The notes under the pieces were generated by a model that saw only the letters and a list, made by a program, of their open reading frames with translations, was not told the DNA's origin and did no database searches. Both the position numbers and the translations under genes were made by a program. From Microcoleus sp. FACHB-831 (GTDB lineage Bacteria; Cyanobacteriota; Cyanobacteriia; Cyanobacteriales; FACHB-T130): 64,000 nucleotides of DNA. The stretch lies in contig NZ_JACJON010000058.1 of assembly GCF_014695585.1 (NCBI RefSeq), positions 62,001 to 126,000 of the forward strand, read 5' to 3'. Shown piece after piece: positions 1 to 64,000 of the stretch (the stretch's first letter is position 1; each line of letters opens with the position of its first letter).

Positions 1-1
1 C

Positions 2-364
2 GCTCAGCTCGATCAACTTGAACGCATCGGTTTAGATGTAGAACCTTTTGGCGAACAACTTTGGGCGGTACGCACCGCACCCGCACCCTTGCGATCGCGC
101 TCAGATTGTGCAGATGCTCTCTTGGAACTCAGTCTGGGAGGGGATTTGGAAGCTGCACAAGTGAGCCTAGCTTGCCGTAGTGCTATCCGCAACGGTACAA
201 CTCTCAGCTTGCTTGAGATGCAAACCCTGTTAGAACAATGGCAGCAAACACGCCATCCTCGCACCTGTCCCCACGGGCGACCAATTTATTTATCACTAGA
301 TGAATCAGCCCTCGCCCGTTTCTTCCGCCGTCATTGGGTAATTGGCAAAAGTCACGGTATTTAA
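2..364 (+). CDS. mutL: DNA mismatch repair protein MutL, C-terminal end (partial)
   Basis: Only the last ~120 residues are present; the reading frame is open from the left edge, so the gene begins outside the window. MutL couples MutS mismatch recognition to strand processing, and this part is the C-terminal dimerisation domain. The segment ACRSAIRNG followed by a stretch ending in CPHGRPI is the signature of the MutL C-terminal domain; CPHGRP is the conserved zinc/endonuclease-region motif in MutL homologues lacking MutH. The protein ends in a short basic tail. The stop lies 5 bp from the end of the convergent antiporter gene, so the two transcripts must overlap or share a terminator that I cannot see. 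Confidence 0.93.
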   Translation, partial: AQLDQLERIGLDVEPFGEQLWAVRTAPAPLRSRSDCADALLELSLGGDLEAAQVSLACRSAIRNGTTLSLLEMQTLLEQWQQTRHPRTCPHGRPIYLSLDESALARFFRRHWVIGKSHGI

Positions 365-369
365 AAGCT

Positions 370-1677
370 TTAACTGTTAGCTTCTACCTCCTCATTATTC
401 TCTACTTTCTTGATTTTCCGCTCATACCAGTTCATCAAAGGAGTTGCGCTAATCCCATGTAGAAGTACAGAAATCACGATAACAATGTAAGTAATCCAGG
501 CTATTTGTTCGCCCAAAGTGTCTTTTAATCCTTCGCCAAAGGCATAGGAAAGATAATACAAAGAGCCGACACCGCGAATGCCAAACCACCCAAATAACGA
601 GCTGGTTGCAGGGCCAAAGTTTCGTCCGAGCAAGCTAATCCAAATTCCCAAAGGTCGAATTGCAAATAATAACAATACTGCTACTAAGATTCCTTGACCC
701 GCGTAGTCGCGCATCGGTGCATATCTTAGTATTGTCCCCAATATCAAAATTGTTGCTACCTCCAGCAGTTTTTCAATTTGCTCGGTAAATTCAAATCGAG
801 ATTTTTGCTTTTCTGAATCTTCGTAAGTGCGCTGAACCACCACTCCAGCAACAAAAACCGCGAGAAAGCCATAACCGTTAACAACTTCTGTGAAGGAATA
901 GGTCAGCAAAATTGTACTCAGCGCCACGAAATCTTCCATCAAGTTATCGACAGGGCGGAATTTTTGCAGTCGCTTGTCAATCCAGCCAACGCTTTTTGCT
1001 ACAACAATTCCCATCACGATGGCGGCGGCGATCGCCCAAAGTAAATCAACAACTACCCACTCTTTAAACCAGTTTTCCCAGTTGTTATCTTTTAAGGAGT
1101 GAATGCCGAAATAAACAAAGGGAAAAGCTAAGGCATCATTCAACCCGCCTTCAGAAGTCAAACCAAAGCGCAACTCATCGCGATCGTCCATATTTTCCAT
1201 CTGGACTTCTGAGGCTAATACTGGATCGGTGGGGGCGAGAATTCCTCCCAATAAAATAGCAGGACCCCAGTCCATTTTTAAAATAAAATGTCCAACGGCA
1301 GCGATCGCAAAAATTGAAATCGGCATCAGCAACCCAATCAGCCGCGCCGTGATATTCCAAGACCACAAATTCAGCGGACGATTCATCTTCAGCCCGCAGC
1401 TAAATACTGAGACAATCACCACAAATTCCGCCAGTCGTTCCAGAAACTCGGCATCTGGTCGGATCTGAACCAACTTAGTCCCGTATGGCCCCAACAAAAT
1501 ACCTACAATCAGGTAAATGATGGCATAGGAGAGAGGTAAACGGGCAATCCAGCCCGAACCCAACGTCACCATAAGCAGGAGTAGACCAATAACCAGCAGG
1601 TCAAGAATATATATATCTACAGGAGGGAAGAGCGCTTGCAGCATACAGTTAGCGATCGCACGATTGGCAACAAACAT
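370..1677 (-). CDS. Na+/H+ or K+/H+ antiporter, CPA1/NhaP type
   Basis: A 435-residue polytopic membrane protein with about a dozen hydrophobic segments from residue ~22 to ~420, the usual size of bacterial NhaP-type exchangers. Two transport-site motifs are visible: LAPTDPVLASEV (Asp151 in the unwound helix) and GGLNDALAFP (Asn180-Asp181), the ND pair typical of electroneutral CPA1 exchangers. It should sit in the plasma membrane and exchange Na+ (possibly K+ or Ca2+) for H+. The C-terminus is short and basic with no cytosolic regulatory domain. The start is ATG; a second ATG at residue 12 would also fit, since the first eleven residues precede the hydrophobic N-terminus. It is convergent with mutL and divergent from the P450 pseudogene. 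Confidence 0.9.
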   Translation of the reverse strand: MFVANRAIANCMLQALFPPVDIYILDLLVIGLLLLMVTLGSGWIARLPLSYAIIYLIVGILLGPYGTKLVQIRPDAEFLERLAEFVVIVSVFSCGLKMNRPLNLWSWNITARLIGLLMPISIFAIAAVGHFILKMDWGPAILLGGILAPTDPVLASEVQMENMDDRDELRFGLTSEGGLNDALAFPFVYFGIHSLKDNNWENWFKEWVVVDLLWAIAAAIVMGIVVAKSVGWIDKRLQKFRPVDNLMEDFVALSTILLTYSFTEVVNGYGFLAVFVAGVVVQRTYEDSEKQKSRFEFTEQIEKLLEVATILILGTILRYAPMRDYAGQGILVAVLLLFAIRPLGIWISLLGRNFGPATSSLFGWFGIRGVGSLYYLSYAFGEGLKDTLGEQIAWITYIVIVISVLLHGISATPLMNWYERKIKKVENNEEVEANS

Positions 1678-1807
1678 CTGAGCTTACTGCGAAGTCTCCC
1701 CGCTCTAAATCATCCTGTGTGATTATTTGTTATCCAGGTTGTGTATACCCTTGTACTTATGCCAACTTAGTTGGTGATGGACAATCAATATATTCTTACA
1801 AACTATT

Positions 1808-3185
1808 ATGATGCCTCCTAGTCCGACGACTCCCAAACTACTACAGATGCTCCAGTGGCTGGCAAGCCCGATGACGTTTATGGATGCTTGCGCCGCACGT
1901 TACGGAGATATTTTCACATTGCCATTAGGCGCGAAGCTTGTCCCAGTGGTGTTCACAAGCAATCCCCAAGCGCTTCAAGAGATTTTGACAGATTCAAAGC
2001 ATTTTGAAGCCCCAGGTGATACTAACCAGCTTTTCCAGCCTTTTCTAGGAGAGCGTTCCGTGATTACGGTGAGTGGCACGCGCCACCAGCGTCAGCGCCA
2101 GCTGTTAATGCCTCCCTTTCATGGGGAACGGATGCGAACCTATGGACAGGTGATGGGCGATGTCACAAAGCAAGTAGTTAGCCAGTGGAAAATTGGTCAA
2201 CCGTTCTGCGTCCGTTCATCCACGCAAGCGATCGCTATGCGGGTGATTTTGAAGGCAGTGTTTGGTATAAATGAAGGATCGCGCTGTCATCAGATAGAGC
2301 AACTCCTCAGCGCCATGCTAGATGACATGAGTTCTCCCCTGAGTGTCGCTTTTCTTTATTTTCCGGCTCTGCAAAAGGATTTAGGTGCCTGGAGTCCGTG
2401 GGGAAAGTTTGTGCGCCGCAGACAGTAAGTTGACAAACTCATCTACGATCAGATTCAGGAACACCGAGCGCACCCTGACCCATCTCGCACAGATATTCTC
2501 ACCTTGCTAATGTCTGCTCGTGGCGAAGCGGGGGAGGCGATGACGGATGTGGAGTTACGCGATGAATTGATGACCTTGTTAGTGGCAGGTCACGAAACTA
2601 CGGCAACTGCCTTGGCTTGGGCGTTGTACTGGATTCACAAGCTGCCATCGGTGCGCCAGAAGCTACTACAGGAACTCAATAGCCTTGGTGATGACCCAGA
2701 CCCCAACGCTATTTTTAAACTGCCCTATCTCAACGCTGTCTGCTGTGATCTGCGAATTTACCCGGTTGGGATGCTGCTCTTACCACGGGTGGTGAAAGCA
2801 GCGCGAACTCTTATGGGTTACGAACTCGATCCGGGTACGGTGATAATCGGTTCCATTTATCTGACGCACCGCCGCGAGGATTTATACCCGGAACCAGAGC
2901 AGTTTAAGCCAGAACGCTTTCTGGAACGTCAATTTTCACCTTTATGAATACCTGCCCTTTGGCGGAGGCAGTCGGCGCTGTACTGGTTCAGGTTTTGCCC
3001 AGTTTGAAATGAAAGTGGTACTCGCCGAGATGCTTTCACGCTTTGATCTGGCACTGGCAGATAATCGTGAGGTAAAACCTGTACGCCGTGGTTTAGTTTC
3101 AGCTCCCAATGGCAGTGTGCGGATGATGGTCACGGGCGAAGGTCGCCATTCTCCAACGCCCCAATTAACTTCTAGTAGCGTCTAA
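1808..3185 (+). pseudogene. Cytochrome P450 (CYP110-like), broken by nonsense, deletion and frameshift
   Basis: The first 206 codons encode a CYP110-like N-terminal half. An in-frame TAA at 2426-2428 interrupts it, and the same frame then resumes as VDKLIYDQIQEHR. A CAA-to-TAA change explains the stop. The oxygen-binding I-helix motif AGHETTATAL is intact at ~2587. At ~2740 the invariant ExxR motif has been damaged: the sequence reads NAVCCDLRIYP where relatives have a Glu-Thr before Leu-Arg, consistent with a 3-base deletion. At ~2941-2943 one extra T shifts the frame. The heme-binding loop FGGGSRRCTGSGFAQ and the C-terminus follow in the +1 frame to a TAA at 3183-3185. With a stop, a lost ExxR and a frameshift, a functional enzyme is very unlikely. 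Confidence 0.9.
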
Positions 3186-3277
3186 GCTTGTGAAAGCAAT
3201 TTGTATTTGAGCAAAAAAGAGCGATCGCTATCCGTAAATGCACTCACGATACTTGTAGTTATAGTCGTCGGGTGTGC

Positions 3278-3733
3278 AATGCAGTTTTCTCGGAAACGTT
3301 GCGGATTTATCCCGTAGCGATGCTGGCTTTGGCTCAAAGTGTAAGATTGCCCCTTAGCTTAATTAGCTATTAGTTTAATGTGGATACATGGCTTTCTCCC
3401 TGTATTTATCTTTTCCCCCATCGGGAAGATATATACGCATAACCGAAGCGTTTCAAACTAGAGGGTTTTCTAAAAAGACAATTTTCTCCTAATAAATATT
3501 TGCCTTTGGGTCGCAGCAACCACTGCTGTATTAACATGGCATTTGCCATCTTGGAAATAAAACTGATTCTCGTTACAATTGGGTCGCTTTATCAATTGGC
3601 TCTTAGCGATAGTCCAGTAAAGCCTCTACCCTGTGGTGTCGCCTTAGCGCCCCTAGCCAGTATGCGAATGTTTGTGACTTCCAAACGTTATGACAAATCC
3701 CCAACTTTTCATAGTAGCGCTACTTCTGCATAA
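3278..3733 (+). pseudogene. Remnant of a second CYP110-like cytochrome P450 (C-terminal third)
   Basis: Read in one frame from 3278, the DNA gives NAVFSETLRIYPVAM (ExxR region, intact), then YLFPHREDIYA, GFLKRQFSPNKYLP and MAFAILEIKLIL, ending at a TAA at 3731-3733. These are successive landmarks of a CYP110 C-terminal half. The frame holds two stops (TAG at 3371-3373, TAA at 3440-3442). The heme loop has decayed to LGRSNHCCIN: the thiolate Cys survives, but the flanking Gly and Arg residues are lost. It is collinear with the end of the upstream P450 pseudogene and starts ~90 bp after it, so this was a tandem pair. It is more eroded than its neighbour. An ATG-less open segment from ~3500 could be mis-called as a 77-residue protein. 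Confidence 0.85.
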
Positions 3734-3958
3734 ACTACAGCGCGATCGCATCCTCTTTTCAACCCTCTTTTGTAGAGACGGCGATTTACCTCAAGTCTTC
3801 TACTGACTTTTCCCTAGCCAGACTTGAAATTGCGCCTTGCTCCCGATCTAAGTTTTAGCTAAACTTTTACCGTAACTTTGCAAATTCTTTGTATCTTCTT
3901 CATTTTTCCCCCTAGTCAAGCACAGTATGTTTAATGTAGGAGTAACAGGTCAAGGGTG

Positions 3959-4330
3959 ATGTGGATAATTAATACAGTTTTAATTTTTGCAGGGATAGCT
4001 TTTATAAGTTTGTTCTGGGGAAAATTTGCTGAAGAAGTAATTAGGGCTATGAGCTTTTTCTTCTCAGGATTCCAATCAATATTAATTGTAATTTTCCAAT
4101 TGTTACGTCATGCCCTTGTTGGAGCAATCATTGGAGCAGTAGGCGGTATAATTTTTTCTGCAATATTTCATATTTCTGGCGCTCCAATGAATGTGGTATG
4201 GCAAGTTGCTGTTGCAGTAGGATTAGGCTCTTTTTCAGTGTGGATGCTCAAAGCTTTGGTAGAAGAGTGGAGTAACTTGTATTGGAGTATTCGTAATGCC
4301 AGACGCAACACCTATCGCCCGCGGCGATAG
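3959..4330 (+). CDS. Small integral membrane protein, unknown function
   Basis: A 123-residue protein with an N-terminal hydrophobic segment (residues ~3-22), a second at ~30-50, a Gly/Ala-rich segment GAIIGAVGGIIFSAIF at ~62-80 and a fourth at ~85-102. A basic tail ends in RRNTYRPRR. I do not recognise a family. The glycine-zipper-like third segment suggests helix packing in a membrane. GTG at 3956 and ATG at 3959 are adjacent; I chose the ATG. Its base composition is more AT-rich than the neighbouring genes. It stands alone between the P450 remnants and the glycosyltransferase gene on the same strand, with an 86-bp gap before the latter. Confidence 0.65.
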   Translation: MWIINTVLIFAGIAFISLFWGKFAEEVIRAMSFFFSGFQSILIVIFQLLRHALVGAIIGAVGGIIFSAIFHISGAPMNVVWQVAVAVGLGSFSVWMLKALVEEWSNLYWSIRNARRNTYRPRR

Positions 4331-4416
4331 AAGTTGCTTGCACTCATAGCTTCTGGCGTTTCTAAAGATAAGCAATTTAAGCTAAGATTGGAAATCGCCA
4401 ACTTCCTGTTTGTATT

Positions 4417-5451
4417 ATGAGAATTGCCCAAATTGCTCCACTGTGGGAACGAGTACCACCCTTTCGCTATGGAGGAATTGAGCTAATTGTCAGTTTATTG
4501 ACAGATGAATTAGTTCAACGCGGTCATGAAGTCACATTATTTGCCTCTGGAGATTCCCTCACGACTGCTCAGCTTAAATCAGTGCATGAGCAGGCACTGC
4601 GGTTAGATCCCAAAATTAAGGAGCATGGACTTTATGAGCAAATGATACTTTCTCAAGTCTATCAACAGGCGCATCACTTTGATATTATTCATTCCCACGT
4701 CGGTTGTGCAGCCCTACCTTATACTGCTTTTGTAACAACACCAACCGTACACACTACCCACGGCATCTTTACGCCGGATAACGAGAAAATATTCCGGCAA
4801 TTTAGATGGCAGCCTTATATCAGCATCAGCGAAGCGCAGCGAGAACCCAAACTAGGTTTAAATTACATCCACACGGTCTACAACGGCATTGACCCAGATG
4901 TCTATTCCTTCCAAGAAAAGCCTTCTCAACCAACTTATCTAGCCTTTGTTGGTCGCCTCTCACCGGAAAAAGGGCCAGAAGGAGCGATTAAAATTGCCCG
5001 TGCCATCGGCTTACCTCTGAAAATGGCTGGCAAAATTGATGTAGTCGATAGGGAATATTATAAGGAAATTCTAGAACCGCTGATTGACGGCGAACAAATC
5101 CAGTATTTAGGGGAAGTGTCCCACGAGGAAAAGGTGCACCTACTGGGAGGCGCTACAGTGACGCTATTCCCGATTACTTGGCGCGAACCATTTGGCTTAG
5201 TGATGATTGAATCGATGGCAACTGGTACGCCGGTGATTGGTATCGCAATGGGTTCGGTGCCAGAAGTCATCGCGCATGGTAAGACTGGGTTTGTCTGCCA
5301 CTCCATAGAAGACATGATTTCAGCAATTCCAGAGGCAATGAAGTTAAATCGGCAGACTTGTCGAGACTACGTTTTAAGCCGTTTTAGCGTTCAAAAAATG
5401 GTTGACGAGTACGAAAAAACTTACCAGATGGCACTGCTGGGGAATGGCTGA
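4417..5451 (+). CDS. Glycosyltransferase, family 4 (GT-B)
   Basis: A 344-residue GT4-type transferase that moves a sugar from a nucleotide-sugar donor to an unidentified acceptor in the cytoplasm. The N-terminal Rossmann half carries WERVPPFRYGGIE (a glycine-rich acceptor-side loop) and RGHEVTLFASG. The C-terminal half has FVGRLSPEKGPE, then EPFGLVMIESMATGTPVI, the EX7E donor-binding motif of GT4 enzymes, and ends with VPEVIAHGKTGFV. The length is normal for the family. The stop codon TGA overlaps the decayed start of a downstream paralogue, so this was once a tandem pair. Nearby carbohydrate genes (invertase, glucosidase-like) make a saccharide role plausible, but the substrate cannot be read from sequence. 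Confidence 0.88.
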   Translation: MRIAQIAPLWERVPPFRYGGIELIVSLLTDELVQRGHEVTLFASGDSLTTAQLKSVHEQALRLDPKIKEHGLYEQMILSQVYQQAHHFDIIHSHVGCAALPYTAFVTTPTVHTTHGIFTPDNEKIFRQFRWQPYISISEAQREPKLGLNYIHTVYNGIDPDVYSFQEKPSQPTYLAFVGRLSPEKGPEGAIKIARAIGLPLKMAGKIDVVDREYYKEILEPLIDGEQIQYLGEVSHEEKVHLLGGATVTLFPITWREPFGLVMIESMATGTPVIGIAMGSVPEVIAHGKTGFVCHSIEDMISAIPEAMKLNRQTCRDYVLSRFSVQKMVDEYEKTYQMALLGNG

Positions 5452-5681
5452 TAAAATTACGGATTGCACAAGTTTCCTCGGTGTGGGAACGAGTTACATC
5501 GCAGGATTAGGGTGGTATTGAGTTAATAGTTAGCTATCTGGCAGATGAGTTGGTGCGTCGAGGTCATGATGTCACCTTATTTGCCTGTAGGGATTCTCAA
5601 ACTTTGGCTCAGTTAGAGCCAGTTTACCCGGTAGTGCGCTTAGCTCCATACAAAGCTGCTTATCAACAAGTCCTCGCTTGA
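5451..5681 (+). pseudogene. Truncated duplicate of the GT4 glycosyltransferase (N-terminal stump)
   Basis: In one frame directly overlapping the previous stop, the DNA encodes KLRIAQVSSVWERV, then a TAG (5511-5513), then GGIELIVSYLADELVRRGHD, then VTLFACRDSQTLAQLEPVY, ending at TGA 5679-5681. This aligns with residues 1 to ~75 of the upstream transferase. The expected start would be ATA (5451-5453), one base from ATG and overlapping the preceding TGA as in a translationally coupled pair. The rest of the gene is missing and an interspersed repeat begins ~12 bp later, so the truncation point coincides with the repeat. Confidence 0.82.
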
Positions 5682-5692
5682 AGTGATAACTT

Positions 5693-5840
5693 CTCGTTCC
5701 CATGCTGGGCCTGGGAATGCTACAATACGTGGCTCTGCCTCCGGGTATACTGCTAACTCATCAGCAATTTCTTTACACTCTCCCTGACACTTCAAGCAGT
5801 CTTTTTCTTAAAAATATTTAAGATGAGGCAGAGCCTCTAA
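5693..5840. repeat. Interspersed palindromic repeat, copy 1
   Basis: The block begins with a hairpin built on GTTCCCA...TGGGAAT (5696-5718). It continues with CTCTGCCTCC and ends with the perfect inverted repeat GAGGCAGAGCCTC at 5825-5837. The same modules (GTTCCCAG/CTGGGAAC and GAGG-CAGA-CCTC hairpins) recur at 30127-30245 and in part at 38680-38920. It lies between a truncated glycosyltransferase stump and the convergent invertase gene. I read it as a non-coding repeat family. Confidence 0.7.
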
Positions 5841-5863
5841 ATGTGTCTTTCCAACGGGAAACC

Positions 5864-7363
5864 CTACAATTTTGATGATAACGCCTTGCTCTTAGGCTCT
5901 ATATAGTCATCAAAGCCAATTAACTTTAAATGCTTTGAACCATCCTTACCAATCAGTTCTTTTGCTAATAAGTAACCAGCACAAGTCCAAGTTTGATTTC
6001 TTCTAGCTTCTCTGCCAATTAAATGTCCGGTATGCCCATCATAGTATTCTGGCCATTCATCTTTTTGCAAACGTTTTCCAGCAAGTTCAATGGCTGAACT
6101 TGCAAAGTTTAAATATTCCTGTTCGCCAACTTTTTGAGCTGCTGCTGCCCACATCCACATCAGAACAGGCCAGCTGCCACCATTATGATAAGACCAAGGA
6201 CTATTTTTTGGATCGCAGCCCGTGACAATTTTCCACTCTTGACCGTCTATAGCTGCATAACAGATTTTAAAGGGCATCTGTCCAAGAAGCTCTTTTTTGC
6301 GTTCTTTGATCAGCTTCATAATTTTTTCTGACATATCCTTGGTGGCTAGAGAAGATACAATTGCCATCAAGTTGCCTAGAGAAAAGAAACGGAAATCCAT
6401 TTGCGAAGGGCCGATATTACCAATTAGATAACCGCCATCTTCTGGTATCCAATCATCTAAATTAGCATAGGGAATGGAGTTAGCATATATATTGTACTTA
6501 TTGATAGCTGTTTCTCCATATTCCTCGACATTGTACTGATAGGTTTTATTCAATTCTTCCATATCCATCCAATATTCATCCCGCATATGGTTAGCGAGAT
6601 CGATTAATCGTTTCTTGATTTCTGGAATAAGTTCTTTATTGCTGTGATTTTTCCGATCTAGTAGCTCATCAGCAGCACGCAAGGCAGCATAAAATAGCAC
6701 TTGGATTTCTAAAGGATAACCATAGATACCCATCCGACGGTCAATCATACAAGCGCCATCGGGTACTAAGATAGTTGGCTCTCGATCGAAGCGATCGCTA
6801 AAGCAGAGTTCCAGAATTAACCTGATGCCTTCTTGGAAGTCAATTCGGTGGACTAAAGCAGTCTTTCCGGTTGCTTTCCAATACGCCCGCAACAGGATAA
6901 TCCACCAGAGGCTAGAATCAACAGGCGTGACTCTAGCGATCGCGTGTTGACCAAAATCAGGTTCCAGCTTTTCTTTCCCCTGCTTTTTAATAATTTTGAA
7001 GCTTGCAGGCATCAAAACTCGCCCGGTGTTTAAAAAAGTGCTTGACCTTTCTTGCTGATGCAATTCTAATGTTACTTCAAGAAAGTTTTTAACAATTTCT
7101 TTGCCCTTGATTAACTGTAATTTTCCATTAATAGTAATTTCAAAGTCACCTTTTATAAGAAACAGAAGTGCTACAGGAATAAAATCCCGAATAAAAACTT
7201 GATCATAATTGAGCATATCCTTACTAACTTTGGTACGCTCATTTTCTTTCCGATTTTTTTTAGCAGTATAGGCTGCTGGCGTGCCTACCAAACTTCCTTT
7301 ATAGGAAATTAGCGACTCAACAAGTATCCTCATTGCTTCTATTTCCAGTGCATTTTCTTCCAT
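5864..7363 (-). CDS. Neutral/alkaline invertase (glycoside hydrolase family 100)
   Basis: About 499 residues from the ATG at 7363; a TTG three codons upstream is possible but weaker. The enzyme hydrolyses sucrose to glucose and fructose in the cytoplasm at near-neutral pH. Recognisable blocks are LNYDQVFIRDFIPVAL near residue 50, RVTPVDSSLWW near 145-155, GCDPKNSPWSYHNGGSWPVL near 405 and HLIGREARRNQTW near 460. The Asp of VDSSLWW and the Glu of GREARRN correspond, as I recall, to the catalytic pair of cyanobacterial InvA. The fold is an (alpha/alpha)6 barrel and the length matches the family. It is transcribed away from the glucosidase-like gene at 7795, with ~430 bp between the two starts. 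It could be part of sucrose turnover during osmotic or dark metabolism. Confidence 0.92.
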   Translation of the reverse strand: MEENALEIEAMRILVESLISYKGSLVGTPAAYTAKKNRKENERTKVSKDMLNYDQVFIRDFIPVALLFLIKGDFEITINGKLQLIKGKEIVKNFLEVTLELHQQERSSTFLNTGRVLMPASFKIIKKQGKEKLEPDFGQHAIARVTPVDSSLWWIILLRAYWKATGKTALVHRIDFQEGIRLILELCFSDRFDREPTILVPDGACMIDRRMGIYGYPLEIQVLFYAALRAADELLDRKNHSNKELIPEIKKRLIDLANHMRDEYWMDMEELNKTYQYNVEEYGETAINKYNIYANSIPYANLDDWIPEDGGYLIGNIGPSQMDFRFFSLGNLMAIVSSLATKDMSEKIMKLIKERKKELLGQMPFKICYAAIDGQEWKIVTGCDPKNSPWSYHNGGSWPVLMWMWAAAAQKVGEQEYLNFASSAIELAGKRLQKDEWPEYYDGHTGHLIGREARRNQTWTCAGYLLAKELIGKDGSKHLKLIGFDDYIEPKSKALSSKL

Positions 7364-7794
7364 AGGACGCAAACCTCTGCAATTTTCATATCAACTATAG
7401 CAAGATGCAGCTTTCTCTTCGCCGCTCGTAATGAGGAGAATTGGACAACAACTTTAAAATAGAGCTTAGGATAGAAAGTGGGTGTATAATTAAAAGTTTT
7501 TATAATGCTCCCAGGCAACAAACGGCACGAGTGACTTGGGAAGCCAGGGGAAACAAGCGATCGCTTCCTCTGGCGACATGACAAAACGGAAAATTTTGTT
7601 GCGTGGGAATAGTTAGGCAAATAGTTGATTAAGTTGATTAAATTTGTAGAAGTGTGAAAAAGGCGCATATCTTGCAACCTTGACATCTAGTAGGATGTCA
7701 GGGAGTTTTGTGGGTCAAACTTCTACCATGATGATAGTGCGACCCAAATAAAGCCCTCACAAACAAGCTGTATTCTTGAGCAGAAACCTGATTC
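7364..7794. other. Divergent intergenic region with a small inverted repeat
   Basis: No convincing gene was found in this 431-bp stretch between two divergently transcribed carbohydrate genes. Open frames here lack family resemblance. A 7-bp perfect inverted repeat, TGACATC (7681-7687) and GATGTCA (7694-7700) with a 6-bp spacer, lies ~95 bp upstream of the 7795 start. It could be an operator or a short hairpin. I see no credible -10 element placed correctly relative to the overlapping TTGACA. Confidence 0.4.
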
Positions 7795-10092
7795 ATGGCA
7801 CCAGATACTCTTGAACTGGAAGGAAAAACCTATATTCGGGCTGACGAACTACCCATCCCGGAATGGCCTTGCGTTTTGGGCGATCGCCCCCAGCCGACTC
7901 TTACCATTAAAGATAATGATCTATTTTTAGTTACCGACACGCTGGGCAACATTTCTGGGTGTTTAGGCGATGACATGAACTCCAGCATGGGGTTGTTCTG
8001 CGCTGATACCCGCTTCCTCAGCCGCCTGGAGTTGCAAATTAACGAACGTCCCCCGGTATTGCTCAGCAGCACAGCTGATAAAGGGTTTGCCCTTTCAGTT
8101 TTGTGTACCAATCCGAGTATGGACGGAGGAGTGCGATTAGAAGGAGGAGATAAATTAGAACCAGAGGGGCAAATAGATGGCGGGGCGATGTTTGATTTTG
8201 CTCCCCTACGCGCCGACACCATAGGAATTGCGCGGGAAATTGTTCTCAATGGAGCGCTGTTTGAAGAATTAACAGTCTCCAACTACAGCACCAATTCAAT
8301 TAGCTTTCAACTCAGTCTCAGCTTTGATGCAGATTTTGTGGACTTATTTGTAGTCCGGGGCTACGCTCGAAAACATAAAGGGCAGCTCTTACGAGCAGTG
8401 CCAAAAGGTGAAACCGCAGAAAAAGAAAATTTTGAGCTGAAATTAGCTTATCAAGGGCTGGATGGCTCTTTGATGGAATCTCACATTGAGTTTGTTCATC
8501 TCCAACCAGACTCGCTGACAGGTTACACGGCAGTTTGGCAGCTAGAGCTGGATTCGCACGAAACCCAGAAGCTGGGCTATCGGCTGCAAATGCGGATCAA
8601 AAATCGCCCCGCTTCGAGTGTACCTGCGCCAGTAACTCTAGTACAAGCGAGAGCCGCAGAGTTATCAGAGCAGCAAGATTGGCGCAATCACGTTACGCGG
8701 ATTCGTTCGGACAAAAATACCTTTAATCGGGTGATTGAACGGGCTGAACAGGATGTTTATTTGCTGCGGCAATCTTTCGGTAAGGGCAAGGTACTCTCCG
8801 CTGGGGTGCCGTGGTTTTCCACTTTGTTTGGACGCGACTCGATCATTGCAGCATCGCAAACCTTGATGCTCGATCCGACTATTGCCCGCGAAACTCTAAC
8901 TATTTTGGCTGACTACCAAGGTAAGAATGAGGATGATTGGCGCGACGAGCAGCCGGGGAAGATTTTGCACGAGTTGCGAATGGGGGAAATGGCTCGTTGT
9001 CAAGAAATTCCTCATACGCCTTATTACGGGACTGTGGATGCTACGCCACTGTGGTTAATGCTGTATGCGGAATATTTTGCCTGGACAGCGGATCGGGAAA
9101 CTCTTGAGCTATTGTGGCCTAACGCTTTGGCGGCGATGGATTGGATTGACCGCAGCTGCCAGGAAACGGGCTATCTGAGTTACCAACGTCAATCGAAGCG
9201 GGGTTTGGCGAATCAGGGTTGGAAAGACTCTGGTGATTGTATTGTGAATCGCCAGGGGCAGCTGGCGATGGGCGCGATCGCTTTGTCGGAAGTGCAGGCT
9301 TATGTCTATTCTGCTAAACTCCGCCTTGCAGAAATCGCCCGGATGAAGAAGCGGTTAGACCTGTCGGATCGATGGCAAGACGAGGCGAGAGACTTGAAGA
9401 ACCGCTTTAATCGCGATTTTTGGATGGCAGAGGAAGGCTTCTGCGCTCTGGCTTTGGATGGCGACGGCAATCAGGTTGATAGTATTACTTCTAATCCCGG
9501 TCACTGTCTGAATCTAGGCATCCTCTTGCCGGAAAAAGCTTATAGCGTAGCGGAACGGCTGCAAGCGCCGGATATGTTCAACGGCTGGGGGATTCGCACT
9601 TTGAGCAGTTTGTCCCCAGCATACAATCCGATGGGCTACCATGTAGGGTCGGTTTGGCCTCACGATAATGCTCTGATTGCGATGGGAGTGCGATCGCTAG
9701 GGCTTATCGATCAAGCTCTGGAACTTGCCAAAGCTTTGTTTGATATGACCATACAGCAGCCTTATCAGCGACCGCCAGAACTATTTTGCGGCTACGATCG
9801 AACAGAGGATAACGCACCAGTCAAATATCCCGTAGCTTGTTCTCCGCAAGCTTGGGCAACTGGCAGCATCTTTCAGCTGCTGCAAATGATGGTTAATTTG
9901 GTGCCAGATGCTCCTAATAACTGCTTGCGGATTATTGACCCAGCTTTACCTGAGTCGATTAATCGTCTGGCGTTACACAACTTGAGAGTTGGAGCAACGC
10001 TGCTGGATCTGGAATTCGAGCGTTCTGGCAGTACCACCGCTTGTCGGGTCGCCAAGAAGCGGGGGAACCTCCGAGTCGTGATTGAAGCCTGA
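7795..10092 (+). CDS. Amylo-alpha-1,6-glucosidase-like protein (glycogen-debranching N-terminal domain)
   Basis: A 765-residue protein of two parts. Residues ~35-310 form the beta-rich glycogen-debranching N-terminal domain (GLFCADTRFLSRLELQIN, NGALFEELTVSNYS). Residues ~330-750 form an (alpha/alpha)6-type catalytic domain with GVPWFSTLFGRDSIIAA, ATPLWLMLYAEYFAWT, GWKDSGD and GYHVGSVWPHDNALIA. Proteins of this build are annotated as amylo-alpha-1,6-glucosidases, but several cyanobacterial relatives are uncharacterised and could act on other alpha-glucans or glucosylated compounds. There is no signal peptide, so it should be cytoplasmic. It ends 4 bp before a long HIP1-centred palindrome. Divergence from the invertase gene suggests linked sugar metabolism. 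Confidence 0.85.
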   Translation: MAPDTLELEGKTYIRADELPIPEWPCVLGDRPQPTLTIKDNDLFLVTDTLGNISGCLGDDMNSSMGLFCADTRFLSRLELQINERPPVLLSSTADKGFALSVLCTNPSMDGGVRLEGGDKLEPEGQIDGGAMFDFAPLRADTIGIAREIVLNGALFEELTVSNYSTNSISFQLSLSFDADFVDLFVVRGYARKHKGQLLRAVPKGETAEKENFELKLAYQGLDGSLMESHIEFVHLQPDSLTGYTAVWQLELDSHETQKLGYRLQMRIKNRPASSVPAPVTLVQARAAELSEQQDWRNHVTRIRSDKNTFNRVIERAEQDVYLLRQSFGKGKVLSAGVPWFSTLFGRDSIIAASQTLMLDPTIARETLTILADYQGKNEDDWRDEQPGKILHELRMGEMARCQEIPHTPYYGTVDATPLWLMLYAEYFAWTADRETLELLWPNALAAMDWIDRSCQETGYLSYQRQSKRGLANQGWKDSGDCIVNRQGQLAMGAIALSEVQAYVYSAKLRLAEIARMKKRLDLSDRWQDEARDLKNRFNRDFWMAEEGFCALALDGDGNQVDSITSNPGHCLNLGILLPEKAYSVAERLQAPDMFNGWGIRTLSSLSPAYNPMGYHVGSVWPHDNALIAMGVRSLGLIDQALELAKALFDMTIQQPYQRPPELFCGYDRTEDNAPVKYPVACSPQAWATGSIFQLLQMMVNLVPDAPNNCLRIIDPALPESINRLALHNLRVGATLLDLEFERSGSTTACRVAKKRGNLRVVIEA

Positions 10093-10096
10093 TTTC

Positions 10097-10126
10097 CTCA
10101 TTCCCAGGCGATCGCCTGGGAATGAG
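10097..10126. terminator. 30-nt perfect palindrome centred on HIP1, between convergent genes
   Basis: A perfect 30-nt palindrome whose centre is GGCGATCGCC, flanked by CTCATTCCCA and TGGGAATGAG. As RNA it folds into a long GC-rich stem with a GATC turn. It lies 4 bp after the stop of the glucosidase-like gene and 4 bp before the stop of the convergent DUF2973 gene, so a bidirectional terminator is the simplest reading. No strong U-run follows on either side. The arms resemble the TTCCCAGG repeats elsewhere in the window. Confidence 0.65.
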
Positions 10127-10130
10127 AGAA

Positions 10131-10439
10131 TTAATCTTCTTGAGGTTCGCTGCTATTGCCGGGAGACGATTTGTAAAGCGCATCCAATTGTTCGCGGGCA
10201 TCTTCTACGGACATAGAACGCATCACCAGCAGCGGCTCATTAATTGGGTTCCCGGCATCATCTAACAGTTCCGGGTGCGGTACAGTTCGATAACCAGTGG
10301 CGGAAGTCATGTAGGGACCCGATGGTGGGTAACGCCGTGGAGTATCCATACTGCTGATAGTCAACAAGCTGCGGATCATATTCGCGATCGCTAAAAATGC
10401 CAAAATGGTAAAGACAACAAGATAAAGCAGGTGTAACAT
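10131..10439 (-). CDS. DUF2973 family protein
   Basis: A 102-residue protein with one N-terminal membrane segment (LLYLVVFTILAFLAIANMI, residues ~3-22) and a polar cytoplasmic or lumenal tail containing DTPRRYPPSGPYM and HPELLDDAGNPINEPLLVM. This layout matches the cyanobacterial DUF2973 family, of unknown function. It lies 43 bp downstream of the DUF2605 gene on the same strand, and the two families commonly occur side by side in cyanobacteria. The pair is very likely co-transcribed, and joint function is an inference from that linkage. The start is ATG. Confidence 0.85.
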   Translation of the reverse strand: MLHLLYLVVFTILAFLAIANMIRSLLTISSMDTPRRYPPSGPYMTSATGYRTVPHPELLDDAGNPINEPLLVMRSMSVEDAREQLDALYKSSPGNSSEPQED

Positions 10440-10482
10440 ACGATTTTCCTCCAGGCCACACAGTCTAAGTAGTTGTTAGTTT

Positions 10483-10812
10483 TTATTTGTTATTGCTAGT
10501 CGCTTGCTCGGTACGGAACCGCATCCCCACCTGCCAGCACTCCGTTACTAGCTGGTGCCACGGCACCAAAGCAGACGTTTCGATACCGACTTGAGCGCCA
10601 GTTGCTAAGAAAAGCATCTGAGCTGTGCTGACTTCAGCTTGAGCTTGCTTTACCCGTTCGAGCAGGTCTGATTGCTGATTCTCACTTAAAAAGGGAATTT
10701 CTTCAGTTTCTAAGAGCAGGCGCGATCGCGCAAACCAATACTGAAAATCTTCTAACAACGGTTGTAATACCGTCTTGAGCAATTCGTTTTCCGGCAGGTT
10801 GGAAAGGGGCAT
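10483..10812 (-). CDS. DUF2605 family protein
   Basis: A 109-residue, soluble, mostly helical protein. Features include LLKTVLQPLLEDFQYWFARSR at the N-terminus, ERVKQAQAEVSTAQMLFLAT in the middle and WHQLVTECW near the end. This is the pattern of the cyanobacterial DUF2605 family, whose function is unknown. No catalytic motif is visible. It is the first gene of a likely two-gene operon with the DUF2973 gene and is divergent from thrS, with 225 bp between the two starts. That gap contains a short CCAAAAT/TCAAAAT-type heptanucleotide repeat at ~10933-10950. Confidence 0.85.
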   Translation of the reverse strand: MPLSNLPENELLKTVLQPLLEDFQYWFARSRLLLETEEIPFLSENQQSDLLERVKQAQAEVSTAQMLFLATGAQVGIETSALVPWHQLVTECWQVGMRFRTEQATSNNK

Positions 10813-11037
10813 GATAAAAGCCGAATACTATCCTACTTTAATCTTAACTTACTTTACAATTCTTAATGTTATTTAAAACTTTTTTAATAAAGTCTAGAGC
10901 CAGGGGAAAATTATTCCCTTTTTCCCTCCTCTCCAGCCCCCAATCCAAAATTCAAAATTGACTGACCCTTTGTCTTTCAACAACCTGGGTATCATAGAAG
11001 CAGTGCTATCACAACAATTCTGTCTATTTTCGCTCTT

Positions 11038-12891
11038 ATGGTTCAGCAGCCAATGCCCCCCGAAGAATCTTCAGCTTCCCAGGATGTGCCAGCAAAGATA
11101 AATTTGCCCCGTACCAGTGAATCTGAATCCTTGAAGAAAATCCGTCACACGGCATCCCACGTTATGGCGATGGCGGTGCAAAAGCTGTTTCCTAAGGCAC
11201 AGGTGACTATCGGCCCGTGGATTGAAAACGGATTTTACTATGACTTTGACAATCCAGAGCCATTTACAGAAAAAGACTTAAAAACCATCCAGAAAGAGAT
11301 GGTCAAGATTGTCAATCGCAAATTGCCAGTAATTCGGGAAGAAGTCAGCCGCGAGGAAGCCGAAAGCCGAATTAAGGCAATTAATGAGCCTTACAAACTA
11401 GAAATATTAGAAGACCTACAAGAACCCATTACCATCTATCATTTGGGAGATCAGTGGTGGGATTTGTGTGCTGGGCCTCATGTAGAAAACACCAGCGAGT
11501 TGAATCCAAAAGCATTTGAATTGGAAAGCGTCGCTGGAGCTTACTGGCGCGGCGATGAAACCAAAGCACAGCTACAGCGAATTTATGCCACGGCTTGGGA
11601 ATCGCCGGAACAGCTGGCTGAGTACAAGCGACGCAAGGAAGAAGCGCTGCGGCGAGATCACCGCAAGCTAGGCAAAGAACTGGGATTGTTTATTTTTGCC
11701 GATCAGGTGGGGCCAGGGTTGCCCCTGTGGACACCAAAAGGAACGGTGTTGCGGAGCGTTCTGGAAGATTTCCTTAAGCAGGAACAGCTCAAACGCGGAT
11801 ACCAGCAGGTAGTAACGCCCCACATCGCCAGAGTCGATTTATTTAAAACCTCTGGACACTGGCAGAAATACAAAGAAGATATGTTCCCGATGATGGCGGA
11901 GGATGAGCAAGCGGCGGCGATGGAACAAGGGTTCGCACTCAAGCCGATGAATTGCCCTTTCCACATCCAAATCTATAAGAGCCAGTTGCGCTCTTACCGG
12001 GAACTACCGATGCGACTGGCGGAGTTTGGCACCGTCTACCGTTACGAACAATCTGGGGAACTCGGTGGATTAACGCGAGTGCGCGGTTTCACCGTGGATG
12101 ATTCTCACTTATTTGTAACGCCAGAACAACTTGAGAGCGAATTTCTCAACGTGGTGGATTTGATTCTGTCGGTGTTTAAGAGTCTGCAACTGAAGAACTT
12201 TAAGGCGCGTCTCAGTTTCCGCGATCCAAATTCAGACAAGTACATCGGTTCCGATGAAGCTTGGGAAAAAGCTCAAGGTGCGATTCGCCGCGCCGTGGAA
12301 ACGCTAGGAATGAATTACTTTGAGGGAATTGGGGAAGCAGCGTTTTATGGCCCTAAACTGGATTTTATCTTCAGCGATGCTCTAGAGCGGGAGTGGCAGC
12401 TGGGTACGGTGCAAGTAGACTACAATTTGCCAGAACGTTTTGATTTGGAGTACGTTGCGCCGGATGGTTCCCGCCAACGTCCTGTGATGATTCACCGCGC
12501 TCCTTTTGGGTCTTTAGAAAGGCTGATTGGGATTTTAATTGAGGAGTATGCTGGGGATTTCCCGTTGTGGTTAGCGCCAGTACAAGCGCGACTGCTGACA
12601 GTAAGCGACGATCAGTTGCCGTTTGCTCAGGAAGTGGTAAACCAAATGCTACGCTGCGGTATTCGCGCTGAAGTTGACACCAGTGGCGAACACCTCAAGA
12701 AACAGATTCGCAATGGTGAAAAGGAGAAAATCCCAGTTATGGGAGTTGTGGGAGCGAAAGAGGTGGAAGCTAATAGTTTGAGTATTCGCCTCCGCGCTTC
12801 GGGTAAGCCAACTCAAGAGTTAGGAGCGATGCCTGTTAGTGAGGTAATTGAGAGAATCAAAGACGCTAAGCTCAACTACGGCAGCTTTTAA
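11038..12891 (+). CDS. thrS: Threonyl-tRNA synthetase
   Basis: A class II synthetase of 617 residues that charges tRNA-Thr. The N-terminal TGS domain of the E. coli enzyme is missing; after ~30 variable residues the editing domain begins, with the zinc/editing-site motifs HTASH and CAGPH. The catalytic core follows: zinc ligand region MNCPFH, motif 2 around YRYEQSGELGG and RVRGFTVDD, and motif 3 IHRAPFGSLERLIG. The C-terminal anticodon-binding domain runs from ~530 to the end. Lack of TGS is common in cyanobacterial ThrRS and does not imply damage. A strong HIP1-containing terminator lies ~50 bp downstream. No T-box leader was recognised in the 225-bp upstream region. Confidence 0.97.
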   Translation: MVQQPMPPEESSASQDVPAKINLPRTSESESLKKIRHTASHVMAMAVQKLFPKAQVTIGPWIENGFYYDFDNPEPFTEKDLKTIQKEMVKIVNRKLPVIREEVSREEAESRIKAINEPYKLEILEDLQEPITIYHLGDQWWDLCAGPHVENTSELNPKAFELESVAGAYWRGDETKAQLQRIYATAWESPEQLAEYKRRKEEALRRDHRKLGKELGLFIFADQVGPGLPLWTPKGTVLRSVLEDFLKQEQLKRGYQQVVTPHIARVDLFKTSGHWQKYKEDMFPMMAEDEQAAAMEQGFALKPMNCPFHIQIYKSQLRSYRELPMRLAEFGTVYRYEQSGELGGLTRVRGFTVDDSHLFVTPEQLESEFLNVVDLILSVFKSLQLKNFKARLSFRDPNSDKYIGSDEAWEKAQGAIRRAVETLGMNYFEGIGEAAFYGPKLDFIFSDALEREWQLGTVQVDYNLPERFDLEYVAPDGSRQRPVMIHRAPFGSLERLIGILIEEYAGDFPLWLAPVQARLLTVSDDQLPFAQEVVNQMLRCGIRAEVDTSGEHLKKQIRNGEKEKIPVMGVVGAKEVEANSLSIRLRASGKPTQELGAMPVSEVIERIKDAKLNYGSF

Positions 12892-12938
12892 ACTGTAGGG
12901 TGGGTTTTTTCCCACCTTACTGATTATTCCAGAGGATG

Positions 12939-12958
12939 AAGGGAGCGATCGCTCCCTT
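12939..12958 (+). terminator. Rho-independent terminator with HIP1 in its stem-loop
   Basis: A perfect 20-nt palindrome gives an 8-bp stem (AAGGGAGC/GCTCCCTT) closed by a GATC tetraloop and followed by TTTCCATTTTT. HIP1 (GCGATCGC) forms the loop and its closing pairs. A weaker hairpin (GGTGGG, six T, CCCACC) lies upstream at ~12898-12916. Placed after thrS, this is the best canonical terminator in the window. Confidence 0.85.
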
Positions 12959-13054
12959 TTTCCATTTTTAACCTCTTTTCCTAAGCAATACGGAATCCAT
13001 AACATTTCTGGTGAAGGGTAAGTATACAAACTTTTATCCTAAACACCAGCCAAA

Positions 13055-13637
13055 ATGGAGAAATTACACGTTTTAGGAACAAGCATTTTTCTAGTAGCAT
13101 CTATTGGATTTAGTACGTCTCAAGCTGCTGTAAAAAGTGAAAATATTTTAACAGCCGAATCCAACACAATTGAACTAGCCCAAAGTAACTCTAGATTTCG
13201 CCCAGATCCAGATTATCCGAATGTCCTGCGCGACTATGGTTGGACTACGCCGCTACCAAAAACTGGTAAAGTAACGGTTCGTCGCAATATTAAACAACTA
13301 AATTCCAATCGGCTGTTTACTCGTTGCCCTGCTAATACGGTGGTAGTTGCATTTGCAGAAAGTACAAATTACTTGACGCAAATTTGTTCTAAAGAATATG
13401 ATTTATCACTTCCTAAGTATTACTTTGGACGCGACAAGAAAAGTGGCAGCAGTCTGAAGATTGTAAATAATGATGCAGATGAAGCTAATCAACTGAATTT
13501 TTCACAATCGCGGCTACACCTACTTGATTTATGCAGATGGTTCGCGTCCCGAAGGATCGAACGCATATCTAGAGGTGACGCAGCCGAGTGGGAAAACTTA
13601 CGCTGAAGCGCTACTTTACTTGTACGATCGAAGATAA
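13055..13637 (+). pseudogene. Secreted protein of unknown function, single-base frameshift near the C-terminus
   Basis: The reading frame opens with a signal peptide (MEKLHVLGTSIFLVASIGF...SQA, cleavage expected near residue 24). A mature region follows with FRPDPDYPNVLRDYGWTTPLP and a Cys pair (RCPANT, QICSKEY). In this frame it ends at 13606 with a basic, non-homologous tail. Deleting one T from the T5 run at 13498-13502 instead gives NRGYTYLIYADGSRP, then a stretch ending in [16 protein letters not shown] and a TAA at 13635-13637, which looks far more protein-like. I conclude that a +1 frameshift (or a homopolymer sequencing error) replaces the last ~46 residues. It probably encoded a periplasmic or outer-surface protein; no family is recognised. 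Confidence 0.72.
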
Positions 13638-13669
13638 TTTGTAACCCTCACTCTATAAACGGTGCGGGG

Positions 13670-14662
13670 ATGCTGTTACCAACGCCTAATTTAAAGATGC
13701 CCTCTGTTTCTTGCGTAACCGTTACCGTTCCCGCTACGACTGCGAATTTGGGGCCTGGATTTGATTGCATTGGGGCAGCTTTGACGCTGTACAATCAGTT
13801 CAAGTTCACCCGGCTCGACTCAGCTAAACCGGAATTGAAAATAACTGTCACTGGTGCGGAAGCCGAACGGGTTAACACCAGTGCTGATAATCTGGTTTAC
13901 CAGTCGTTTGTGAAGTTGTATCAGCATATCAGTGAAACGCCGCCGTCAGTCGAGATTGAGATTGATTTGGGTGTTCCTCTGGCGCGGGGTTTGGGTAGTT
14001 CAGCGACAGCGATCGCGGGTGGGTTGGTTGGTGCTAATCTGTTGGCTGGTTCGCCTTTGAGTCAGGCTGAGGTGATGGAATTAGCGATCGCTATGGAAGG
14101 ACATCCTGATAATGTGGTTCCGGCGTTGTTGGGGGGTTGTCGTCTGGCGGCTACGGGTTTAAACGAACCGCAGCGCGGAGAACCCAGAGAAGAGGGATGG
14201 GAGATTTGTGAGGTTCCCTGGCATTCTGATATTGTTCCGGTGGTGGCGATTCCGGATTTTGAGCTTTCGACTTCTGAGGCGCGACGGGTTTTGCCAAATC
14301 AGTACAGTCGTGCTGATGCGATTTTTAATACGGCGCATCTGGGTTTGCTGTTGCGGGGGTTGGAAACTGGACGGGAGGATTGGTTAAGGGCGGCGCTGCA
14401 AGACCGCATTCATCAGCCTTATCGGAAAGCTTTGATTCCCGGTTATGATGCTGTACGCGAGGCTGCAATGGCGGCGGGTGCTTTAGGTATGGTGATTAGT
14501 GGTGCGGGGCCAACTCTTTTGGCTGTTGTACGCCGTGATTTGTGTGTGTCTGTGGAAGAAGCGATCGCTACAACTTGGCAACAGGAAGGAATTAAGGCTC
14601 AAGTGCGATCGCTCTCAATTGATTTGCACGGCGCAAGCAGCTCCACAGAAGCATTACCATGA
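13670..14662 (+). CDS. thrB: Homoserine kinase
   Basis: A GHMP-family kinase that phosphorylates L-homoserine to O-phosphohomoserine for threonine synthesis in the cytoplasm. Diagnostic motifs are [18 protein letters not shown] near the N-terminus, the ATP-binding loop [16 protein letters not shown] at ~105-120, [14 protein letters not shown] at ~150 and the C-terminal [15 protein letters not shown]. The length of 330 residues is normal. Two starts are possible: ATG at 13670 (used here; preceded by GGTGCGGGG) and ATG at 13697, which begins just before the conserved region. A run of MGAP-like loops confirms the GHMP fold. The next gene begins 23 bp downstream. Confidence 0.95.
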
Positions 14663-14685
14663 ATAGATAATCAACTTAAGTAATT

Positions 14686-15195
14686 ATGGAGCCATTGCAG
14701 GCAGAAATTGACGCGATTCGCTCTCAACTTGAAGCTTTAAAGCAAGAACGCGAGTCATTGAAAGTAGATCCAGTATTGCCAAGCTATGACTCACCAGAGG
14801 CGATTGTTGAGGCTTATCGTCGTCATGCTAGAGAGACATCACAAATGTCTGCTGAAATCAAGGGGATAGATGATGCGATCGCTGCTCTGGAAGCTAAATT
14901 AAAGCAGCTGGTCGGGCAACCTCTAGAATTGTTACAAAGGCAGCGCAAACAAAACTCTCTGGAGCAGCAGTTAGATGAGGACAAACAACGCGCTCAGGGT
15001 CATGCTGAACGCATTAACGACCTCGCCGCAGAACTGGCAGAAGAAGTACAGGCGCTCAAAGCGATCGCTGACGACATTAGTACGGATTATTGGCAGTTAC
15101 ACGGGAAGCCTTTTATTACTGGGTTTAGCCGGGTTACGGTTCCCCACGTCCGTTCAGATGGGGCTGTTTGGACGATTGTGAATAAAGTTGTTTAA
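14686..15195 (+). CDS. Coiled-coil protein, unknown function
   Basis: A 169-residue protein dominated by heptad-like helices: IDAIRSQLEALKQERESLK at the start, then EIKGIDDAIAALEAKLKQL, then RINDLAAELAEEVQALKAI. It ends with a compact non-helical tail (HGKPFITGFSRVTVPHVRS) that may be a small folded module. There are no membrane segments and no family I can name. It follows thrB by 23 bp on the same strand, and the shared strand and short gap suggest co-transcription, although a link to threonine synthesis is not implied. A strong hairpin follows the stop. Confidence 0.65.
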   Translation: MEPLQAEIDAIRSQLEALKQERESLKVDPVLPSYDSPEAIVEAYRRHARETSQMSAEIKGIDDAIAALEAKLKQLVGQPLELLQRQRKQNSLEQQLDEDKQRAQGHAERINDLAAELAEEVQALKAIADDISTDYWQLHGKPFITGFSRVTVPHVRSDGAVWTIVNKVV

Positions 15196-15196
15196 G

Positions 15197-15235
15197 AACC
15201 CCTCCCCAACCTCTGCCAGTTGACGGGGAGGGGTT
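15197..15235. terminator. Bidirectional terminator-like hairpin
   Basis: A perfect 11-bp stem: AACCCCTCCCC (15197-15207) pairs with GGGGAGGGGTT (15225-15235) across a 17-nt loop. It begins 2 bp after the stop of the coiled-coil gene and ends 11 bp before the stop of the convergent M48 protease gene, so it can serve both transcripts. U-runs are short. Confidence 0.75.
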
Positions 15236-15246
15236 AAGTTTAACGG

Positions 15247-16080
15247 CTATTCTTTCAAGTTGGAGAGCGTTTCTGGAAGGGGCGATCGCTCTTTTACAGG
15301 ATAATTTTTCTGCTCGATCAAGCGCTGCAATTCTTTAACACGCCTACCGGGTGCTGGATGGGTAGTTAAGAAATCAAAATTCACACCTTTTTGACGACTC
15401 ATTCGGGCAAAAAAGTCAGTTGCTCCTGCTACATGACCGTAAGTATTTTGTAGCAAAGTAAGTCCAAACTCATCGGCTTGAGATTCTTGAGACTGAGAAA
15501 ATTGGGATTTGCTGACAGCTTCAACTCCAGAAGCAGCAACTGATGATAGTCCACCCGCATCGCCAAAAATGGTAGCGATCGCGATCGGGAAAATCAGCTG
15601 GCGCACTAAACTGCGTAAATGATCGCGATGGGCAAAATGTCCCAACTCATGTCCCAACACCATCATCAGCTCATTTTCAGATTCGATTTGCTTGAGTAAC
15701 CCCGCGTAGATGATTATGCGATCGCCTGGTAAAGCTAGAGCATTCACCGTATCACCTGGCAAATATAGCACTCGGTAATCCCGCTCTTGTCTCACCTGCT
15801 GCGCCAATTTTGTTTCCAGTTTGTCTAGCAGCTGATTTAATGTCTCTTGAGTAGGTGACGGTTTAGCCAACTGTTCGTAAGCCGGAACAATTACAGCACC
15901 CAGTTGTTTTTCCACATTGGGAGGAATCACCCATACCAGGCTATTAATCAGCAAACCAAACAGCCAAATAACACCGACAATAAAGCCAATAAACAGCCCC
16001 AGAATTATGAGCAGTTGGCGGTTACTTGGGGGCGGATTGCGATTAATAGATGTTGCTGTTGAAGGAATTTCAGAAGACAT
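15247..16080 (-). CDS. M48-family zinc metalloprotease, membrane-anchored
   Basis: A 277-residue protease with one N-terminal membrane segment (LLIILGLFIGFIVGVIWLFGLLI, residues ~23-45) and a catalytic domain behind it. The zinc motif HELGHFAHRDH (HExxH) is clear at ~145, preceded by the helix ENELMMVLG and followed downstream by QADEFGLTLL, where the Glu is the third zinc ligand. The C-terminal segment FLTTHPAPGRRVKEL is typical of the BepA/LoiP-like M48 group. The active site position relative to the membrane suggests proteolysis in the periplasm or at the membrane surface, probably protein quality control. The start is ATG. It is convergent with the coiled-coil gene. Confidence 0.9.
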   Translation of the reverse strand: MSSEIPSTATSINRNPPPSNRQLLIILGLFIGFIVGVIWLFGLLINSLVWVIPPNVEKQLGAVIVPAYEQLAKPSPTQETLNQLLDKLETKLAQQVRQERDYRVLYLPGDTVNALALPGDRIIIYAGLLKQIESENELMMVLGHELGHFAHRDHLRSLVRQLIFPIAIATIFGDAGGLSSVAASGVEAVSKSQFSQSQESQADEFGLTLLQNTYGHVAGATDFFARMSRQKGVNFDFLTTHPAPGRRVKELQRLIEQKNYPVKERSPLPETLSNLKE

Positions 16081-16256
16081 GATATTAATTATTAGTACCG
16101 TGCAATGGCACTTACAAAAGCCGAAAATTAACTTTTAGGTCGGGTTGAACGATAGTGAACCCTACAACTCTCTTAGATTAGCTAGATGTTGGGTGAGGCT
16201 CCAAGAGCGCAACCTACGTTTTTAAGTAAGTGCTGCATCCACACAGTATTTTTTTA

Positions 16257-16952
16257 TCAATTACTACTCTTAACTGGACGAAACGGATTCAAGAAATTAA
16301 TCAACGCATAAAGCTCCCGCGACTGAATCCATAAACGTCCGTTACCCTGAAAGCGACATACTAATCCTTCACCACCTAAAATTCCAGTCCTCAACCCTTT
16401 AAATGACAAACCACCTAACATCTCAACTTTGTATTGTAACGAATCTTCAAACGCTACAATGTAGCCAGTATCTACTACATAATCACCTGCCACTGGAATT
16501 TCTACAATTGCTCCATAAGAACTAAACCAGATATCACCTTGTCCAGTTGCACGAAGTAAAAACAAGGACTCTCCACTAAAGAAGCCTTTAAAACCTTGAA
16601 ACTTAGTATCGATTTGAACTGTGGGACTAGCAGCAACAAATCCAGAAGATTGCACCATTAAACCATTACCATTCAGGTAGTAATGTTGAATTTCTCCAGG
16701 GACTCCAGGTGAAACATACAGTTCTCCTGCTCTACCTTCAGCGGTGAATTCACTGATAAATAAAGATTCCCCACCCAGCATTCTACCAAGACCTTTCATT
16801 AAACCACCTTGCACCTTAGATTTCATTTTGATGCAAGAGTCCATCGCCGCCATTGCTCCTGATTCAACTAACACTGTTTGATTTGCCCTCAAGTCGAACC
16901 GTAGGGAGGCATATGCAGGAGAATGTTCAATTTCGTATTTTATTTCATTCAT
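16257..16952 (-). CDS. AIM24/TIGR00266 family protein, paralogue 3 of 3
   Basis: A 231-residue all-beta protein of the AIM24 family, with the recurrent features ESGAMAAMDSCIKM near residue 30, LGGESLFISEF near 60, GFFSGESLFLL near 122 and LGGEGLVCRFQGNG near 195. The family is named after a yeast mitochondrial inner-membrane organisation protein; bacterial members are of unknown biochemical function. It is the last of three consecutive homologues on this strand, separated from its neighbour by 47 bp, so an operon is likely. There is no signal peptide or membrane segment, so it may associate with membranes or other copies through its beta-sheet core. Confidence 0.85.
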   Translation of the reverse strand: MNEIKYEIEHSPAYASLRFDLRANQTVLVESGAMAAMDSCIKMKSKVQGGLMKGLGRMLGGESLFISEFTAEGRAGELYVSPGVPGEIQHYYLNGNGLMVQSSGFVAASPTVQIDTKFQGFKGFFSGESLFLLRATGQGDIWFSSYGAIVEIPVAGDYVVDTGYIVAFEDSLQYKVEMLGGLSFKGLRTGILGGEGLVCRFQGNGRLWIQSRELYALINFLNPFRPVKSSN

Positions 16953-16999
16953 ATCTTTAAACTGTTAATTATTTGTTCTCCGTGAAGAATGACTAATGC

Positions 17000-17677
17000 T
17001 TATCGTGCCGGAAGCTGAGCGCCGACCAGCATACCAAAGGCACCAGGATTGTGAGTTTGGCAAAACACTTTACCTTGTCCTTTAAACCGGCAAATGAAAC
17101 CTTCACCGCCTAAGAAAGAACCGATCAAACTAGAAGTTGCTTTTTTTATTTCAAATGTCAGGCTTTTTTCAAAGGCAACAATATGTCCGGTATCAACAAT
17201 ATATTCACCGTTTACTGATATTTCATAAATTGCCCCAAAGGAACTGAGAAGAATCGAACCATTGCCAGTTACATCTAACCAAAAGATTGATTCGCCAGAA
17301 AATAAAGATTTAAAGCCTTGAAATCCCAAGTTAATATCGACATCTGATTCACTGGCTAGGTAAGAAGCAGACTGCACAACTAAACCATCGCCAGTCATTT
17401 TATAAGGCAAAATATCGCCCATCAATTTTGGAGCCAGAAATATTTCACCCCCAGCAGTAGGAGAACGGAAGACACTTAAAAATAACGACTCGCCAGCCAC
17501 CATGCGCTTGAGTCCGCCTAAGATTCCGCCGCCTTTTCCTTGGCGTAAAGTGGTACTAGCATTGATGTAACCACTCATGGCAATCATTCTGCCAGCTTCT
17601 GCAACTAATTCTTCACCAGCACTTAAGGTAACGCGAGCGATCGCGCTGTCTGGTTGATGTAAAATTTCTACATTCAT
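17000..17677 (-). CDS. AIM24/TIGR00266 family protein, paralogue 2 of 3
   Basis: A 225-residue homologue of its two neighbours. The shared blocks are AEAGRMIAMSGYIN, VAGESLFLSVF, SLFSGESIFWLDVTGNG and LGGEGFICRFKGQGK. It is slightly shorter and ends AFGMLVGAQLPAR without the extended C-terminus of the other copies. It is distinctive in having GGGILGGLKRM in place of the Lys-rich loop of paralogue 3. Function unknown. The ATG is preceded by GGAGATTTCTTCCAG on the coding strand, an acceptable ribosome-binding site. It is 83 bp downstream of paralogue 1 and 47 bp upstream of paralogue 3. Confidence 0.85.
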   Translation of the reverse strand: MNVEILHQPDSAIARVTLSAGEELVAEAGRMIAMSGYINASTTLRQGKGGGILGGLKRMVAGESLFLSVFRSPTAGGEIFLAPKLMGDILPYKMTGDGLVVQSASYLASESDVDINLGFQGFKSLFSGESIFWLDVTGNGSILLSSFGAIYEISVNGEYIVDTGHIVAFEKSLTFEIKKATSSLIGSFLGGEGFICRFKGQGKVFCQTHNPGAFGMLVGAQLPAR

Positions 17678-17760
17678 CTGGAAGAAATCTCCTAAAATAG
17701 TTTTGAAGGTTGAATTTTATTTTTTAAGAACTCAAATAGCCTTCAAAATTGAAAACTTTA

Positions 17761-18426
17761 TTACCGTAATTTGGGGCTTAAATACCTAACTAATCCCCCA
17801 ACACTGCGAGACTGTAAATAAATCTCCCCTTGACCAGTCAGACGGTTTACTAATCCTTCTCCCGAAGTGACAGAACCAAGCAATCCGCCAGCCAACCCAA
17901 TATTCATTTTGATTCCTGGGTCATAAGCAACTAAATGACCGCTATCTACTACAAATTCGCCAGAAATACGTTTTTGAGTAATGCCACCATAAGCACCAAA
18001 AAACACTTGTCCCTGACCGTTTAACTTCAGCTTAAACAGTCCTTCTCCTGATACCCAGCTCTTGAAACCTGCCCACTGTACTCCCATATTTACGCCTGGA
18101 GTATGGGCAATATAAGCACCGGGTTGGAAGCAAATTTCCCGTCCACCCCGTAAATCAATACAAACTATATCGCCAATGGTGGATTGAGTTAAAACTAACT
18201 GCAAGGGTTGCTGTGAATTGTTAGTAAAAACATTAACAAATAATGATTCTCCACCAAAGAATTTCTTTAACAATCCTGAGATGAAACCACCGGAAAACTC
18301 TGTTTTTATGGATAGTTGAGCATCCATACTGGTCATAGCTCCCGCCTCAGCGGTCAGACTATCACCCGGATTCAAGGTGACAAAAACAGAGGCAAAGGCT
18401 GGTTTGTAACGAATTTCGTACTTCAC
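17761..18426 (-). CDS. AIM24/TIGR00266 family protein, paralogue 1 of 3
   Basis: The first gene of the triplet, 221 residues. It starts at a GTG preceded by GCAGGAG, a good ribosome-binding site that decides the start. Motifs are AEAGAMTSMDAQLSI, FGGESLFVNVF, SWVSGEGLFKLKLNGQG and VTSGEGLVNRLTGQGE. It is the most divergent copy: its middle block reads QPLQLVLTQSTIGDIVCIDL and it has the phrase FQPGAYIAHTPGVN. Three diverged copies in one operon suggest distinct subunits or a hetero-oligomer rather than simple dosage, an inference only. It is divergent from rsmA. Confidence 0.85.
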   Translation of the reverse strand: MKYEIRYKPAFASVFVTLNPGDSLTAEAGAMTSMDAQLSIKTEFSGGFISGLLKKFFGGESLFVNVFTNNSQQPLQLVLTQSTIGDIVCIDLRGGREICFQPGAYIAHTPGVNMGVQWAGFKSWVSGEGLFKLKLNGQGQVFFGAYGGITQKRISGEFVVDSGHLVAYDPGIKMNIGLAGGLLGSVTSGEGLVNRLTGQGEIYLQSRSVGGLVRYLSPKLR

Positions 18427-18570
18427 CGATAAATCTCCTGCTTTTGGTGGATGCAGATATATACAAGTTTGACAGAAGTTTTTCCGGTGTCCAGATTTAT
18501 TAAGGAAAATAGATACATCTTAAAACAGGTTAAACGTGTAGCTGGTATCGCTCCCCAGTACAATCAAGTT

Positions 18571-19386
18571 ATGACCCCTCAACCTAGAAAACAATTTGCT
18601 CAACACTGGCTGCGAAGCGACAAGGCGCTGAATCAAATTGTCGCCGCAGCTGCTTTATCGAAATGCGATCGCGTTCTGGAAATCGGCCCCGGTACTGGTA
18701 TCCTGACTCGTCGCTTATTGCCCCTGGCTGAATCGGTTATCGCTGTCGAAATTGACCGCGATTTATGCCAACTGCTGGCTAAACAACTGGGTAAGGTGGA
18801 AAATTTTCTCCTTCTACAAGGCGATTTTCTTTCCCTCGATTTAGACACTTCTTTAACTTCATTCCCAGCCTTCCAAAATCCAAATAAAGTTGTTGCCAAT
18901 ATTCCCTACAACATCACTGGCCCAATTTTGGAAAAATTGTTAGGTACAATTTCCCAACCCGCAGCCAAACCGTTTGATTCAATTGTGCTGCTGGTGCAGA
19001 AGGAAGTAGCACAAAGGCTGTATGCTAAACCAGGCTCGAAAGCATTTGGAGCTTTATCGGTGCGGGTGCAATATCTGGCAGAGTGCGAGTTAATTTGTAT
19101 TGTCCCAGCAGGAGCGTTTCATCCGCCGCCCAAAGTTGATTCAGCGGTGGTGCGTCTGCGTCCGCGAATGACGGAACCACCAGCCGATGACCCGAAGCAC
19201 CTAGAGACTTTGTTAAAGTTAGGCTTTGCCGAAAAGCGCAAAATGTTGCGAAATAATTTGAAAGGCATAGTAGAACGCGATCGCCTCACCCAATTACTGG
19301 AACAATTAGAAGTAAACCCCCAAGCCCGCGCCGAAGACTTAAGCGTTGCTCAATGGGTAGCCTTGAGTAACTTGGATCTTGCCTAA
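18571..19386 (+). CDS. rsmA: 16S rRNA (adenine1518/1519-N6) dimethyltransferase
   Basis: KsgA/RsmA dimethylates two adjacent adenines in the loop of helix 45 of 16S rRNA, using SAM, late in 30S assembly. I take the ATG at 18571 (MTPQPRKQFAQHWLRS), giving 271 residues, the usual length. Forty in-frame codons upstream have no counterpart in the family. Motif I VLEIGPGTGILTRRLL (~35-50), the acidic motif AVEIDRDL and the catalytic NIPYNITGPILEKLL (~115) are all intact. The C-terminal helical domain includes LLKLGFAEKRKMLRNNLKG. It is followed by ispE with a 55-bp gap on the same strand, a linkage also seen in other cyanobacteria and in enterics (ksgA neighbours). Confidence 0.95.
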   Translation: MTPQPRKQFAQHWLRSDKALNQIVAAAALSKCDRVLEIGPGTGILTRRLLPLAESVIAVEIDRDLCQLLAKQLGKVENFLLLQGDFLSLDLDTSLTSFPAFQNPNKVVANIPYNITGPILEKLLGTISQPAAKPFDSIVLLVQKEVAQRLYAKPGSKAFGALSVRVQYLAECELICIVPAGAFHPPPKVDSAVVRLRPRMTEPPADDPKHLETLLKLGFAEKRKMLRNNLKGIVERDRLTQLLEQLEVNPQARAEDLSVAQWVALSNLDLA

Positions 19387-19441
19387 CAACTAAAGTCGCC
19401 GTCACCCTTCCAGGGTGCGGGCATCCCTTACCGACTACACT

Positions 19442-20386
19442 ATGCGTTCCTACTCCCTGATTTCCCCAGCCAAAATTAATCTCTACCTGGAAATTATCGG
19501 CGATCGCCCGGATGGTTATCACGAACTGGTAATGGTGCTGCAAAGCATCGGCTTAAGCGATCGCATAAATTTGCGATCGCTTAGTACCGACATCATCCGC
19601 GTTCAATGCGATCATCCCCAAGTGCCGCAAGACAAAAGTAATCTTGCTTACCGGGCGGCAGAATTGATGGCAGTAAAATTTCCCGAAGCCTTTGCCCAGT
19701 ATGGCGGCGTTGAAATTGCCATAGAAAAACAAATCCCCGTAGGGGCTGGACTCGCTGGCGGATCTAGCAATGCCGCAGCTGTTATCGTCGGGATAGATTT
19801 GCTGTGGCATCTGGGACTCACTCAGTCGGAATTGCAAGAACTGGCTGCAAAAATTGGCTCAGATGTTCCTTTTTGTATCGCAGGCGGCACAGCACTGGCA
19901 ACTGGGCGGGGTGAGGAACTTTCTCCTCTGCCCAATTTGGATCGTCTCTATGTCGTCTTGGGCAAATACCGCAATCTTGCGGTTTACACTCCGTGGGCTT
20001 ACCAAACTTACCGACAGCAATATCTCAGTTCCTACGTTAGGGATGCTGATAGTTTGGAAGCACGCAGGGAACGAGTACATTCTGGGCCAATGGTGCGAGC
20101 TATCTACAATAAAGATGGAGCAAAAATCGGTCAACTGCTGCACAATGACTTAGAGAAAGTCGTATTGCCAGAGTATCCCCAAGTATTGCGACTGCGGGAA
20201 GCTTTCATCAGTGCTGGTGTCTTGGGAACCATGATGTCGGGTTCCGGGCCAACAGTATTTGCACTCTGCGAAACAGAAGCCCAAGCACAACAGGTACAGC
20301 AGCAAGTTAGACAGTCAATTCTTGACCCCGATTTAGACTTGTGGGTAACTGGGGTAACAACTAACGGTATTCATGTTTCAACTTAA
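19442..20386 (+). CDS. ispE: 4-diphosphocytidyl-2-C-methyl-D-erythritol kinase
   Basis: A GHMP kinase of the MEP isoprenoid pathway that phosphorylates CDP-ME at the 2-hydroxyl. The start at ATG 19442 ([18 protein letters not shown]) puts the conserved substrate-binding SPAKINL at its normal N-terminal position and gives 314 residues; nine upstream in-frame codons are dispensable. The ATP-binding loop [16 protein letters not shown] is at ~95-110, the catalytic region [21 protein letters not shown] at ~140 and the C-terminal glycine loop [14 protein letters not shown] near 275. It feeds carotenoid, chlorophyll phytyl and quinone side-chain synthesis. It is followed by the DUF3082 gene after 5 bp, so the two are coupled. 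Confidence 0.95.
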
Positions 20387-20391
20387 AATTT

Positions 20392-20724
20392 ATGACTGAT
20401 CCTACTCCTACACAAAATCCAGCTGCCCAACCAACCGAAACACCAACGACTCCTCTACGCTGTTTGACTGGGGCGTTGATTGCAGGAGGAATGGCATATT
20501 GCCTCTACTTGCTCACCGTCTCGATTTCTCAAACTTTTGCCGCTAAGCCTATTTCATCGGATAACGTTACTGCGATTAATATCGCGATCGCTGTTCGTAC
20601 TCTCGTTGTTGGTATGAGCGCACTGGGAACATGTATCTTTGGTTTAGTAACTCTTGGTCTTCTTGCCTTAGCTATTCAAATTACGTTTCAACGTCTGACA
20701 AACCGCACACCACCAACTCAATAG
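20392..20724 (+). CDS. DUF3082 family membrane protein
   Basis: A 110-residue protein with a Pro/Thr-rich N-terminal tail (~1-20) and two hydrophobic segments (CLTGALIAGGMAYCLYLLTV and LGTCIFGLVTLGLLALAIQI). This is the layout of the cyanobacterial DUF3082 family, commonly encoded immediately after ispE as here (5-bp gap). Function unknown. The tight coupling suggests translation together with ispE, but the sequence gives no evidence of an isoprenoid role. Confidence 0.85.
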   Translation: MTDPTPTQNPAAQPTETPTTPLRCLTGALIAGGMAYCLYLLTVSISQTFAAKPISSDNVTAINIAIAVRTLVVGMSALGTCIFGLVTLGLLALAIQITFQRLTNRTPPTQ

Positions 20725-21239
20725 TATAAGTAGGTACACATAATTCAACTTGAATAGCAAGGAGTCCCCTACCATATCTGTACTCGGATTGGTGGAGGGA
20801 GGCATTGCGCGTAAATTACGGAACGTCCTCCAACTAATATTCGCGCCCCCGCGGCTCAGGAAAGGAAGACAGTTAAGTAATTTACAATTTTCATGTATTG
20901 AAATATCCTGAGAGGATAAAGTTTTCCTTTCCCTAATTTTACTTGTTCTTTTTTGCGCCCCTTAAAAAAACATTTATTTATTCTTTATAATTAATTGTTA
21001 ATGTTTCATCATTTCTTTAAAAATTATGCTAACAGATGATGACTAATAGCAGATGATAGTGATATAAGAAGCATTGAGTGCTTGACGCGGAAAATCAAGC
21101 TGAGATATTAGTAGGTTAACAGATGAAATCAAAGACGGCAAAAATAAACCGATCTTTGCCCATCGCTTAGCTAGAAGTTGAGCAGGGGAAAATTTTTATA
21201 AGTAAAATAACTTGACTGTAATCAAAGGGTGCAATAATT
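20725..21239. other. Intergenic region without recognised gene
   Basis: In this 515-bp stretch I see no open frame with family resemblance, no tRNA and no convincing terminator. The right half is AT-rich (~20940-21060). A small regulatory RNA or a leader for the downstream HD-GYP gene cannot be excluded. Confidence 0.3.
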
Positions 21240-22904
21240 ATGATAGTTTCCCATTGCCAGACGACAGCTAAAAACCAGATGTATCTGCCCCAAATAGAGC
21301 AACCAGCAGAACTAATCGAGCAACTTTTGGCGATAGGGACAGCACTTTCGGGCAGTCAAGATTTAGGAGAATTACTAAATCTGATTTTATCTAAGAGTCG
21401 CGAGATTACTTGTAGCGATGCGGGAAGTGTTTATTTAATAGATCGAACTGAAGACACTCCCAAGTTGGTATTTAAAGTAGCACAGAATGATTCTCGATCG
21501 AGCGATTCCTTTCGAGAGTTCTGCGTGCCGTTAACTCCAAAAAGTTTGGCGGGGTACGTGGCGCTGACGGGTGAAAGCCTAAATTTGCCAGATGCTTATA
21601 ATTTACCTCCAGATGTTCCCTACCAGCTGGATCGCAGTTTTGACCGCAGTATTCCCTACCACACGCGCTCAGTGTTGGTGCTGCCAATGCAAGACGCTGA
21701 AGGAGAAATTATAGGGGTGCTTCAGCTGATCAATCGCAAGATTAATATTAACGCGGTTGTAACTCCGGAAAATGTGCGGGATGTTACTCAACCTTATTCG
21801 GCGTGGGAAGAATACGTTGTGCGAAGTCTTGCTTCTCAGGCGGCGATCTCTATTGAACGCAATCAATTACAAAAGAGTATTGAAAATCTCTTTGAGGGCT
21901 TTGTCAGAGCTTCTGTTCAGATTATTGAAGCGCGAGATCCCACGACATCGGGGCATTCTGAGCGAGTTGCAGACTTGGTGGTGCGTCTGGCTCTAGAAGC
22001 GAGTACAGTAACCACAGGGCCATTGCGGTTGATTTATTTTAGCGATCGCCAAATCCAAGAAATTCGTTATGCAGCACTGTTGCATGACTTTGGCAAAGTA
22101 AGTACACCAGAAGCTATTTTAGGCAAGCAGAAAAAACTTTATCCAGCCCAGCTGGAGGTGATTCGGAACCGCTTTGCTGTAGCGCAGCGCACCTTAGAAA
22201 TGGAATGCGCCCAGAGTAAGTTTAAATATTTAATTGAGCATCCCAGCCACCGCCACAATGATTCCGAAAACGTCTGTTCCCACTGCCAACAACTGCAACA
22301 ATTAGATAGCCAAGTTGAAGATGCGATCGCTAAACTCAATGAATATTGGCAGCTATTACTAGAGGCAAACGAACCGCATATTCTAGCCCAAGAGCTTCCA
22401 GAACGACTCAGAGAGTTGTCTGAATACACCTATCAAGATGTTGATGGTGAGATGAAGCCGCTGATGTCACCTCAAGAATTGTCTCAACTTATGGTGCCTA
22501 GAGGTAATTTGACAACCGCAGAGCGATCAATAATCGAAGCCCACGTCACCCACACCTACGAATTTCTCAAGCGAATTCCCTGGACAAAGCATCTAAAAAA
22601 TGTTCCCTTGATTGCTGCTTTGCATCACGAAAAACTCGATGGTACTGGCTATCCCCAAGCCTTGACACAGGCAGAAATTCCCATTCAAACCCAGATTTTG
22701 ACGATTGCAGATATTTACGATGCACTCACAGCAAGCGATCGCCCTTATAAACGTCGATTGCCTGTTGAAAACGCGATCGCCATTCTCAGAGCAGAAGCAG
22801 CTCAAAGCAAAATCAACACCGATCTAGTCACCCTGTTCGAGCAACGCCATGTTTTTGCTGCTTTAGGTCACACCCTCTCACTTGAAGCTCATTCAGCAGC
22901 TTAG
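21240..22904 (+). CDS. GAF and HD-GYP domain protein, candidate c-di-GMP phosphodiesterase
   Basis: A 554-residue cytoplasmic protein. Residues ~25-208 are a GAF sensor (ACSDAGSVYLIDR-like core, VLVLPMQDAEGEIIGVLQLINR). Residues ~218-510 are an HD-GYP domain: first His in SGHSERV (H239), HD pair in ALLHDFGKVS (H282-D283), second His in EAHVTHT (H435) and the signature HHEKLDGTGYP (462-472). HD-GYP domains hydrolyse c-di-GMP at a di- or tri-iron site. Between HD and GYP there is an extra ~100-residue insertion holding HPSHRH and CSHC (C346, C349), a candidate metal site. The ligand of the GAF domain is unknown. It stands alone with 515 bp upstream. Confidence 0.88.
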   Translation: MIVSHCQTTAKNQMYLPQIEQPAELIEQLLAIGTALSGSQDLGELLNLILSKSREITCSDAGSVYLIDRTEDTPKLVFKVAQNDSRSSDSFREFCVPLTPKSLAGYVALTGESLNLPDAYNLPPDVPYQLDRSFDRSIPYHTRSVLVLPMQDAEGEIIGVLQLINRKININAVVTPENVRDVTQPYSAWEEYVVRSLASQAAISIERNQLQKSIENLFEGFVRASVQIIEARDPTTSGHSERVADLVVRLALEASTVTTGPLRLIYFSDRQIQEIRYAALLHDFGKVSTPEAILGKQKKLYPAQLEVIRNRFAVAQRTLEMECAQSKFKYLIEHPSHRHNDSENVCSHCQQLQQLDSQVEDAIAKLNEYWQLLLEANEPHILAQELPERLRELSEYTYQDVDGEMKPLMSPQELSQLMVPRGNLTTAERSIIEAHVTHTYEFLKRIPWTKHLKNVPLIAALHHEKLDGTGYPQALTQAEIPIQTQILTIADIYDALTASDRPYKRRLPVENAIAILRAEAAQSKINTDLVTLFEQRHVFAALGHTLSLEAHSAA

Positions 22905-22949
22905 GGGCGAACACGGCGGTATTCAGCCTGAATATGGCTCTCACGCCCC
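22904..22949. repeat. Nested inverted repeat after the HD-GYP gene
   Basis: GGGGCG (22904-22909) pairs with CGCCCC (22944-22949) across a loop that itself contains the small hairpin ATTCAGCCTGAAT (22921-22933). It begins at the stop codon of the HD-GYP gene. There is no U-run, so it is a weak terminator candidate or a repeat. Confidence 0.4.
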
Positions 22950-23017
22950 GAATCGCTATTTGGCAATTTTTGTCACATTTTCGCCCTAATTACCGAAAAC
23001 TTATTAATAACTAATGC

Positions 23018-23036
23018 CACAGGCATCGCGCCTGTG
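23018..23036. repeat. Short interspersed inverted repeat
   Basis: CACAGGC (23018-23024) and GCCTGTG (23030-23036) flank ATCGC. Elements of this form (ACAGGC...GCCTGT followed by GCTACA) are common in intergenic DNA of filamentous cyanobacteria; that is from memory, not from a search. Confidence 0.5.
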
Positions 23037-23087
23037 CTACAGACTAATAATAATTGATGACTTTGCAATTCTTATCTTTAACCCAAA

Positions 23088-23161
23088 TTTTCCCCACCTA
23101 TTCCCCAGCGTTTCCACAAAGCCGTTCAACTTTTTCCACAGGTTAAGAGAGGTTTTCCACA
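23088..23161. promoter_or_regulatory. Cluster of DnaA-box-like sequences
   Basis: Two perfect matches to the cyanobacterial DnaA box TTTTCCACA lie at 23132-23140 and 23153-23161, 21 bp apart and in the same orientation. A third, GTTTCCACA, is at 23110-23118 with one mismatch, and TTTTCCCCA is at 23088-23096 with one mismatch. A further TTCCCCA follows at ~23101. All point the same way within 74 bp. They lie in a ~540-bp gene-free region upstream of the DUF2811 gene. They could be part of an origin, a DnaA-titration site or a DnaA-regulated promoter. Confidence 0.6.
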
Positions 23162-23414
23162 GGGTTTAACGGTCGGATCGGGTCTTGCTGTTCTAGTGGG
23201 GATTTTTTTAAAGATACTGACTCGCCTGGGATGGACTGAGTTTTAGTAAAGATAAGTAACAAAAAGCGACCGAAGAAGCTGATTGTTTCGTGAATATTTT
23301 TTTTGCGTACAGGTGACTGTAACATTTCGCAGCATTGACAGGGTGGGGAAGGGAAGCCGACAATGATGCGACGGTCAGTTGTCCGTAAGCGTTGAAACTT
23401 TCCAACTCTTAGCT

Positions 23415-23437
23415 GACCACAGACCACAGACCACAGA
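23415..23437 (+). repeat. Heptanucleotide tandem repeat (GACCACA)x3
   Basis: Three exact copies of GACCACA (23415-23421, 23422-23428, 23429-23435) plus two bases lie immediately before the ribosome-binding site of the DUF2811 gene. This is a short tandemly repeated element in the 5' leader. Confidence 0.8.
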
Positions 23438-23447
23438 AAGGAGTTCT

Positions 23448-23672
23448 ATGAACGCAACAATCAGTATCCTGGCAGAAATCCCTGAAGAACTACACGAATC
23501 TCTCAAAAACTACCTAGAAACTCATCCTGATTGGGATCATGATCGCGTTTTTGCCGCAGCGCTGTCCCTATTCTTGCTGCAAAATGGTAATGGCAACAGC
23601 CCAGAAGCTTCGCAAAGTTATCGCAAAGCAGCACGGGTTTATCTGGAAACCCTTTTCCAGCATACGGTTTGA
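23448..23672 (+). CDS. DUF2811 family protein
   Basis: A 74-residue soluble protein: ISILAEIPEELHESLKNYLE, then a DWDHDRVFAAALSLFLLQNG-type core, ending in YRKAARVYLETLF. This is the cyanobacterial DUF2811 family, of unknown function; the predicted all-helical build resembles small DNA-binding or adaptor proteins, but nothing proves that. ATG 23448 is preceded by AAAGGAGTTCT, a near-consensus ribosome-binding site, which decides the start against an in-frame extension upstream. The promoter region upstream contains three heptamer repeats and the DnaA-box cluster. Confidence 0.85.
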   Translation: MNATISILAEIPEELHESLKNYLETHPDWDHDRVFAAALSLFLLQNGNGNSPEASQSYRKAARVYLETLFQHTV

Positions 23673-23738
23673 GAAATAGGGCTGGATCTAACAAAAACTT
23701 GTTGATATTGTCGGATTTGACTGTAGAGGACACGATTA

Positions 23739-24326
23739 ATGGCTTATTTCTGGTATAAGGCTTTTCACATTGTCGGCTTTGTGGTCTGGTTTGCAGGCTT
23801 GTTTTACCTGGTACGTCTCTTTATCTATCACGTAGAGGCGGGTGAGCAGCCAGAACCTGCCCAAACGATTCTGAAGAATCAGTATCAGATTATGGAAAAA
23901 CGCCTTTACAAAATCATCACGACACCAGGAATGATAGTGACGGTAGCGATGGCGATTGGTATCGTCACTACTGAACCTGAAGTTCTCAAGCAAACTTGGT
24001 TGCATATCAAACTCGGTTTGGTGGTTGTTTTAATTGGCTACCATCATTATTGTGGCCGTCTCCTCAAACAGTTAGCCGAAGATCGATGCACTTGGAGTAG
24101 TCAGCAGTTACGGGCTTTGAATGAAGCCCCTACTTTACTGCTAGTTGTAATTGTTTTGCTGGCTGTGTTTAAAAATAGTCTGCCTTTAGATATCACCACT
24201 TGGGCGGTCGTGGGTTTAATTATTACTATGGCAGCTACTATTCAGTTGTATGCGAAAAAGCGTAAGCGGGATCAAGAAAAACTCCAGAATGAGGTTCCCC
24301 AACAAGAGGCGCAACAAACAATATAA
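23739..24326 (+). CDS. hemJ: Protoporphyrinogen IX oxidase HemJ
   Basis: A 195-residue integral membrane protein that oxidises protoporphyrinogen IX to protoporphyrin IX, the step shared by heme and chlorophyll synthesis in most cyanobacteria. Motifs are WYKAFHIVGFVVWFAGLFYL in the first helix with the conserved His, NQYQIMEKRLYKIITTPGM after the first loop, HIKLGLVVVLIGYHHYCG (second conserved His cluster) and LRALNEAPTLLLVVIVLLA. Four membrane helices are expected. The C-terminus is a short basic tail (KKRKRDQEKLQ). It is 46 bp upstream of pth on the same strand and may be co-transcribed with it. Confidence 0.93.
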   Translation: MAYFWYKAFHIVGFVVWFAGLFYLVRLFIYHVEAGEQPEPAQTILKNQYQIMEKRLYKIITTPGMIVTVAMAIGIVTTEPEVLKQTWLHIKLGLVVVLIGYHHYCGRLLKQLAEDRCTWSSQQLRALNEAPTLLLVVIVLLAVFKNSLPLDITTWAVVGLIITMAATIQLYAKKRKRDQEKLQNEVPQQEAQQTI

Positions 24327-24372
24327 AAAGGGCGTGCGATCGCTACCGTTTAGTGATTACTAGGAATTGACA

Positions 24373-25020
24373 ATGAACAATAGACAAATGACCGCTGATA
24401 ACCCAAATGCAACACCCGCTTTAGTAATTCCCCAGTTAATTGTTGGTTTGGGGAATCCAGAACCTAAGTATGACAAAACGCGGCACAACATTGGTTTTGA
24501 TGCGGTTGATGTCCTGGCACGTTCTTGGCAAATTCCTTTGAGTGAAAATCGCAAGTTCCAGGCGCAGTTTGGCGAAGGGCGCGGATTACACGGAGACAAG
24601 ATAAGATTACTTAAGCCCCTCACTTACATGAATCTCTCAGGACAGGCAATTCGCGCTTGTGTTGATTGGTATAAGATTCCCCCAGAGTCGGTGCTGGTGA
24701 TTTACGACGATATGGATTTACCTCTGGGGAAGATTCGCCTGCGCCTTTCCGGTTCGGCTGGCGGACACAACGGGATGAAGTCAGCGATCGCCCATCTCGG
24801 TACTCAAGATTTCCCCCGTCTGCGGATCGGTATTGGCAAAACCAAAGCAGAACAGGACGCGGTTGCTCACGTCCTGGGTAAATTTTCCTCTGCTGAAAAT
24901 CAAGTTTTGTCTGATGTCCTGCAACTGGTGACTCAGTCAGTGGAAGTATGCCTCAAGCAAGGGGTTGAGAAGGCCATGAGTCTTTTCAATAACCGCTCTG
25001 TTATCCCCAATTCGCCTTAG
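24373..25020 (+). CDS. pth: Peptidyl-tRNA hydrolase
   Basis: Pth releases peptides from peptidyl-tRNA that has dropped off the ribosome. The core is intact: LIVGLGNPEPKYDKTRHNIG with the catalytic His, KPLTYMNLSGQA, YDDMDLPLGKIRLR and GSAGGHNGMKSAIAHLG. About 20 non-conserved residues precede the core, so starts at ATG 24373 or 24388 are both possible; an upstream TTG is unlikely. The 215-residue length is within the normal range. The gene ends immediately before a long inverted repeat that lies between it and convergent rpsU. Confidence 0.95.
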   Translation: MNNRQMTADNPNATPALVIPQLIVGLGNPEPKYDKTRHNIGFDAVDVLARSWQIPLSENRKFQAQFGEGRGLHGDKIRLLKPLTYMNLSGQAIRACVDWYKIPPESVLVIYDDMDLPLGKIRLRLSGSAGGHNGMKSAIAHLGTQDFPRLRIGIGKTKAEQDAVAHVLGKFSSAENQVLSDVLQLVTQSVEVCLKQGVEKAMSLFNNRSVIPNSP

Positions 25021-25091
25021 AAACCAATACGGTTCACGAAGAAGTTAAAATCCAAAACCTGTAACTATTCTTCAATGAACCGTATTGGTTT
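25021..25091. terminator. Long inverted repeat between convergent pth and rpsU
   Basis: A perfect 16-bp inverted repeat (25021-25036 and 25076-25091; arms AAACCAATACGGTTCA and its complement) starts at the first base after the pth stop. The loop begins and ends with GAAGAA and TTCTTC, extending the stem beyond a one- or two-base bulge. The + strand continues with a T-run (TTTTTGCC), and the minus strand ends in a run of T as well. It looks like a symmetric terminator for both genes. Confidence 0.8.
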
Positions 25092-25111
25092 TTGCCTTAA
25101 AAGGAGTCGCC

Positions 25112-25294
25112 TTAACGAAAACGTCTTGTTTTGCGGCGCGCAGTAGTTGCCTTGCGCTTACGCTTCTCTAGGGGAGTTTCAAAGTGCCGCCGATACCTTG
25201 CATCTGCTAATATTCCCGCTTTGGAGACTTGCCGCTTAAAGCGCCGCAGTGCTGATTCTATTCCTTCATTTTCGCCTAAAACCACTTGGGTCAT
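25112..25294 (-). CDS. rpsU: 30S ribosomal protein S21
   Basis: A 60-residue, highly basic protein from the ATG at 25294 ([19 protein letters not shown]), with the S21 core [15 protein letters not shown] and the tail [18 protein letters not shown]21 helps initiate translation by aiding 16S rRNA base pairing with the mRNA. An upstream in-frame extension lacks family similarity. It lies downstream of the rbp gene on the same strand, an arrangement known in several cyanobacteria, where rbp and rpsU are linked. Confidence 0.93.
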
Positions 25295-25827
25295 TCTTGT
25301 TGATTCCTCGCTAATGTTGATTGATTGACTGTTAGTGTGAGTGTCACCCACGACCACTTGTTCTATGTTGTAATACCTGGATCGCGGTTTTTGCTCCCTA
25401 GAGCAGCTTAGCGAAGCTACTCTTAGTAGCCAAAGTCTTCCATTTTTCGGGTAAATCCGGCAGTGCCGTCTCCCGACTTTCCTACATACTTGCAGAGCAT
25501 TTCTGTAGTGTAGCTATTGATTTGAAGCTTTTTGCCTACTCTTTCTTTTACCGTACAAAGCGTTTAGCTCTAGCTTTGTAGCGGGTCTAGGACTTACAGG
25601 AGCAGCCCTACCATTATTCAGTCGGTTTTATCCTAAGATATCTCCACCCCCCAAAGGGCGATCGCACTTTAATCCAATCCGCCCTGAATTGCATTAATTT
25701 TACCACGAGCGCCCAGCATCCCATTTCACACCACATCTAGTGTAGTCGCCGAATGACGGGCATATCTTTACACAATTTTGGCTCAAAAGGGGGCTGGCTT
25801 ATTTGTGATCCCCAGTCCCCTTTCGAG
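25295..25827 (-). other. Long rbp-rpsU spacer / rpsU leader
   Basis: This 533-bp stretch has no gene. Near its rpsU-proximal part is an imperfect hairpin at 25400-25423 (AGAG-c-AGCTT, AGCG loop, AAGCT-a-CTCT). A short CGGCA-G-TGCCG inverted repeat lies near 25453. A long leader before rpsU could hold a promoter or a translational control region; I cannot place a promoter. Confidence 0.35.
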
Positions 25828-26145
25828 TCAAAAGCGCCGGGAAGAGAATTTTCCGCCCCCCGGGCCGCCCCGGCTTCCCGCAGGACGGCCCCCACCCCCA
25901 TCTTCACGGGGTTTGGCTTTATTCACTTTCAGGGTGCGGCCCATCCATTCTGCTCCATCTAAAGCTTCAATTGCAGCTTCTTCTTCAGCATCTGTTGCCA
26001 TTTCAACAAACCCAAAGCCACGCATCCGCCCTGTTTCGCGATCCGTAGGCAATTGAACCCGTTTAACGGTTCCGTAGTCTGTAAATACAGATGTGAGGTC
26101 GTCTTGCGTAACTTCGTAGGATAGGTTCCCTACATATATCGACAC
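25828..26145 (-). CDS. rbp: RRM-domain RNA-binding protein (cyanobacterial Rbp)
   Basis: A 105-residue protein with a single RRM. RNP2 is SIYVGNLSYEV at the very start and RNP1 is RGFGFVEM near residue 40, followed by a Gly/Arg-rich tail (GGGGRPAGSRGGPGGG) that ends SSRRF. Cyanobacterial Rbp proteins bind RNA and several are cold-induced. I choose GTG at 26145, directly before SIYVGN and preceded by TTGGAG on the coding strand, over an upstream TTG that adds seven residues not found in the family. Linkage with rpsU 0.5 kb downstream supports the identity. Confidence 0.92.
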   Translation of the reverse strand: MSIYVGNLSYEVTQDDLTSVFTDYGTVKRVQLPTDRETGRMRGFGFVEMATDAEEEAAIEALDGAEWMGRTLKVNKAKPREDGGGGRPAGSRGGPGGGKFSSRRF

Positions 26146-26390
26146 GGAAATAACTCCAACATTCAATATTTTGAGAGACTCAGTTTCGGAGGTTTGCCTG
26201 CCGACACAGATAAATAAACTTGCTGTGCATTAAACAAAGCTTTCCGCCGTTCCAGATTCACGAGCGATATTATAACACAAACTATTTTATTACAATAAAG
26301 TTAGCCTGCCTACTTTGCAGGATTTAACAAAAGTGGCGATCGCTTTCGTGCGCCCGACCGAATAAAAAAAATAACAAATCTGATTTTAAA

Positions 26391-27671
26391 TTACATAATG
26401 TGGCTCAGACAGGAAACATCAGCATCCCCAAAGTGAAGACTCAAAGCCACATTCATATTTTCTAGAGATTTGACTAACCACGGTACACCATCCCTGGCGT
26501 AAGCTTCATAGTGGTTAAAAAGAATTGAAAATCGCTTTTCTAAATAGGGCTTGACTTTGCGGCACAGTAGCACGATTTTCAAAAGCATACCGATTGTGCA
26601 AGTTGCCCCCAGGTTGGTAATCAGATCCACAAACACATAGTGATTCGGTCGCTGCGGACTTTCCACTACTAAGAAGTTCAAAATCTGGCTGCAAGTACGC
26701 ACGATCAGAAATTCGCTGGGTCTTTGACAATCGCTACTTGGCAAAGTGTTCTTCAGTTGGGCATACAATCGGTCATTAAACTGACGTTTGCCATATTCAG
26801 GGTCAATAGAAGATGTCAAGTATTCGTATAAATCCCATTTAAAAGCTCTATACGAGGGTGTCTGGCTAGTGTGGGTAATGAAGCTTTGGGATAAATCCCG
26901 ATAGGTATGGGAGCCTTCGACTTTGCCGACAAATTGCTTGAGAGCAGCACCCAGTTCGCGATCGCTTAGTAAAGTGGGATTATGTACTGGCTGTATAATT
27001 CGCTCAGCTCCGACTGAGGAAGTCTTACGTGACATTTGCGCTCGTCGCACTTGATAAGTCACATACTGAGACAGATCAACTTCAAAATCTCGCTGAATCC
27101 GAGACTGAATTGCCCTGACGGTTTGCTGATGTTCGTAAGAACTATCTTCACTCAGCAGGCAATGTTCGTATAAGTAGGGATACCTGCGAATTAAGCTACC
27201 TAAAGGCTTAGAGCCATTGCCACTCGCCTCTGCCGCTTCAGTCATAACTTGAGCTAGGCGGCGCAGCGTCAGATATTGCTCCGTCTGGTTAAAAATCCTC
27301 ACCAGTTCTCGGAAGCGCCTTGCTGAGCGAGAGCGAACCGTTCCCACGCTTGGAGGATGCTCAAATATATCTACCAAATCGGGGATAGACGCTTGGAGTT
27401 GCGGGTGCATCTGCCAGCGATTAATTAGAATGTGGCAGCAGCGATTGATAATAAACCGAAATTCCTGCTCAGCCTGCTTGGAACTAGCAATCCTCTCCAG
27501 AGCCATCCAAATTTTTGGCTCAGAGTATCCCACTCCATCCATAAATAGCTGACGAAATCGCTCGATCATCCGACTGGGTGACTCTTCTTGTACCCAGTGA
27601 AGCAGATGCTCGTAAAGCTGCTGCTCTTCAATGCTAGTTTGTCGATGGTAACAGTCTGTCCAGGTAGTCAC
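26391..27671 (-). CDS. Conserved cyanobacterial protein of unknown function
   Basis: A 426-residue, mostly helical soluble protein starting at a GTG (MTTWTDCYHRQ). I recognise no domain. Visible features are an acidic/aromatic N-terminus (EEQQLYEHLLHWVQEESPS), a repeated RRFRELVRIFNQTEQYLTLR-type helical stretch, two Cys close together (FIINRCCHIL), and a hydrophobic segment near residue 360 (FVDLITNLGATCTIGMLLKI) that may be a buried helix rather than a membrane span. It stands alone, with 433 bp upstream leading to divergent murF. The size and the absence of repeats argue for a real gene, since frame and codon use match the neighbours. Confidence 0.72.
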   Translation of the reverse strand: MTTWTDCYHRQTSIEEQQLYEHLLHWVQEESPSRMIERFRQLFMDGVGYSEPKIWMALERIASSKQAEQEFRFIINRCCHILINRWQMHPQLQASIPDLVDIFEHPPSVGTVRSRSARRFRELVRIFNQTEQYLTLRRLAQVMTEAAEASGNGSKPLGSLIRRYPYLYEHCLLSEDSSYEHQQTVRAIQSRIQRDFEVDLSQYVTYQVRRAQMSRKTSSVGAERIIQPVHNPTLLSDRELGAALKQFVGKVEGSHTYRDLSQSFITHTSQTPSYRAFKWDLYEYLTSSIDPEYGKRQFNDRLYAQLKNTLPSSDCQRPSEFLIVRTCSQILNFLVVESPQRPNHYVFVDLITNLGATCTIGMLLKIVLLCRKVKPYLEKRFSILFNHYEAYARDGVPWLVKSLENMNVALSLHFGDADVSCLSHIM

Positions 27672-28104
27672 GTCAAGAAAGCCCCCCTACGTGCAAATGT
27701 TAGGGCTAAGTGTATATTAGTTCCGTTAAGTCAGTGTAAATTGCAAATTGAACTGTGATGTAGTAGACGCTAGATAACAAGAGGCACTCTAGACAAAACC
27801 CTGATTTTGGGGGCTATACTCTATACTCCTATAAGCTAAGAGATTTTCGCCCAATTAGAGCATATCTTGACTAACTCTTTAAATGGCTCAGCAAATTTGC
27901 GGCAATATTGTGAATTTTTTGTGAAGTAAGTGTATAGTTTCGGCAAAGCATCACGTTAACCTCTCAAAAATCTATATCTACGGTAGGTAGACCCAATAGT
28001 GGCTGAATGTGATGTAAGTCACTGATAAAGATGCCTATTTTGTTGTGGTGCTGGGATTGGTGCATGATTAGGATTAATCTCATTGAAGTTTGAATTTAAG
28101 CTGT
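27672..28104. other. Divergent intergenic region upstream of murF
   Basis: This 433-bp stretch holds no recognisable gene. A CRP-like palindrome at 28008-28023 is listed separately. The rest is AT-rich with scattered T-runs and no clear terminator. Confidence 0.35.
28008..28023. promoter_or_regulatory. Candidate CRP (cAMP receptor) binding site
   Basis: TGTGATGTAAGTCACT matches the TGTGA-N6-TCACA consensus in nine of ten defined positions, including both arms' central bases. It is ~82 bp upstream of the murF start. The window also encodes an adenylate cyclase and a Crp/Fnr-type regulator, so a cAMP-linked use is possible but unproven. Confidence 0.4.
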
Positions 28105-29460
28105 ATGTCTTTTCACGTCCTCCTCTCGCAACTGGCTGAAATTATAGCGGCAGGGTCTGTAAACTTATCTGACGATCTCTTAGCGGCAGCTGTTGCAGGG
28201 ATTACAACCGACACACGGACTCTAAAGGCGGGAGAAGTGTTTGTGGCACTGCGTGGAGAGAAGTTTGATGGACATGAATTTGTGGAAACTGCCTTGAGAA
28301 AAGGTGCGATTGCTGTCATTACAGACTACAAAATGCCTGGGGCTATTCCGCAATTACACGTAAAAGACACGTTGACAGCATATCAGGCGATCGCTCGGTG
28401 GTGGCGCTCGCAATTTAAAATACCAGTAATTGGCATAACTGGCTCCTGCGGTAAAACTACTACTAAAGAATTAGTCTCGGCAGTTTTGTCCTCTACCAAA
28501 GGGAATATTCATAAAACTTTATTCAATTACAACAATGAAATTGGCGTTCCCAAAACTTTGTTAGAAATGTCACCGATTCATGACTATGCCGTAATTGAAA
28601 TGGCAATGCGGGCAAAAGGTGAAATTGCGCTGTTAACACAGATTGCGTGTCCGACAATTGGGGTAATTACTAATGTGGGTACAGCCCATATTGGGCGGCT
28701 GGGTTCAAAAGAAGCGATCGCACAAGCAAAATGTGAATTACTCGCCGAAATGCCCTCCAGCAGTATCGCTGTTCTTAACCACGACGATCGCCGCCTAATG
28801 GAAACAGCAGCCGGGGTTTGGCAAGGGCAAACCATCACCTACGGTTTAGAAGGCGGAGACGTGCGTGGCGAGTTAATTGATAACGAGACATTATTGGTTG
28901 AGGGGATGCGGCTACCTTTACCGCTACCGGGGCGACACAATGCGTCTAATTTCTTAGCAGCCTTAGCGGTGGCTAAAATTCTCCAAGTAGACTGGACACC
29001 GTTTAAGGCTGGTTTGGCGGTTAATTTGCCTTCTGGGAGGGCGCAGCGCTACAATTTGCCCAACGACGTTGTAATTCTCGATGAAACTTACAATGCTGGC
29101 TTAGAATCTATGTTGGCAGCGCTGCAATTGTTGGCAGAGACACCGGGGAAAAGGCATATTGCAGTTTTGGGTACGATGAAGGAATTGGGAGAGCAAAGTC
29201 CCGAATTTCACTTCGCAGTTGGAGAGGCGGCGCGAAAGCTCAATCTCGACGGGTTGCTGATTTTGGTAGACGATAAAGAAGCAGAAGCGATCGCGCTTGG
29301 TGCTGCACCTTTACCAGCAGAGTGCTTTACAACACATCAAGCTATTGTAGACCGTTTAAAAGAAATGGTAGAAGAAAGCGATCGCATCCTCTTCAAAGCC
29401 TCCCATTCCGTAGCACTCGATCGAGTTGTGAATCAGTTTCGTGCTGAATTTACTGCCTAA
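28105..29460 (+). CDS. murF: UDP-N-acetylmuramoyl-tripeptide--D-alanyl-D-alanine ligase
   Basis: MurF adds D-Ala-D-Ala to UDP-MurNAc-tripeptide, the last cytoplasmic ATP-dependent ligase step of peptidoglycan precursor synthesis. The ATG at 28105 (MSFHVLLSQLAEII) gives 451 residues. The P-loop GITGSCGKTTTKELVS lies at ~110-125, the Mur-ligase central motif YNNEIGVPKTLLEM at ~140 and NVGTAHIGRLGSKEAIAQAK at ~195. The ligase C-terminal domain includes DETYNAGLESMLAAL. No damage is seen. Upstream is a candidate CRP site and the 433-bp divergent region shared with an unknown gene. Confidence 0.95.
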   Translation: MSFHVLLSQLAEIIAAGSVNLSDDLLAAAVAGITTDTRTLKAGEVFVALRGEKFDGHEFVETALRKGAIAVITDYKMPGAIPQLHVKDTLTAYQAIARWWRSQFKIPVIGITGSCGKTTTKELVSAVLSSTKGNIHKTLFNYNNEIGVPKTLLEMSPIHDYAVIEMAMRAKGEIALLTQIACPTIGVITNVGTAHIGRLGSKEAIAQAKCELLAEMPSSSIAVLNHDDRRLMETAAGVWQGQTITYGLEGGDVRGELIDNETLLVEGMRLPLPLPGRHNASNFLAALAVAKILQVDWTPFKAGLAVNLPSGRAQRYNLPNDVVILDETYNAGLESMLAALQLLAETPGKRHIAVLGTMKELGEQSPEFHFAVGEAARKLNLDGLLILVDDKEAEAIALGAAPLPAECFTTHQAIVDRLKEMVEESDRILFKASHSVALDRVVNQFRAEFTA

Positions 29461-29533
29461 TTAATATCATCCACCAAAATACCGTAAGAACACCCACAAG
29501 GGGTATCCGTCCCAAGCAAGGAGTCAATCCAAA

Positions 29534-30093
29534 GTGGCTAAGAAATTAGATCAAATCATTGTGGTTGATATTGAATCAACTTGCTGGGAAAAAAAACCAC
29601 CAGAAGGCCAAGAAAGCGAAATCATCGAAATTGGTATTTGTCCGCTTGATGTCCCTTCTGGAGAAAGACTGGAAAAAGAAAGTATACTCGTGAAACCCGA
29701 ACGCTCCCAAATAAGTGAATTTTGCACCAATTTAACAACTTTAACCCAAGAGCAAGTTAATCAAGGAGTACCCTTTGCAGAGGCTTGTTCAATTCTAAAA
29801 AAAAATACCTAACTCAGCAGCGAGTTTGGGCAAGCTACGGGGACTACGATAGAAACCAATTTCAAAAACAGTGCCAATCTCATTCTATAAAATATCCTTT
29901 TGGCTCCAGACACATCAATGTAAAAACACTTTTTAGCCTTATTCATACCTTGCCTGAAGAAGTAGGAATGGACATGGCCTTAGAAATATTGAAATTACCC
30001 CTTGAAGGAACTCATCATAGAGGAGGCGATGATGCTTGGAATATAGCCGCTATCTTGTCAAGATTAGTATTACAAAGAAGAAATGTTAATTAG
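29534..30093 (+). pseudogene. DEDDh-family 3'-5' exonuclease, frameshifted in a poly-A tract
   Basis: The first part (from GTG 29534) begins MAKKLDQIIVVDIESTCW with the exonuclease I motif DIE. It breaks off at 29810 in the run A9 at 29797-29805. The second part continues in another frame as KKYLTQQRVWASYGDYDRN and ends with HHRGGDDAWNIAAI, containing the DEDDh His and Asp. Ten A residues instead of nine would join the halves into a ~186-residue enzyme of the KapD/ERI1-like group. The frameshift may be real, a homopolymer error, or tolerated through polymerase slippage on the A tract. AAGGAG at 29517-29522 precedes the GTG at a workable distance. Confidence 0.82.
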
Positions 30094-30126
30094 CATTTTA
30101 ATACACCACATTTAAAGAGTGAATTC

Positions 30127-30245
30127 TCGTTCCCAGACTGAGCCTGGGAACGCCGATATGGAGGTAGAGCCTCCAACAACGTTTCAAAAAACACAGACAT
30201 GAGGCAGAACCTCATATATAGCGTTCCCAGGCTCAGTATAGGAAC
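30127..30245. repeat. Interspersed palindromic repeat, copy 2
   Basis: Four hairpins lie in series: GTTCCCAG...CTGGGAAC at 30129-30151, GGAGG-TAGAG-CCTCC at 30160-30174, TGAGG-CAGAA-CCTCA at 30200-30214, and a second GTTCCCAG-type arm at 30223-30245. The first and last are roughly inverted relative to each other, giving the whole block mirror symmetry. The same modules occur at 5693-5840. The block starts ~30 bp after the frameshifted exonuclease. Confidence 0.75.
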
Positions 30246-30262
30246 AAAAATAGACGATATAA

Positions 30263-30376
30263 GAAATCATAGGCATAATAGCATTTGATCCATTACAAAG
30301 CACTGCACCCGGTTGGGCTATCTGGGTGAAAATAGATAAAGTCCAAAGTTGCCAGCTGTCTATTATGGATGGCTAA
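30263..30376 (+). pseudogene. Short coding-like remnant, no start codon
   Basis: Between a TAA at 30260-30262 and a TAA at 30374-30376, one frame reads FDPLQSTAPGWAIWVKIDKV and then QSCQLSIMDG. It has a protein-like composition but no ATG, GTG or TTG near its beginning. It lies directly after the palindromic repeat, which may have replaced its 5' part. No family is recognised. Confidence 0.3.
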
Positions 30377-30396
30377 TAACTAATAACCAATGACTA

Positions 30397-31398
30397 ATGA
30401 CTAAGAAAATTATTTGTCTGCTTTTAACCTTGCTGCTCGTAGCCTGCGGTACAACTGCAAGCGACATTACAGGAACCGCCCAAGTGAAACCGGGTGCTTT
30501 TAAGGTAGCGGCGATTTTTCCCGGAGCTGTGGATGACAAAGCTTGGAATCAATCAGGTTATGAAGGATTAAAGCTAATTGAAAAAGAACTTGGCGCTGAG
30601 GTGGCTTATGCTGACAGTGTGCCAGGAGCCGATGCTGAAAAACTTTTTCGTCAATATGCTAAAAAAGGTTTTGATTTTATCATCGGTCATGGTGGGGAAT
30701 ATATCGCAACAGCTAAAGTCGTATCCGCAGAATTTCCGCGCAATAAATTTGCGGTTATGAGTAGTGATGCTGGCAACAATAAAAATTTTGGCGCTTTGGC
30801 GTTTCGGGCTGGGGAATTAGGGTATTTAACAGGAGTGGTAGCAGCGCTGAAAACACAAACTAATAAAGTTGCTTACATTGGCGGTCAAAAATATGCAAGT
30901 TTGGAAGAGGAAGCTACCTTATTTGAACGAGGTGTCAAGCAAATTAACCCCTCAGTCCAAGTATTCATCGATTGGGTGGGAAGTTGGACAGATGCAGACA
31001 AAGCCAGCAAAATTTCCCAAAAGCTAGTGGCGGCAGGCGTTGATATCATAACGGTCAATGCTGATACTGCTTATAAAGGTGTTATAAAAGTTGTTGCTGA
31101 AAATAAAGGAGTTTATGCTATTAGATGGAATCATGCCATTCCTGGGCTTCCAGAGCAACAAAAACCACCCCCAAAAATTATTTTAACTAATGCCATGCAG
31201 CAGGTTCCTATGGTAATGCTCGAAGGAGCAACTTTGGTAGAGCAAGGGCGTTGGGAGGGCAAGCAGTATAAATTTGGGTTGCAAGAGGAAATCCAAGATT
31301 TGACTCCTTTCTATGGTTCGCTCACTCCAGAACAAGAAGAATTTATAAACTCCCTGAAGGAAGACATTATTACAGGAAAAATCGATGCTACACATTAG
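30397..31398 (+). CDS. BMP-family substrate-binding lipoprotein (BmpA/PnrA type)
   Basis: A 333-residue lipoprotein: an N-terminal hydrophobic signal ending in the lipobox LVAC (Cys17), then a periplasmic-binding-protein fold of the BMP family. Blocks are AAIFPGAVDDKAWNQSGYEG, YAKKGFDFIIGHGGEY, NFGALAFRAGELGYLTGVV and AYIGGQKYASLEEE. The family binds purine nucleosides or related small molecules and normally partners ABC permeases and an ATPase, none of which are present here. Instead it is 63 bp upstream of a Cache sensor kinase on the same strand. An extracytoplasmic sensing role beside that kinase is plausible. Confidence 0.88.
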   Translation: MTKKIICLLLTLLLVACGTTASDITGTAQVKPGAFKVAAIFPGAVDDKAWNQSGYEGLKLIEKELGAEVAYADSVPGADAEKLFRQYAKKGFDFIIGHGGEYIATAKVVSAEFPRNKFAVMSSDAGNNKNFGALAFRAGELGYLTGVVAALKTQTNKVAYIGGQKYASLEEEATLFERGVKQINPSVQVFIDWVGSWTDADKASKISQKLVAAGVDIITVNADTAYKGVIKVVAENKGVYAIRWNHAIPGLPEQQKPPPKIILTNAMQQVPMVMLEGATLVEQGRWEGKQYKFGLQEEIQDLTPFYGSLTPEQEEFINSLKEDIITGKIDATH

Positions 31399-31461
31399 TT
31401 ATTAGCCATTACTTAAATTTAAAGGAATTAGTGGGTGAAAGAGATTTCTAAAGGAGGCACG

Positions 31462-34400
31462 ATGAACCAACAAAATAAAGGCAGTGGTTCACGGCTAGGG
31501 GCAAGTCATGAGTTGCCTCTACGAATGGATAGGGCTTCGCCACTTTCTGGTTTTTTTTCTATTGCTAATCAACTTAGATATGGTTTGGTACTGCTAGTAG
31601 TTTTAGCTTTATTAATTACGTCGGGAATGTTAATTTCTCTGAGCTTCCAGGCTCAAATAGAACAGGTAGAAGTCGCCCAGCAAGAGCGAAGTTTGGTAGC
31701 TGCTGGCGAGATTAATGCTTACTTGGATGACTTGCAGCGTAAACTGAGCTACCTTGCTAGAGTGCAAGGCTTGACGGATTTTTCACCGGAAATTCAGCAA
31801 CCTTTGTTGGAAGCGCTGACGCGCCATAATAGTGCTTATGAAAAAGTGGCGATTTTCAATAAACGTGGTGAGGTTGTTTCTGAGTATTCTCCTTATGATG
31901 ATTCAAAATTCTCTCACCCGGACGATTACCGCTCATTTGGGCGGGCTTTTAAACAAAAAGAAGACATTGTTAGTCCAGTTAGAATGGACGCTGATACAAA
32001 ACTTCCAGTTGTTACCTTAGCGTTACCAATTCGCAACCAGCAGGATGTAGTAGATGGCGTTTTGATGGCGCGGATTAATTTAAACTTTCTCTGGTTCATT
32101 GTATCTCAGATCGATGTTGGTAAAACTGGTTACACTTATGTAATTGATAACCGCAAGTATTTAATTGCCGAAAAAGGGATAGCACCTAATAATTATAAGT
32201 TGCACGATATTTCAAACTACACTTTTATCAAAAGATTAACAAAATTGAAGGGTGCGAAAACCCTAAAGAATTATCAGGGGTTAAAAGGGGTGGAAGTGGT
32301 GGGCGCGATCGCGCCCATTCGCAGTGTACGCTGGAAGGTGGTGGTAGAACTTCCTACGGCTGAAGCTTACGCTCCTGTGCAGAGAATGCTTTTCGTGATG
32401 GGTATAGCCTTGAGCGTGGCGATGCTGGTTGCGGCTGAGTTAGGTTGGTTCTTCTCTCGGCAAATTGTATCACCTTTGCAGCGTTTGACGCAGGCAGCAG
32501 CCAAAATTAGCGCGGGAAATTTGGATACCCAGGTGACAGTTAACCGTCACAACGAAATGGGGGTATTAGCAACAACTTTTAATGAAATGACCGCTCAGCT
32601 GCGCGGACTGATTAAAGAGTTGCGTAAGGAGCGAAATTTTGTTTCCGCAATTCTAGATACAGCGGGTGCTTTGATGATTGTGGTTGATAGACAAGGGCGA
32701 ATTATTCGGTTTAATACGGCTTGTGAAGAAATAACTGATTACTCGTTTGCAGAGGTGAAAGATCAACCTTTTTGGGATATTTTTCTAATTCCAGAGGAAG
32801 CAAAATCTATTAAAGATATTTTCGCTCAGTTGCACACTGGTAAGTTTCCCAAAACCTACGATAATTATTGGACTACGAGGGATGGAAGGCAGCGGCTAAT
32901 TAGTTGGTCAACTACTGTTTTACTCGATGCTGATGGTTCAATTAAGTATATGATTGGCACCGGAATTGACATTACTGAACGTAAACGCGCGGAAGAGGCG
33001 CTGTTACTTTCAGAAGAAAAGTTTTCTAAAGCTTTTCTTTCTAGTCCAGATTCGATTGCTATCAGTACGATCAAAGATGGACGCTATGTAGAAATTAATG
33101 AAAGTCTTTTACGAACGACTGGTTACACTCGTGAAGAGCTAATTGGACATACCGCCATTGAATTAAATATATGGAACAATCCGGAAGACCGTCTTAAGAT
33201 GATAGATATGTTGCAAGAGGCGGGAAATATTCGCAATTTAGAATGTGAGTTTCGCAAGAAGTCTGGAGAAGTGGCTATAGGTTTACTCTCAGCAGAAGTT
33301 ATCAATTTTGGCGGTGAATTATGCGTGCTGGCTGTTGTTAACGACATCACCGAGCGCAAAGCTGCGGACGCGCAACTACGCGACGCTTTAGAACGCGATC
33401 GCTTACTTGGTGTCATTGCTCTGCGGATTCGTCAATCCCTCGATCTCCAGCAAATTTTAGATACTACTGTCAGCGAAGTCCGAAATTTTCTTTCAGCAGA
33501 TCGGGTTTTTATCAGTCGCATCTATGACGATTTTCAGGTTGTTGCTGAGTCGGTTATTCCGCCGTGGCGACCTATTCAAGAATGGACTCCCAAAAATGAA
33601 GAACATTATCAAGCAATTAGGAAAGTTTTTGAAAATAAATCCGTCCATGTTGTTAAAGATACCTCTCAAATAGAGATTTCTTCAGTCGTTGCTGAGGATT
33701 TCAATAATTATCAAATCAGAGCTTTCTTGGCTGTACCAATTATTCTGGATGAGGAACCTTGGGGACTGTTGATAGTCGATCAATGTACGTCACCGCGTGA
33801 TTGGCAGCAATCTGAAATTGATTTGCTATCATCATTGGGAACGCAAGTAACTATAGCTATTAAACAAGCAAAACTCTACCAAGAGGTACAGGAGCTAAAT
33901 GCTCGGTTAGAACGTAAAGTGGAGGAACGTACTGCTCAACTTTCTCAAAAAATGCAGGAACTAAAAGAGCTAAATGAACTAAAAGATGAGTTTTTACACG
34001 CAGTTTCTCACGATTTGCGTACCCCGATTATGGGTATGTCTTTAGTTGTAAATAATTTATTAAATAAATCAGGGGAAACAATCCCGATTTCTCGCTCAAT
34101 TTTAGAGCGAATGATCCAGAGTAGCGATCGCCAACTGAGTTTGATTAACTCTCTCCTCGAAACCCACTCCAGCGAAGTTCGAGGTGTTATCCTCAATTAC
34201 CAGCTAGTACAACTGGGTACGCTAACTTCAGCGATCGCTCAAGATATGGAACCACTGCTCCTGAAAAATCAAGCTACCCTGAACAACTTAGTTCCAGCTT
34301 CTTTACCAGGCGTGACAGCAGATCCATTGCAGCTGAGACGAGTATTTGAAAATCTGCTCACCAATGCCCTAAATCATAACCCACCCGGACTCATTCTCAC

Positions 34401-34674
34401 CCTGCAAGCCACAGTTGAGGAAGAAATGGTTCATTGCACCGTTGCGGATAACGGCGTGGGAATGAACCCCGAAGCGTGCGATCACCTGTTCGAGCGTTAT
34501 GTTCGCGGTTCCCGCGCCCGTTCAACTGGCATCGGTCTAGGGTTATATCTTTGTCGGCAAATCATCACAGCTCATGGCGGACAAATTGGTGCTATTAGCG
34601 CCCCCGGAGCCGGAGCAACTTTTTGGTTCACATTACCCCTGTTCGCGTCTCCTACTGAAGAAGTAGGTAATTAG
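31462..34674 (+). CDS. Cache-HAMP-PAS-PAS-GAF sensor histidine kinase
   Basis: I take ATG 31462, preceded by a near-perfect AAAGGAGG four bases earlier, rather than GTG 31435, giving ~1070 residues. Order: TM1 (~35-60), an extracytoplasmic Cache-like region (~60-300; FNKRGEVVSEYSPYD, GKTGYTYVIDNRKY), TM2 (MLFVMGIALSVAMLVAAE), HAMP (~330-385), PAS (~400-515), PAS (~520-640), GAF (~655-820), HisKA with HAVSHDLRTPIMG (phospho-His H850) and HATPase (N-box NLLTNALNHN, G1 DNGVGM, G2 STGIGLGLYL). The kinase domain is complete. The extracytoplasmic part probably senses a small ligand, maybe via the upstream BMP lipoprotein. No receiver domain; the partner regulator is not obvious nearby. Confidence 0.9.
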   Translation: MNQQNKGSGSRLGASHELPLRMDRASPLSGFFSIANQLRYGLVLLVVLALLITSGMLISLSFQAQIEQVEVAQQERSLVAAGEINAYLDDLQRKLSYLARVQGLTDFSPEIQQPLLEALTRHNSAYEKVAIFNKRGEVVSEYSPYDDSKFSHPDDYRSFGRAFKQKEDIVSPVRMDADTKLPVVTLALPIRNQQDVVDGVLMARINLNFLWFIVSQIDVGKTGYTYVIDNRKYLIAEKGIAPNNYKLHDISNYTFIKRLTKLKGAKTLKNYQGLKGVEVVGAIAPIRSVRWKVVVELPTAEAYAPVQRMLFVMGIALSVAMLVAAELGWFFSRQIVSPLQRLTQAAAKISAGNLDTQVTVNRHNEMGVLATTFNEMTAQLRGLIKELRKERNFVSAILDTAGALMIVVDRQGRIIRFNTACEEITDYSFAEVKDQPFWDIFLIPEEAKSIKDIFAQLHTGKFPKTYDNYWTTRDGRQRLISWSTTVLLDADGSIKYMIGTGIDITERKRAEEALLLSEEKFSKAFLSSPDSIAISTIKDGRYVEINESLLRTTGYTREELIGHTAIELNIWNNPEDRLKMIDMLQEAGNIRNLECEFRKKSGEVAIGLLSAEVINFGGELCVLAVVNDITERKAADAQLRDALERDRLLGVIALRIRQSLDLQQILDTTVSEVRNFLSADRVFISRIYDDFQVVAESVIPPWRPIQEWTPKNEEHYQAIRKVFENKSVHVVKDTSQIEISSVVAEDFNNYQIRAFLAVPIILDEEPWGLLIVDQCTSPRDWQQSEIDLLSSLGTQVTIAIKQAKLYQEVQELNARLERKVEERTAQLSQKMQELKELNELKDEFLHAVSHDLRTPIMGMSLVVNNLLNKSGETIPISRSILERMIQSSDRQLSLINSLLETHSSEVRGVILNYQLVQLGTLTSAIAQDMEPLLLKNQATLNNLVPASLPGVTADPLQLRRVFENLLTNALNHNPPGLILTLQATVEEEMVHCTVADNGVGMNPEACDHLFERYVRGSRARSTGIGLGLYLCRQIITAHGGQIGAISAPGAGATFWFTLPLFASPTEEVGN

Positions 34675-34681
34675 TAGGGGC

Positions 34682-34739
34682 GAAGCATTCGCGCCGATAG
34701 ATTATCGGTAAGTTGTAAATTGTTATCCGCGAATGCTTC
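34682..34739. repeat. Inverted repeat between two paralogous kinases
   Basis: A perfect 12-bp inverted repeat (GAAGCATTCGCG at 34682-34693, its complement at 34728-34739) with a 34-nt loop lies 8 bp after the first kinase stop. It can act as a weak transcription barrier between the two kinase genes. Repeats of this form are common in filamentous cyanobacteria, as I recall. Confidence 0.6.
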
Positions 34740-34865
34740 ACCCTAACAGGTTATGAGTGACAGGTGGCTAAAAATCACCCAATCGGGTGAGTCAGAAGCA
34801 CGAAGCGCGATCGCGACCTCTTCTCTTAACTTGGAAGAGTAGAAGTGTACGTGCAGGGAAATTCC

Positions 34866-37337
34866 ATGTTTAAAAAAAAAGTTGTGACTAATGAAACTGC
34901 GCCACCTGCTGCTCATCTGTCACTCATTAAATGCTATCGAGAAAATATGATTTCTAATTTAGAGTATTTACAAGCTTTACGGAATTGTTGCCGAAATGAA
35001 GCCGCTTTTGAAGAACTTAAAAATCTCTTAAATTTGGCTGGGCAAAGTATTGAGGAAATAGCTATACCAAATCAGCTTCATGAACCAGCCGCGAAGAACC
35101 TCACCCCGCCTCCGGCTCCCCTCTCCGCTTGTCCAGAGGGACTGGGGGGGCGGTGTTTTAATGATGGGCTAACCGGGTTGGATATCAGTCTGCCATCAAC
35201 ACAAATTAACACAGATTTTCAGTCACAAAATGTCACTCATTCTTGGGATTTGCTCCCAACAGAAGCCTCAATGTCCCAATCTGTGCCAGAATTAAACAAA
35301 ATTGCCGCCAACAAGCTCGGAATAATTTTTAAGCTTATAGATCGTAACGATAACTCTCGATGGTTACTATTTGCCCATGCAAGCTGTGAAGAATTATTAG
35401 AATTAACGTCCCATTCAGCTCGCTCTAACCTAATTTTGTTTAAGAATCTGGTTCACCCTGAAGATCGAGAATCTTATGAACAATCGCTGATTGATTCGGC
35501 GGCTAACTTACAGCCGTGGATCTGGGAAGGTCGGGTAATTACCAAATCAGGTAAGCTGAAATGGTTGCAAGGCGCTACCCGCCCTATTGTGCAGGCGAAT
35601 GGCGATATATTTTGGAATGGTTTACTGATAGATATTACCGAGCGGAAAGCGTCGGAGGAAGCGCTTTTGCTCTCAGAAGGAAAATTTTCTATAGCCTTTC
35701 GTCATAGTCCTGATTGTATCAGTATTACTACATTTAAAGAGGGACGCTATCTGGAGGTTAATGATAACTTTCTGGATCTTAGCGGTTATCTTCGTGAAGA
35801 GGTCATTGGACATACTGTAACTGAGATAAATGCCTGGGTAAATCCAGAAGAACGTATAAAAATGCAACAAATATTGCTAGAACAAGGTGCAGTTCACAAC
35901 CTAGAATGTCAGTTTCGCAAAAAGTGTGGCGAAGTTGTAGCAGCCCTCTTGTCAGCAGAACTTGTTAATATTAACGGCGAGTCATCCGTGCTTGCTGTAG
36001 TTACTGATATAACTGAGCGCAAAGCTGCTGAAGCTCTGACTAGAGTCGCCGCTGAACGCGATCGCTTACTTTATGAGATTGCTTTAAAAATTAGGCGATC
36101 GCTGGATCTAAATGAAATTCTGAACACTACTGTAGCGGAAGTCCGGCAATTTTTGCAAGCCGATCGCGTCTTCATCAGTTACTTTGATGAAAATGGACAC
36201 GCACGAGCCGTAGCCGAATCTGTAGATCCCAATTTTAATTCGATTTTGGGATGGGTTACGGATGACATGGCTTTTAGGGAAGTTAAGGAAATTTTTGGTG
36301 GCAATTCCATTCGAGTTATCAACGATACCACCCCAATAAAAAAATCTCCTTTTTTAGCAGAATACTATCACCGCTGTCAAGTAAAGGCTGGTGTTGGCGT
36401 ACCGATTATGTTAGGTGAAAAACTGTTTGGGTTATTGATTGCCAATCAATGCTCTGCACCTCGTGAATGGCAGCAATTTGAAATTGACTTGATAGATCAA
36501 CTGGGAATTCAGGTAGCGATCGCTATTCAGCAATCTTCTCTTTTCCAACAGGTACAAACCCTCAATACTAATCTGGAACGCCAAGTAGAAGAACGCACTA
36601 TTCAGTTACAGCAAAAAATGCAGGAGCTGCAAGAATTAAACCGCATTAAAGATGTTGTTTTACATACAGTTTCTCACGACCTCCGCACATCCGTCCAAGG
36701 AACTATAATGGTTTTTAAAAACCTGCTTGGTTCGCCGGGGGAGAAATTAACCATTTCTCGCTCTATTGTAGAACGAATGATTCAAGGCAACGAGCGCCAA
36801 CTATGTATGATTAACTCCTTGCTTGAAAGCAATTCTACGGAAGTTCAGGGAGTTGTAATTCAGCGAAATTTTGTTCAATTAAATACACTTTTACCAGCAA
36901 TTCTCATAGACTTAGAACCACTGCTGGCGCAAAACCAAGCAACTCTGACCAATATGGTAAATTCGGATTTACCATTAGTTATGGCAGATCCAACTCAGCT
37001 ACAGCGAGTTTTAGAAACCCTCTTCACTACCACCTTAAAACACAACCCACCGGGACTGAATCTGACTCTCAAAGCTACAGTAGAGCATCAGACAATCCGC
37101 TGCACCCTGGAAGATGACGGTGTAGGGATGAGTCAGCTAGAGTGCGATCGCTTATTCGATCTCTACGTGCGCGATCCCCAATCTCGCTGCTCAACAGGCA
37201 CTGGTTTAAAACTACATCTGTGTCGGCAAATTATTACTGCTCACGGTGGACAAATTGGCGTAACAAGTCGCCCAAATAGGGGGACAACTTTCTGGTTCAC
37301 CTTACCCTTGGCAACCATAGAACGACAAGGCATCTAG
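34866..37337 (+). CDS. PAS-PAS-GAF histidine kinase with eroded ATP-binding motifs (paralogue of upstream kinase)
   Basis: Start ATG 34866 (AGGGA seven bases upstream), 823 residues, no membrane segment. Order: N-terminal helical region with a Pro-rich linker (~10-140), PAS (~140-260), PAS (~270-385), GAF (~400-560), HisKA with HTVSHDLRTSVQG (phospho-His H604; the usual RTP Pro is Ser) and HATPase. Compared with the upstream kinase, the N-box NLLTNALNHN is TLFTTTLKHN, so both Asn residues that coordinate Mg-ATP are lost. The G2 box STGIGLGLYL is STGTGLKLHL. The rest of the fold is preserved. It is probably a tandem duplicate that has become a degenerate or non-catalytic kinase, perhaps acting by heterodimerisation. 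Confidence 0.85.
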   Translation: MFKKKVVTNETAPPAAHLSLIKCYRENMISNLEYLQALRNCCRNEAAFEELKNLLNLAGQSIEEIAIPNQLHEPAAKNLTPPPAPLSACPEGLGGRCFNDGLTGLDISLPSTQINTDFQSQNVTHSWDLLPTEASMSQSVPELNKIAANKLGIIFKLIDRNDNSRWLLFAHASCEELLELTSHSARSNLILFKNLVHPEDRESYEQSLIDSAANLQPWIWEGRVITKSGKLKWLQGATRPIVQANGDIFWNGLLIDITERKASEEALLLSEGKFSIAFRHSPDCISITTFKEGRYLEVNDNFLDLSGYLREEVIGHTVTEINAWVNPEERIKMQQILLEQGAVHNLECQFRKKCGEVVAALLSAELVNINGESSVLAVVTDITERKAAEALTRVAAERDRLLYEIALKIRRSLDLNEILNTTVAEVRQFLQADRVFISYFDENGHARAVAESVDPNFNSILGWVTDDMAFREVKEIFGGNSIRVINDTTPIKKSPFLAEYYHRCQVKAGVGVPIMLGEKLFGLLIANQCSAPREWQQFEIDLIDQLGIQVAIAIQQSSLFQQVQTLNTNLERQVEERTIQLQQKMQELQELNRIKDVVLHTVSHDLRTSVQGTIMVFKNLLGSPGEKLTISRSIVERMIQGNERQLCMINSLLESNSTEVQGVVIQRNFVQLNTLLPAILIDLEPLLAQNQATLTNMVNSDLPLVMADPTQLQRVLETLFTTTLKHNPPGLNLTLKATVEHQTIRCTLEDDGVGMSQLECDRLFDLYVRDPQSRCSTGTGLKLHLCRQIITAHGGQIGVTSRPNRGTTFWFTLPLATIERQGI

Positions 37338-37447
37338 CAGCTTTGTGCCATCGATTCTGACGGCAAAAAATGTGGGAACTTTTGAGCGAATAATTTTATC
37401 ACATATCTAAATAAGATAAATCCATCTGAATCATTAAGCTCCTCACC

Positions 37448-38656
37448 ATGACTTTGACTTCAAGCTCCTCCAAGCGTCTACTTCGGCGGTCAATTGCAGC
37501 CATAGCCACCGTAGTCTCAACACTAAATTTCGTAAACCCCAGCCACGCTGCCACTTTTGATCAAAAAGAAGTTGAACAATCTAAATTTATTGCCGTAGCC
37601 GCACCTTATGGCACAAATAGTCATCAACTATTGATTTTGGAACAGATATCAGACAAGCAGCAGTGCTGGAGCGAAAACGGCTCCAGCCCCGTCATAGTAG
37701 ATCCGCTACTGGTGAACTTTGACTTCAGTGGCATTTGCGGACGCAGTACGGACAGCAACGGCTATTCTATCCGGATGGCAGGTACAGATTTGGGACTGAA
37801 GTACAGCTTCAACATCGTCAAAAGCGGTAATGACTTTGTGCTAGTTGGGAAAAATTTTAGCGATCGCAACGCCCCCGTCATCGAAATCGGTAGAGCTAAC
37901 GGCATCAACAACGGCTTCGTGAAAATTAATCTCGATCCGGCTTGGCGGTTTGCCAAAAGAAGCTTCAACGGTAAAACACTAGGTCACGTCTATCTTACTA
38001 GCGACCAAGCACCACCCCCCGGATTTGGCGATGTTGCCACACCTCCAGGCGGAACCTCTTCCTTCCGAGACATCGCCACAGATGTCTATGCTAGAGAAAT
38101 TGAACAAGCAGTATCCCTTGGATTCGTCGCCGGGTTCAAAGAAGACAATACCTTCCGCCCCCAAGTTTCTTTAACTAGAGAACAACTGGTATCTATGGTA
38201 TTGGAATCATTAACCAAGCTACCGAGTGCTAACCTCACAATTCCCACCCAAGCATCATCCCGACCATATCCCGATGTCGATGCTACGCGCTGGAGTGCGG
38301 CTAAAATTCAATGGGCGCGGGATAACAAAATTGTCAGTGGCTATCAAGACGGCTCATTTAAACCCACCCAACCAGTCACCAGAGCCGAACTATTAGCAGT
38401 ATTGCGACGTGCTGCGGAATTTGGGAAAAATATGCGCGGACTCCCCACAGAGCTTGCTGTCAAGAACTCAGCCAAAACCTTCTCAGACACAGAAAAACAC
38501 TGGGCAGCATCACTGGTTAACCAAATGTCTTCTTATTGTAATGTTGCCTCCCCAGTAAATGAAACTGGCAGCAAGTTTGAGCCAAACTCTGCCACTCGTC
38601 GCAACTACGCCGCCGCCGCCACTTTGCGAATGCTTAACTGCGTTAAATCGGAATAA
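37448..38656 (+). CDS. DUF3747 plus S-layer-homology (SLH) domain exported protein
   Basis: A 402-residue exported protein. Signal peptide at ~1-34 (RRSIAAIATVVSTLNFVNPSHA, cleavage after SHA). Residues ~40-185 are the cyanobacterial DUF3747 region (VAVAAPYGTNSHQLLILEQI, NDFVLVGKNFSD). Three SLH repeats follow: FRDIATDVYAREIEQAVSLG (~201), YPDVDATRWSAAKIQWARDN (~270) and FSDTEKHWAASLVNQMSSY (~345). SLH domains attach proteins to peptidoglycan-linked cell-wall polymer. It should be periplasmic or surface-exposed. Four Cys residues may form disulfides. A hairpin lies 23 bp downstream. Start is ATG. Confidence 0.9.
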   Translation: MTLTSSSSKRLLRRSIAAIATVVSTLNFVNPSHAATFDQKEVEQSKFIAVAAPYGTNSHQLLILEQISDKQQCWSENGSSPVIVDPLLVNFDFSGICGRSTDSNGYSIRMAGTDLGLKYSFNIVKSGNDFVLVGKNFSDRNAPVIEIGRANGINNGFVKINLDPAWRFAKRSFNGKTLGHVYLTSDQAPPPGFGDVATPPGGTSSFRDIATDVYAREIEQAVSLGFVAGFKEDNTFRPQVSLTREQLVSMVLESLTKLPSANLTIPTQASSRPYPDVDATRWSAAKIQWARDNKIVSGYQDGSFKPTQPVTRAELLAVLRRAAEFGKNMRGLPTELAVKNSAKTFSDTEKHWAASLVNQMSSYCNVASPVNETGSKFEPNSATRRNYAAAATLRMLNCVKSE

Positions 38657-38675
38657 GGGGCTGGAACTGGGAACT

Positions 38676-38828
38676 TTATCCTCGTTCCCATCCCCTGCGG
38701 GAACGAGGTAATAAACCATCCACGCTTCTAGGCTTGCGATCGCTTGTAATATGCAACCGCGTGTAACCATCTGCCGCACTTAAATAACCAGTTTCATCCG
38801 CTACCGATTCCAACGCCTTTACCGTCAT
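38676..38828 (-). CDS. Possible small ORF of 50 residues, unknown
   Basis: ATG at 38826-38828 (reverse strand) to TAA at 38676-38678 reads MTVKALESVADETGYLSAAD and then GYTRLHITSDRKPRS, with a C-terminus that runs through the GTTCCC hairpin. The first 35 residues look protein-like. It overlaps a repeat and has no recognised homologue, so it may be a remnant of a longer gene cut by the repeat. Confidence 0.25.
   Translation of the reverse strand: MTVKALESVADETGYLSAADGYTRLHITSDRKPRSVDGLLPRSRRGWERG
38680..38708. terminator. Hairpin after the SLH gene (repeat family, partial copy 3)
   Basis: CCTCGTTCCC (38680-38689) pairs perfectly with GGGAACGAGG (38699-38708) across a nine-base loop. It is placed 23 bp after the SLH gene stop. 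The arms match the GTTCCC repeat family. GAGGCAAAGCCTC-like and CTGGGAATGA modules of that family recur at ~38880-38915. Confidence 0.6.
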
Positions 38829-38875
38829 AGTTCCCACGCTTGGTAATTGAAATATTTTATCCTCGTTAAGAAGCG

Positions 38876-39430
38876 TTACTCCTGGGAATGATTCAGGCGA
38901 GGCAAAGCCTCCAGGTATTGCGAATTTTGTAAGATATCAATTGCATAAACGCGAATATTTTTTCCCCACAGTGTTGATTCTTTTTCGTAATTTAAACCAA
39001 CTTTAATGGCAACTTTTTGAGACGCTATATTTCCCGGCTCTATTAACGATATAAGACGGTTACAACCAACTTTTTCAAATCCATAATCTCGAATTGCACA
39101 AGCCGCTTCTGTTGCCAAACCTTGCCCTCAGTATTCTTTGGCAAGTAGATAGCCAATTTCAACTTCTTGCTGTCCATCCACCAACTGGAGACTTAATCCG
39201 CATCTACCAATAAATTTATTATCGGCTTTGTAAATGGTTGCCCACAAACCGAACCCGTTTTTATCGTAACAATTGATTATCCGCTCAACCTGTTGCTTTG
39301 TCTCTTCGTATGTCTGCTTACTGGGATAGAACTTCATAACAACAGGATCGGCGTAAATTGTCGCTAAGTCGTCCGCGTCATCTAAGGTTAAATGTCGCAG
39401 AATCAATCGCGGTGTTTCAGCTACAATCAT
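38876..39430 (-). pseudogene. GNAT acetyltransferase (RimJ/RimL-like) with in-frame UGA
   Basis: The N-terminal part (MIVAETPRLILRHLTLDDADD to EIGYLLAKEY) stops at TGA 39128-39130. The same frame continues GQGLATEAACAIRDYGFEK, then NRLISLIEPGNIASQKVAIK, and ends at 38876. RimJ/RimL-type acetyltransferases have YWGQGLATEA here, so a TGG-to-TGA change (Trp to stop) is the single lesion. The acetyl-CoA-binding motif (Q/GxGxA, in GQGLATEA) lies just after the stop, so the truncated product would be inactive. It is therefore a recently inactivated gene, or a stop that is read through. Confidence 0.85.
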
Positions 39431-39493
39431 CTGCTTTTTGATTTGCTGTTATCAACAAAATTATTCCCAAAAGTAACGCCTTTTAACGAGAAA

Positions 39494-39542
39494 AACAAGA
39501 GGGCGCAACTACTCTCGTGCCAAGTATAGTTGCCCTCTTGTT
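39494..39542. terminator. Long interrupted hairpin
   Basis: AACAAGAGGG-CG-CAACTA (39494-39511) pairs with TAGTTG-CCCTCTTGTT (39527-39542): 10 bp plus 6 bp around a 2-nt bulge. It is in the 242-bp spacer between the GNAT pseudogene and the DUF924 gene. The T-run (TTGTTCAAATTAAATGTTT) on the + strand is weak. Confidence 0.55.
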
Positions 39543-39561
39543 CAAATTAAATGTTTCCTCC

Positions 39562-39591
39562 AAACCCGGTTTCTTCTTTGAAACCGGGTTT
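39562..39591. repeat. AAACCCGGTTTC inverted repeat
   Basis: AAACCCGGTTTC (39562-39573) and GAAACCGGGTTT (39580-39591) are perfect complements across a 6-nt spacer. As I recall, this AAACCGGGTTTC motif is dispersed in filamentous cyanobacterial genomes. It lies downstream of the DUF924 gene on its strand and could also act as a terminator, but no T-run follows. Confidence 0.65.
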
Positions 39592-39672
39592 CTTACTAAG
39601 AGCGCGGCGCAACCCAACTTGCTTAGCCTGTCCAGGCTAGTAGGGGCGCGGTCGGGGGAGAGGTTTTTGGTG

Positions 39673-40248
39673 TTAAAAAGATGATCCGGGCTGCGTGAGA
39701 AATTCTGCCTCTTCGGGTGTTGACTTTCGACCCAAAATCAGATTTCGATGGGGAAAGCGCCCAAAACGCTCAATTACCTCCAAGTGTCGAACTGCGTAGG
39801 AGATAGTGTCAGCACTATCAGGGTCATCACTCAGTTGCTTAAACAACTCCAGCGACTGACGCTGATGATTCAAATCTTCACTGTGTTCAAAAGGTAAGTA
39901 AACAAACCATCGCTGCACTGGTAGCAGTTCTTTATCAAAATTATTAACTACAGCATACTTTGCTGCTGCAAGTGCTTGCGGGTCTGTGGCAAAGGCTTGG
40001 GCAGTACCTCTGAAGATGTTGCGAGGAAATTGATCCAACAAGATAATTAAAGCTAGGCAACTCTGGGGTGAAGACTTCCAGTAATCTAACTGACCCGCAG
40101 CTGCTAGTTCGTAGTCTTGTCGGAAGCGAGTTTGTATCTCTTGGTCAAACTCCGGTTTTTTTGTAAACCATACCTGACGCGGTTTGCCATAACCCGGCTC
40201 ATCTTCTCGTCCAAACCAAAAATCTAAAATCTCATTGACTTGTGACAT
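39673..40248 (-). CDS. DUF924 family protein
   Basis: A 191-residue soluble protein of the DUF924 family: ILDFWFGREDEPGYGKPRQ-type N-terminus with the conserved WF pairs, LALIILLDQFPRNIFRGT (LDQFPRN signature), YLPFEHSEDLNHQRQSLELF and ERFGRFPHRN near the C-terminus. The fold is all-alpha (TPR-like); the function is unknown. The conserved LDQFPRNIFR and FGRFPHRN motifs make the assignment firm. The start is ATG. It is isolated: upstream lies the LOV kinase on the opposite strand, with 257 bp between the starts. Confidence 0.88.
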   Translation of the reverse strand: MSQVNEILDFWFGREDEPGYGKPRQVWFTKKPEFDQEIQTRFRQDYELAAAGQLDYWKSSPQSCLALIILLDQFPRNIFRGTAQAFATDPQALAAAKYAVVNNFDKELLPVQRWFVYLPFEHSEDLNHQRQSLELFKQLSDDPDSADTISYAVRHLEVIERFGRFPHRNLILGRKSTPEEAEFLTQPGSSF

Positions 40249-40505
40249 CAGTTTTTCCTGGGTGCTGCTGAGGATAGATGTTATAAAATATACGTTCTAT
40301 AGCTCGACAGGGCAGGGAAGGAGGAAGTACAGTTTCAGCTTAATAGTATTCATAAAGGATAGAGAGCTTTGAGCAAAGTTCTCGGTGGAAGAGTATTTAT
40401 TTATCTCAGTGAAAATTAAATCTGGAAATTTGGGCATCCTAAGTAGGTAGGACGATATAGCTAAATTTGAGTTTAAATTCACAGCGACCAATCCACTTTT
40501 AATAT

Positions 40506-43500
40506 ATGAATCACATAGATAACCAAGAGCTACTGCAAAAATTTATCCAGCGATCGCCTGCTGCGATCGCCATGTTCGACCACGAAATGCGTTACCTGCT
40601 TTGTAGCGATCGCTGGCGGACAGATTTTAGACTAAGCGGGGATATCAGCCAGCGATCGCTCTATGAGACGTTCAGGGAAGTTCCTGAAAGTTGGAACGAC
40701 CAACTCTTAACCATCGAAAAGGGTGATGAAGAATTTATCAGGCGTTTGGATGGGACTGGGGACTGGGTAAAGTGGGAAGCCCAACCGTGGACTACAAGTG
40801 CAGATGAAATCGGCGGTATCATTATATTTACAGAAATCCTCAGCTCGCGCAAATGGGCAAAATCGGCGCTCAGACAGAGAGAGCAAAACTTCCAGTTGCT
40901 AGTCGAAGGCGTAAAAGACTATGCAATTATTAAGCTGGATACCAATGGACACGTTGTCAGCTGGAACGCCGGAGCCGAAAGGATTAAAGGGTATCAGTTA
41001 GAAGAAATTGTAGGACAGCATTTTTCCTACTTTTACCCGCCTGAAGAGATTGAGCTGGGAAAGCCGGAGCAAAATTTAGAACTAGCAGCAAAACTTGGTC
41101 GGTGCGAAAACGAAGGCTGGCGGGTGCGTAAGGATGGTACGCGGTTTTGGGCAAACGTAGTGATTACAGCTTTGCACGACAGGGAGGGAAATCTGCGCGG
41201 CTTCTCGAAAGTGACGCAGGACATCACCGAGCGCAAACAACAAGAAGAATCCCTACGGTTGCTGGAGAGAGCGATCGCATCTAGTAGCAATGGCATCGCG
41301 ATCAGCGACACCATCCAGCCAGACAACCCGATTATTTATGTCAATCCCCGTTTTGAGCAGATGACTGGATATGCTGCGGCTGAAGTTATTGGTATCAATT
41401 GCCGCTTCTTGCAGGGAACAGACACAAATCAACTAGCGAGCGCTCAACTTAGAATGGCAATTGCTGAGGGCAGAGAGTGTAGTGCAGTCTTGCGGAATTA
41501 TCGCAAAGATGGCACCCTTTTCTGGAACGAACTCCGGATTTCCCCGGTACGCAATCCCCAAGGCAAACTGACAAACTTTATTGGTATCCAAACAGACATC
41601 ACCTACCGGGTGGAAGCTGAAGCAGCCTTACGGCAACTCTTGCAACGGGAATTGCTTTTAGGAGCAATGCAAGAGCGAATTCGCCAATCTTTGAAACTAG
41701 AAGATGTCCTCAACACCACTGTAGCGGAAGTTCGACAAGCTCTCCATGCCGACCGAGCAGCTATTTACCGCTTTGAGCCAGATGGGAGTGGTACTGTAGT
41801 TGTGGAATCGCTGGGTATCGGGGTTTCATCAACATTAGGCATCAATATTCAGGAAAATTACCAGTTATGCGATCGCACCAGCTTATCCAATTTTAGTGAT
41901 CCTCTTGCCACCCCGTACCTCACAGGTGAGATTCAAGCTATTGAAGATATTTACATAGCGGGTTTAGAGCAGGCTCATGTTCAATTGCTAGAGCGGTTTC
42001 AGGTCAGAGCCAATCTGGTAGTGCCGATTTTCCAAGAAAGCGTTGCCACATTGAGCAGGGATTCTCGTTGGCATCAGGGAAGGTGGGAAAATGGTTCTAC
42101 TTCCAACCTTGCAACTGTTAAACCTTCAAACTCCAAATTATGGGGACTGCTAATTGTCCATCACTGTCATGGAACCAGACAATGGCAAAACTGGGAAGTA
42201 CAATTTCTCAAGCAGCTTTCCGTACAACTAGCGATCGCTATTCAGCAAGCTAACCTTTTCGAGCAGCTGCAAGCTGAACTCGCCCGTACTCAATCCGCAG
42301 AAACAGCATTGCGCGTTAGCGAGGAGCGACTACAAGCAATTTTAGATAACTCCACCGCCATGATCTACGTCAAGGATAGGGAAGGACGATTTATTTTGGT
42401 CAACCGTCTATTCCAAACCCTATTCCATCTCGACCGAGAGCAGATAGTTGGCAAAACCAACCACGAAATTTTTCCCAAAGAAGTAGCTGACGCTTTTCAT
42501 ACCACCGACCAGCAAGTAATCGCATCTGGAACTCCGATAGAGTTGGAAGAAGTCGCACCTGTCGAAGGTGTTTTACACAGCTACCTTTCAGTCAAGTTTC
42601 CCCTACAGGATGCTACTGGTGTCCCTTATGCAGTCTGCGGTATCTCCACCGACATCACCGAACGCCAGCAAGCTCAAGAAAGCTTGCGACGCACTAATTC
42701 GCTTTTGAAGGCGCAGCAAGAAGCAGCACTCGATGGCATTTTGGTGATAGACGAGAACAGAAAAGTCGCCTCGTACAATCGTCGCTTCAAAGAATTGTGG
42801 CAAATCCCCGACGAAGTGATGAAGTCTGGGGACGACAGACAACTGCTAGGCTATGTACTCTCAACCCTGGTGCAGCCACAAGAGTTTATTGCCAAAGTCG
42901 AGTATTTATATGCTCATCCAACTGAATCTAGCCGCGATGAAATTTCCTTAAATGATGAGCGCATTTTTGACCGTTACTCATCCGCGGTGCTTTCCCCAGA
43001 AGGAGATGATTATGGCAGAATTTGGTACTTCCGAGATATCACAAGACGCAAACAAGCTGAAGAGGATTTGCACAAGTCTAACCAGCAAATCAACAAGATA
43101 TTAGAAAGCATCAACGATGCTTTTCTTTCCTTAGATCGGGAGTGGCGGTTCACCTACATAAATTCACGAGCCGAGCAGCTTTTGTTGAGAACCAAGGATG
43201 AGTTAATTGGCAAAAATATATGGGATGAATTTCCAGAGGCTGTTAACTCCAACTTCTACTCGCAGTATCACAAAGCTGCTACCGAACAAGTCACGGTTGA
43301 GTTTGAGGAATTTTATTCACCATTAAACACCTGGTATCAGGTGCGAACTTATCCCTATGCCGATGGTTTATCAGTTTATTTCCACGATATCAACGAGCGC
43401 AAACAAGCCGAGACAGTACAGATACAGTTAAACGCATCTATACAAGAAAGGGAAGAAAGATTCCGAACCCTAGTTGCTAATATTCCTGGTGCTGTTTACC

Positions 43501-46115
43501 GTTGCGCCTGTGATGCTAACTGGACAATGGAGTTTATCAGTGATGCGATCGCAGGAATTTCTGACTACCCGGCTAGTGACTTTATTAACAATCAAGTACG
43601 CACCTTTGCCAGCATTATCTATCCCGAAGACGTGGCGATGGTGGAGAAAACTATTTTAGAAGGGGTGTCAGCAAAACAGCCTTACATTATCGAGTATCGG
43701 GTTATTCGAGCTGATGAAACTGTCAGATGGGTTTATGAAAAAGGTCAGGGTATCCTTAATAAGGAAGGAGAATTAATTCGCCTTGATGGGGCGATTTTTG
43801 ATATCACTGAGCGCAAAGCTGCTGAGGCAGAATTACGCGATTTAGGATCTGCCCTGGAAAATGCCGTTGAAGGGATCTCGCGCCTAGACACCCAAGGGCG
43901 CTACCTGGCTGTCAACCGAGCCTACGCCAGCGCTGCTGGATACCAACCAGAAGAAATGATTGGTATGGAATGGCCCTTAACTGTACATCCTGAAGATGTA
44001 GAAAAGATGATAGCTGCCTATGAACAAATGCTCAAAGATGGCAAGGTAGAAGCTGAAGCCAGGGGTGTGCGTAAAGACGGCTCTATTTTTTATAAGCAAT
44101 TAGTGATGATCTGTGCTTACGATTCGCAACGGCGTTTTATCGGACATCACTGCTTTATGAAGGACATCACTGAACGCAAAGCCGCTGAGGAAGCCTTGCG
44201 CCAAAGCGAAGTGTTACGCGAAAGCGAGGCGAAAACTCGCGCCCTTCTAGACGCTATTCCAGATGCGATGTATCGCATGAACAAAGAGGGCATTTTTCTA
44301 GATTTCAAAGCCGCTAAGAACGATCCTATGGAGATGAGTGCTGATGCTGTTGTTGGCAAAAATATTTATGATGTTTTGCCCATGAGTGTAGCTCAAGCTG
44401 CTTTACACTATAGCGCGATCGCTCTTTCCACCAACAAAGCACAAGTGTTTGAATATCAAATGCCCAAAGGCAAAAAGATTGAGACTTATGAGGCTAGAGT
44501 TGTAGTCAATGGACCGGATGAAGTGCTGGCAATTGTGCGCGATATTACTGAGCGCAAGGAGGTAGAGCGATTGAAAAACGAATTTGTCTCAATTGTTAGC
44601 CATGAATTGAGAACGCCGCTGACTTCAGTTCGCGGTTCTTTGAGTTTAATTAGTGGCGGCGTGGCGGGTGAAATTCCCCCACAGGCAAAAGCCTTGGTAG
44701 ACATTGCTTATAAAAATAGCGAACGTCTGATCCTGCTGATTAATGACATTTTGGATATCGAAAAGATTGAATCCGGTAAAATGGATTTCCATCTCACGCC
44801 GCTGGATCTGATGCCATTAGTGCAGCAGGCAATAGACGTGAATCGTGGCTATAGCGAACAGTTTGGCGTGCAGTTGGTGTTGGAGCCGCAACTAACGGAT
44901 GCTATGGTGAATGTAGATCGCGATCGCTTGATGCAGGTGATCACTAACCTGCTCTCCAACGCCGCCAAATTCTCTCCCCGCAATGGCCAAGTCAAAGTCT
45001 GTGTCTCCCGCTTAAACCCAGAAGATAGAAGTCCAGACTTATTGGCAACTGATAATATTTATCCTACCTATTGCCTCCTGCCTTCTTCCTCCTTCATTCG
45101 CGTTGCCATCACCGACCAAGGTACGGGCATCCCCGAAGAATTTCGTTCCCGGATCTTTAAGAAGTTTGCCCAAGCTGATTCCTCAGATACCCGTCAAAAG
45201 GGCGGAACTGGCTTGGGTTTGAGCATTTGCAAAGCGATTGTCGAAAAACTCGGCGGACAAATTGGCTTTACCACCACTACCAATGTCGGCAGCACCTTCT
45301 ATTTTGACTTACCAGAATGGCAGGATGCACTTGTGCCAATTGTATCCAGCTCAAACTCATCTGACAGCCTCCGCATCTTAGTGTGTGAAGACGACCCTGA
45401 TATTGCCCAATTGCTCTGGCTAATGCTAAAGCAAGAGGGTTTGAGCGCAGATATCGCTTATAGTGCAGCACAAGCCAAGCAGCTACTGGGCCAAAACCGC
45501 TATGCAGCAATGACAGTGGATCTGGCATTACCCGGTCAAGACGGTATTTCATTGATCCGCGAGTTGCGGGAGGCGCAAAACACCCACAGCCTGCCAATTG
45601 TTGTGGTTTCTGCCAAGGCGCAGCAAGGGCGGCAGGAATTCAACGGCGGCTTGGCGGTGATAGACTGGCTGGATAAACCAATCGATCAACAGCGATTGAT
45701 GGCAGCAGTCCGGCAAGCAGTGCGACAACAAACTGGCACCCAGCTACAAATTTTGTATGTAGAGGACGATCCGGATTTAACCCAAGTCGTCTCAAAAATT
45801 TTGCAGACCCTAGCCGAAATTGACTCAGCTAAGAATCTTCAGGAGGCAAAATACAAGCTACGGACAAATACTTACGACCTGGTTATTCTAGACCTAAGTT
45901 TACCTGATGGTTCTGGTCTGGAGTTGCTACCTTACCTAAACAATCAGGCTCGCGTCCCGATTCCAGCAGTGGTTTTCTCTGCCAATACAGTTGGTATTGA
46001 AGCCGCGAATCATGTGGCTGCGGCACTCGTAAAATCCCGCACCTCAAATCAGCAACTGCTGGATACCATCAAATCCTTAATTGGGCGCAGTGACTCGATA
46101 AATACCCTTAAATAA
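40506..46115 (+). CDS. LOV/PAS/GAF hybrid sensor histidine kinase with two receiver domains
   Basis: A 1869-residue soluble kinase. Order: PAS (~10-115), PAS (~127-245), LOV (~255-366), GAF (~385-590), PAS (~605-720), PAS (~728-845), PAS (~850-965), PAS (~975-1110), PAS (~1112-1232), PAS (~1240-1350), HisKA (H1366 in SIVSHELRTPL), HATPase (~1475-1600), REC1 (from ~1623; Asp1672 in MTVDLALPG) and REC2 (from ~1748; Asp1796 in VILDLSLPD). The LOV domain has the photoactive GINCRFLQ with Cys299, plus Asn331 (NYRKDG), Asn341 (FWNEL) and Gln362 (IGIQTDIT), the flavin contacts. Blue light should form a cysteinyl-FMN adduct. The GAF resembles cyanobacteriochrome GAFs but has Ala instead of the bilin Cys before the His (LEQAHVQLLERF), so no bilin is expected. 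Both REC domains have intact Asp. Confidence 0.93.
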   Translation: MNHIDNQELLQKFIQRSPAAIAMFDHEMRYLLCSDRWRTDFRLSGDISQRSLYETFREVPESWNDQLLTIEKGDEEFIRRLDGTGDWVKWEAQPWTTSADEIGGIIIFTEILSSRKWAKSALRQREQNFQLLVEGVKDYAIIKLDTNGHVVSWNAGAERIKGYQLEEIVGQHFSYFYPPEEIELGKPEQNLELAAKLGRCENEGWRVRKDGTRFWANVVITALHDREGNLRGFSKVTQDITERKQQEESLRLLERAIASSSNGIAISDTIQPDNPIIYVNPRFEQMTGYAAAEVIGINCRFLQGTDTNQLASAQLRMAIAEGRECSAVLRNYRKDGTLFWNELRISPVRNPQGKLTNFIGIQTDITYRVEAEAALRQLLQRELLLGAMQERIRQSLKLEDVLNTTVAEVRQALHADRAAIYRFEPDGSGTVVVESLGIGVSSTLGINIQENYQLCDRTSLSNFSDPLATPYLTGEIQAIEDIYIAGLEQAHVQLLERFQVRANLVVPIFQESVATLSRDSRWHQGRWENGSTSNLATVKPSNSKLWGLLIVHHCHGTRQWQNWEVQFLKQLSVQLAIAIQQANLFEQLQAELARTQSAETALRVSEERLQAILDNSTAMIYVKDREGRFILVNRLFQTLFHLDREQIVGKTNHEIFPKEVADAFHTTDQQVIASGTPIELEEVAPVEGVLHSYLSVKFPLQDATGVPYAVCGISTDITERQQAQESLRRTNSLLKAQQEAALDGILVIDENRKVASYNRRFKELWQIPDEVMKSGDDRQLLGYVLSTLVQPQEFIAKVEYLYAHPTESSRDEISLNDERIFDRYSSAVLSPEGDDYGRIWYFRDITRRKQAEEDLHKSNQQINKILESINDAFLSLDREWRFTYINSRAEQLLLRTKDELIGKNIWDEFPEAVNSNFYSQYHKAATEQVTVEFEEFYSPLNTWYQVRTYPYADGLSVYFHDINERKQAETVQIQLNASIQEREERFRTLVANIPGAVYRCACDANWTMEFISDAIAGISDYPASDFINNQVRTFASIIYPEDVAMVEKTILEGVSAKQPYIIEYRVIRADETVRWVYEKGQGILNKEGELIRLDGAIFDITERKAAEAELRDLGSALENAVEGISRLDTQGRYLAVNRAYASAAGYQPEEMIGMEWPLTVHPEDVEKMIAAYEQMLKDGKVEAEARGVRKDGSIFYKQLVMICAYDSQRRFIGHHCFMKDITERKAAEEALRQSEVLRESEAKTRALLDAIPDAMYRMNKEGIFLDFKAAKNDPMEMSADAVVGKNIYDVLPMSVAQAALHYSAIALSTNKAQVFEYQMPKGKKIETYEARVVVNGPDEVLAIVRDITERKEVERLKNEFVSIVSHELRTPLTSVRGSLSLISGGVAGEIPPQAKALVDIAYKNSERLILLINDILDIEKIESGKMDFHLTPLDLMPLVQQAIDVNRGYSEQFGVQLVLEPQLTDAMVNVDRDRLMQVITNLLSNAAKFSPRNGQVKVCVSRLNPEDRSPDLLATDNIYPTYCLLPSSSFIRVAITDQGTGIPEEFRSRIFKKFAQADSSDTRQKGGTGLGLSICKAIVEKLGGQIGFTTTTNVGSTFYFDLPEWQDALVPIVSSSNSSDSLRILVCEDDPDIAQLLWLMLKQEGLSADIAYSAAQAKQLLGQNRYAAMTVDLALPGQDGISLIRELREAQNTHSLPIVVVSAKAQQGRQEFNGGLAVIDWLDKPIDQQRLMAAVRQAVRQQTGTQLQILYVEDDPDLTQVVSKILQTLAEIDSAKNLQEAKYKLRTNTYDLVILDLSLPDGSGLELLPYLNNQARVPIPAVVFSANTVGIEAANHVAAALVKSRTSNQQLLDTIKSLIGRSDSINTLK

Positions 46116-46156
46116 CCGTAGCCAGTTACGCTGACAAAATGCCAGATTAGAAATGC

Positions 46157-46195
46157 AAATTAAAAATGGCTAAGAAACTCTTAAATTTTTAATTT
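46157..46195. repeat. AT-rich inverted repeat
   Basis: AAATTAAAAAT (46157-46167) pairs with ATTTTTAATTT (46185-46195) across a 17-nt loop. It lies between the LOV kinase and the response regulator gene and could be a weak terminator or simply a low-complexity spacer. Confidence 0.4.
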
Positions 46196-46243
46196 GTTTT
46201 CTTCAGCACACTCTTTTTTGGAAGTACAACTTAGAGAAACGCT

Positions 46244-46636
46244 TTGTCTACCCCACCTCTAAACCGGATTTTGTTTGTGGAAGATGACCCAGATATCCAA
46301 ACTGTTGCCAGCTTGGGTTTGCAGGCTGTCGGCGGTTTTACTGTGCAAATATGTAGTTCTGGCAGTGAAGCAATTCAAGCCGCGCCAACTTTTGCCCCAG
46401 ATTTGATTCTGCTTGATGTGATGATGCCGGGTATGGACGGTATTAGTACGCTAAAGGCTCTACGCGAACTAAGAGAAACTTTAACTACTCCTGTGATTTT
46501 TTTGACTGCCAAAGTCCAAACTCACGAAGTAGCTTCCTATAAACAACTCGGCGTTTTGGATGTAATTGCAAAGCCGTTTGACCCGATGACTCTTTCTGCA
46601 ACTCTTAATCGCTTGTGGTCTCAGTACCATGTTTAA
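46244..46636 (+). CDS. Single-domain response regulator
   Basis: A stand-alone receiver of 130 residues starting at TTG: ILFVEDDPDIQTVASLGLQ with the acidic pocket, phospho-Asp in LILLDVMMPGMDGI (Asp~65) and the Thr/Lys switch residues in FLTAK and IAKPFDPM. There is no output domain. It follows the LOV kinase by ~130 bp and overlaps the next gene by 8 bp, so it probably shuttles phosphate between the hybrid kinase and the downstream HPT-containing cyclase. TTG is unusual but no better in-frame start exists before upstream stops. The 3' end overlaps the ATG of the cyclase gene. Confidence 0.88.
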   Translation: MSTPPLNRILFVEDDPDIQTVASLGLQAVGGFTVQICSSGSEAIQAAPTFAPDLILLDVMMPGMDGISTLKALRELRETLTTPVIFLTAKVQTHEVASYKQLGVLDVIAKPFDPMTLSATLNRLWSQYHV

Positions 46637-48401
46637 TTCTGTGAAAAATCCACAAGAACAACTAAACGCCTTACGTATTGCTTACACGCAGCAACTACCA
46701 AGTCGAGTTGAGCAGATTGAAGCTATGTGGAATCAGCTGCTTGCAAGTTTGGAAAAGAGTATCGCAGTGGAGGAGGGGGAGAGTGGGAGAGTGGGAAAAG
46801 ATAATACTAAATTCCTCTTCTCACCTCATCACCCCATCACCGCCTCACCGCCTCTGCCCCTCTCCGAAGCTTCCTCACTTTTGGTAACGCTGCACAACTT
46901 AACACACCGTCTGGCTGGATCGGGCGCTACATTTGGCTTTCTAACGTTAGGCAATGCCGCCCGAACATTGGAACTTGTTTTCAAAGCGATGCTGGAATGT
47001 GGGGATTTGCCAACTTCGGAACAGCAAGCACAAATTTTGGTGCTGCTAGGGGTATTGAAACACGCGGCGAGTGAAATTTGTTTACTGTCCACTCAAGAAT
47101 TGTCGGTAAACCTGCCGCTGACACTTCCTCCCCTACCGGAGTCAGACAATCGGCTGATTTTTCTGGTTGAAGACGATCCGCTTTTGTCACAGGATTTAGT
47201 GTTGCAAATTGGTTGTTTTGGTTATGATGTTCGCGCCTTTAACGAGTTTGTTGAACTTCAGGACGCGATCGCTCAAACACCTCCAGCAGCAGTCATCATG
47301 GATGTGGTGTTCCCTGAAGACAATTTGGCAGGCCCGAAAACTATCACCCAAATCCAGAAAGGGCGCGAACAACCTTTGCCAGTTGTATTTATCTCTTGCA
47401 GAAACGATCTGACGGCGCGTTTGCAGGCGGTGAGGGCAGGTGGGAAGGCATATTTCCCTAAGCCAATTAATATCGGCGAGTTGATTGATGCTTTGGATTC
47501 GCTGACGGCACCGCAAACCCCAGAACCGTATCGAATTTTAATTGTTGACGATGATGCGTCTTTGGCTACTTTCTATAGCTTAACTTTAGAGCAGGCGGGG
47601 ATGATGACGGTAGCGATCGCTGATCCTTTGCAGGTGATGCAGCCTTTGATTGAGTTTAGACCGGATTTGATTTTGATGGATATGTATATGCCGGGTTGCG
47701 ATGGCTTGGAATTGGCATCGGTGATCCGTCAGCAACCTGCTTATATGGGGATTCCGATTGTGTTTCTCTCGGTAGAGACTGATTTTAATAAGCAGCTGAC
47801 GGCGATTCAGCTAGGCGGGGACGATTTTTTGACTAAGCCGATTTTGCCACACCATCTGGTGGCGTCGGTGATGCCGCGAGTGCAGCGATCGCGTCTTTTA
47901 CGTTCTGTGATGGTGCGCGATAGTTTGACGGGGCTACTTAATCATACGACTATCAAAGAGCAATTAAGTATTGAAGTGCAACGGGCTAGCCGGGAAAATA
48001 CCACAGTCGCCTTTGCCATGATTGATATTGATGATTTTAAGTCAGTTAATGATACCTATGGGCATTTGACAGGCGATCGCGTTTTGAAAAGTCTCTCCCG
48101 TCTATTGCAGCAGCGTTTGCGTAAAACTGACATTACTGGTCGTTACGGCGGTGAAGAATTTGCTATCATCTTGCCGCATACAGATGGTCTAACAGCAGTC
48201 AAGGTGCTCAATCGCATCCGGGAAGGCTTTGCCAAAGTTCGGCAACAGTCTGAAGGTGCTGAATTTTCCGTCACTTTTAGCTGTGGTGTTGCTGTTTTTC
48301 CCAGCGTGGTTGATGCGACGCAACTCAATGAAGCCGCAGACAAAGCACTCTACGAAGCCAAACGACACGGACGAAATAAAGTTGTTATTGCTAATTCCTA
48401 A
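46629..48401 (+). CDS. HPT-REC-REC-GGDEF diguanylate cyclase
   Basis: A 590-residue protein made of an HPT domain (~10-150; phospho-His H93 in LTHRLAGSG), REC (~164-285; Asp215 in VIMDVVFPE), REC (~290-405; Asp341 in LILMDMYMPG) and GGDEF (~420-590). The active-site motif is GGEEF at 497-501 in GRYGGEEF, and five residues upstream is the product-inhibition I-site RKTD (488-491). It should make c-di-GMP and be feedback-inhibited. A low-complexity linker (encoded at 46771-46867) sits inside the HPT region, between helices. The ATG overlaps the previous stop by 8 bp. Ordering after a hybrid kinase and a receiver suits a phosphorelay that ends in cyclase control. Confidence 0.92.
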   Translation: MFNSVKNPQEQLNALRIAYTQQLPSRVEQIEAMWNQLLASLEKSIAVEEGESGRVGKDNTKFLFSPHHPITASPPLPLSEASSLLVTLHNLTHRLAGSGATFGFLTLGNAARTLELVFKAMLECGDLPTSEQQAQILVLLGVLKHAASEICLLSTQELSVNLPLTLPPLPESDNRLIFLVEDDPLLSQDLVLQIGCFGYDVRAFNEFVELQDAIAQTPPAAVIMDVVFPEDNLAGPKTITQIQKGREQPLPVVFISCRNDLTARLQAVRAGGKAYFPKPINIGELIDALDSLTAPQTPEPYRILIVDDDASLATFYSLTLEQAGMMTVAIADPLQVMQPLIEFRPDLILMDMYMPGCDGLELASVIRQQPAYMGIPIVFLSVETDFNKQLTAIQLGGDDFLTKPILPHHLVASVMPRVQRSRLLRSVMVRDSLTGLLNHTTIKEQLSIEVQRASRENTTVAFAMIDIDDFKSVNDTYGHLTGDRVLKSLSRLLQQRLRKTDITGRYGGEEFAIILPHTDGLTAVKVLNRIREGFAKVRQQSEGAEFSVTFSCGVAVFPSVVDATQLNEAADKALYEAKRHGRNKVVIANS

Positions 48402-48422
48402 TAGCTAATTGCTATTAGGAAT
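48394..48422. terminator. Bidirectional terminator between opposed c-di-GMP genes
   Basis: ATTCCTAATAGC (48394-48405) pairs perfectly with GCTATTAGGAAT (48411-48422) across a TAATT loop. The left arm overlaps the TAA stop of the cyclase gene (48399-48401), and the right arm ends 5 bp from the stop of the convergent phosphodiesterase gene. One hairpin therefore serves both arms. Confidence 0.75.
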
Positions 48423-48426
48423 CTCC

Positions 48427-50169
48427 TTAAATTAAAATAGGAATCGGCAGTCTCTTACCTTTCCACAGTAGTTTTTCCAATTCTTCCGGTGGTACAGGGC
48501 GACAAAACAAATATCCTTGGACTTCATCACAATTATGTTGGCAAAGAAAAAATACTTCTTCTGCCGCTTCTACTCCCTCAGCAATCACTTTTAAATTCAA
48601 TTTTTGTGACATTTGAATAATTGCCATAGTGATGTTTTTACATCTAGCATCAGTGTTAATATTCCGGATGAAACTCCGGTCTATTTTTAGAGTAGAAAAA
48701 GGAAATTTTTTGAGATAACTTAAAGAAGAATATCCAGTTCCGAAATCATCAATAGATATTTCAATTCCTAAAAGCTTCAACTTATTTAATGTCTTGATAG
48801 CTGCTGATTCATTTTGGGTTAATACGCTTTCAGTAATTTCTAATTCCAAAAATTGCGGAGCCAGACCTGTGTTATTTAAGATTTCGACTATACTCTCACC
48901 CAAGTTTGCTTGATTGAATTGTCTGCATGACAAATTAACTGCCACTCGTAAAGAAGAAAAACCAGCGGTTTGCCATGCTTTAGTTTGAGCGCAAGCAGTT
49001 TTTAAAACCCATTCGCCAATGGGCATAATCAAGCCTGTTTCTTCTGCCAATGGTATAAATGTTGCCGGAGAAATTAGCCCTAATTCTGGATGTTGCCAAC
49101 GTATTAACGCTTCTACCCCAACAATATTTCCGGTTTTTAATTCGACTTGCGGCTGATAGTATACCTGAAATTCTTCTCGTTCTAAGGCACGGCGCAAGCT
49201 AGATTCTAGGGCCAATTGATCGACAGAATCAGCCTGCATATCTGATGTGTAAAACTGATAAGTATTCCCCCCTTGCTTTTTAGCCCCGAATGTTGCTAGA
49301 GAAGCATTTTTAATTAAAGTGTCAATGTCACCACCATCCGACGGATAGCGCGAGATGCCAATGCTGGCGGTGATAAACACTTCGTGACCCTCCAGCATAA
49401 AAGGTTGAGAAATTGTATTTAAAATGTCGTGGATAACGCCAACATCTGATTTGGTTTTGTCATCAGTTAGAAGAATAATTGCAAATATATCGGCTTGCAA
49501 GTGAGCAACAAAGTCGCCGCTACTAACACACATTGTCAGGCGTTCGGCCACAGACTTAAATAGCAAGTCGCCTAGTGTATAGCCTAGAACGTCGTTGACG
49601 CGGCTAAATCTATCTAAACTAATAGATAGAATACTAATAGAAGATTGGCTTGGTAACTTGTCTATATGAGCAATCACTTGATAGAACTGTTCTTGTAGTG
49701 ACAAGCGATTGGGCAGGCCGGTCAAGTTATTATAATATACCAGGTGATTGACTTTTTCTTCTGTATGTTGTAATTCAGTTGAGTAATGTTCAAACATTAC
49801 TGTTTGTTTTTTGAATCTAGCAGCGATCGCGCCCAATAATTCATCTCTGGTAAACGGTTTTGTAAGATAATCATCAGCCCCCAGTTCCATACCCTGACGT
49901 AGATCGGATTTGGTAGATTTGGCAGTTAGAAAAATAAAAGGAATCATAGCCGTGGCTGGATTTTGACGCAGTTCTCTCAATACACCGTATCCATCCAGTT
50001 CCGGCATTGTGACATCACAAATAATTAAGTCCGGTTGGTTTTTTATTGCCAATTTTACCCCGACTTTACCATTTTCTGCGCCTATCACATCGAAATTCTC
50101 AGCTATTAGAAGGGCGCTCATTCCAGCTAAAACTGGTTCTTCATCTTCAATAACTAAAATCTTGTTCAT
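48427..50169 (-). CDS. REC-GGDEF(degenerate)-EAL c-di-GMP phosphodiesterase
   Basis: A 580-residue response regulator. Receiver at ~1-120 (Asp52 in LIICDVTMPELDG, Lys in YLTKPF), GGDEF at ~140-310, EAL at ~315-575. The GGDEF active site reads QADIF (225-229) instead of GGDEF, so cyclase activity is unlikely; such domains often bind GTP as regulators. The EAL domain is intact: EALIRWQHPE (353-355 is the EAL), DDFGTGYSSLSYL and the NLKVIAEGVE region. It should hydrolyse c-di-GMP when phosphorylated. It lies 33 bp downstream of the CBS-PAS kinase on the same strand, so that kinase is its probable activator. Convergent with the diguanylate cyclase. Confidence 0.93.
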   Translation of the reverse strand: MNKILVIEDEEPVLAGMSALLIAENFDVIGAENGKVGVKLAIKNQPDLIICDVTMPELDGYGVLRELRQNPATAMIPFIFLTAKSTKSDLRQGMELGADDYLTKPFTRDELLGAIAARFKKQTVMFEHYSTELQHTEEKVNHLVYYNNLTGLPNRLSLQEQFYQVIAHIDKLPSQSSISILSISLDRFSRVNDVLGYTLGDLLFKSVAERLTMCVSSGDFVAHLQADIFAIILLTDDKTKSDVGVIHDILNTISQPFMLEGHEVFITASIGISRYPSDGGDIDTLIKNASLATFGAKKQGGNTYQFYTSDMQADSVDQLALESSLRRALEREEFQVYYQPQVELKTGNIVGVEALIRWQHPELGLISPATFIPLAEETGLIMPIGEWVLKTACAQTKAWQTAGFSSLRVAVNLSCRQFNQANLGESIVEILNNTGLAPQFLELEITESVLTQNESAAIKTLNKLKLLGIEISIDDFGTGYSSLSYLKKFPFSTLKIDRSFIRNINTDARCKNITMAIIQMSQKLNLKVIAEGVEAAEEVFFLCQHNCDEVQGYLFCRPVPPEELEKLLWKGKRLPIPILI

Positions 50170-50202
50170 TTTTGCCGGTTTCTCCCTGACCCTGTTAAGT
50201 TT

Positions 50203-53200
50203 TTATTGATATGGCAACTTGACTACAAACTTCGTTCCTAGCCCTAATTGACTGTTTACGCTAATTTCTCCTTGGTGTAATTTAACACATTCTTTAACTA
50301 TCGCCAGCCCCAATCCAGTGCCGGGAATAGTACCTACATTAGTAGCCCGATGGAAGCTTTCAAATAAATGTTGTTGGTCTTCTATGGGAATACCGATGCC
50401 CTCATCTTGGACTTCAAAAACTAATTTTTCATTTTGAAAATAATAGGAAAAATTAATTACACCTCCTTGGGGAGAATATTTCATAGCATTTGAAAGTAAG
50501 TTTGTAAAAATTTGCCGCAAAAGTTGTTCATCTACATAAACTTGTTGAAAGCAGCTAGAGCTTTGCAACATAATAGTCTGTTGGCTACCTGCTGTAAGTT
50601 GCATTTCGCTCACTAAGTCGCGGCAGAAAACATCTATATTTAGAAACGTTGGACTAAATTGTAGTTTTCCAATTTCGGCTTTCCCGATGATTAAAACATC
50701 ATTTAGCAGATTAGTCATATTTTTGATAGCAGTTTGAATGCGGAGAAAATACTGGCGTTTTTGCTCCTCATCCCACTTATGGTGATAGTGTTCTAACAAT
50801 TCGGTATAAAGCAAAATAGTGCTTAGGGGAGTACGGAACTCATGGGAAACCATTGAGACGAAGCGAGATTTTAGTTCGTTGAGTTCTTTTTCTTTTTCCA
50901 GTGATGAACGGATTTCTGAGTCGGCTTTTTTGCGCTCAGTGATGTCGCGACTTATGCCGCGATAACCTTGCAGTACACCTTGGCATTCAAAAACAGGCGA
51001 ACCGCTGCTTTCTAAAACAATTGAGTGACCGTTTTTGTGAATTACAGTTTTTTCTAGGTTGGAGAAGGGTTGCTGTGCAGAAACATAGTAGTTGAGAACT
51101 GATTGAAATCGGTTTGCCTCATCCGGCAACATAAAATTGAAAGTAGTCTTACCAAGAATTTCCCCAACTTGATAGCCTGCAATTTCAGAGGCTTTTGGGC
51201 TGACGTAGGTAAAGACACCATTGCTATCAATTTCCCATACCCAATCGTTGGTTTGTTCGACAAGATTGCGATACTTCTCCTCACTCTCTCGTAGTGCTTG
51301 CTCGGCTTGCAGGCGTTCGGTGATGTCAGTAAAGATGGCAATTGACCCAACAACTTGACCGGAAGTATCTTTGATGGCATCTGTACGGAGGGAAATTTGG
51401 ATGATGCAGCCGCTACGCGATCGCATCTCTACTTCACCTCTCCAAGATTTGCCGCTCCTGACGGTGGCGAACACCTCTTGGTTAACTGCTTTTTGGGTGA
51501 ACAGTAGCGCTAGACCTCCAGAGGTGTCCAATTCATCCAATGCGTAGCCGAATAAGTTGCGAAAAGCTTCATTAATATAGATGGGTTCAGCATTTACACC
51601 AGATATCCCAATAGCATCGCTAGATTTTTCCACAGCGGCGCTGATGCGTAAAAGAGTCTGCTGTGCCGACTTGCGTTCGGTGATATCTTCTGCAAGCCCG
51701 GTGATGCGGCAGATTTCTCCGGCGGCGTTCCGGACGGGAAAGGCGCGATCCCAGATCCAGCGAACCGAACCATCGGGGCGCACAATTCGATATTCTTCGT
51801 TTAAAGTCCCTTGGGGATTGTTACGAATGAGAGCAAGGATGCGATCGCGATCCTCTGGATGGATTGATTCCACCCAAGATTTAGGTTCCTGATACAAACT
51901 CTCGCAGGTGCGACCCCATATTTTCTCGAATGCGGGGCTGATGTAGATAACCTGGCTGTTATCAGGGTTAGTCATCCAGAACACTTCATCAATATTTTCT
52001 GCCAGCTGGCGGAACCGTTCCTCACTCTCTCGCAGCGCCAACTCCGCAAGTGTGCGTTGTTGGTACATAGATATTGCCGTTGCTGCCGCTCGGAGAATAT
52101 CCACATCTGATGAAGCCCAGGAGCGAGCTTCATGGCAATTATCAAAGCCAATAAAGCCAAACAACTTATCATTAACAATCATAGGCAAAACTAAAATCGA
52201 AAGAATCCCCTGCGGTTCTAAAATCTGACGCTCTGACTCTGGAAATTTCGCCACTACCCCAGAAACGATTTTCCCCCGCGCCAATAGGTTAGCCCAGCGA
52301 GGAAAATAGTCATTATAAGAGAGGTTTTGCAGCAAAGGATTGTCAATTTCGGGGTTGACACCCTCGGCGCACCACTCGGCACGCTGACTCATCCGCAGAC
52401 AACCCGATTCATCTGTGTGGTTCTCGAACACGTAAATCCGGCTGGCACGCGAAACCGCCCCCAGCGTTTTCAACACCTGTTTGTAGCAGCTTTCTTTGTT
52501 GTTGGAAACCAATAACCGACGCCCAATTGCAACCAATGCTGCCCAGTGGCGTTCGCGCTTTGCCAGTGCTTTCTCAGCGGCTTTGCGTAGAGTGATATCC
52601 CGACCGACTGCCTGGAATTCGACAAACTGACCAAATTCGTTAAATATTGCCCGGTTTGTCCACTGCTGAATGCAAATCTCCTTGCTTGGCATTACTACCT
52701 GATGTTCGTAACTCAGTACTGATTTTTCTGGGGTAAGAAAAGCCATTTCCTGTGTTATCCATTCTTGCTTCTCTTCTAACATAAAGGGAGCAAAAGTTTG
52801 CCCGACTAACTCTTCGGGCTGTTTGTTGAAGAAACGACAGTAAGCGTCGTTGACGAAACTTAGGGTTCCGTCAGGCAAAAAGCGACAGATCATTTCCGTT
52901 TGATCTTCAACAACTGCACGATATCGCGCCTCACTTTCTTGCAGTGCAACTTCTGCTTGTTTACGCTCAGTAATGTCGTGGAAGTAAACGCTTAAGCCAT
53001 CTTCATAAGGATAAACTTGTAACTGATACCAGGTATTTGATGACCCATAAAATGTCTCAAAATGAATTGTAATATTTTCGGATACAGCTTTGTGATATTG
53101 CTTTATTAAGCTAGAATTAGCTACCTCTGGCAACTCGTCCCAGATACATTTGCCAATTAATTCGTCTCTGGTTTTTAATAAGTACTGCTCGGCTTTTGAG

Positions 53201-54744
53201 TTTAAGTAAGTGAAGCACCACGATTTATCGAGGGCAAAAAAAGCATCTGTGATACTTTCTAAAATTTTAATAGTCCGCTGATTTGACTTTTCTAATTCTG
53301 CTTCGGCTCGCTTGCGTTCAGTGATATCAAAGATTGCCCCGTCGAGCCAAAGTACGCTCCCATCATCACCAAAGAATCCTTGACCTCTATCATAGACCCA
53401 TCTGATGCTGCCATCTGCTCGAATAATCCGATATTCAGCGAGAAACAGTTGTCCCTCTTTCACGGCTTTCAAAACTAAATTTTCACAATTGGCTGTGTCT
53501 TCGGGATGAATAATACTAGCGAAAGTGCGAATTTTGTTGTGAATAAAGTCACTAGGTGGATAGCCAGAAATTTCTGCGATCGCATCGCTGATAAACTCCA
53601 TTGTCCAGTCCGAATCGCAGCCAGAGCGATAAACTACGCCGGGAATATTGGAAACTAAGGAGCGGAACCGTAGTTCGCTTTCCTGCAAAGCAAATTCAGC
53701 TTGCTTGCGCTCCGTGATATCGTTCAGCCTACCGGAAGTACCCAATATCGCATTGTCGTCAGCCAATGTCAGACTTACATGAACCTCAATCCATCTGTAA
53801 TCACCATCTTTTGTCAAGTACCTAATCTCATGTTTGCAATATTCTTTCTCTCGATTAATCAATAGTTGAAATAGCTCTATATTATGTTGGCGCTCCTCAG
53901 GATGGATATAATTTAGAAAATTTGTATCGATGCTTTCTTCGATGCTGAATCCAGTAATTTCTGTCCATGCAGGATTTAAAAATGTCCATATACCTGCTGT
54001 ATCTGTCTGGAAAAATACTTCTTTAACGTTGTCAACAACCGACTTATACTGTCTCTCTCTTGCTAAGAGAGTCTTAAAACTATCCTGCTCCTCGGCAACT
54101 TTAACTGATAGGGTTTCATAAGGTTTTTTTAGGTCATTTGCAGGCGTTTCTACTGGAATTGCTAATTTTTCCTCTGCCTGTTGCCAGCTTGCTTCTAATT
54201 GCTGGTGTCGGCTTGCGTTTGGGGCTATAATCCCGATTTTATCGCTACCTTTTGAGCTATCCTGGGTGACGCTGCTCAAATTTTCCCCTTTCGGAGATTT
54301 CAAATTGGCAAATGTAGAATTAAGATTTGAAATTTCTTTTTCCAGCACTCGGCAAATACTTTGAGGGGTGATTACTCCCAATATTTGATCGCGTTCGCCT
54401 ACTATAGGCAGATGGTGAATTTGATGTTGTTGCAATAGTGAAGATAATATAAAAATATCCGGTAAATTTGATATATTTAGAGTAATAACGGGTGCCGTCA
54501 TCACATCAGCAACTTTAACATTTTCTAAAGAACTTTGTGCTAGGTTAAGGGGTATAATACTATGCTCGCTAAACAACCCAACTAACCGGGATTCCTCCAT
54601 CACTAAAGCACACCTGCTCGAATCTCCAGACTGAAGACTAGCTATGACTTCTGGTAGAGGGTTGTCACGAGCAACAGTTAACAAGTGACGGTCAATTGCT
54701 TGTTCTAAAACTAAAGAACAATTGGGCTGGTTGTGGAGTTGCAT
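50203..54744 (-). CDS. CBS-PAS-GAF-PAS sensor histidine kinase
   Basis: A 1513-residue soluble kinase. It opens with a CBS pair (~8-137; VADVMTAPVITLNISN and HHLPIVGERDQILGVIT) that may bind adenine nucleotides. Then four PAS domains (~235-350, ~360-480, ~485-600, ~610-730), a GAF (~745-900; AEWCAEGVN, ILSILVLPMIV), three more PAS (~905-1275), HisKA (H1301 in SMVSHEFRTPL) and HATPase (NLLSNAMKYS; DEGIGIP; GTGLGLAIVKE). All catalytic boxes look intact. No receiver. It is the first gene of a two-gene operon with the REC-EAL gene. Two of its PAS domains are close relatives of two in the LOV kinase. CBS plus PAS suggests integration of energy state with small-molecule signals. Confidence 0.92.
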   Translation of the reverse strand: MQLHNQPNCSLVLEQAIDRHLLTVARDNPLPEVIASLQSGDSSRCALVMEESRLVGLFSEHSIIPLNLAQSSLENVKVADVMTAPVITLNISNLPDIFILSSLLQQHQIHHLPIVGERDQILGVITPQSICRVLEKEISNLNSTFANLKSPKGENLSSVTQDSSKGSDKIGIIAPNASRHQQLEASWQQAEEKLAIPVETPANDLKKPYETLSVKVAEEQDSFKTLLARERQYKSVVDNVKEVFFQTDTAGIWTFLNPAWTEITGFSIEESIDTNFLNYIHPEERQHNIELFQLLINREKEYCKHEIRYLTKDGDYRWIEVHVSLTLADDNAILGTSGRLNDITERKQAEFALQESELRFRSLVSNIPGVVYRSGCDSDWTMEFISDAIAEISGYPPSDFIHNKIRTFASIIHPEDTANCENLVLKAVKEGQLFLAEYRIIRADGSIRWVYDRGQGFFGDDGSVLWLDGAIFDITERKRAEAELEKSNQRTIKILESITDAFFALDKSWCFTYLNSKAEQYLLKTRDELIGKCIWDELPEVANSSLIKQYHKAVSENITIHFETFYGSSNTWYQLQVYPYEDGLSVYFHDITERKQAEVALQESEARYRAVVEDQTEMICRFLPDGTLSFVNDAYCRFFNKQPEELVGQTFAPFMLEEKQEWITQEMAFLTPEKSVLSYEHQVVMPSKEICIQQWTNRAIFNEFGQFVEFQAVGRDITLRKAAEKALAKRERHWAALVAIGRRLLVSNNKESCYKQVLKTLGAVSRASRIYVFENHTDESGCLRMSQRAEWCAEGVNPEIDNPLLQNLSYNDYFPRWANLLARGKIVSGVVAKFPESERQILEPQGILSILVLPMIVNDKLFGFIGFDNCHEARSWASSDVDILRAAATAISMYQQRTLAELALRESEERFRQLAENIDEVFWMTNPDNSQVIYISPAFEKIWGRTCESLYQEPKSWVESIHPEDRDRILALIRNNPQGTLNEEYRIVRPDGSVRWIWDRAFPVRNAAGEICRITGLAEDITERKSAQQTLLRISAAVEKSSDAIGISGVNAEPIYINEAFRNLFGYALDELDTSGGLALLFTQKAVNQEVFATVRSGKSWRGEVEMRSRSGCIIQISLRTDAIKDTSGQVVGSIAIFTDITERLQAEQALRESEEKYRNLVEQTNDWVWEIDSNGVFTYVSPKASEIAGYQVGEILGKTTFNFMLPDEANRFQSVLNYYVSAQQPFSNLEKTVIHKNGHSIVLESSGSPVFECQGVLQGYRGISRDITERKKADSEIRSSLEKEKELNELKSRFVSMVSHEFRTPLSTILLYTELLEHYHHKWDEEQKRQYFLRIQTAIKNMTNLLNDVLIIGKAEIGKLQFSPTFLNIDVFCRDLVSEMQLTAGSQQTIMLQSSSCFQQVYVDEQLLRQIFTNLLSNAMKYSPQGGVINFSYYFQNEKLVFEVQDEGIGIPIEDQQHLFESFHRATNVGTIPGTGLGLAIVKECVKLHQGEISVNSQLGLGTKFVVKLPYQ

Positions 54745-55065
54745 AACAGTAAAGATTAAAATGCCCTGTTCGGGTGTCTTCAGTTTGTTGAGAGGGGAGA
54801 TAAGATTAAAAAATGTAGTGGATTTTAACTAATTTTTGTGTTTGCTGCTAAATAAAAAAAACTTACAGCTTTTGTCTGCACAAAAAAGCAGTAGAAAATT
54901 AGATATTTTTGGCTTACATTTGGTAAGCTTACGGGAAAAGATAAAAGAAAAAATCTCTACTTAGAGTAAGTTTATAATTTTTACTCAGGAATGCCAACCA
55001 AGGATGCGATCGCGATCGCATCCTTGGCTGACAAGGAACCCCCAATTACCAATCCAAAATCCAAA
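54745..55065. other. Divergent spacer between the CBS kinase operon and the PLP-enzyme gene
   Basis: This 321-bp gap holds AT-rich DNA upstream of the kinase operon, the HIP1 double palindrome at 54998-55027, and a short heptanucleotide-type repeat (CCAAAAT) at ~55050-55063. No gene is evident. It must contain the kinase-operon promoter, which I cannot place. Confidence 0.4.
54998..55027. repeat. 30-nt perfect palindrome with two overlapping HIP1 sites
   Basis: A perfect 30-nt palindrome whose core GCGATCGCGATCGC contains two overlapping HIP1 octamers, flanked by CCAAGGAT and ATCCTTGG. It lies 38 bp upstream of the PLP-enzyme start. It may be a protein-binding site or a relic hairpin; no U-run follows. 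Confidence 0.7.
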
Positions 55066-56025
55066 ATGGTATTATCCGTTACCATCGCCGACGTGGAAGC
55101 TGCTGCGGTGCGCCTTAGCGGTATTGCCCACCGTACACCTGTGTTGACCTCAAAAACTGTCAATCAGCGCACAAACTCCCAGGTGTTCTTCAAGTGCGAG
55201 AATTTTCAACGCACAGGTTCGTTTAAGTTTCGGGGTGCGTACAATGCAATGGCGCAGTTATCAAAAGCACAAAAGCAAAGCGGCGTTTTGACGTATTCAT
55301 CGGGAAATCATGCCCAAGCGATCGCGCTTGCTGGACAACTGCTAGGCATTCGCACTACCATCATCATGCCTGATGATGCACCAGCAGTGAAGCAAGCCGC
55401 AACTCGCGGTTATGGTGCTGAAGTAATTTTGTACAATCGTCAGGAAACGACGCGGGAAGCTTTGGCGAAAGATATGGTCAGCGATCGCCATCTCACCCTA
55501 ATTCCCCCCTACGATCATCCTCATGTGGTAGCAGGACAAGGTACAACAGCTTTAGAACTGATTGAGGAAGTTGGAAAATTAGACTTAGTGCTAGTTTGTT
55601 GCGGTGGCGGTGGTTTATTATCCGGCTGCGCGATCGCTACCAAAGCTTTTTCACCCAATTGTCGAGTCATCGGCGTAGAACCCGAACGCGCCGACGATGC
55701 TACGCGATCGTTTCACACCAAAACGCTGCATACTGTTACCAATCCTGACACCATCGCCGATGGCGCACGCACCCCCTGTTTAGGGAAAATTACCTTTCCG
55801 CTGGTGTTGCATTATGTTGATGATATGGTGACAGTTTCTGAAGAAGCCATCCGCAGCACCATGTTTTTCTTGTGGCTCCGCCTAAAGATTGTCGTAGAAC
55901 CCACAGGCGCTTTAGCAGCAGCTGCTTTACTTTCAGGAGTTGTTACAGATGCAAAGATTGGTGTCATCATCACTGGGGGAAATGTGGATATGACACAAAT
56001 TGGTAACATTTTCCTAGCCCGCTAA
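55066..56025 (+). CDS. PLP-dependent threonine/serine dehydratase-like enzyme (fold type II)
   Basis: 319 residues from ATG 55066 (MVLSVTIADVEAAAVRLSG). Upstream in-frame codons run through the palindrome and an intergenic repeat and are not conserved. Fold-type-II landmarks: GSFKFRGAYNAM (PLP Lys in the SFKFRG motif), YSSGNHAQAIALAGQL (binds the cofactor phosphate/substrate carboxylate), CGGGGLLSG (phosphate-binding glycine loop) and a C-terminal EPTGALAAAALLSG. Relatives include threonine ammonia-lyase, serine racemase and threo-3-hydroxyaspartate ammonia-lyase. The absence of a C-terminal ACT regulatory domain makes the biosynthetic, isoleucine-inhibited IlvA unlikely. Substrate not resolved. 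Confidence 0.87.
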   Translation: MVLSVTIADVEAAAVRLSGIAHRTPVLTSKTVNQRTNSQVFFKCENFQRTGSFKFRGAYNAMAQLSKAQKQSGVLTYSSGNHAQAIALAGQLLGIRTTIIMPDDAPAVKQAATRGYGAEVILYNRQETTREALAKDMVSDRHLTLIPPYDHPHVVAGQGTTALELIEEVGKLDLVLVCCGGGGLLSGCAIATKAFSPNCRVIGVEPERADDATRSFHTKTLHTVTNPDTIADGARTPCLGKITFPLVLHYVDDMVTVSEEAIRSTMFFLWLRLKIVVEPTGALAAAALLSGVVTDAKIGVIITGGNVDMTQIGNIFLAR

Positions 56026-56043
56026 ATGTAACACTAAGAGATA

Positions 56044-56748
56044 ATGCAGGCAACAGTTGAGCAACTTTCTGAGATTCGGGTTTTTGTGGATCTAACTCCT
56101 GCGGAATTAGAACATTTACAACCTTACACCCAAGTACAGAAATATAGCAAAGGGGAGATAGTCTTACATGAAGGCGATCGCTTACCTCCTAAACTATACG
56201 CCCTGCTGGGTGGCTCTTTGCAAATCACCAAAACTGCAACAACAGGCAAAGAAACGATTCTGCGTACCCTACCACCGGGGGAAATTTTCGCTGCACCTGC
56301 CTTATTGGGTGATGGAATTTCTCCGGCGATGGTAACAGCTGAGCGTGATTCAATAATTCTTACAGTACAACGAGATGCCCTCTTAGAGGCAATTAGGCAA
56401 ACCCCAGAAATTTCCTTGCGAATGCTGATGGTTTTCAATTCTCGATTGCAACAACTCCATGACACAGTGCATGGATTGGTTTCTGAAAGGGCAATTGTAC
56501 GCTTAGCGCGGTTTATTCAGTATTTTGCATCTCAAGGAACTGAATCAACCCCCACTGGCGCATCTTTGAAGGTGAAGCTTTCCTATTATCAAATAGCGCG
56601 GAGTATTGGCATCACTTACGAGGAGTGCGTGCGAATGTTCAAGAGTTTGAAGTCGGTTGTGACTTACAGTCGCGGTGGTAAGATTACAGTGTTGGATGCG
56701 GAAAAATTAGAAGCGATCGCTTCCGGCACCTCAGAACTCCATGCTTGA
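56044..56748 (+). CDS. Crp/Fnr-family transcriptional regulator
   Basis: A 234-residue regulator: a cyclic-nucleotide-binding-like beta-roll (~10-120; GEIVLHEGDRLPPKLYALLGG, LPPGEIFAAPALLG) followed by a dimerisation helix and a winged HTH (~150-225; ARSIGITYEECVRMFKSLKS). The phosphate-binding cassette Glu/Arg pattern of true cAMP receptors is not evident, so the ligand is uncertain. The gene begins 18 bp after the PLP-enzyme stop on the same strand, hinting at co-transcription and possible regulation of that gene or of itself. No Cys cluster typical of FNR is seen. The tRNA-Ala gene lies 12 bp downstream on the opposite strand. Confidence 0.87.
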   Translation: MQATVEQLSEIRVFVDLTPAELEHLQPYTQVQKYSKGEIVLHEGDRLPPKLYALLGGSLQITKTATTGKETILRTLPPGEIFAAPALLGDGISPAMVTAERDSIILTVQRDALLEAIRQTPEISLRMLMVFNSRLQQLHDTVHGLVSERAIVRLARFIQYFASQGTESTPTGASLKVKLSYYQIARSIGITYEECVRMFKSLKSVVTYSRGGKITVLDAEKLEAIASGTSELHA

Positions 56749-56760
56749 GAGAGTGCGAAA

Positions 56761-56833
56761 TGGAGGTTAGCGGACTCGAACCGCTGACATCCTGCTTGCA
56801 AAGCAGGCGCTCTACCAACTGAGCTAAACCCCC
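56761..56833 (-). tRNA. tRNA-Ala(UGC)
   Basis: The 73-nt reverse-strand sequence folds as a complete tRNA. It has a 7-bp acceptor stem with the G3-U70 wobble pair that is the alanine identity element, a D-loop with GGTAGAG, an anticodon stem CCTGC with loop TTTGCAA (anticodon TGC), a T-loop GGTTCGAGTCC and discriminator A73. CCA is not encoded. It is convergent with the Crp/Fnr gene. Confidence 0.97.
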
Positions 56834-57004
56834 GAAATTTCAGTAGGAACTAAACCCACTTTTGTTATAGTAGCTCATATCTTTGGATGAGTAAAGGGGG
56901 TAAAGGAAAAAATATCTAGACGCAAGCCATCGTAAAGCTTCCTTTGTTAGGTTAGATGGGAAACTAGAGGAAAATATTTCTACTCCTTCGGGTGGAGGGG
57001 GAAA

Positions 57005-57829
57005 ATGAGCCAAGTTGTTGTAACTTTCTATAAATTCGTCAAGTTGCCGGACTTTGCCGAGAAGCGATATCCCTTGTTATTGCACTGCGAAGCACAGGGT
57101 ATTAGAGGGACGATATTGCTTGCAGCAGAAGGCATTAACGGGACGATTGCAGGATCGCGTCAGGCAATTGACTCGGTGCTATCGTTTTTACGTTCAGATC
57201 CCCGTCTGGTTGACTTAGAGCATAAAGAGTCTTATGCCGATTCTCCACCATTTGATCGGATGAAGGTGCGGTTGAAGAAAGAAATTGTCACCTTGGGATT
57301 GCCCCAAATCGATCCAAGCGATCGCGTCGGCACCTATGTCAGTCCGAAGGAGTGGAATGAGCTGATTTCAGATCCAGAAGTAACGATTATTGACACCCGC
57401 AACGATTATGAGGTGTCTATTGGTAGCTTTAAAGGAGCGCAAAATCCCAAAACTGCCTCATTCCGCCAATTTCCCGACTATGTTCGCAGCGACCTCAATC
57501 CGAGCAAACATAAAAAAGTTGCTTTATTCTGCACTGGCGGCATTCGCTGCGAAAAAGCGACATCATTCATGATGGCTCAAGGGTTCCAAGAGGTCTATCA
57601 CCTCAAGGGCGGCATTCTCAAGTATTTAGAGGAAATTCCACCAGAAGAAAGTCTGTGGGAAGGGGAATGTTTTGTCTTTGATCAACGTGTCGCTTTACGT
57701 GAGGGTTTGGAGATAGGAACTCATGAAATGTGCCCTAGTTGCGGGCATCCTATCTCCGAAGCCGATAAAACTTCACCTCATTATCAAGAGAATGTTTCTT
57801 GTCCCTACTGTTGCGATCGCCCAGTTTGA
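57005..57829 (+). CDS. trhO: tRNA uridine-34 5-hydroxylase TrhO (rhodanese family)
   Basis: A 274-residue YceA-type protein that hydroxylates U34 in several tRNAs. An N-terminal ferredoxin-like half ([29 protein letters not shown]) is followed by a rhodanese half ([24 protein letters not shown] with catalytic Cys176, [11 protein letters not shown]). A C-terminal Cys-rich tail ([15 protein letters not shown]) may bind zinc. The ATG at 57005 follows GGTGGAGGGGGAAA. The stop precedes the cyclase start by 53 bp. A partial, scrambled copy of the rhodanese and Cys-rich segments lies downstream of the cyclase at 59471-59634. Confidence 0.94.
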
Positions 57830-57882
57830 CACAAGAGCGGTATTCAACAGCACCCCAATTTCCAAATCGACGAGGAAGTCAG

Positions 57883-59433
57883 ATGTACGACTTGACGAGA
57901 TTCACTTTAAGGGACATGGTGGAGTGCGGGTTGGCTCTACGCCAGTTCGGCTTGGGGGCTGAAAGTATGGAAGAGGCGAGTAACAGAATTGTTAGGTATC
58001 TTTACGAAAATTTCTGTACTAAGTCAACTGGTGAGAAATCTTGCGCCCTCGTCCGTTTGTTCAAAACTCACCCTTATGAAGACTTAGAAGCCGAACTTGC
58101 CGAGTATGCCCGTAGTATGTTGGGCGACTATCCCCCTTTGCCTGCCATGAAGTGCATGACTCCACTGGCAACGGTAGGAGAACAAACGGAATGGAACTCA
58201 AGACACACATCCGTTGGACACAAGGCTATTCCACTGGCAAGCGAATCTGTAGTTGCTCAGATGCCGATGATCTCACAACTCATCAGACAGCTTGGCTTAG
58301 ATATAAAAACAGTTATCAACCCTGACCCGAATCTTTTAGTAGAAATCGAGCAAAGGAAATACAACGTTTTCTATGTGCCTGAAGCGATTGGCAACCCCTA
58401 TATTCCCGCCCAAGACTCCTTTGTGATTCCATTCGGAATCAAGTCTGTATTGGGGTTTGGTGGTCTATTGCCTTCGGGCAATCTGTTTGCAATCATCATG
58501 TTCTTGAAAGTCCAGATTCCTCATAGCACGGCTCAGATGTTCAGCACTCTGGCGCTGAACGTAAAGACAGCACTGCTGCCCTTCGATCGAGGAGCTGTCT
58601 TCGCTCAAAAAGATGAATCTGCTCCAGCCTCTAGGCAAATATTCACAAGAAACACTGAGCGGGAGCTAGCGCAGCTTAAATCCCAGGTAGTGACTTTAAC
58701 GCAGTTGCTTGATGTTTTTGAGAAATCGATCTTAGTACAATCCGATCGACTCGAACAAGCCATAGAGCAACTGGCGGACTCCGCGCAAAAGTCAGAAGAG
58801 TTATTGCTCAATATTTTGCCAGAGGCAATCGCCAAGCAGCTCAAACAAAATCCAGCTGCGATCGCTGAACAATTCAACGAGGTGACAATTATGTTTGCCG
58901 ATCTTGTTGGGTTTACGCCCCTATCGGCTCGCTTAAAACCGATTGAGCTGGTTAACTTACTCAATCAGATTTTTTGCACCTTCGACGCACTGGCTCAACA
59001 GTTGGGATTAGAAAAAATCAAGACGATTGGCGATGCCTACATGGTAGCCGCTGGGCTACCACTTCCGAGAGCCGATCATGCCGAAGCGATCGCAGATATG
59101 GCACTGGCAATGCAAGCTGCGATCGAGCGCTTGCGAACCGAAGGAGGTGTGAACGTTCAAATTCGCATTGGCATTAATACAGGCATTGTCATCGCTGGAG
59201 TCATTGGCACGAAGAAATTTATCTATGACTTGTGGGGAGATGCCGTTAATATTGCTTCGCGCATGGAGTCTTCCGGTCAAGCAGGAAGCATTCAGGTGAC
59301 GGAAGCCACCTATGAGCGACTCAAGGATAAGTATGTGTTCCAAAAACGAGGAGCTATCAAAGTCAAAGGGAAGGGAGAAATGGTGACATATTGGCTCGTT
59401 GGCTCCTTTGCAAGTACAAGGGTTGGGGCTTAG
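57883..59433 (+). CDS. Class III adenylate cyclase with an N-terminal sensor region
   Basis: I take ATG 57883 (preceded by GAGGAAGTC), 516 residues. Residues ~1-240 form a cyanobacterial sensor region (MYDLTRFTLRDMVECGLALR, FYVPEAIGNPYIPAQ, FVIPFGIKSVLGFGG), possibly GAF-like. A coiled coil (~260-320) precedes the class III catalytic domain (~330-510). Metal-binding Asp340 (MFADLVGF) and Asp384 (TIGDAYM), adenine-specifying Lys380 (KIKTIGD) and Asp449 (YDLWGD), and the transition-state Asn/Arg (VNIASRMES) are all present. It therefore makes cAMP, not cGMP. There is no membrane segment. It sits between intact trhO and a scrambled trhO fragment. Confidence 0.93.
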   Translation: MYDLTRFTLRDMVECGLALRQFGLGAESMEEASNRIVRYLYENFCTKSTGEKSCALVRLFKTHPYEDLEAELAEYARSMLGDYPPLPAMKCMTPLATVGEQTEWNSRHTSVGHKAIPLASESVVAQMPMISQLIRQLGLDIKTVINPDPNLLVEIEQRKYNVFYVPEAIGNPYIPAQDSFVIPFGIKSVLGFGGLLPSGNLFAIIMFLKVQIPHSTAQMFSTLALNVKTALLPFDRGAVFAQKDESAPASRQIFTRNTERELAQLKSQVVTLTQLLDVFEKSILVQSDRLEQAIEQLADSAQKSEELLLNILPEAIAKQLKQNPAAIAEQFNEVTIMFADLVGFTPLSARLKPIELVNLLNQIFCTFDALAQQLGLEKIKTIGDAYMVAAGLPLPRADHAEAIADMALAMQAAIERLRTEGGVNVQIRIGINTGIVIAGVIGTKKFIYDLWGDAVNIASRMESSGQAGSIQVTEATYERLKDKYVFQKRGAIKVKGKGEMVTYWLVGSFASTRVGA

Positions 59434-59470
59434 TGAGAGCAAAGGTTATTGCCCGGAAGAGTGAGAGACA

Positions 59471-59634
59471 GTTGCTTTATTCTGCACTGGCAGCATTCGC
59501 TAGGGACTCATGAAATGTGTCCCAGTTGCGATCATGCCATCTCGGAAGCTGAAAAAACTTCCCCTCATTATCAAGAAGACATTTCCTGTCCCTATGGTTG
59601 CGATCGCCTCACGCCAGAGAAACCAGTACGATAG
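59471..59634 (+). pseudogene. Scrambled partial duplicate of trhO
   Basis: Two segments match trhO closely. 59471-59501 repeats 57518-57548 (rhodanese active-site region, GTTGCTTTATTCTGCACTGG) with one mismatch. 59504-59607 repeats 57717-57820 (the Cys-rich tail, [20 protein letters not shown]). The ~165 bp that separate them in trhO are missing. The fusion is out of frame at the first segment, so no functional protein results, although a 61-codon open frame from TTG 59449 covers the tail. Together with intact trhO this flanks the cyclase gene with direct repeats. Confidence 0.85.
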
Positions 59635-59658
59635 GAAGCAACAACATTACTGCTGAGA

Positions 59659-60429
59659 TTAACTGCTAGAGCCTACGCTACTTGCAGCAGAATTTCTCTT
59701 TGCTTCATAGAAGCGGCTGGCAACATATCCTAGAGAGTAAATCAAACTAGCGTTACTCGACGCTCCAACCACAGCACCGATTACAGGGATGAGTTCCACA
59801 AAACTCAGCCCGCCTTTGAGGACTCCAGAACTTCCCACAGACAAACCGAAAATTACCAAGACTTCGCCCCGGCGTGTGGGATCTTTTAGCGGAAATCCGT
59901 ATGCCGCAGCAATGCGATAAATCATCTCAGATTGCAGTGCTGCGATCGCAGCTAGCTCGATCCCGAACAAAGCAAGCGCTAAAGGAGGCAAAAAGTTAGT
60001 AGCTAATCCAATTCCCCCCGCTTTCAGGGCAGTATCGACCATTATTCGGTTAGCCAGTTGCTCAGGTTTGTCTAGAGGATATTCTTGTCGCAGCTTGTCT
60101 ACCTCATTCTGAGCCTTCTCGACATCAACCTGACCGAGGGCAGTCATTAACACATTAATGCCTGGTACTTTGGCAGCATATTTGATTAACGGATTTTCAG
60201 CGATAGGAGTAACGATTCTGCCTACCGTTTCCGTCCCCTGCTCCACGAATTGCACAGCCGCAGGTACCGCCGACTTGCTGACAGCAGTGGTAGTATTTGT
60301 AATCTCTTCTGCTGTAACCATTGCTACATTAGAACCCCACTTAGCGGCACAAGCAGCCATTTGAGTTGCTGTAGCGATCGCTTCACTCATTTGGTCTGTG
60401 GATGAACCTTGTCTGTTCTTTACTGGCAT
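59659..60429 (-). CDS. EcsC-like membrane protein
   Basis: A 256-residue protein with an N-terminal Ala/Val/Thr-rich helical region (~15-90), then a region resembling EcsC-family proteins. Features are ANRIMVDTALKAGGIGLATN, LPPLALALFGIELAAIAALQ (hydrophobic), a charged AYGFPLKDPTRRGEV turn, then VIFGLSVGSSGVLKGG and FVELIPVIGAVVGASSNASL (hydrophobic). Two or three membrane helices are likely. EcsC relatives are poorly understood; some regulate ABC exporters and proteases in Bacillus. No ABC exporter is adjacent. It is convergent with the trhO fragment. The opposite-strand helical-repeat gene lies 0.57 kb away. Confidence 0.6.
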   Translation of the reverse strand: MPVKNRQGSSTDQMSEAIATATQMAACAAKWGSNVAMVTAEEITNTTTAVSKSAVPAAVQFVEQGTETVGRIVTPIAENPLIKYAAKVPGINVLMTALGQVDVEKAQNEVDKLRQEYPLDKPEQLANRIMVDTALKAGGIGLATNFLPPLALALFGIELAAIAALQSEMIYRIAAAYGFPLKDPTRRGEVLVIFGLSVGSSGVLKGGLSFVELIPVIGAVVGASSNASLIYSLGYVASRFYEAKRNSAASSVGSSS

Positions 60430-61002
60430 AGTTTCAGTTAATATTTTTACATCTTTTAATTAACTTACACTCAATAACACCAAGGAATTATCTACCCTCT
60501 GATAGTAATTTGATGCTCTGGCGAATGACATAGAGCGATCGCTTTCCTTTAATGCAGAGGGGGGAAGATGCGATCGCGCTTATCGTTGCACAATAGGGAA
60601 GATGCGATCGCTTTCCTTTAATGCACAATAGGGAAGAAGCGATCGCGCTTATCGTTGCACAATAGGGAAGAAGCGATCGCGCTTATCGTTGGACAATAGG
60701 GAAGAAGCGATTCCCTGCGGGATAGCTTTGCTGCACGCAGATTCTACTTATGTGAAAAACTTCCTTAGAAAATTCAATATTTTAGAAGTTTTAATGAAGT
60801 TTGGGCTGCCGTCATTGACGGCTTCAGAAATAGTAGCTTTAAATAGAGCTAACTCGTGTTAAATGCTACAAGGCTAGAGCGTAATTGCACAGTAGTTCCA
60901 GGAAATTTAAGAGACGAGCGCGTCCATTAAATCTGAGCTGCTTTGTACGGAACCTGGTCATGGCTAGTAGTTATCTAGGGAATTTTTGTACTAAGCAAAC
61001 AG
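60430..61002. other. Long intergenic region with minisatellite
   Basis: This 573-bp divergent gap carries the HIP1 minisatellite at 60535-60711 and a GCCGTCA/TGACGGC hairpin near 60809. No gene is recognised in the rest. Confidence 0.5.
60535..60711 (+). repeat. 34/35-bp minisatellite, each unit beginning with HIP1
   Basis: Five contiguous units (60535-60569, 60570-60603, 60604-60638, 60639-60672, 60673-60706) plus a five-base partial. Each starts with GCGATCGC and ends in GGGAAGAT or GGGAAGAA. Two unit types are present: A (GCTTTCCTTTAATGCA) in units 1 and 3, and B (GCGCTTATCGTTGCA, GGA in the fifth) in units 2, 4 and 5. A related single unit occurs at 62159-62180. There are no spacers, so this is not a CRISPR array. 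Confidence 0.9.
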
Positions 61003-62076
61003 ATGTTCAAAATTAACATTCAGGAAATAGAAGCTGTAGCTTCAACGTTTCAAGAAACCGCATCCCAGGTTGTATCGACTACTCAAAGTGCAGTATCAGA
61101 AGCACTCTCAACAACCCAAGAGGCGACAAGTAGTGCAATTCAACAGGTTTCCAACTCAGTCACTTCTATAGCTTCAACGTTTCAAGAAACCGCATCAGAG
61201 GTTGTGTCAGCTACTCAAAATGCAGTATCAGAAGCGTTCTCAATAACACAAGAAGCTGCGAGTAATGTAATTATTGAAGCTCAACTGGCTTCTAGCTCAG
61301 TCACTGGCGCTGCAACAATTGCTGCACACGAGGCATTCAAAGTTGCTCACAACATTAAATTTGAGAACTTACCCCACAATTTGCAACTTAAATTTCACCG
61401 AGCTGGAGTACGCGAAGGTATTCGCAATGTTCAAGAAGCTGCCAAAGTGTATGAGACAATTCCAGCACAAATTCGCGCTCAAGGATATGAAGCGATTCGC
61501 GAGTTTTGCAACGATAAAGATTGGAGCCATATAAAAGCGCACGTCAACGGTGGAGGAAAAGAAGCTTCAAACGGTATCTTCGAGAACTTCCGAATCAACC
61601 GATCTCGTGGTGGAGTTGATATGACTCCTGAAGAACTTGCAGCAGCACGTAAGGTACTTGGCGATGCAGCTTTCAAAGCAAGTGTAGAGCAAGTGATTGG
61701 AGCTGCTGTTCAAGGTGCTTTGGTAGCAGCAGTTATTGAACTTGTATTCTCAACTCTAGAGAATTCATTGTCCTTTGCTGAAGGGAAAATTACGCAAGAA
61801 GAGCTAATTCGTAAAGTTGCAGTGGCAACAGCAACAGCTGGAATCGCTGGTGGTGTAATTACAGCTATTTTGATGTGCATCTGTATGATTTTCCCACCAA
61901 TTGCTGCTCTACTTGGTTACGCTGCTGTTCCTCTTGCAGTGATTGGTATCGGCTTCATGTGCGTTCGTGCCTGGGAAATCTTCATCCGTGCTGATAAACT
62001 TTTTGGAATTACTGAAGAACTGGGAAAATTTACCCAAAACATTGAGCAAACAATTTTAAATTTTGACGCTTTGTGA
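61003..62076 (+). CDS. Hendecad-repeat protein with HNH-like motif and membrane helices (uncharacterised)
   Basis: A 357-residue protein of three parts. (1) Residues 15-102 are eight consecutive 11-residue repeats (TFQETASQVVS, TTQSAVSEALS, TTQEATSSAIQ, and so on), which at DNA level form a 132-bp tandem duplication. Such hendecads make amphipathic helices, as in lipid-binding proteins. (2) Residues ~172-205 hold DWSHIKAHVNGGG, then ASNGIFENFRINRSRGG, resembling an HNH/His-Me-finger pattern with H176, H180, N190 and N198. (3) Two or three hydrophobic segments (~228-248, ~272-322, with IFPPIAALLGYAAV). I recognise no family. It could be a membrane-associated nuclease-like effector or a lipid-binding protein; only the motifs are seen. 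ATG start. Confidence 0.65.
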   Translation: MFKINIQEIEAVASTFQETASQVVSTTQSAVSEALSTTQEATSSAIQQVSNSVTSIASTFQETASEVVSATQNAVSEAFSITQEAASNVIIEAQLASSSVTGAATIAAHEAFKVAHNIKFENLPHNLQLKFHRAGVREGIRNVQEAAKVYETIPAQIRAQGYEAIREFCNDKDWSHIKAHVNGGGKEASNGIFENFRINRSRGGVDMTPEELAAARKVLGDAAFKASVEQVIGAAVQGALVAAVIELVFSTLENSLSFAEGKITQEELIRKVAVATATAGIAGGVITAILMCICMIFPPIAALLGYAAVPLAVIGIGFMCVRAWEIFIRADKLFGITEELGKFTQNIEQTILNFDAL

Positions 62077-62158
62077 TCAGCGATCGCTCTTTGTCAAATT
62101 CAGTTTATACGCGCTCGGCTCCTCCCAAAAAATCCCCAACTTAGAATAAACGGTGGGA

Positions 62159-62180
62159 GCGATCGCATTTATCATTGCAG
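62159..62180 (+). repeat. Orphan unit related to the 60.5-kb minisatellite
   Basis: GCGATCGCATTTATCATTGC is a close relative of the type-B unit at 60535-60711 and lies in the 224-bp spacer between the hendecad-repeat gene and the next gene. It shows that the element spread locally. Confidence 0.6.
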
Positions 62181-62300
62181 AAGATTGGCAACTCAGTTAT
62201 CCTTGCGGTTGATTGTGCATTCCGCACTTGAAGATCGCACCCTACAATACCAATGCGATCACGCTAATTAGTTAACCGATAATCCTAGAAGTATTTAAAT

Positions 62301-62843
62301 ATGATAGAAAATATGGTTGCTGGCGCATTTTATCCTTTAACCGGCTTGTTTGAGACTATTCTCAAAGAAGTTTATGCTGAAAAACAAAGAAAGCATGAAC
62401 AACGGATGAAAGAACTTCAAATTATTGCTGATTCGAGCCTTCGTGATGCCTATGTGCAACAGCTTTTACTGGATAAATTTCTTGCTCCTGTTGACAATGC
62501 ACAGCATGAAATTCAAAATACAGCTAAACACGCACAGTATTTAGCGGAAACCTTTAACTATTACCATCAAGATCATCGTGCGACAAAAGAAGAAGCAAAA
62601 GAAATATGTTACCAACTTCGGCTATTAGCAATTAAGATATCTCAAATAGATTCACTCTATGAATTAAAAGTTATTTATCAAGCAGCTACTCTGTTTGTTT
62701 ATCAATTGTCAAGGTTTAAACACGAAGATCGAAAATACTCTTTAGAGCGAGCGCTCCGCAAAAACATATTAGATGTATTAAATACTTGCATTGCTGTTGA
62801 GACAAATTTTCAAAGACGAGTTAGTTTTATGGGTGTTGATTGA
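62301..62843 (+). CDS. Helical protein of unknown function
   Basis: A 180-residue, mainly helical protein with a slightly hydrophobic N-terminus (MIENMVAGAFYPLTGLFETIL, residues ~1-22, too short and polar for a sure membrane span). A charged coiled-coil-like segment (AEKQRKHEQRMKELQIIADS) follows, then YHQDHRATKEEAKEICYQL. There are two Cys and no catalytic motif. I recognise no family. The ATG at 62301 follows a spacer with no obvious ribosome-binding site. It is 224 bp downstream of the hendecad-repeat gene on the same strand, and shares its AT-rich character. Confidence 0.55.
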   Translation: MIENMVAGAFYPLTGLFETILKEVYAEKQRKHEQRMKELQIIADSSLRDAYVQQLLLDKFLAPVDNAQHEIQNTAKHAQYLAETFNYYHQDHRATKEEAKEICYQLRLLAIKISQIDSLYELKVIYQAATLFVYQLSRFKHEDRKYSLERALRKNILDVLNTCIAVETNFQRRVSFMGVD

Positions 62844-63005
62844 GGCTAAAATCGCCAGAACAAGTTAGGGCGGTTAAGCTTTTGATGAGTGGTTTGATTC
62901 CCTTCGAGATACCAAAACTAAAACCTAATCAATAAGAGACTCAACCGCGTTAGTCTTAGCAATTTGGGAGATTATCGCTAATTATCGGCAACAGATACAG
63001 CAAAA

Positions 63006-63024
63006 CTCCCCTTAATAAGGGGAG
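63006..63024 (-). terminator. Rho-independent terminator of the PTOX-type gene
   Basis: A 19-nt inverted repeat CTCCCCTTA-A-TAAGGGGAG, 8 bp or more, is followed on the minus strand by TTTT. It is 54 bp downstream of the oxidase stop and also lies after the unknown helical gene on the other strand. Confidence 0.75.
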
Positions 63025-63078
63025 CAAACTTGCGATACCAAACAATTCAACTGGTAGTAGAAATATTCTGGGTGCTGA

Positions 63079-63819
63079 CTACGACATTTCTACTGGCTCT
63101 TTTTCTGCCTGCTGTGCAATGTTAGCAGTACGCTCGTCAATGGCAGCTCTAATTGATTCCGGTAGAGGTAGTTTGTTGGCGCTGTGAGGACTTTGGAAAG
63201 TTTGTTGAGCGTCGGGTTGCTGACAAGCAATCATTGTTTTGACGTGTTCTAATTCGTCATCTCGGATAGCAAAAAACACATCATAGAGATTTTCGATGTG
63301 GGGACGACGTTGTTGCGGATCGCGCATAGTTTGAAATTCATCAAATAGATACAGGTCGCCGTTATGGTAGTAATCGATGGCTACGTCTGGGGCTGGCAAA
63401 GTTTTAAGTTCCTCGCCATGCTCTTTCAGAAAAGTGTCATAAGTGTGGTATGCGTGTTCTTCCACCTGTTGCATGAAGTTATAAGCAGACCGGGGAGACA
63501 CCATATATACCAAGACAATAATCCAGTAGTAAACGAAGGCTCCCGTATGAGCAACAAAGCGATCAATCCAGTATTTATTACCACCAAGTGACTCGGCAAT
63601 TAGTAGGTGATGTAATTCGTTCCAAGATTCGGCAAAGTGAACTTTTAGCCAGTCAGCCTTACGCCACCAACCCATAGTTTCATATAGGTGCAGAACTGAG
63701 GTGTAGGCGAAGTAGGGAACGCGAGCAACTGTTTCTAAGACAAAAAATCGCGGATATACACGAGTGCGATAAAAAGTGTTCAACAGTGCTTCTAGGAAAT
63801 TCACGAGGAGTCTGATCAT
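63079..63819 (-). CDS. Plastoquinol terminal oxidase / alternative oxidase family (PTOX)
   Basis: A 246-residue di-iron quinol oxidase that would move electrons from plastoquinol to O2 without pumping protons, protecting the chain when over-reduced. The four-helix iron motifs are Glu29 (LETVARVPY), Glu68-x-x-His71 (NELHHL), Glu120 (VEEHAYHTYD) and Glu189-x-x-His192 (RDDELEHVKT), all present. Two hydrophobic segments (around GAFVYYWIIVLVYMVSP) mark an interfacial membrane protein. Size and the DDELEHV motif are closer to cyanobacterial/plastid PTOX than to mitochondrial AOX. The start is ATG at 63819 (MIRLLVNFLEALL). A strong terminator follows. Confidence 0.9.
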   Translation of the reverse strand: MIRLLVNFLEALLNTFYRTRVYPRFFVLETVARVPYFAYTSVLHLYETMGWWRKADWLKVHFAESWNELHHLLIAESLGGNKYWIDRFVAHTGAFVYYWIIVLVYMVSPRSAYNFMQQVEEHAYHTYDTFLKEHGEELKTLPAPDVAIDYYHNGDLYLFDEFQTMRDPQQRRPHIENLYDVFFAIRDDELEHVKTMIACQQPDAQQTFQSPHSANKLPLPESIRAAIDERTANIAQQAEKEPVEMS

Positions 63820-64000
63820 TTTAGTATCCTCTTACTCTTTTCTTTATGGAAATCCTGGGATTTACTATCGCCCTCCCTCTTCAGAAGTAACTAATCCTGA
63901 AATGGTACATCTTATACAGTAGAGGGCGATAGTAATTAGACTTGCGATCGCACGGCACACCATCCCTAAGATTGTAGAGCCTAAATTAATAGTATCTCTC

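Follow-up and report, generated by a model that had tools for sequence, protein, structure and literature searches.

Clusters of DnaA boxes are also found away from replication origins. The datA and DARS sites of Escherichia coli are clusters of this kind lying outside oriC, and in Bacillus subtilis the sda promoter is regulated by DnaA through a box cluster upstream of a gene that codes for a small protein. Eight intergenic regions bound by DnaA are reported for B. subtilis in PMC7198777. Several cyanobacteria keep dnaA though they are able to replicate without DnaA; the same paper reports dnaA deletions to be viable in Synechocystis 6803, Nostoc 7120 and Synechococcus 7002, and calls the function of DnaA in such species unclear. 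At the oriC of Cyanothece 51142, TTTTCCACA boxes have been footprinted with the C-terminal domain of DnaA (PMC4674748). HLR1, the site of the redox regulator RpaB, is described as two (G/T)TTACA(T/A)(T/A) repeats placed 2 nt apart (PMC9241938), and its location upstream of the core promoter is the position tied to activation (PMC6331805).

Here we describe a DnaA-box array of Microcoleus sp. FACHB-831 that is linked to a gene encoding a small DUF2811 protein (PF10929). Like datA and DARS it is a non-oriC cluster of DnaA boxes, but it differs from them in being tied to one gene and its promoter. It shares with the sda promoter the placement of such a cluster upstream of a small-protein gene, and differs from it in that its geometry is conserved across cyanobacteria, it is accompanied by an HLR1-like site, and the gene that it precedes tracks dnaA. 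DUF2811/PF10929 was not found in the literature searched, which mostly excluded subscription papers, and the array is not described in titles and abstract openings on TTTTCCACA, on RpaB with DnaA or on cyanobacterial DnaA transcription; it could be in print elsewhere.

The window, i.e. the whole stretch of 64,000 nucleotides analysed, is part of one contig (C58) of an assembly of 6.4 Mb in 85 contigs. A GAF/HD-GYP gene ending at 22904 is followed by the array, the DUF2811 gene, hemJ and pth. The nearest named locus is that of Trichocoleus sp. FACHB-40, whose DUF2811 protein is identical. The elements of the region are as follows:

23088..23096, + strand, DnaA-type box 1, TTTTCCCCA, kept in an alignment of 46 loci chosen from 81
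23099..23107, + strand, DnaA-type box 2, TATTCCCCA, with 2 mismatches; several relatives read TATTCCACA
23110..23118, + strand, DnaA-type box 3, GTTTCCACA
23132..23140, + strand, DnaA box 4, TTTTCCACA, perfect
23153..23161, + strand, DnaA box 5, TTTTCCACA, perfect
23197..23205, - strand, inverted weak box, AAATCCCCA, 44 bp past the start of box 5
23243..23260, - strand, HLR1-like candidate RpaB site, GTTACTTATCTTTACTAA, imperfect (14/16 positions)
23335..23364, + strand, core promoter, TTGACA-N18-GACAAT
23448..23672, + strand, DUF2811 gene (PF10929), 74 aa

The first-pass annotation had recognized four boxes, two perfect and two with one mismatch, all in one direction within 74 bp of a gene-free region with neither dnaA nor dnaN next door, and had held a chance origin to be unlikely. 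Each of these points stands: the four boxes are on the + strand, only short unsupported ORFs are listed between the HD-GYP gene and the ATG of DUF2811, and dnaA and dnaN are adjacent to each other on a different contig (C20). None of 150 simulated windows (order-3 Markov, 64 kb each) equalled the cluster of four boxes in 74 bp including two perfect ones, and one of the 150 had three boxes, so that the region holds several matches to the consensus beyond chance expectation. The cluster is nevertheless larger than had been claimed, as a fifth box with two mismatches completes the row. The box starts (23088, 23099, 23110, 23132 and 23153) define head-to-tail steps of 11, 11, 22 and 21 bp; as these correspond to one or two turns of DNA, the sites of the array face one way. 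The perfect box TTTTCCACA has 121 copies in the genome, against 44 for the same letters read backwards.

A search with the DUF2811 protein found 105 relatives, of which the best 80 named loci were kept; with L011 and L033 set aside for having too little upstream sequence, 78 named loci could be tested. With all sites at most one mismatch from TTTTCCACA or TTTTCCCCA accepted as boxes, 76 of the 78 have, in the 1 kb preceding DUF2811, three or more boxes of one orientation inside a span of 120 bp, and such an array occurs in none of 1432 other 1-kb strand-windows of the same loci. The two loci lacking it are from an Epithemia endosymbiont (L073) and a Gomphosphaeria MAG (L077). Box spacings in the DUF2811 arrays peak at 11, 21 and 22 bp. 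A second set, drawn from whole genomes, comprises 75 distinct upstream stretches, including the window and some organisms shared with the named loci. Here 57 of the 61 ordinary dnaA-positive stretches have at least three boxes and the other four have two; the boxes of the genus g5 arrays are weak. The 11 upstream regions of family f26, small-genome organisms which we take to be probably marine picocyanobacteria, carry at least three boxes in four cases, two in four and one in three, a lone box being near chance; an inverted box at +44/45 is present in six of the 11. Many f26 genomes (e.g. L151, L152 and L153) possess two or three diverged DUF2811 copies, and each of the copies examined (all three in G251, both in G264 and two of three in G175) has at least one box upstream.

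As the named loci were fetched by means of DUF2811, the presence of this gene in them proves nothing, and the independent test is a blind search of 291 genomes with a strict three-box pattern, in which DUF2811 was not used as bait. The pattern gave 59 matches in 42 of the 291 genomes, compared with a single match overall for the pattern read backwards. Forty-seven of the 59, distributed over 41 of the 42 matched genomes, lie upstream of DUF2811 and in the same direction, at 231-575 bp from it where the distance was measured. The 12 other matches include two bipolar clusters beside dnaN (G129, G187), a tandem repeat (G103) and six gaps with three boxes spaced by 20-22 bp; the last three (G038, G197 and one of those in G117) were left unclassified. 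The remaining neighbors of DUF2811 are variable: among 81 loci, some of them truncated, hemJ is near in 18, HD-GYP in 15 and pth in 13, and no gene of the ten that flank DUF2811 in the window exceeds a count of 18. A second block of HD-GYP, DUF2811, hemJ and pth genes with its own array occurs in the same assembly (L168, contig C82). It may have arisen by duplication or come from contaminating DNA, for which this assembly is listed at 3.77 per cent, and in view of the latter possibility we left it out as evidence for paralogues.

Being dense, phased and in part perfect, the boxes could also be seen as a datA- or DARS-like site that sets the pool of free or active DnaA and lies beside DUF2811 by chance. 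In line with this, the spacer between the organism's own dnaA and dnaN (L085, 6786-6803) holds only two perfect boxes, starting at 6786 and 6795 and thus 9 bp apart. Yet nothing obliges a titration site to stay with a particular gene, whereas the blind search places the array beside DUF2811 in nearly every matched genome while other neighbors change, and beyond the array an HLR1-like site and a core promoter occupy conserved places. Some of the same genomes moreover offer a better datA-like candidate in the three-box gaps with 20-22 bp spacing. We accordingly regard pure titration as rather unlikely, although the array may have a titration role in addition to promoter control, or a minor role as an origin.

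These three-box gaps represent a third type of cluster, with boxes 20-22 bp (mostly 21) apart that are all perfect except in L131. It was seen in L084 (positions 5469-5518 of this locus, from contig C13 of the same assembly), L131, L169, L170, L172, L173, L174 and L176. It follows a cation-efflux gene in five of these eight loci (the family was checked in L084 only) and is next to guaA in three. In L084, L170 and L176 the cluster occupies a gap between convergent genes; hence it is not a promoter element there and may be datA-like.

Control of the DUF2811 promoter is better in keeping with what lies between the array and the gene. An alignment of 46 upstream regions, hand-chosen from 81, reveals as conserved elements the motif AATTCTTAT, which in the window sits just before the boxes (23068-23076) and is retained across many of the 46 loci, followed by the boxes, the inverted weak box, the HLR1-like site and the core promoter. 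Counted from where the last box begins, the best inverted match with up to two mismatches falls at 44-46 bp in at least 102 of the 143 distinct regions compared. HLR1-like scores of at least 13/16 are attained in 127 of 151 regions as against 23 of 151 mononucleotide shuffles, and the best such site is on the - strand at +90 to +92 in 71 of 143 regions, those of f26 not being among them. As in the HLR1/RpaB promoters described in PMC9241938 and PMC6331805, a pair of direct repeats resembling GTTACA and spaced by 10 bp is situated upstream of the core promoter; the DUF2811 site, a predicted one, differs from those described there in being joined to a DnaA-box array.

The -35 element lies 175 bp from box 5 in the window. 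Of 79 named loci, the window among them, 72 have a TTGACA-N16-19-nAnAAT promoter in the 450 bp before the gene and none has one on the opposite strand, and each base of TTGACA is present in 44-46 of the 46 aligned loci. TTGAC is found within the last 200 bp before the gene in only 51 of the 79 because the promoter often sits further up, which is the reason for the 450-bp limit. A generic promoter scan recovers the core promoter, with shuffles of the region yielding as many matches. The boxes thus stand in a conserved relation to both promoter and gene. Searching the window for RNA genes, we found no Rfam match above the gathering score except a tRNA (56761-56833), and an RNA gene at the site was discarded as a candidate.

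The first-pass annotation had offered three options for the cluster: an origin, a DnaA reservoir, and a promoter control region of the DUF2811 gene. The last is the best supported, given the 41 of 42 genomes in the blind search and the occurrence of the HLR1-like site and promoter at typical places, and the main origin is disfavored. Bipolar clusters adjoin dnaN in eight of 12 dnaN-bearing loci (L171, L175, L179, L181, L190, L191, L193 and L195); among the other four, L194 has no cluster, the three boxes of L189 are scattered, and the sequence of L188 and L192 opens only shortly ahead of dnaN. Beside dnaA alone, the cluster is one-directional in L180 and bipolar in L186, and boxes are few or absent in L182-L185 and L187. 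Two boxes spaced by 9 bp are met repeatedly beside dnaN (L171, L175, L181, L190 and L195), and beside dnaA in L186.

Comparison with the oriC beside dnaN (PMC4674748 for the described case) brings out both kinship and difference. The box sequence and, in one genus, a shift of the consensus are common to both, and their 11/21/22-bp phasing is similar. The oriC clusters are, however, mostly bipolar, often contain the 9-bp pair and are located at dnaN or dnaA; the window's array is on a different contig from these genes and is one-directional but for one weak inverted box about 44 bp on, and the 9-bp spacing accounts for just one of 253 successive spacings in the named DUF2811 arrays. The phasing of the array resembles one arm of the dnaN-side oriC of genome G235, and the two may therefore share descent or a mode of assembly. 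This likeness, the one-directional layout of the dnaA-side cluster of L180, and the predicted oriC of Thermosynechococcus elongatus, which according to PMC4674748 is bordered by genes of unknown function, are the points that speak for the array as a chromosomal origin, main or secondary. Against them stand the bipolar clusters at dnaN, the near absence of the 9-bp pair, and the fact that DUF2811 copies at different places of one genome have their own boxes. The skew switch suggested in the first-pass annotation as a check is also not clearly seen at the site within the window, to which the examination of skew was confined in this genome of 85 contigs; this says little, as skew is a poor guide in cyanobacteria, where it is often irregular (PMC7198777). 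The GC skew of the complete genome G241, sampled as 20 stretches of 20 kb, is flat, and the origin could not be placed from it. The array is probably not the main oriC, and we consider an origin of either kind very unlikely as its explanation.

The link to DnaA, as opposed to some other protein, draws on the letters of the boxes and on the distribution of the gene. In two genomes (G235 and G079) the dnaN-side oriC has mostly TTATCCACA boxes and the DUF2811 array reads TTATCC(A/C)CA, so that array and oriC of the same host vary together in their consensus; because both genomes belong to one genus, this covariation counts as one event. Across 389 genomes of the order, dnaA and DUF2811 are both present in 325, both absent in 43, and found singly in 11 (dnaA) and 10 (DUF2811). 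Fisher's test for this co-occurrence gives p = 3.9e-37, a value that ignores relatedness, the independent losses being fewer than the genome counts. The 389-genome set overlaps the 291-genome sample, and its table was completed from positive lists and tallies. Within the window's class in the 291-genome sample of the phylum, 124 genomes have both genes, 13 neither, four DUF2811 only and none dnaA only; a match in G100, outside the class and below the family cut-off, was dropped.

Genera that include both states (f43 g120, f7 g35 and f6 g10) point to repeated loss. A control family, DUF3082, is kept in 26 of 28 genomes lacking dnaA, as compared with DUF2811 in six of the same 28. All 11 dnaA-positive genomes without DUF2811 are assemblies of at least 90 contigs. 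One group that departs from the pattern is f5 g182, where dnaA is present and DUF2811 is barely detected, at E ~1e-4, in G468, G495, G498, G501 and G507, and not in G480. The flanks of DUF3082 in 19 genomes devoid of both dnaA and DUF2811 (L222-L240) have no DUF2811 remnant and no three-box cluster, a weak negative since DUF3082 is near DUF2811 in 14 of 81 loci only. Promoters were examined in three of the 10 genomes that keep DUF2811 without dnaA: G048 has no box, G262 has one, and G177 (L149) has three, two of them weak.

Autoregulation is common among small DNA-binding proteins, and the boxes might then be merely DnaA-like, forming the operator of another DNA-binding protein such as DUF2811 itself, to whose gene the array is after all tied. 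An AF2 model of DUF2811 (pLDDT 75; 66 for the first model) has an extended N-terminus and helices at 13-25, 31-46 and 52-67, an arrangement that could be a ribbon-helix-helix. Foldseek with the model returned no match at E <=0.001, and a NikR chain (2wve_B) aligned to it over 3-50 with Z 4.2, not above background (VIA-align). Membership of the ribbon-helix-helix class finds no support at the sequence level: there is no RHH match in Pfam, and hhalign against one RHH_1 protein of the same genome was negative. The operator reading is further opposed by the letters of the array, which are those of the cyanobacterial DnaA box and differ jointly with the oriC boxes in one genus, and by G048 and G262, which retain DUF2811 without dnaA and have, respectively, lost the boxes or kept one. 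We regard this reading as highly improbable.

We consider it likely, on the strength of comparative sequence analysis, that the array has long served DUF2811 as a cis-regulatory element, under the control of DnaA and RpaB, and that the product of the gene acts in the DnaA pathway. DnaA would bind the five head-to-tail boxes, one or two helical turns apart, with its molecules facing one way, and the resulting filament would point at the promoter. The inverted box 44 bp on and the HLR1-like site for RpaB would complete the assembly, such that the two regulators jointly activate DUF2811 in cells with charged DnaA and ongoing photosynthesis; the small product would in turn act back in the DnaA pathway. 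Activation is favored over repression by the placement of the HLR1-like site upstream of the core promoter, and the tendency of DUF2811 to be missing together with dnaA suggests that the protein probably acts in that pathway.

The conserved array of a gene that is often missing along with dnaA provides a concrete target for DnaA function, and at the same time a hint as to the function of the unstudied DUF2811 family. The RpaB-type site offers a route by which light might act on the control of replication. More tentatively, it is quite possible that DUF2811 serves cyanobacteria as a dedicated partner or regulator of DnaA, and that its joint DnaA and RpaB promoter brings together the photosynthetic redox state and the charge of DnaA and thereby gates chromosome replication; where replication no longer needs DnaA, this promoter may be one of the main reasons why DnaA has been kept.
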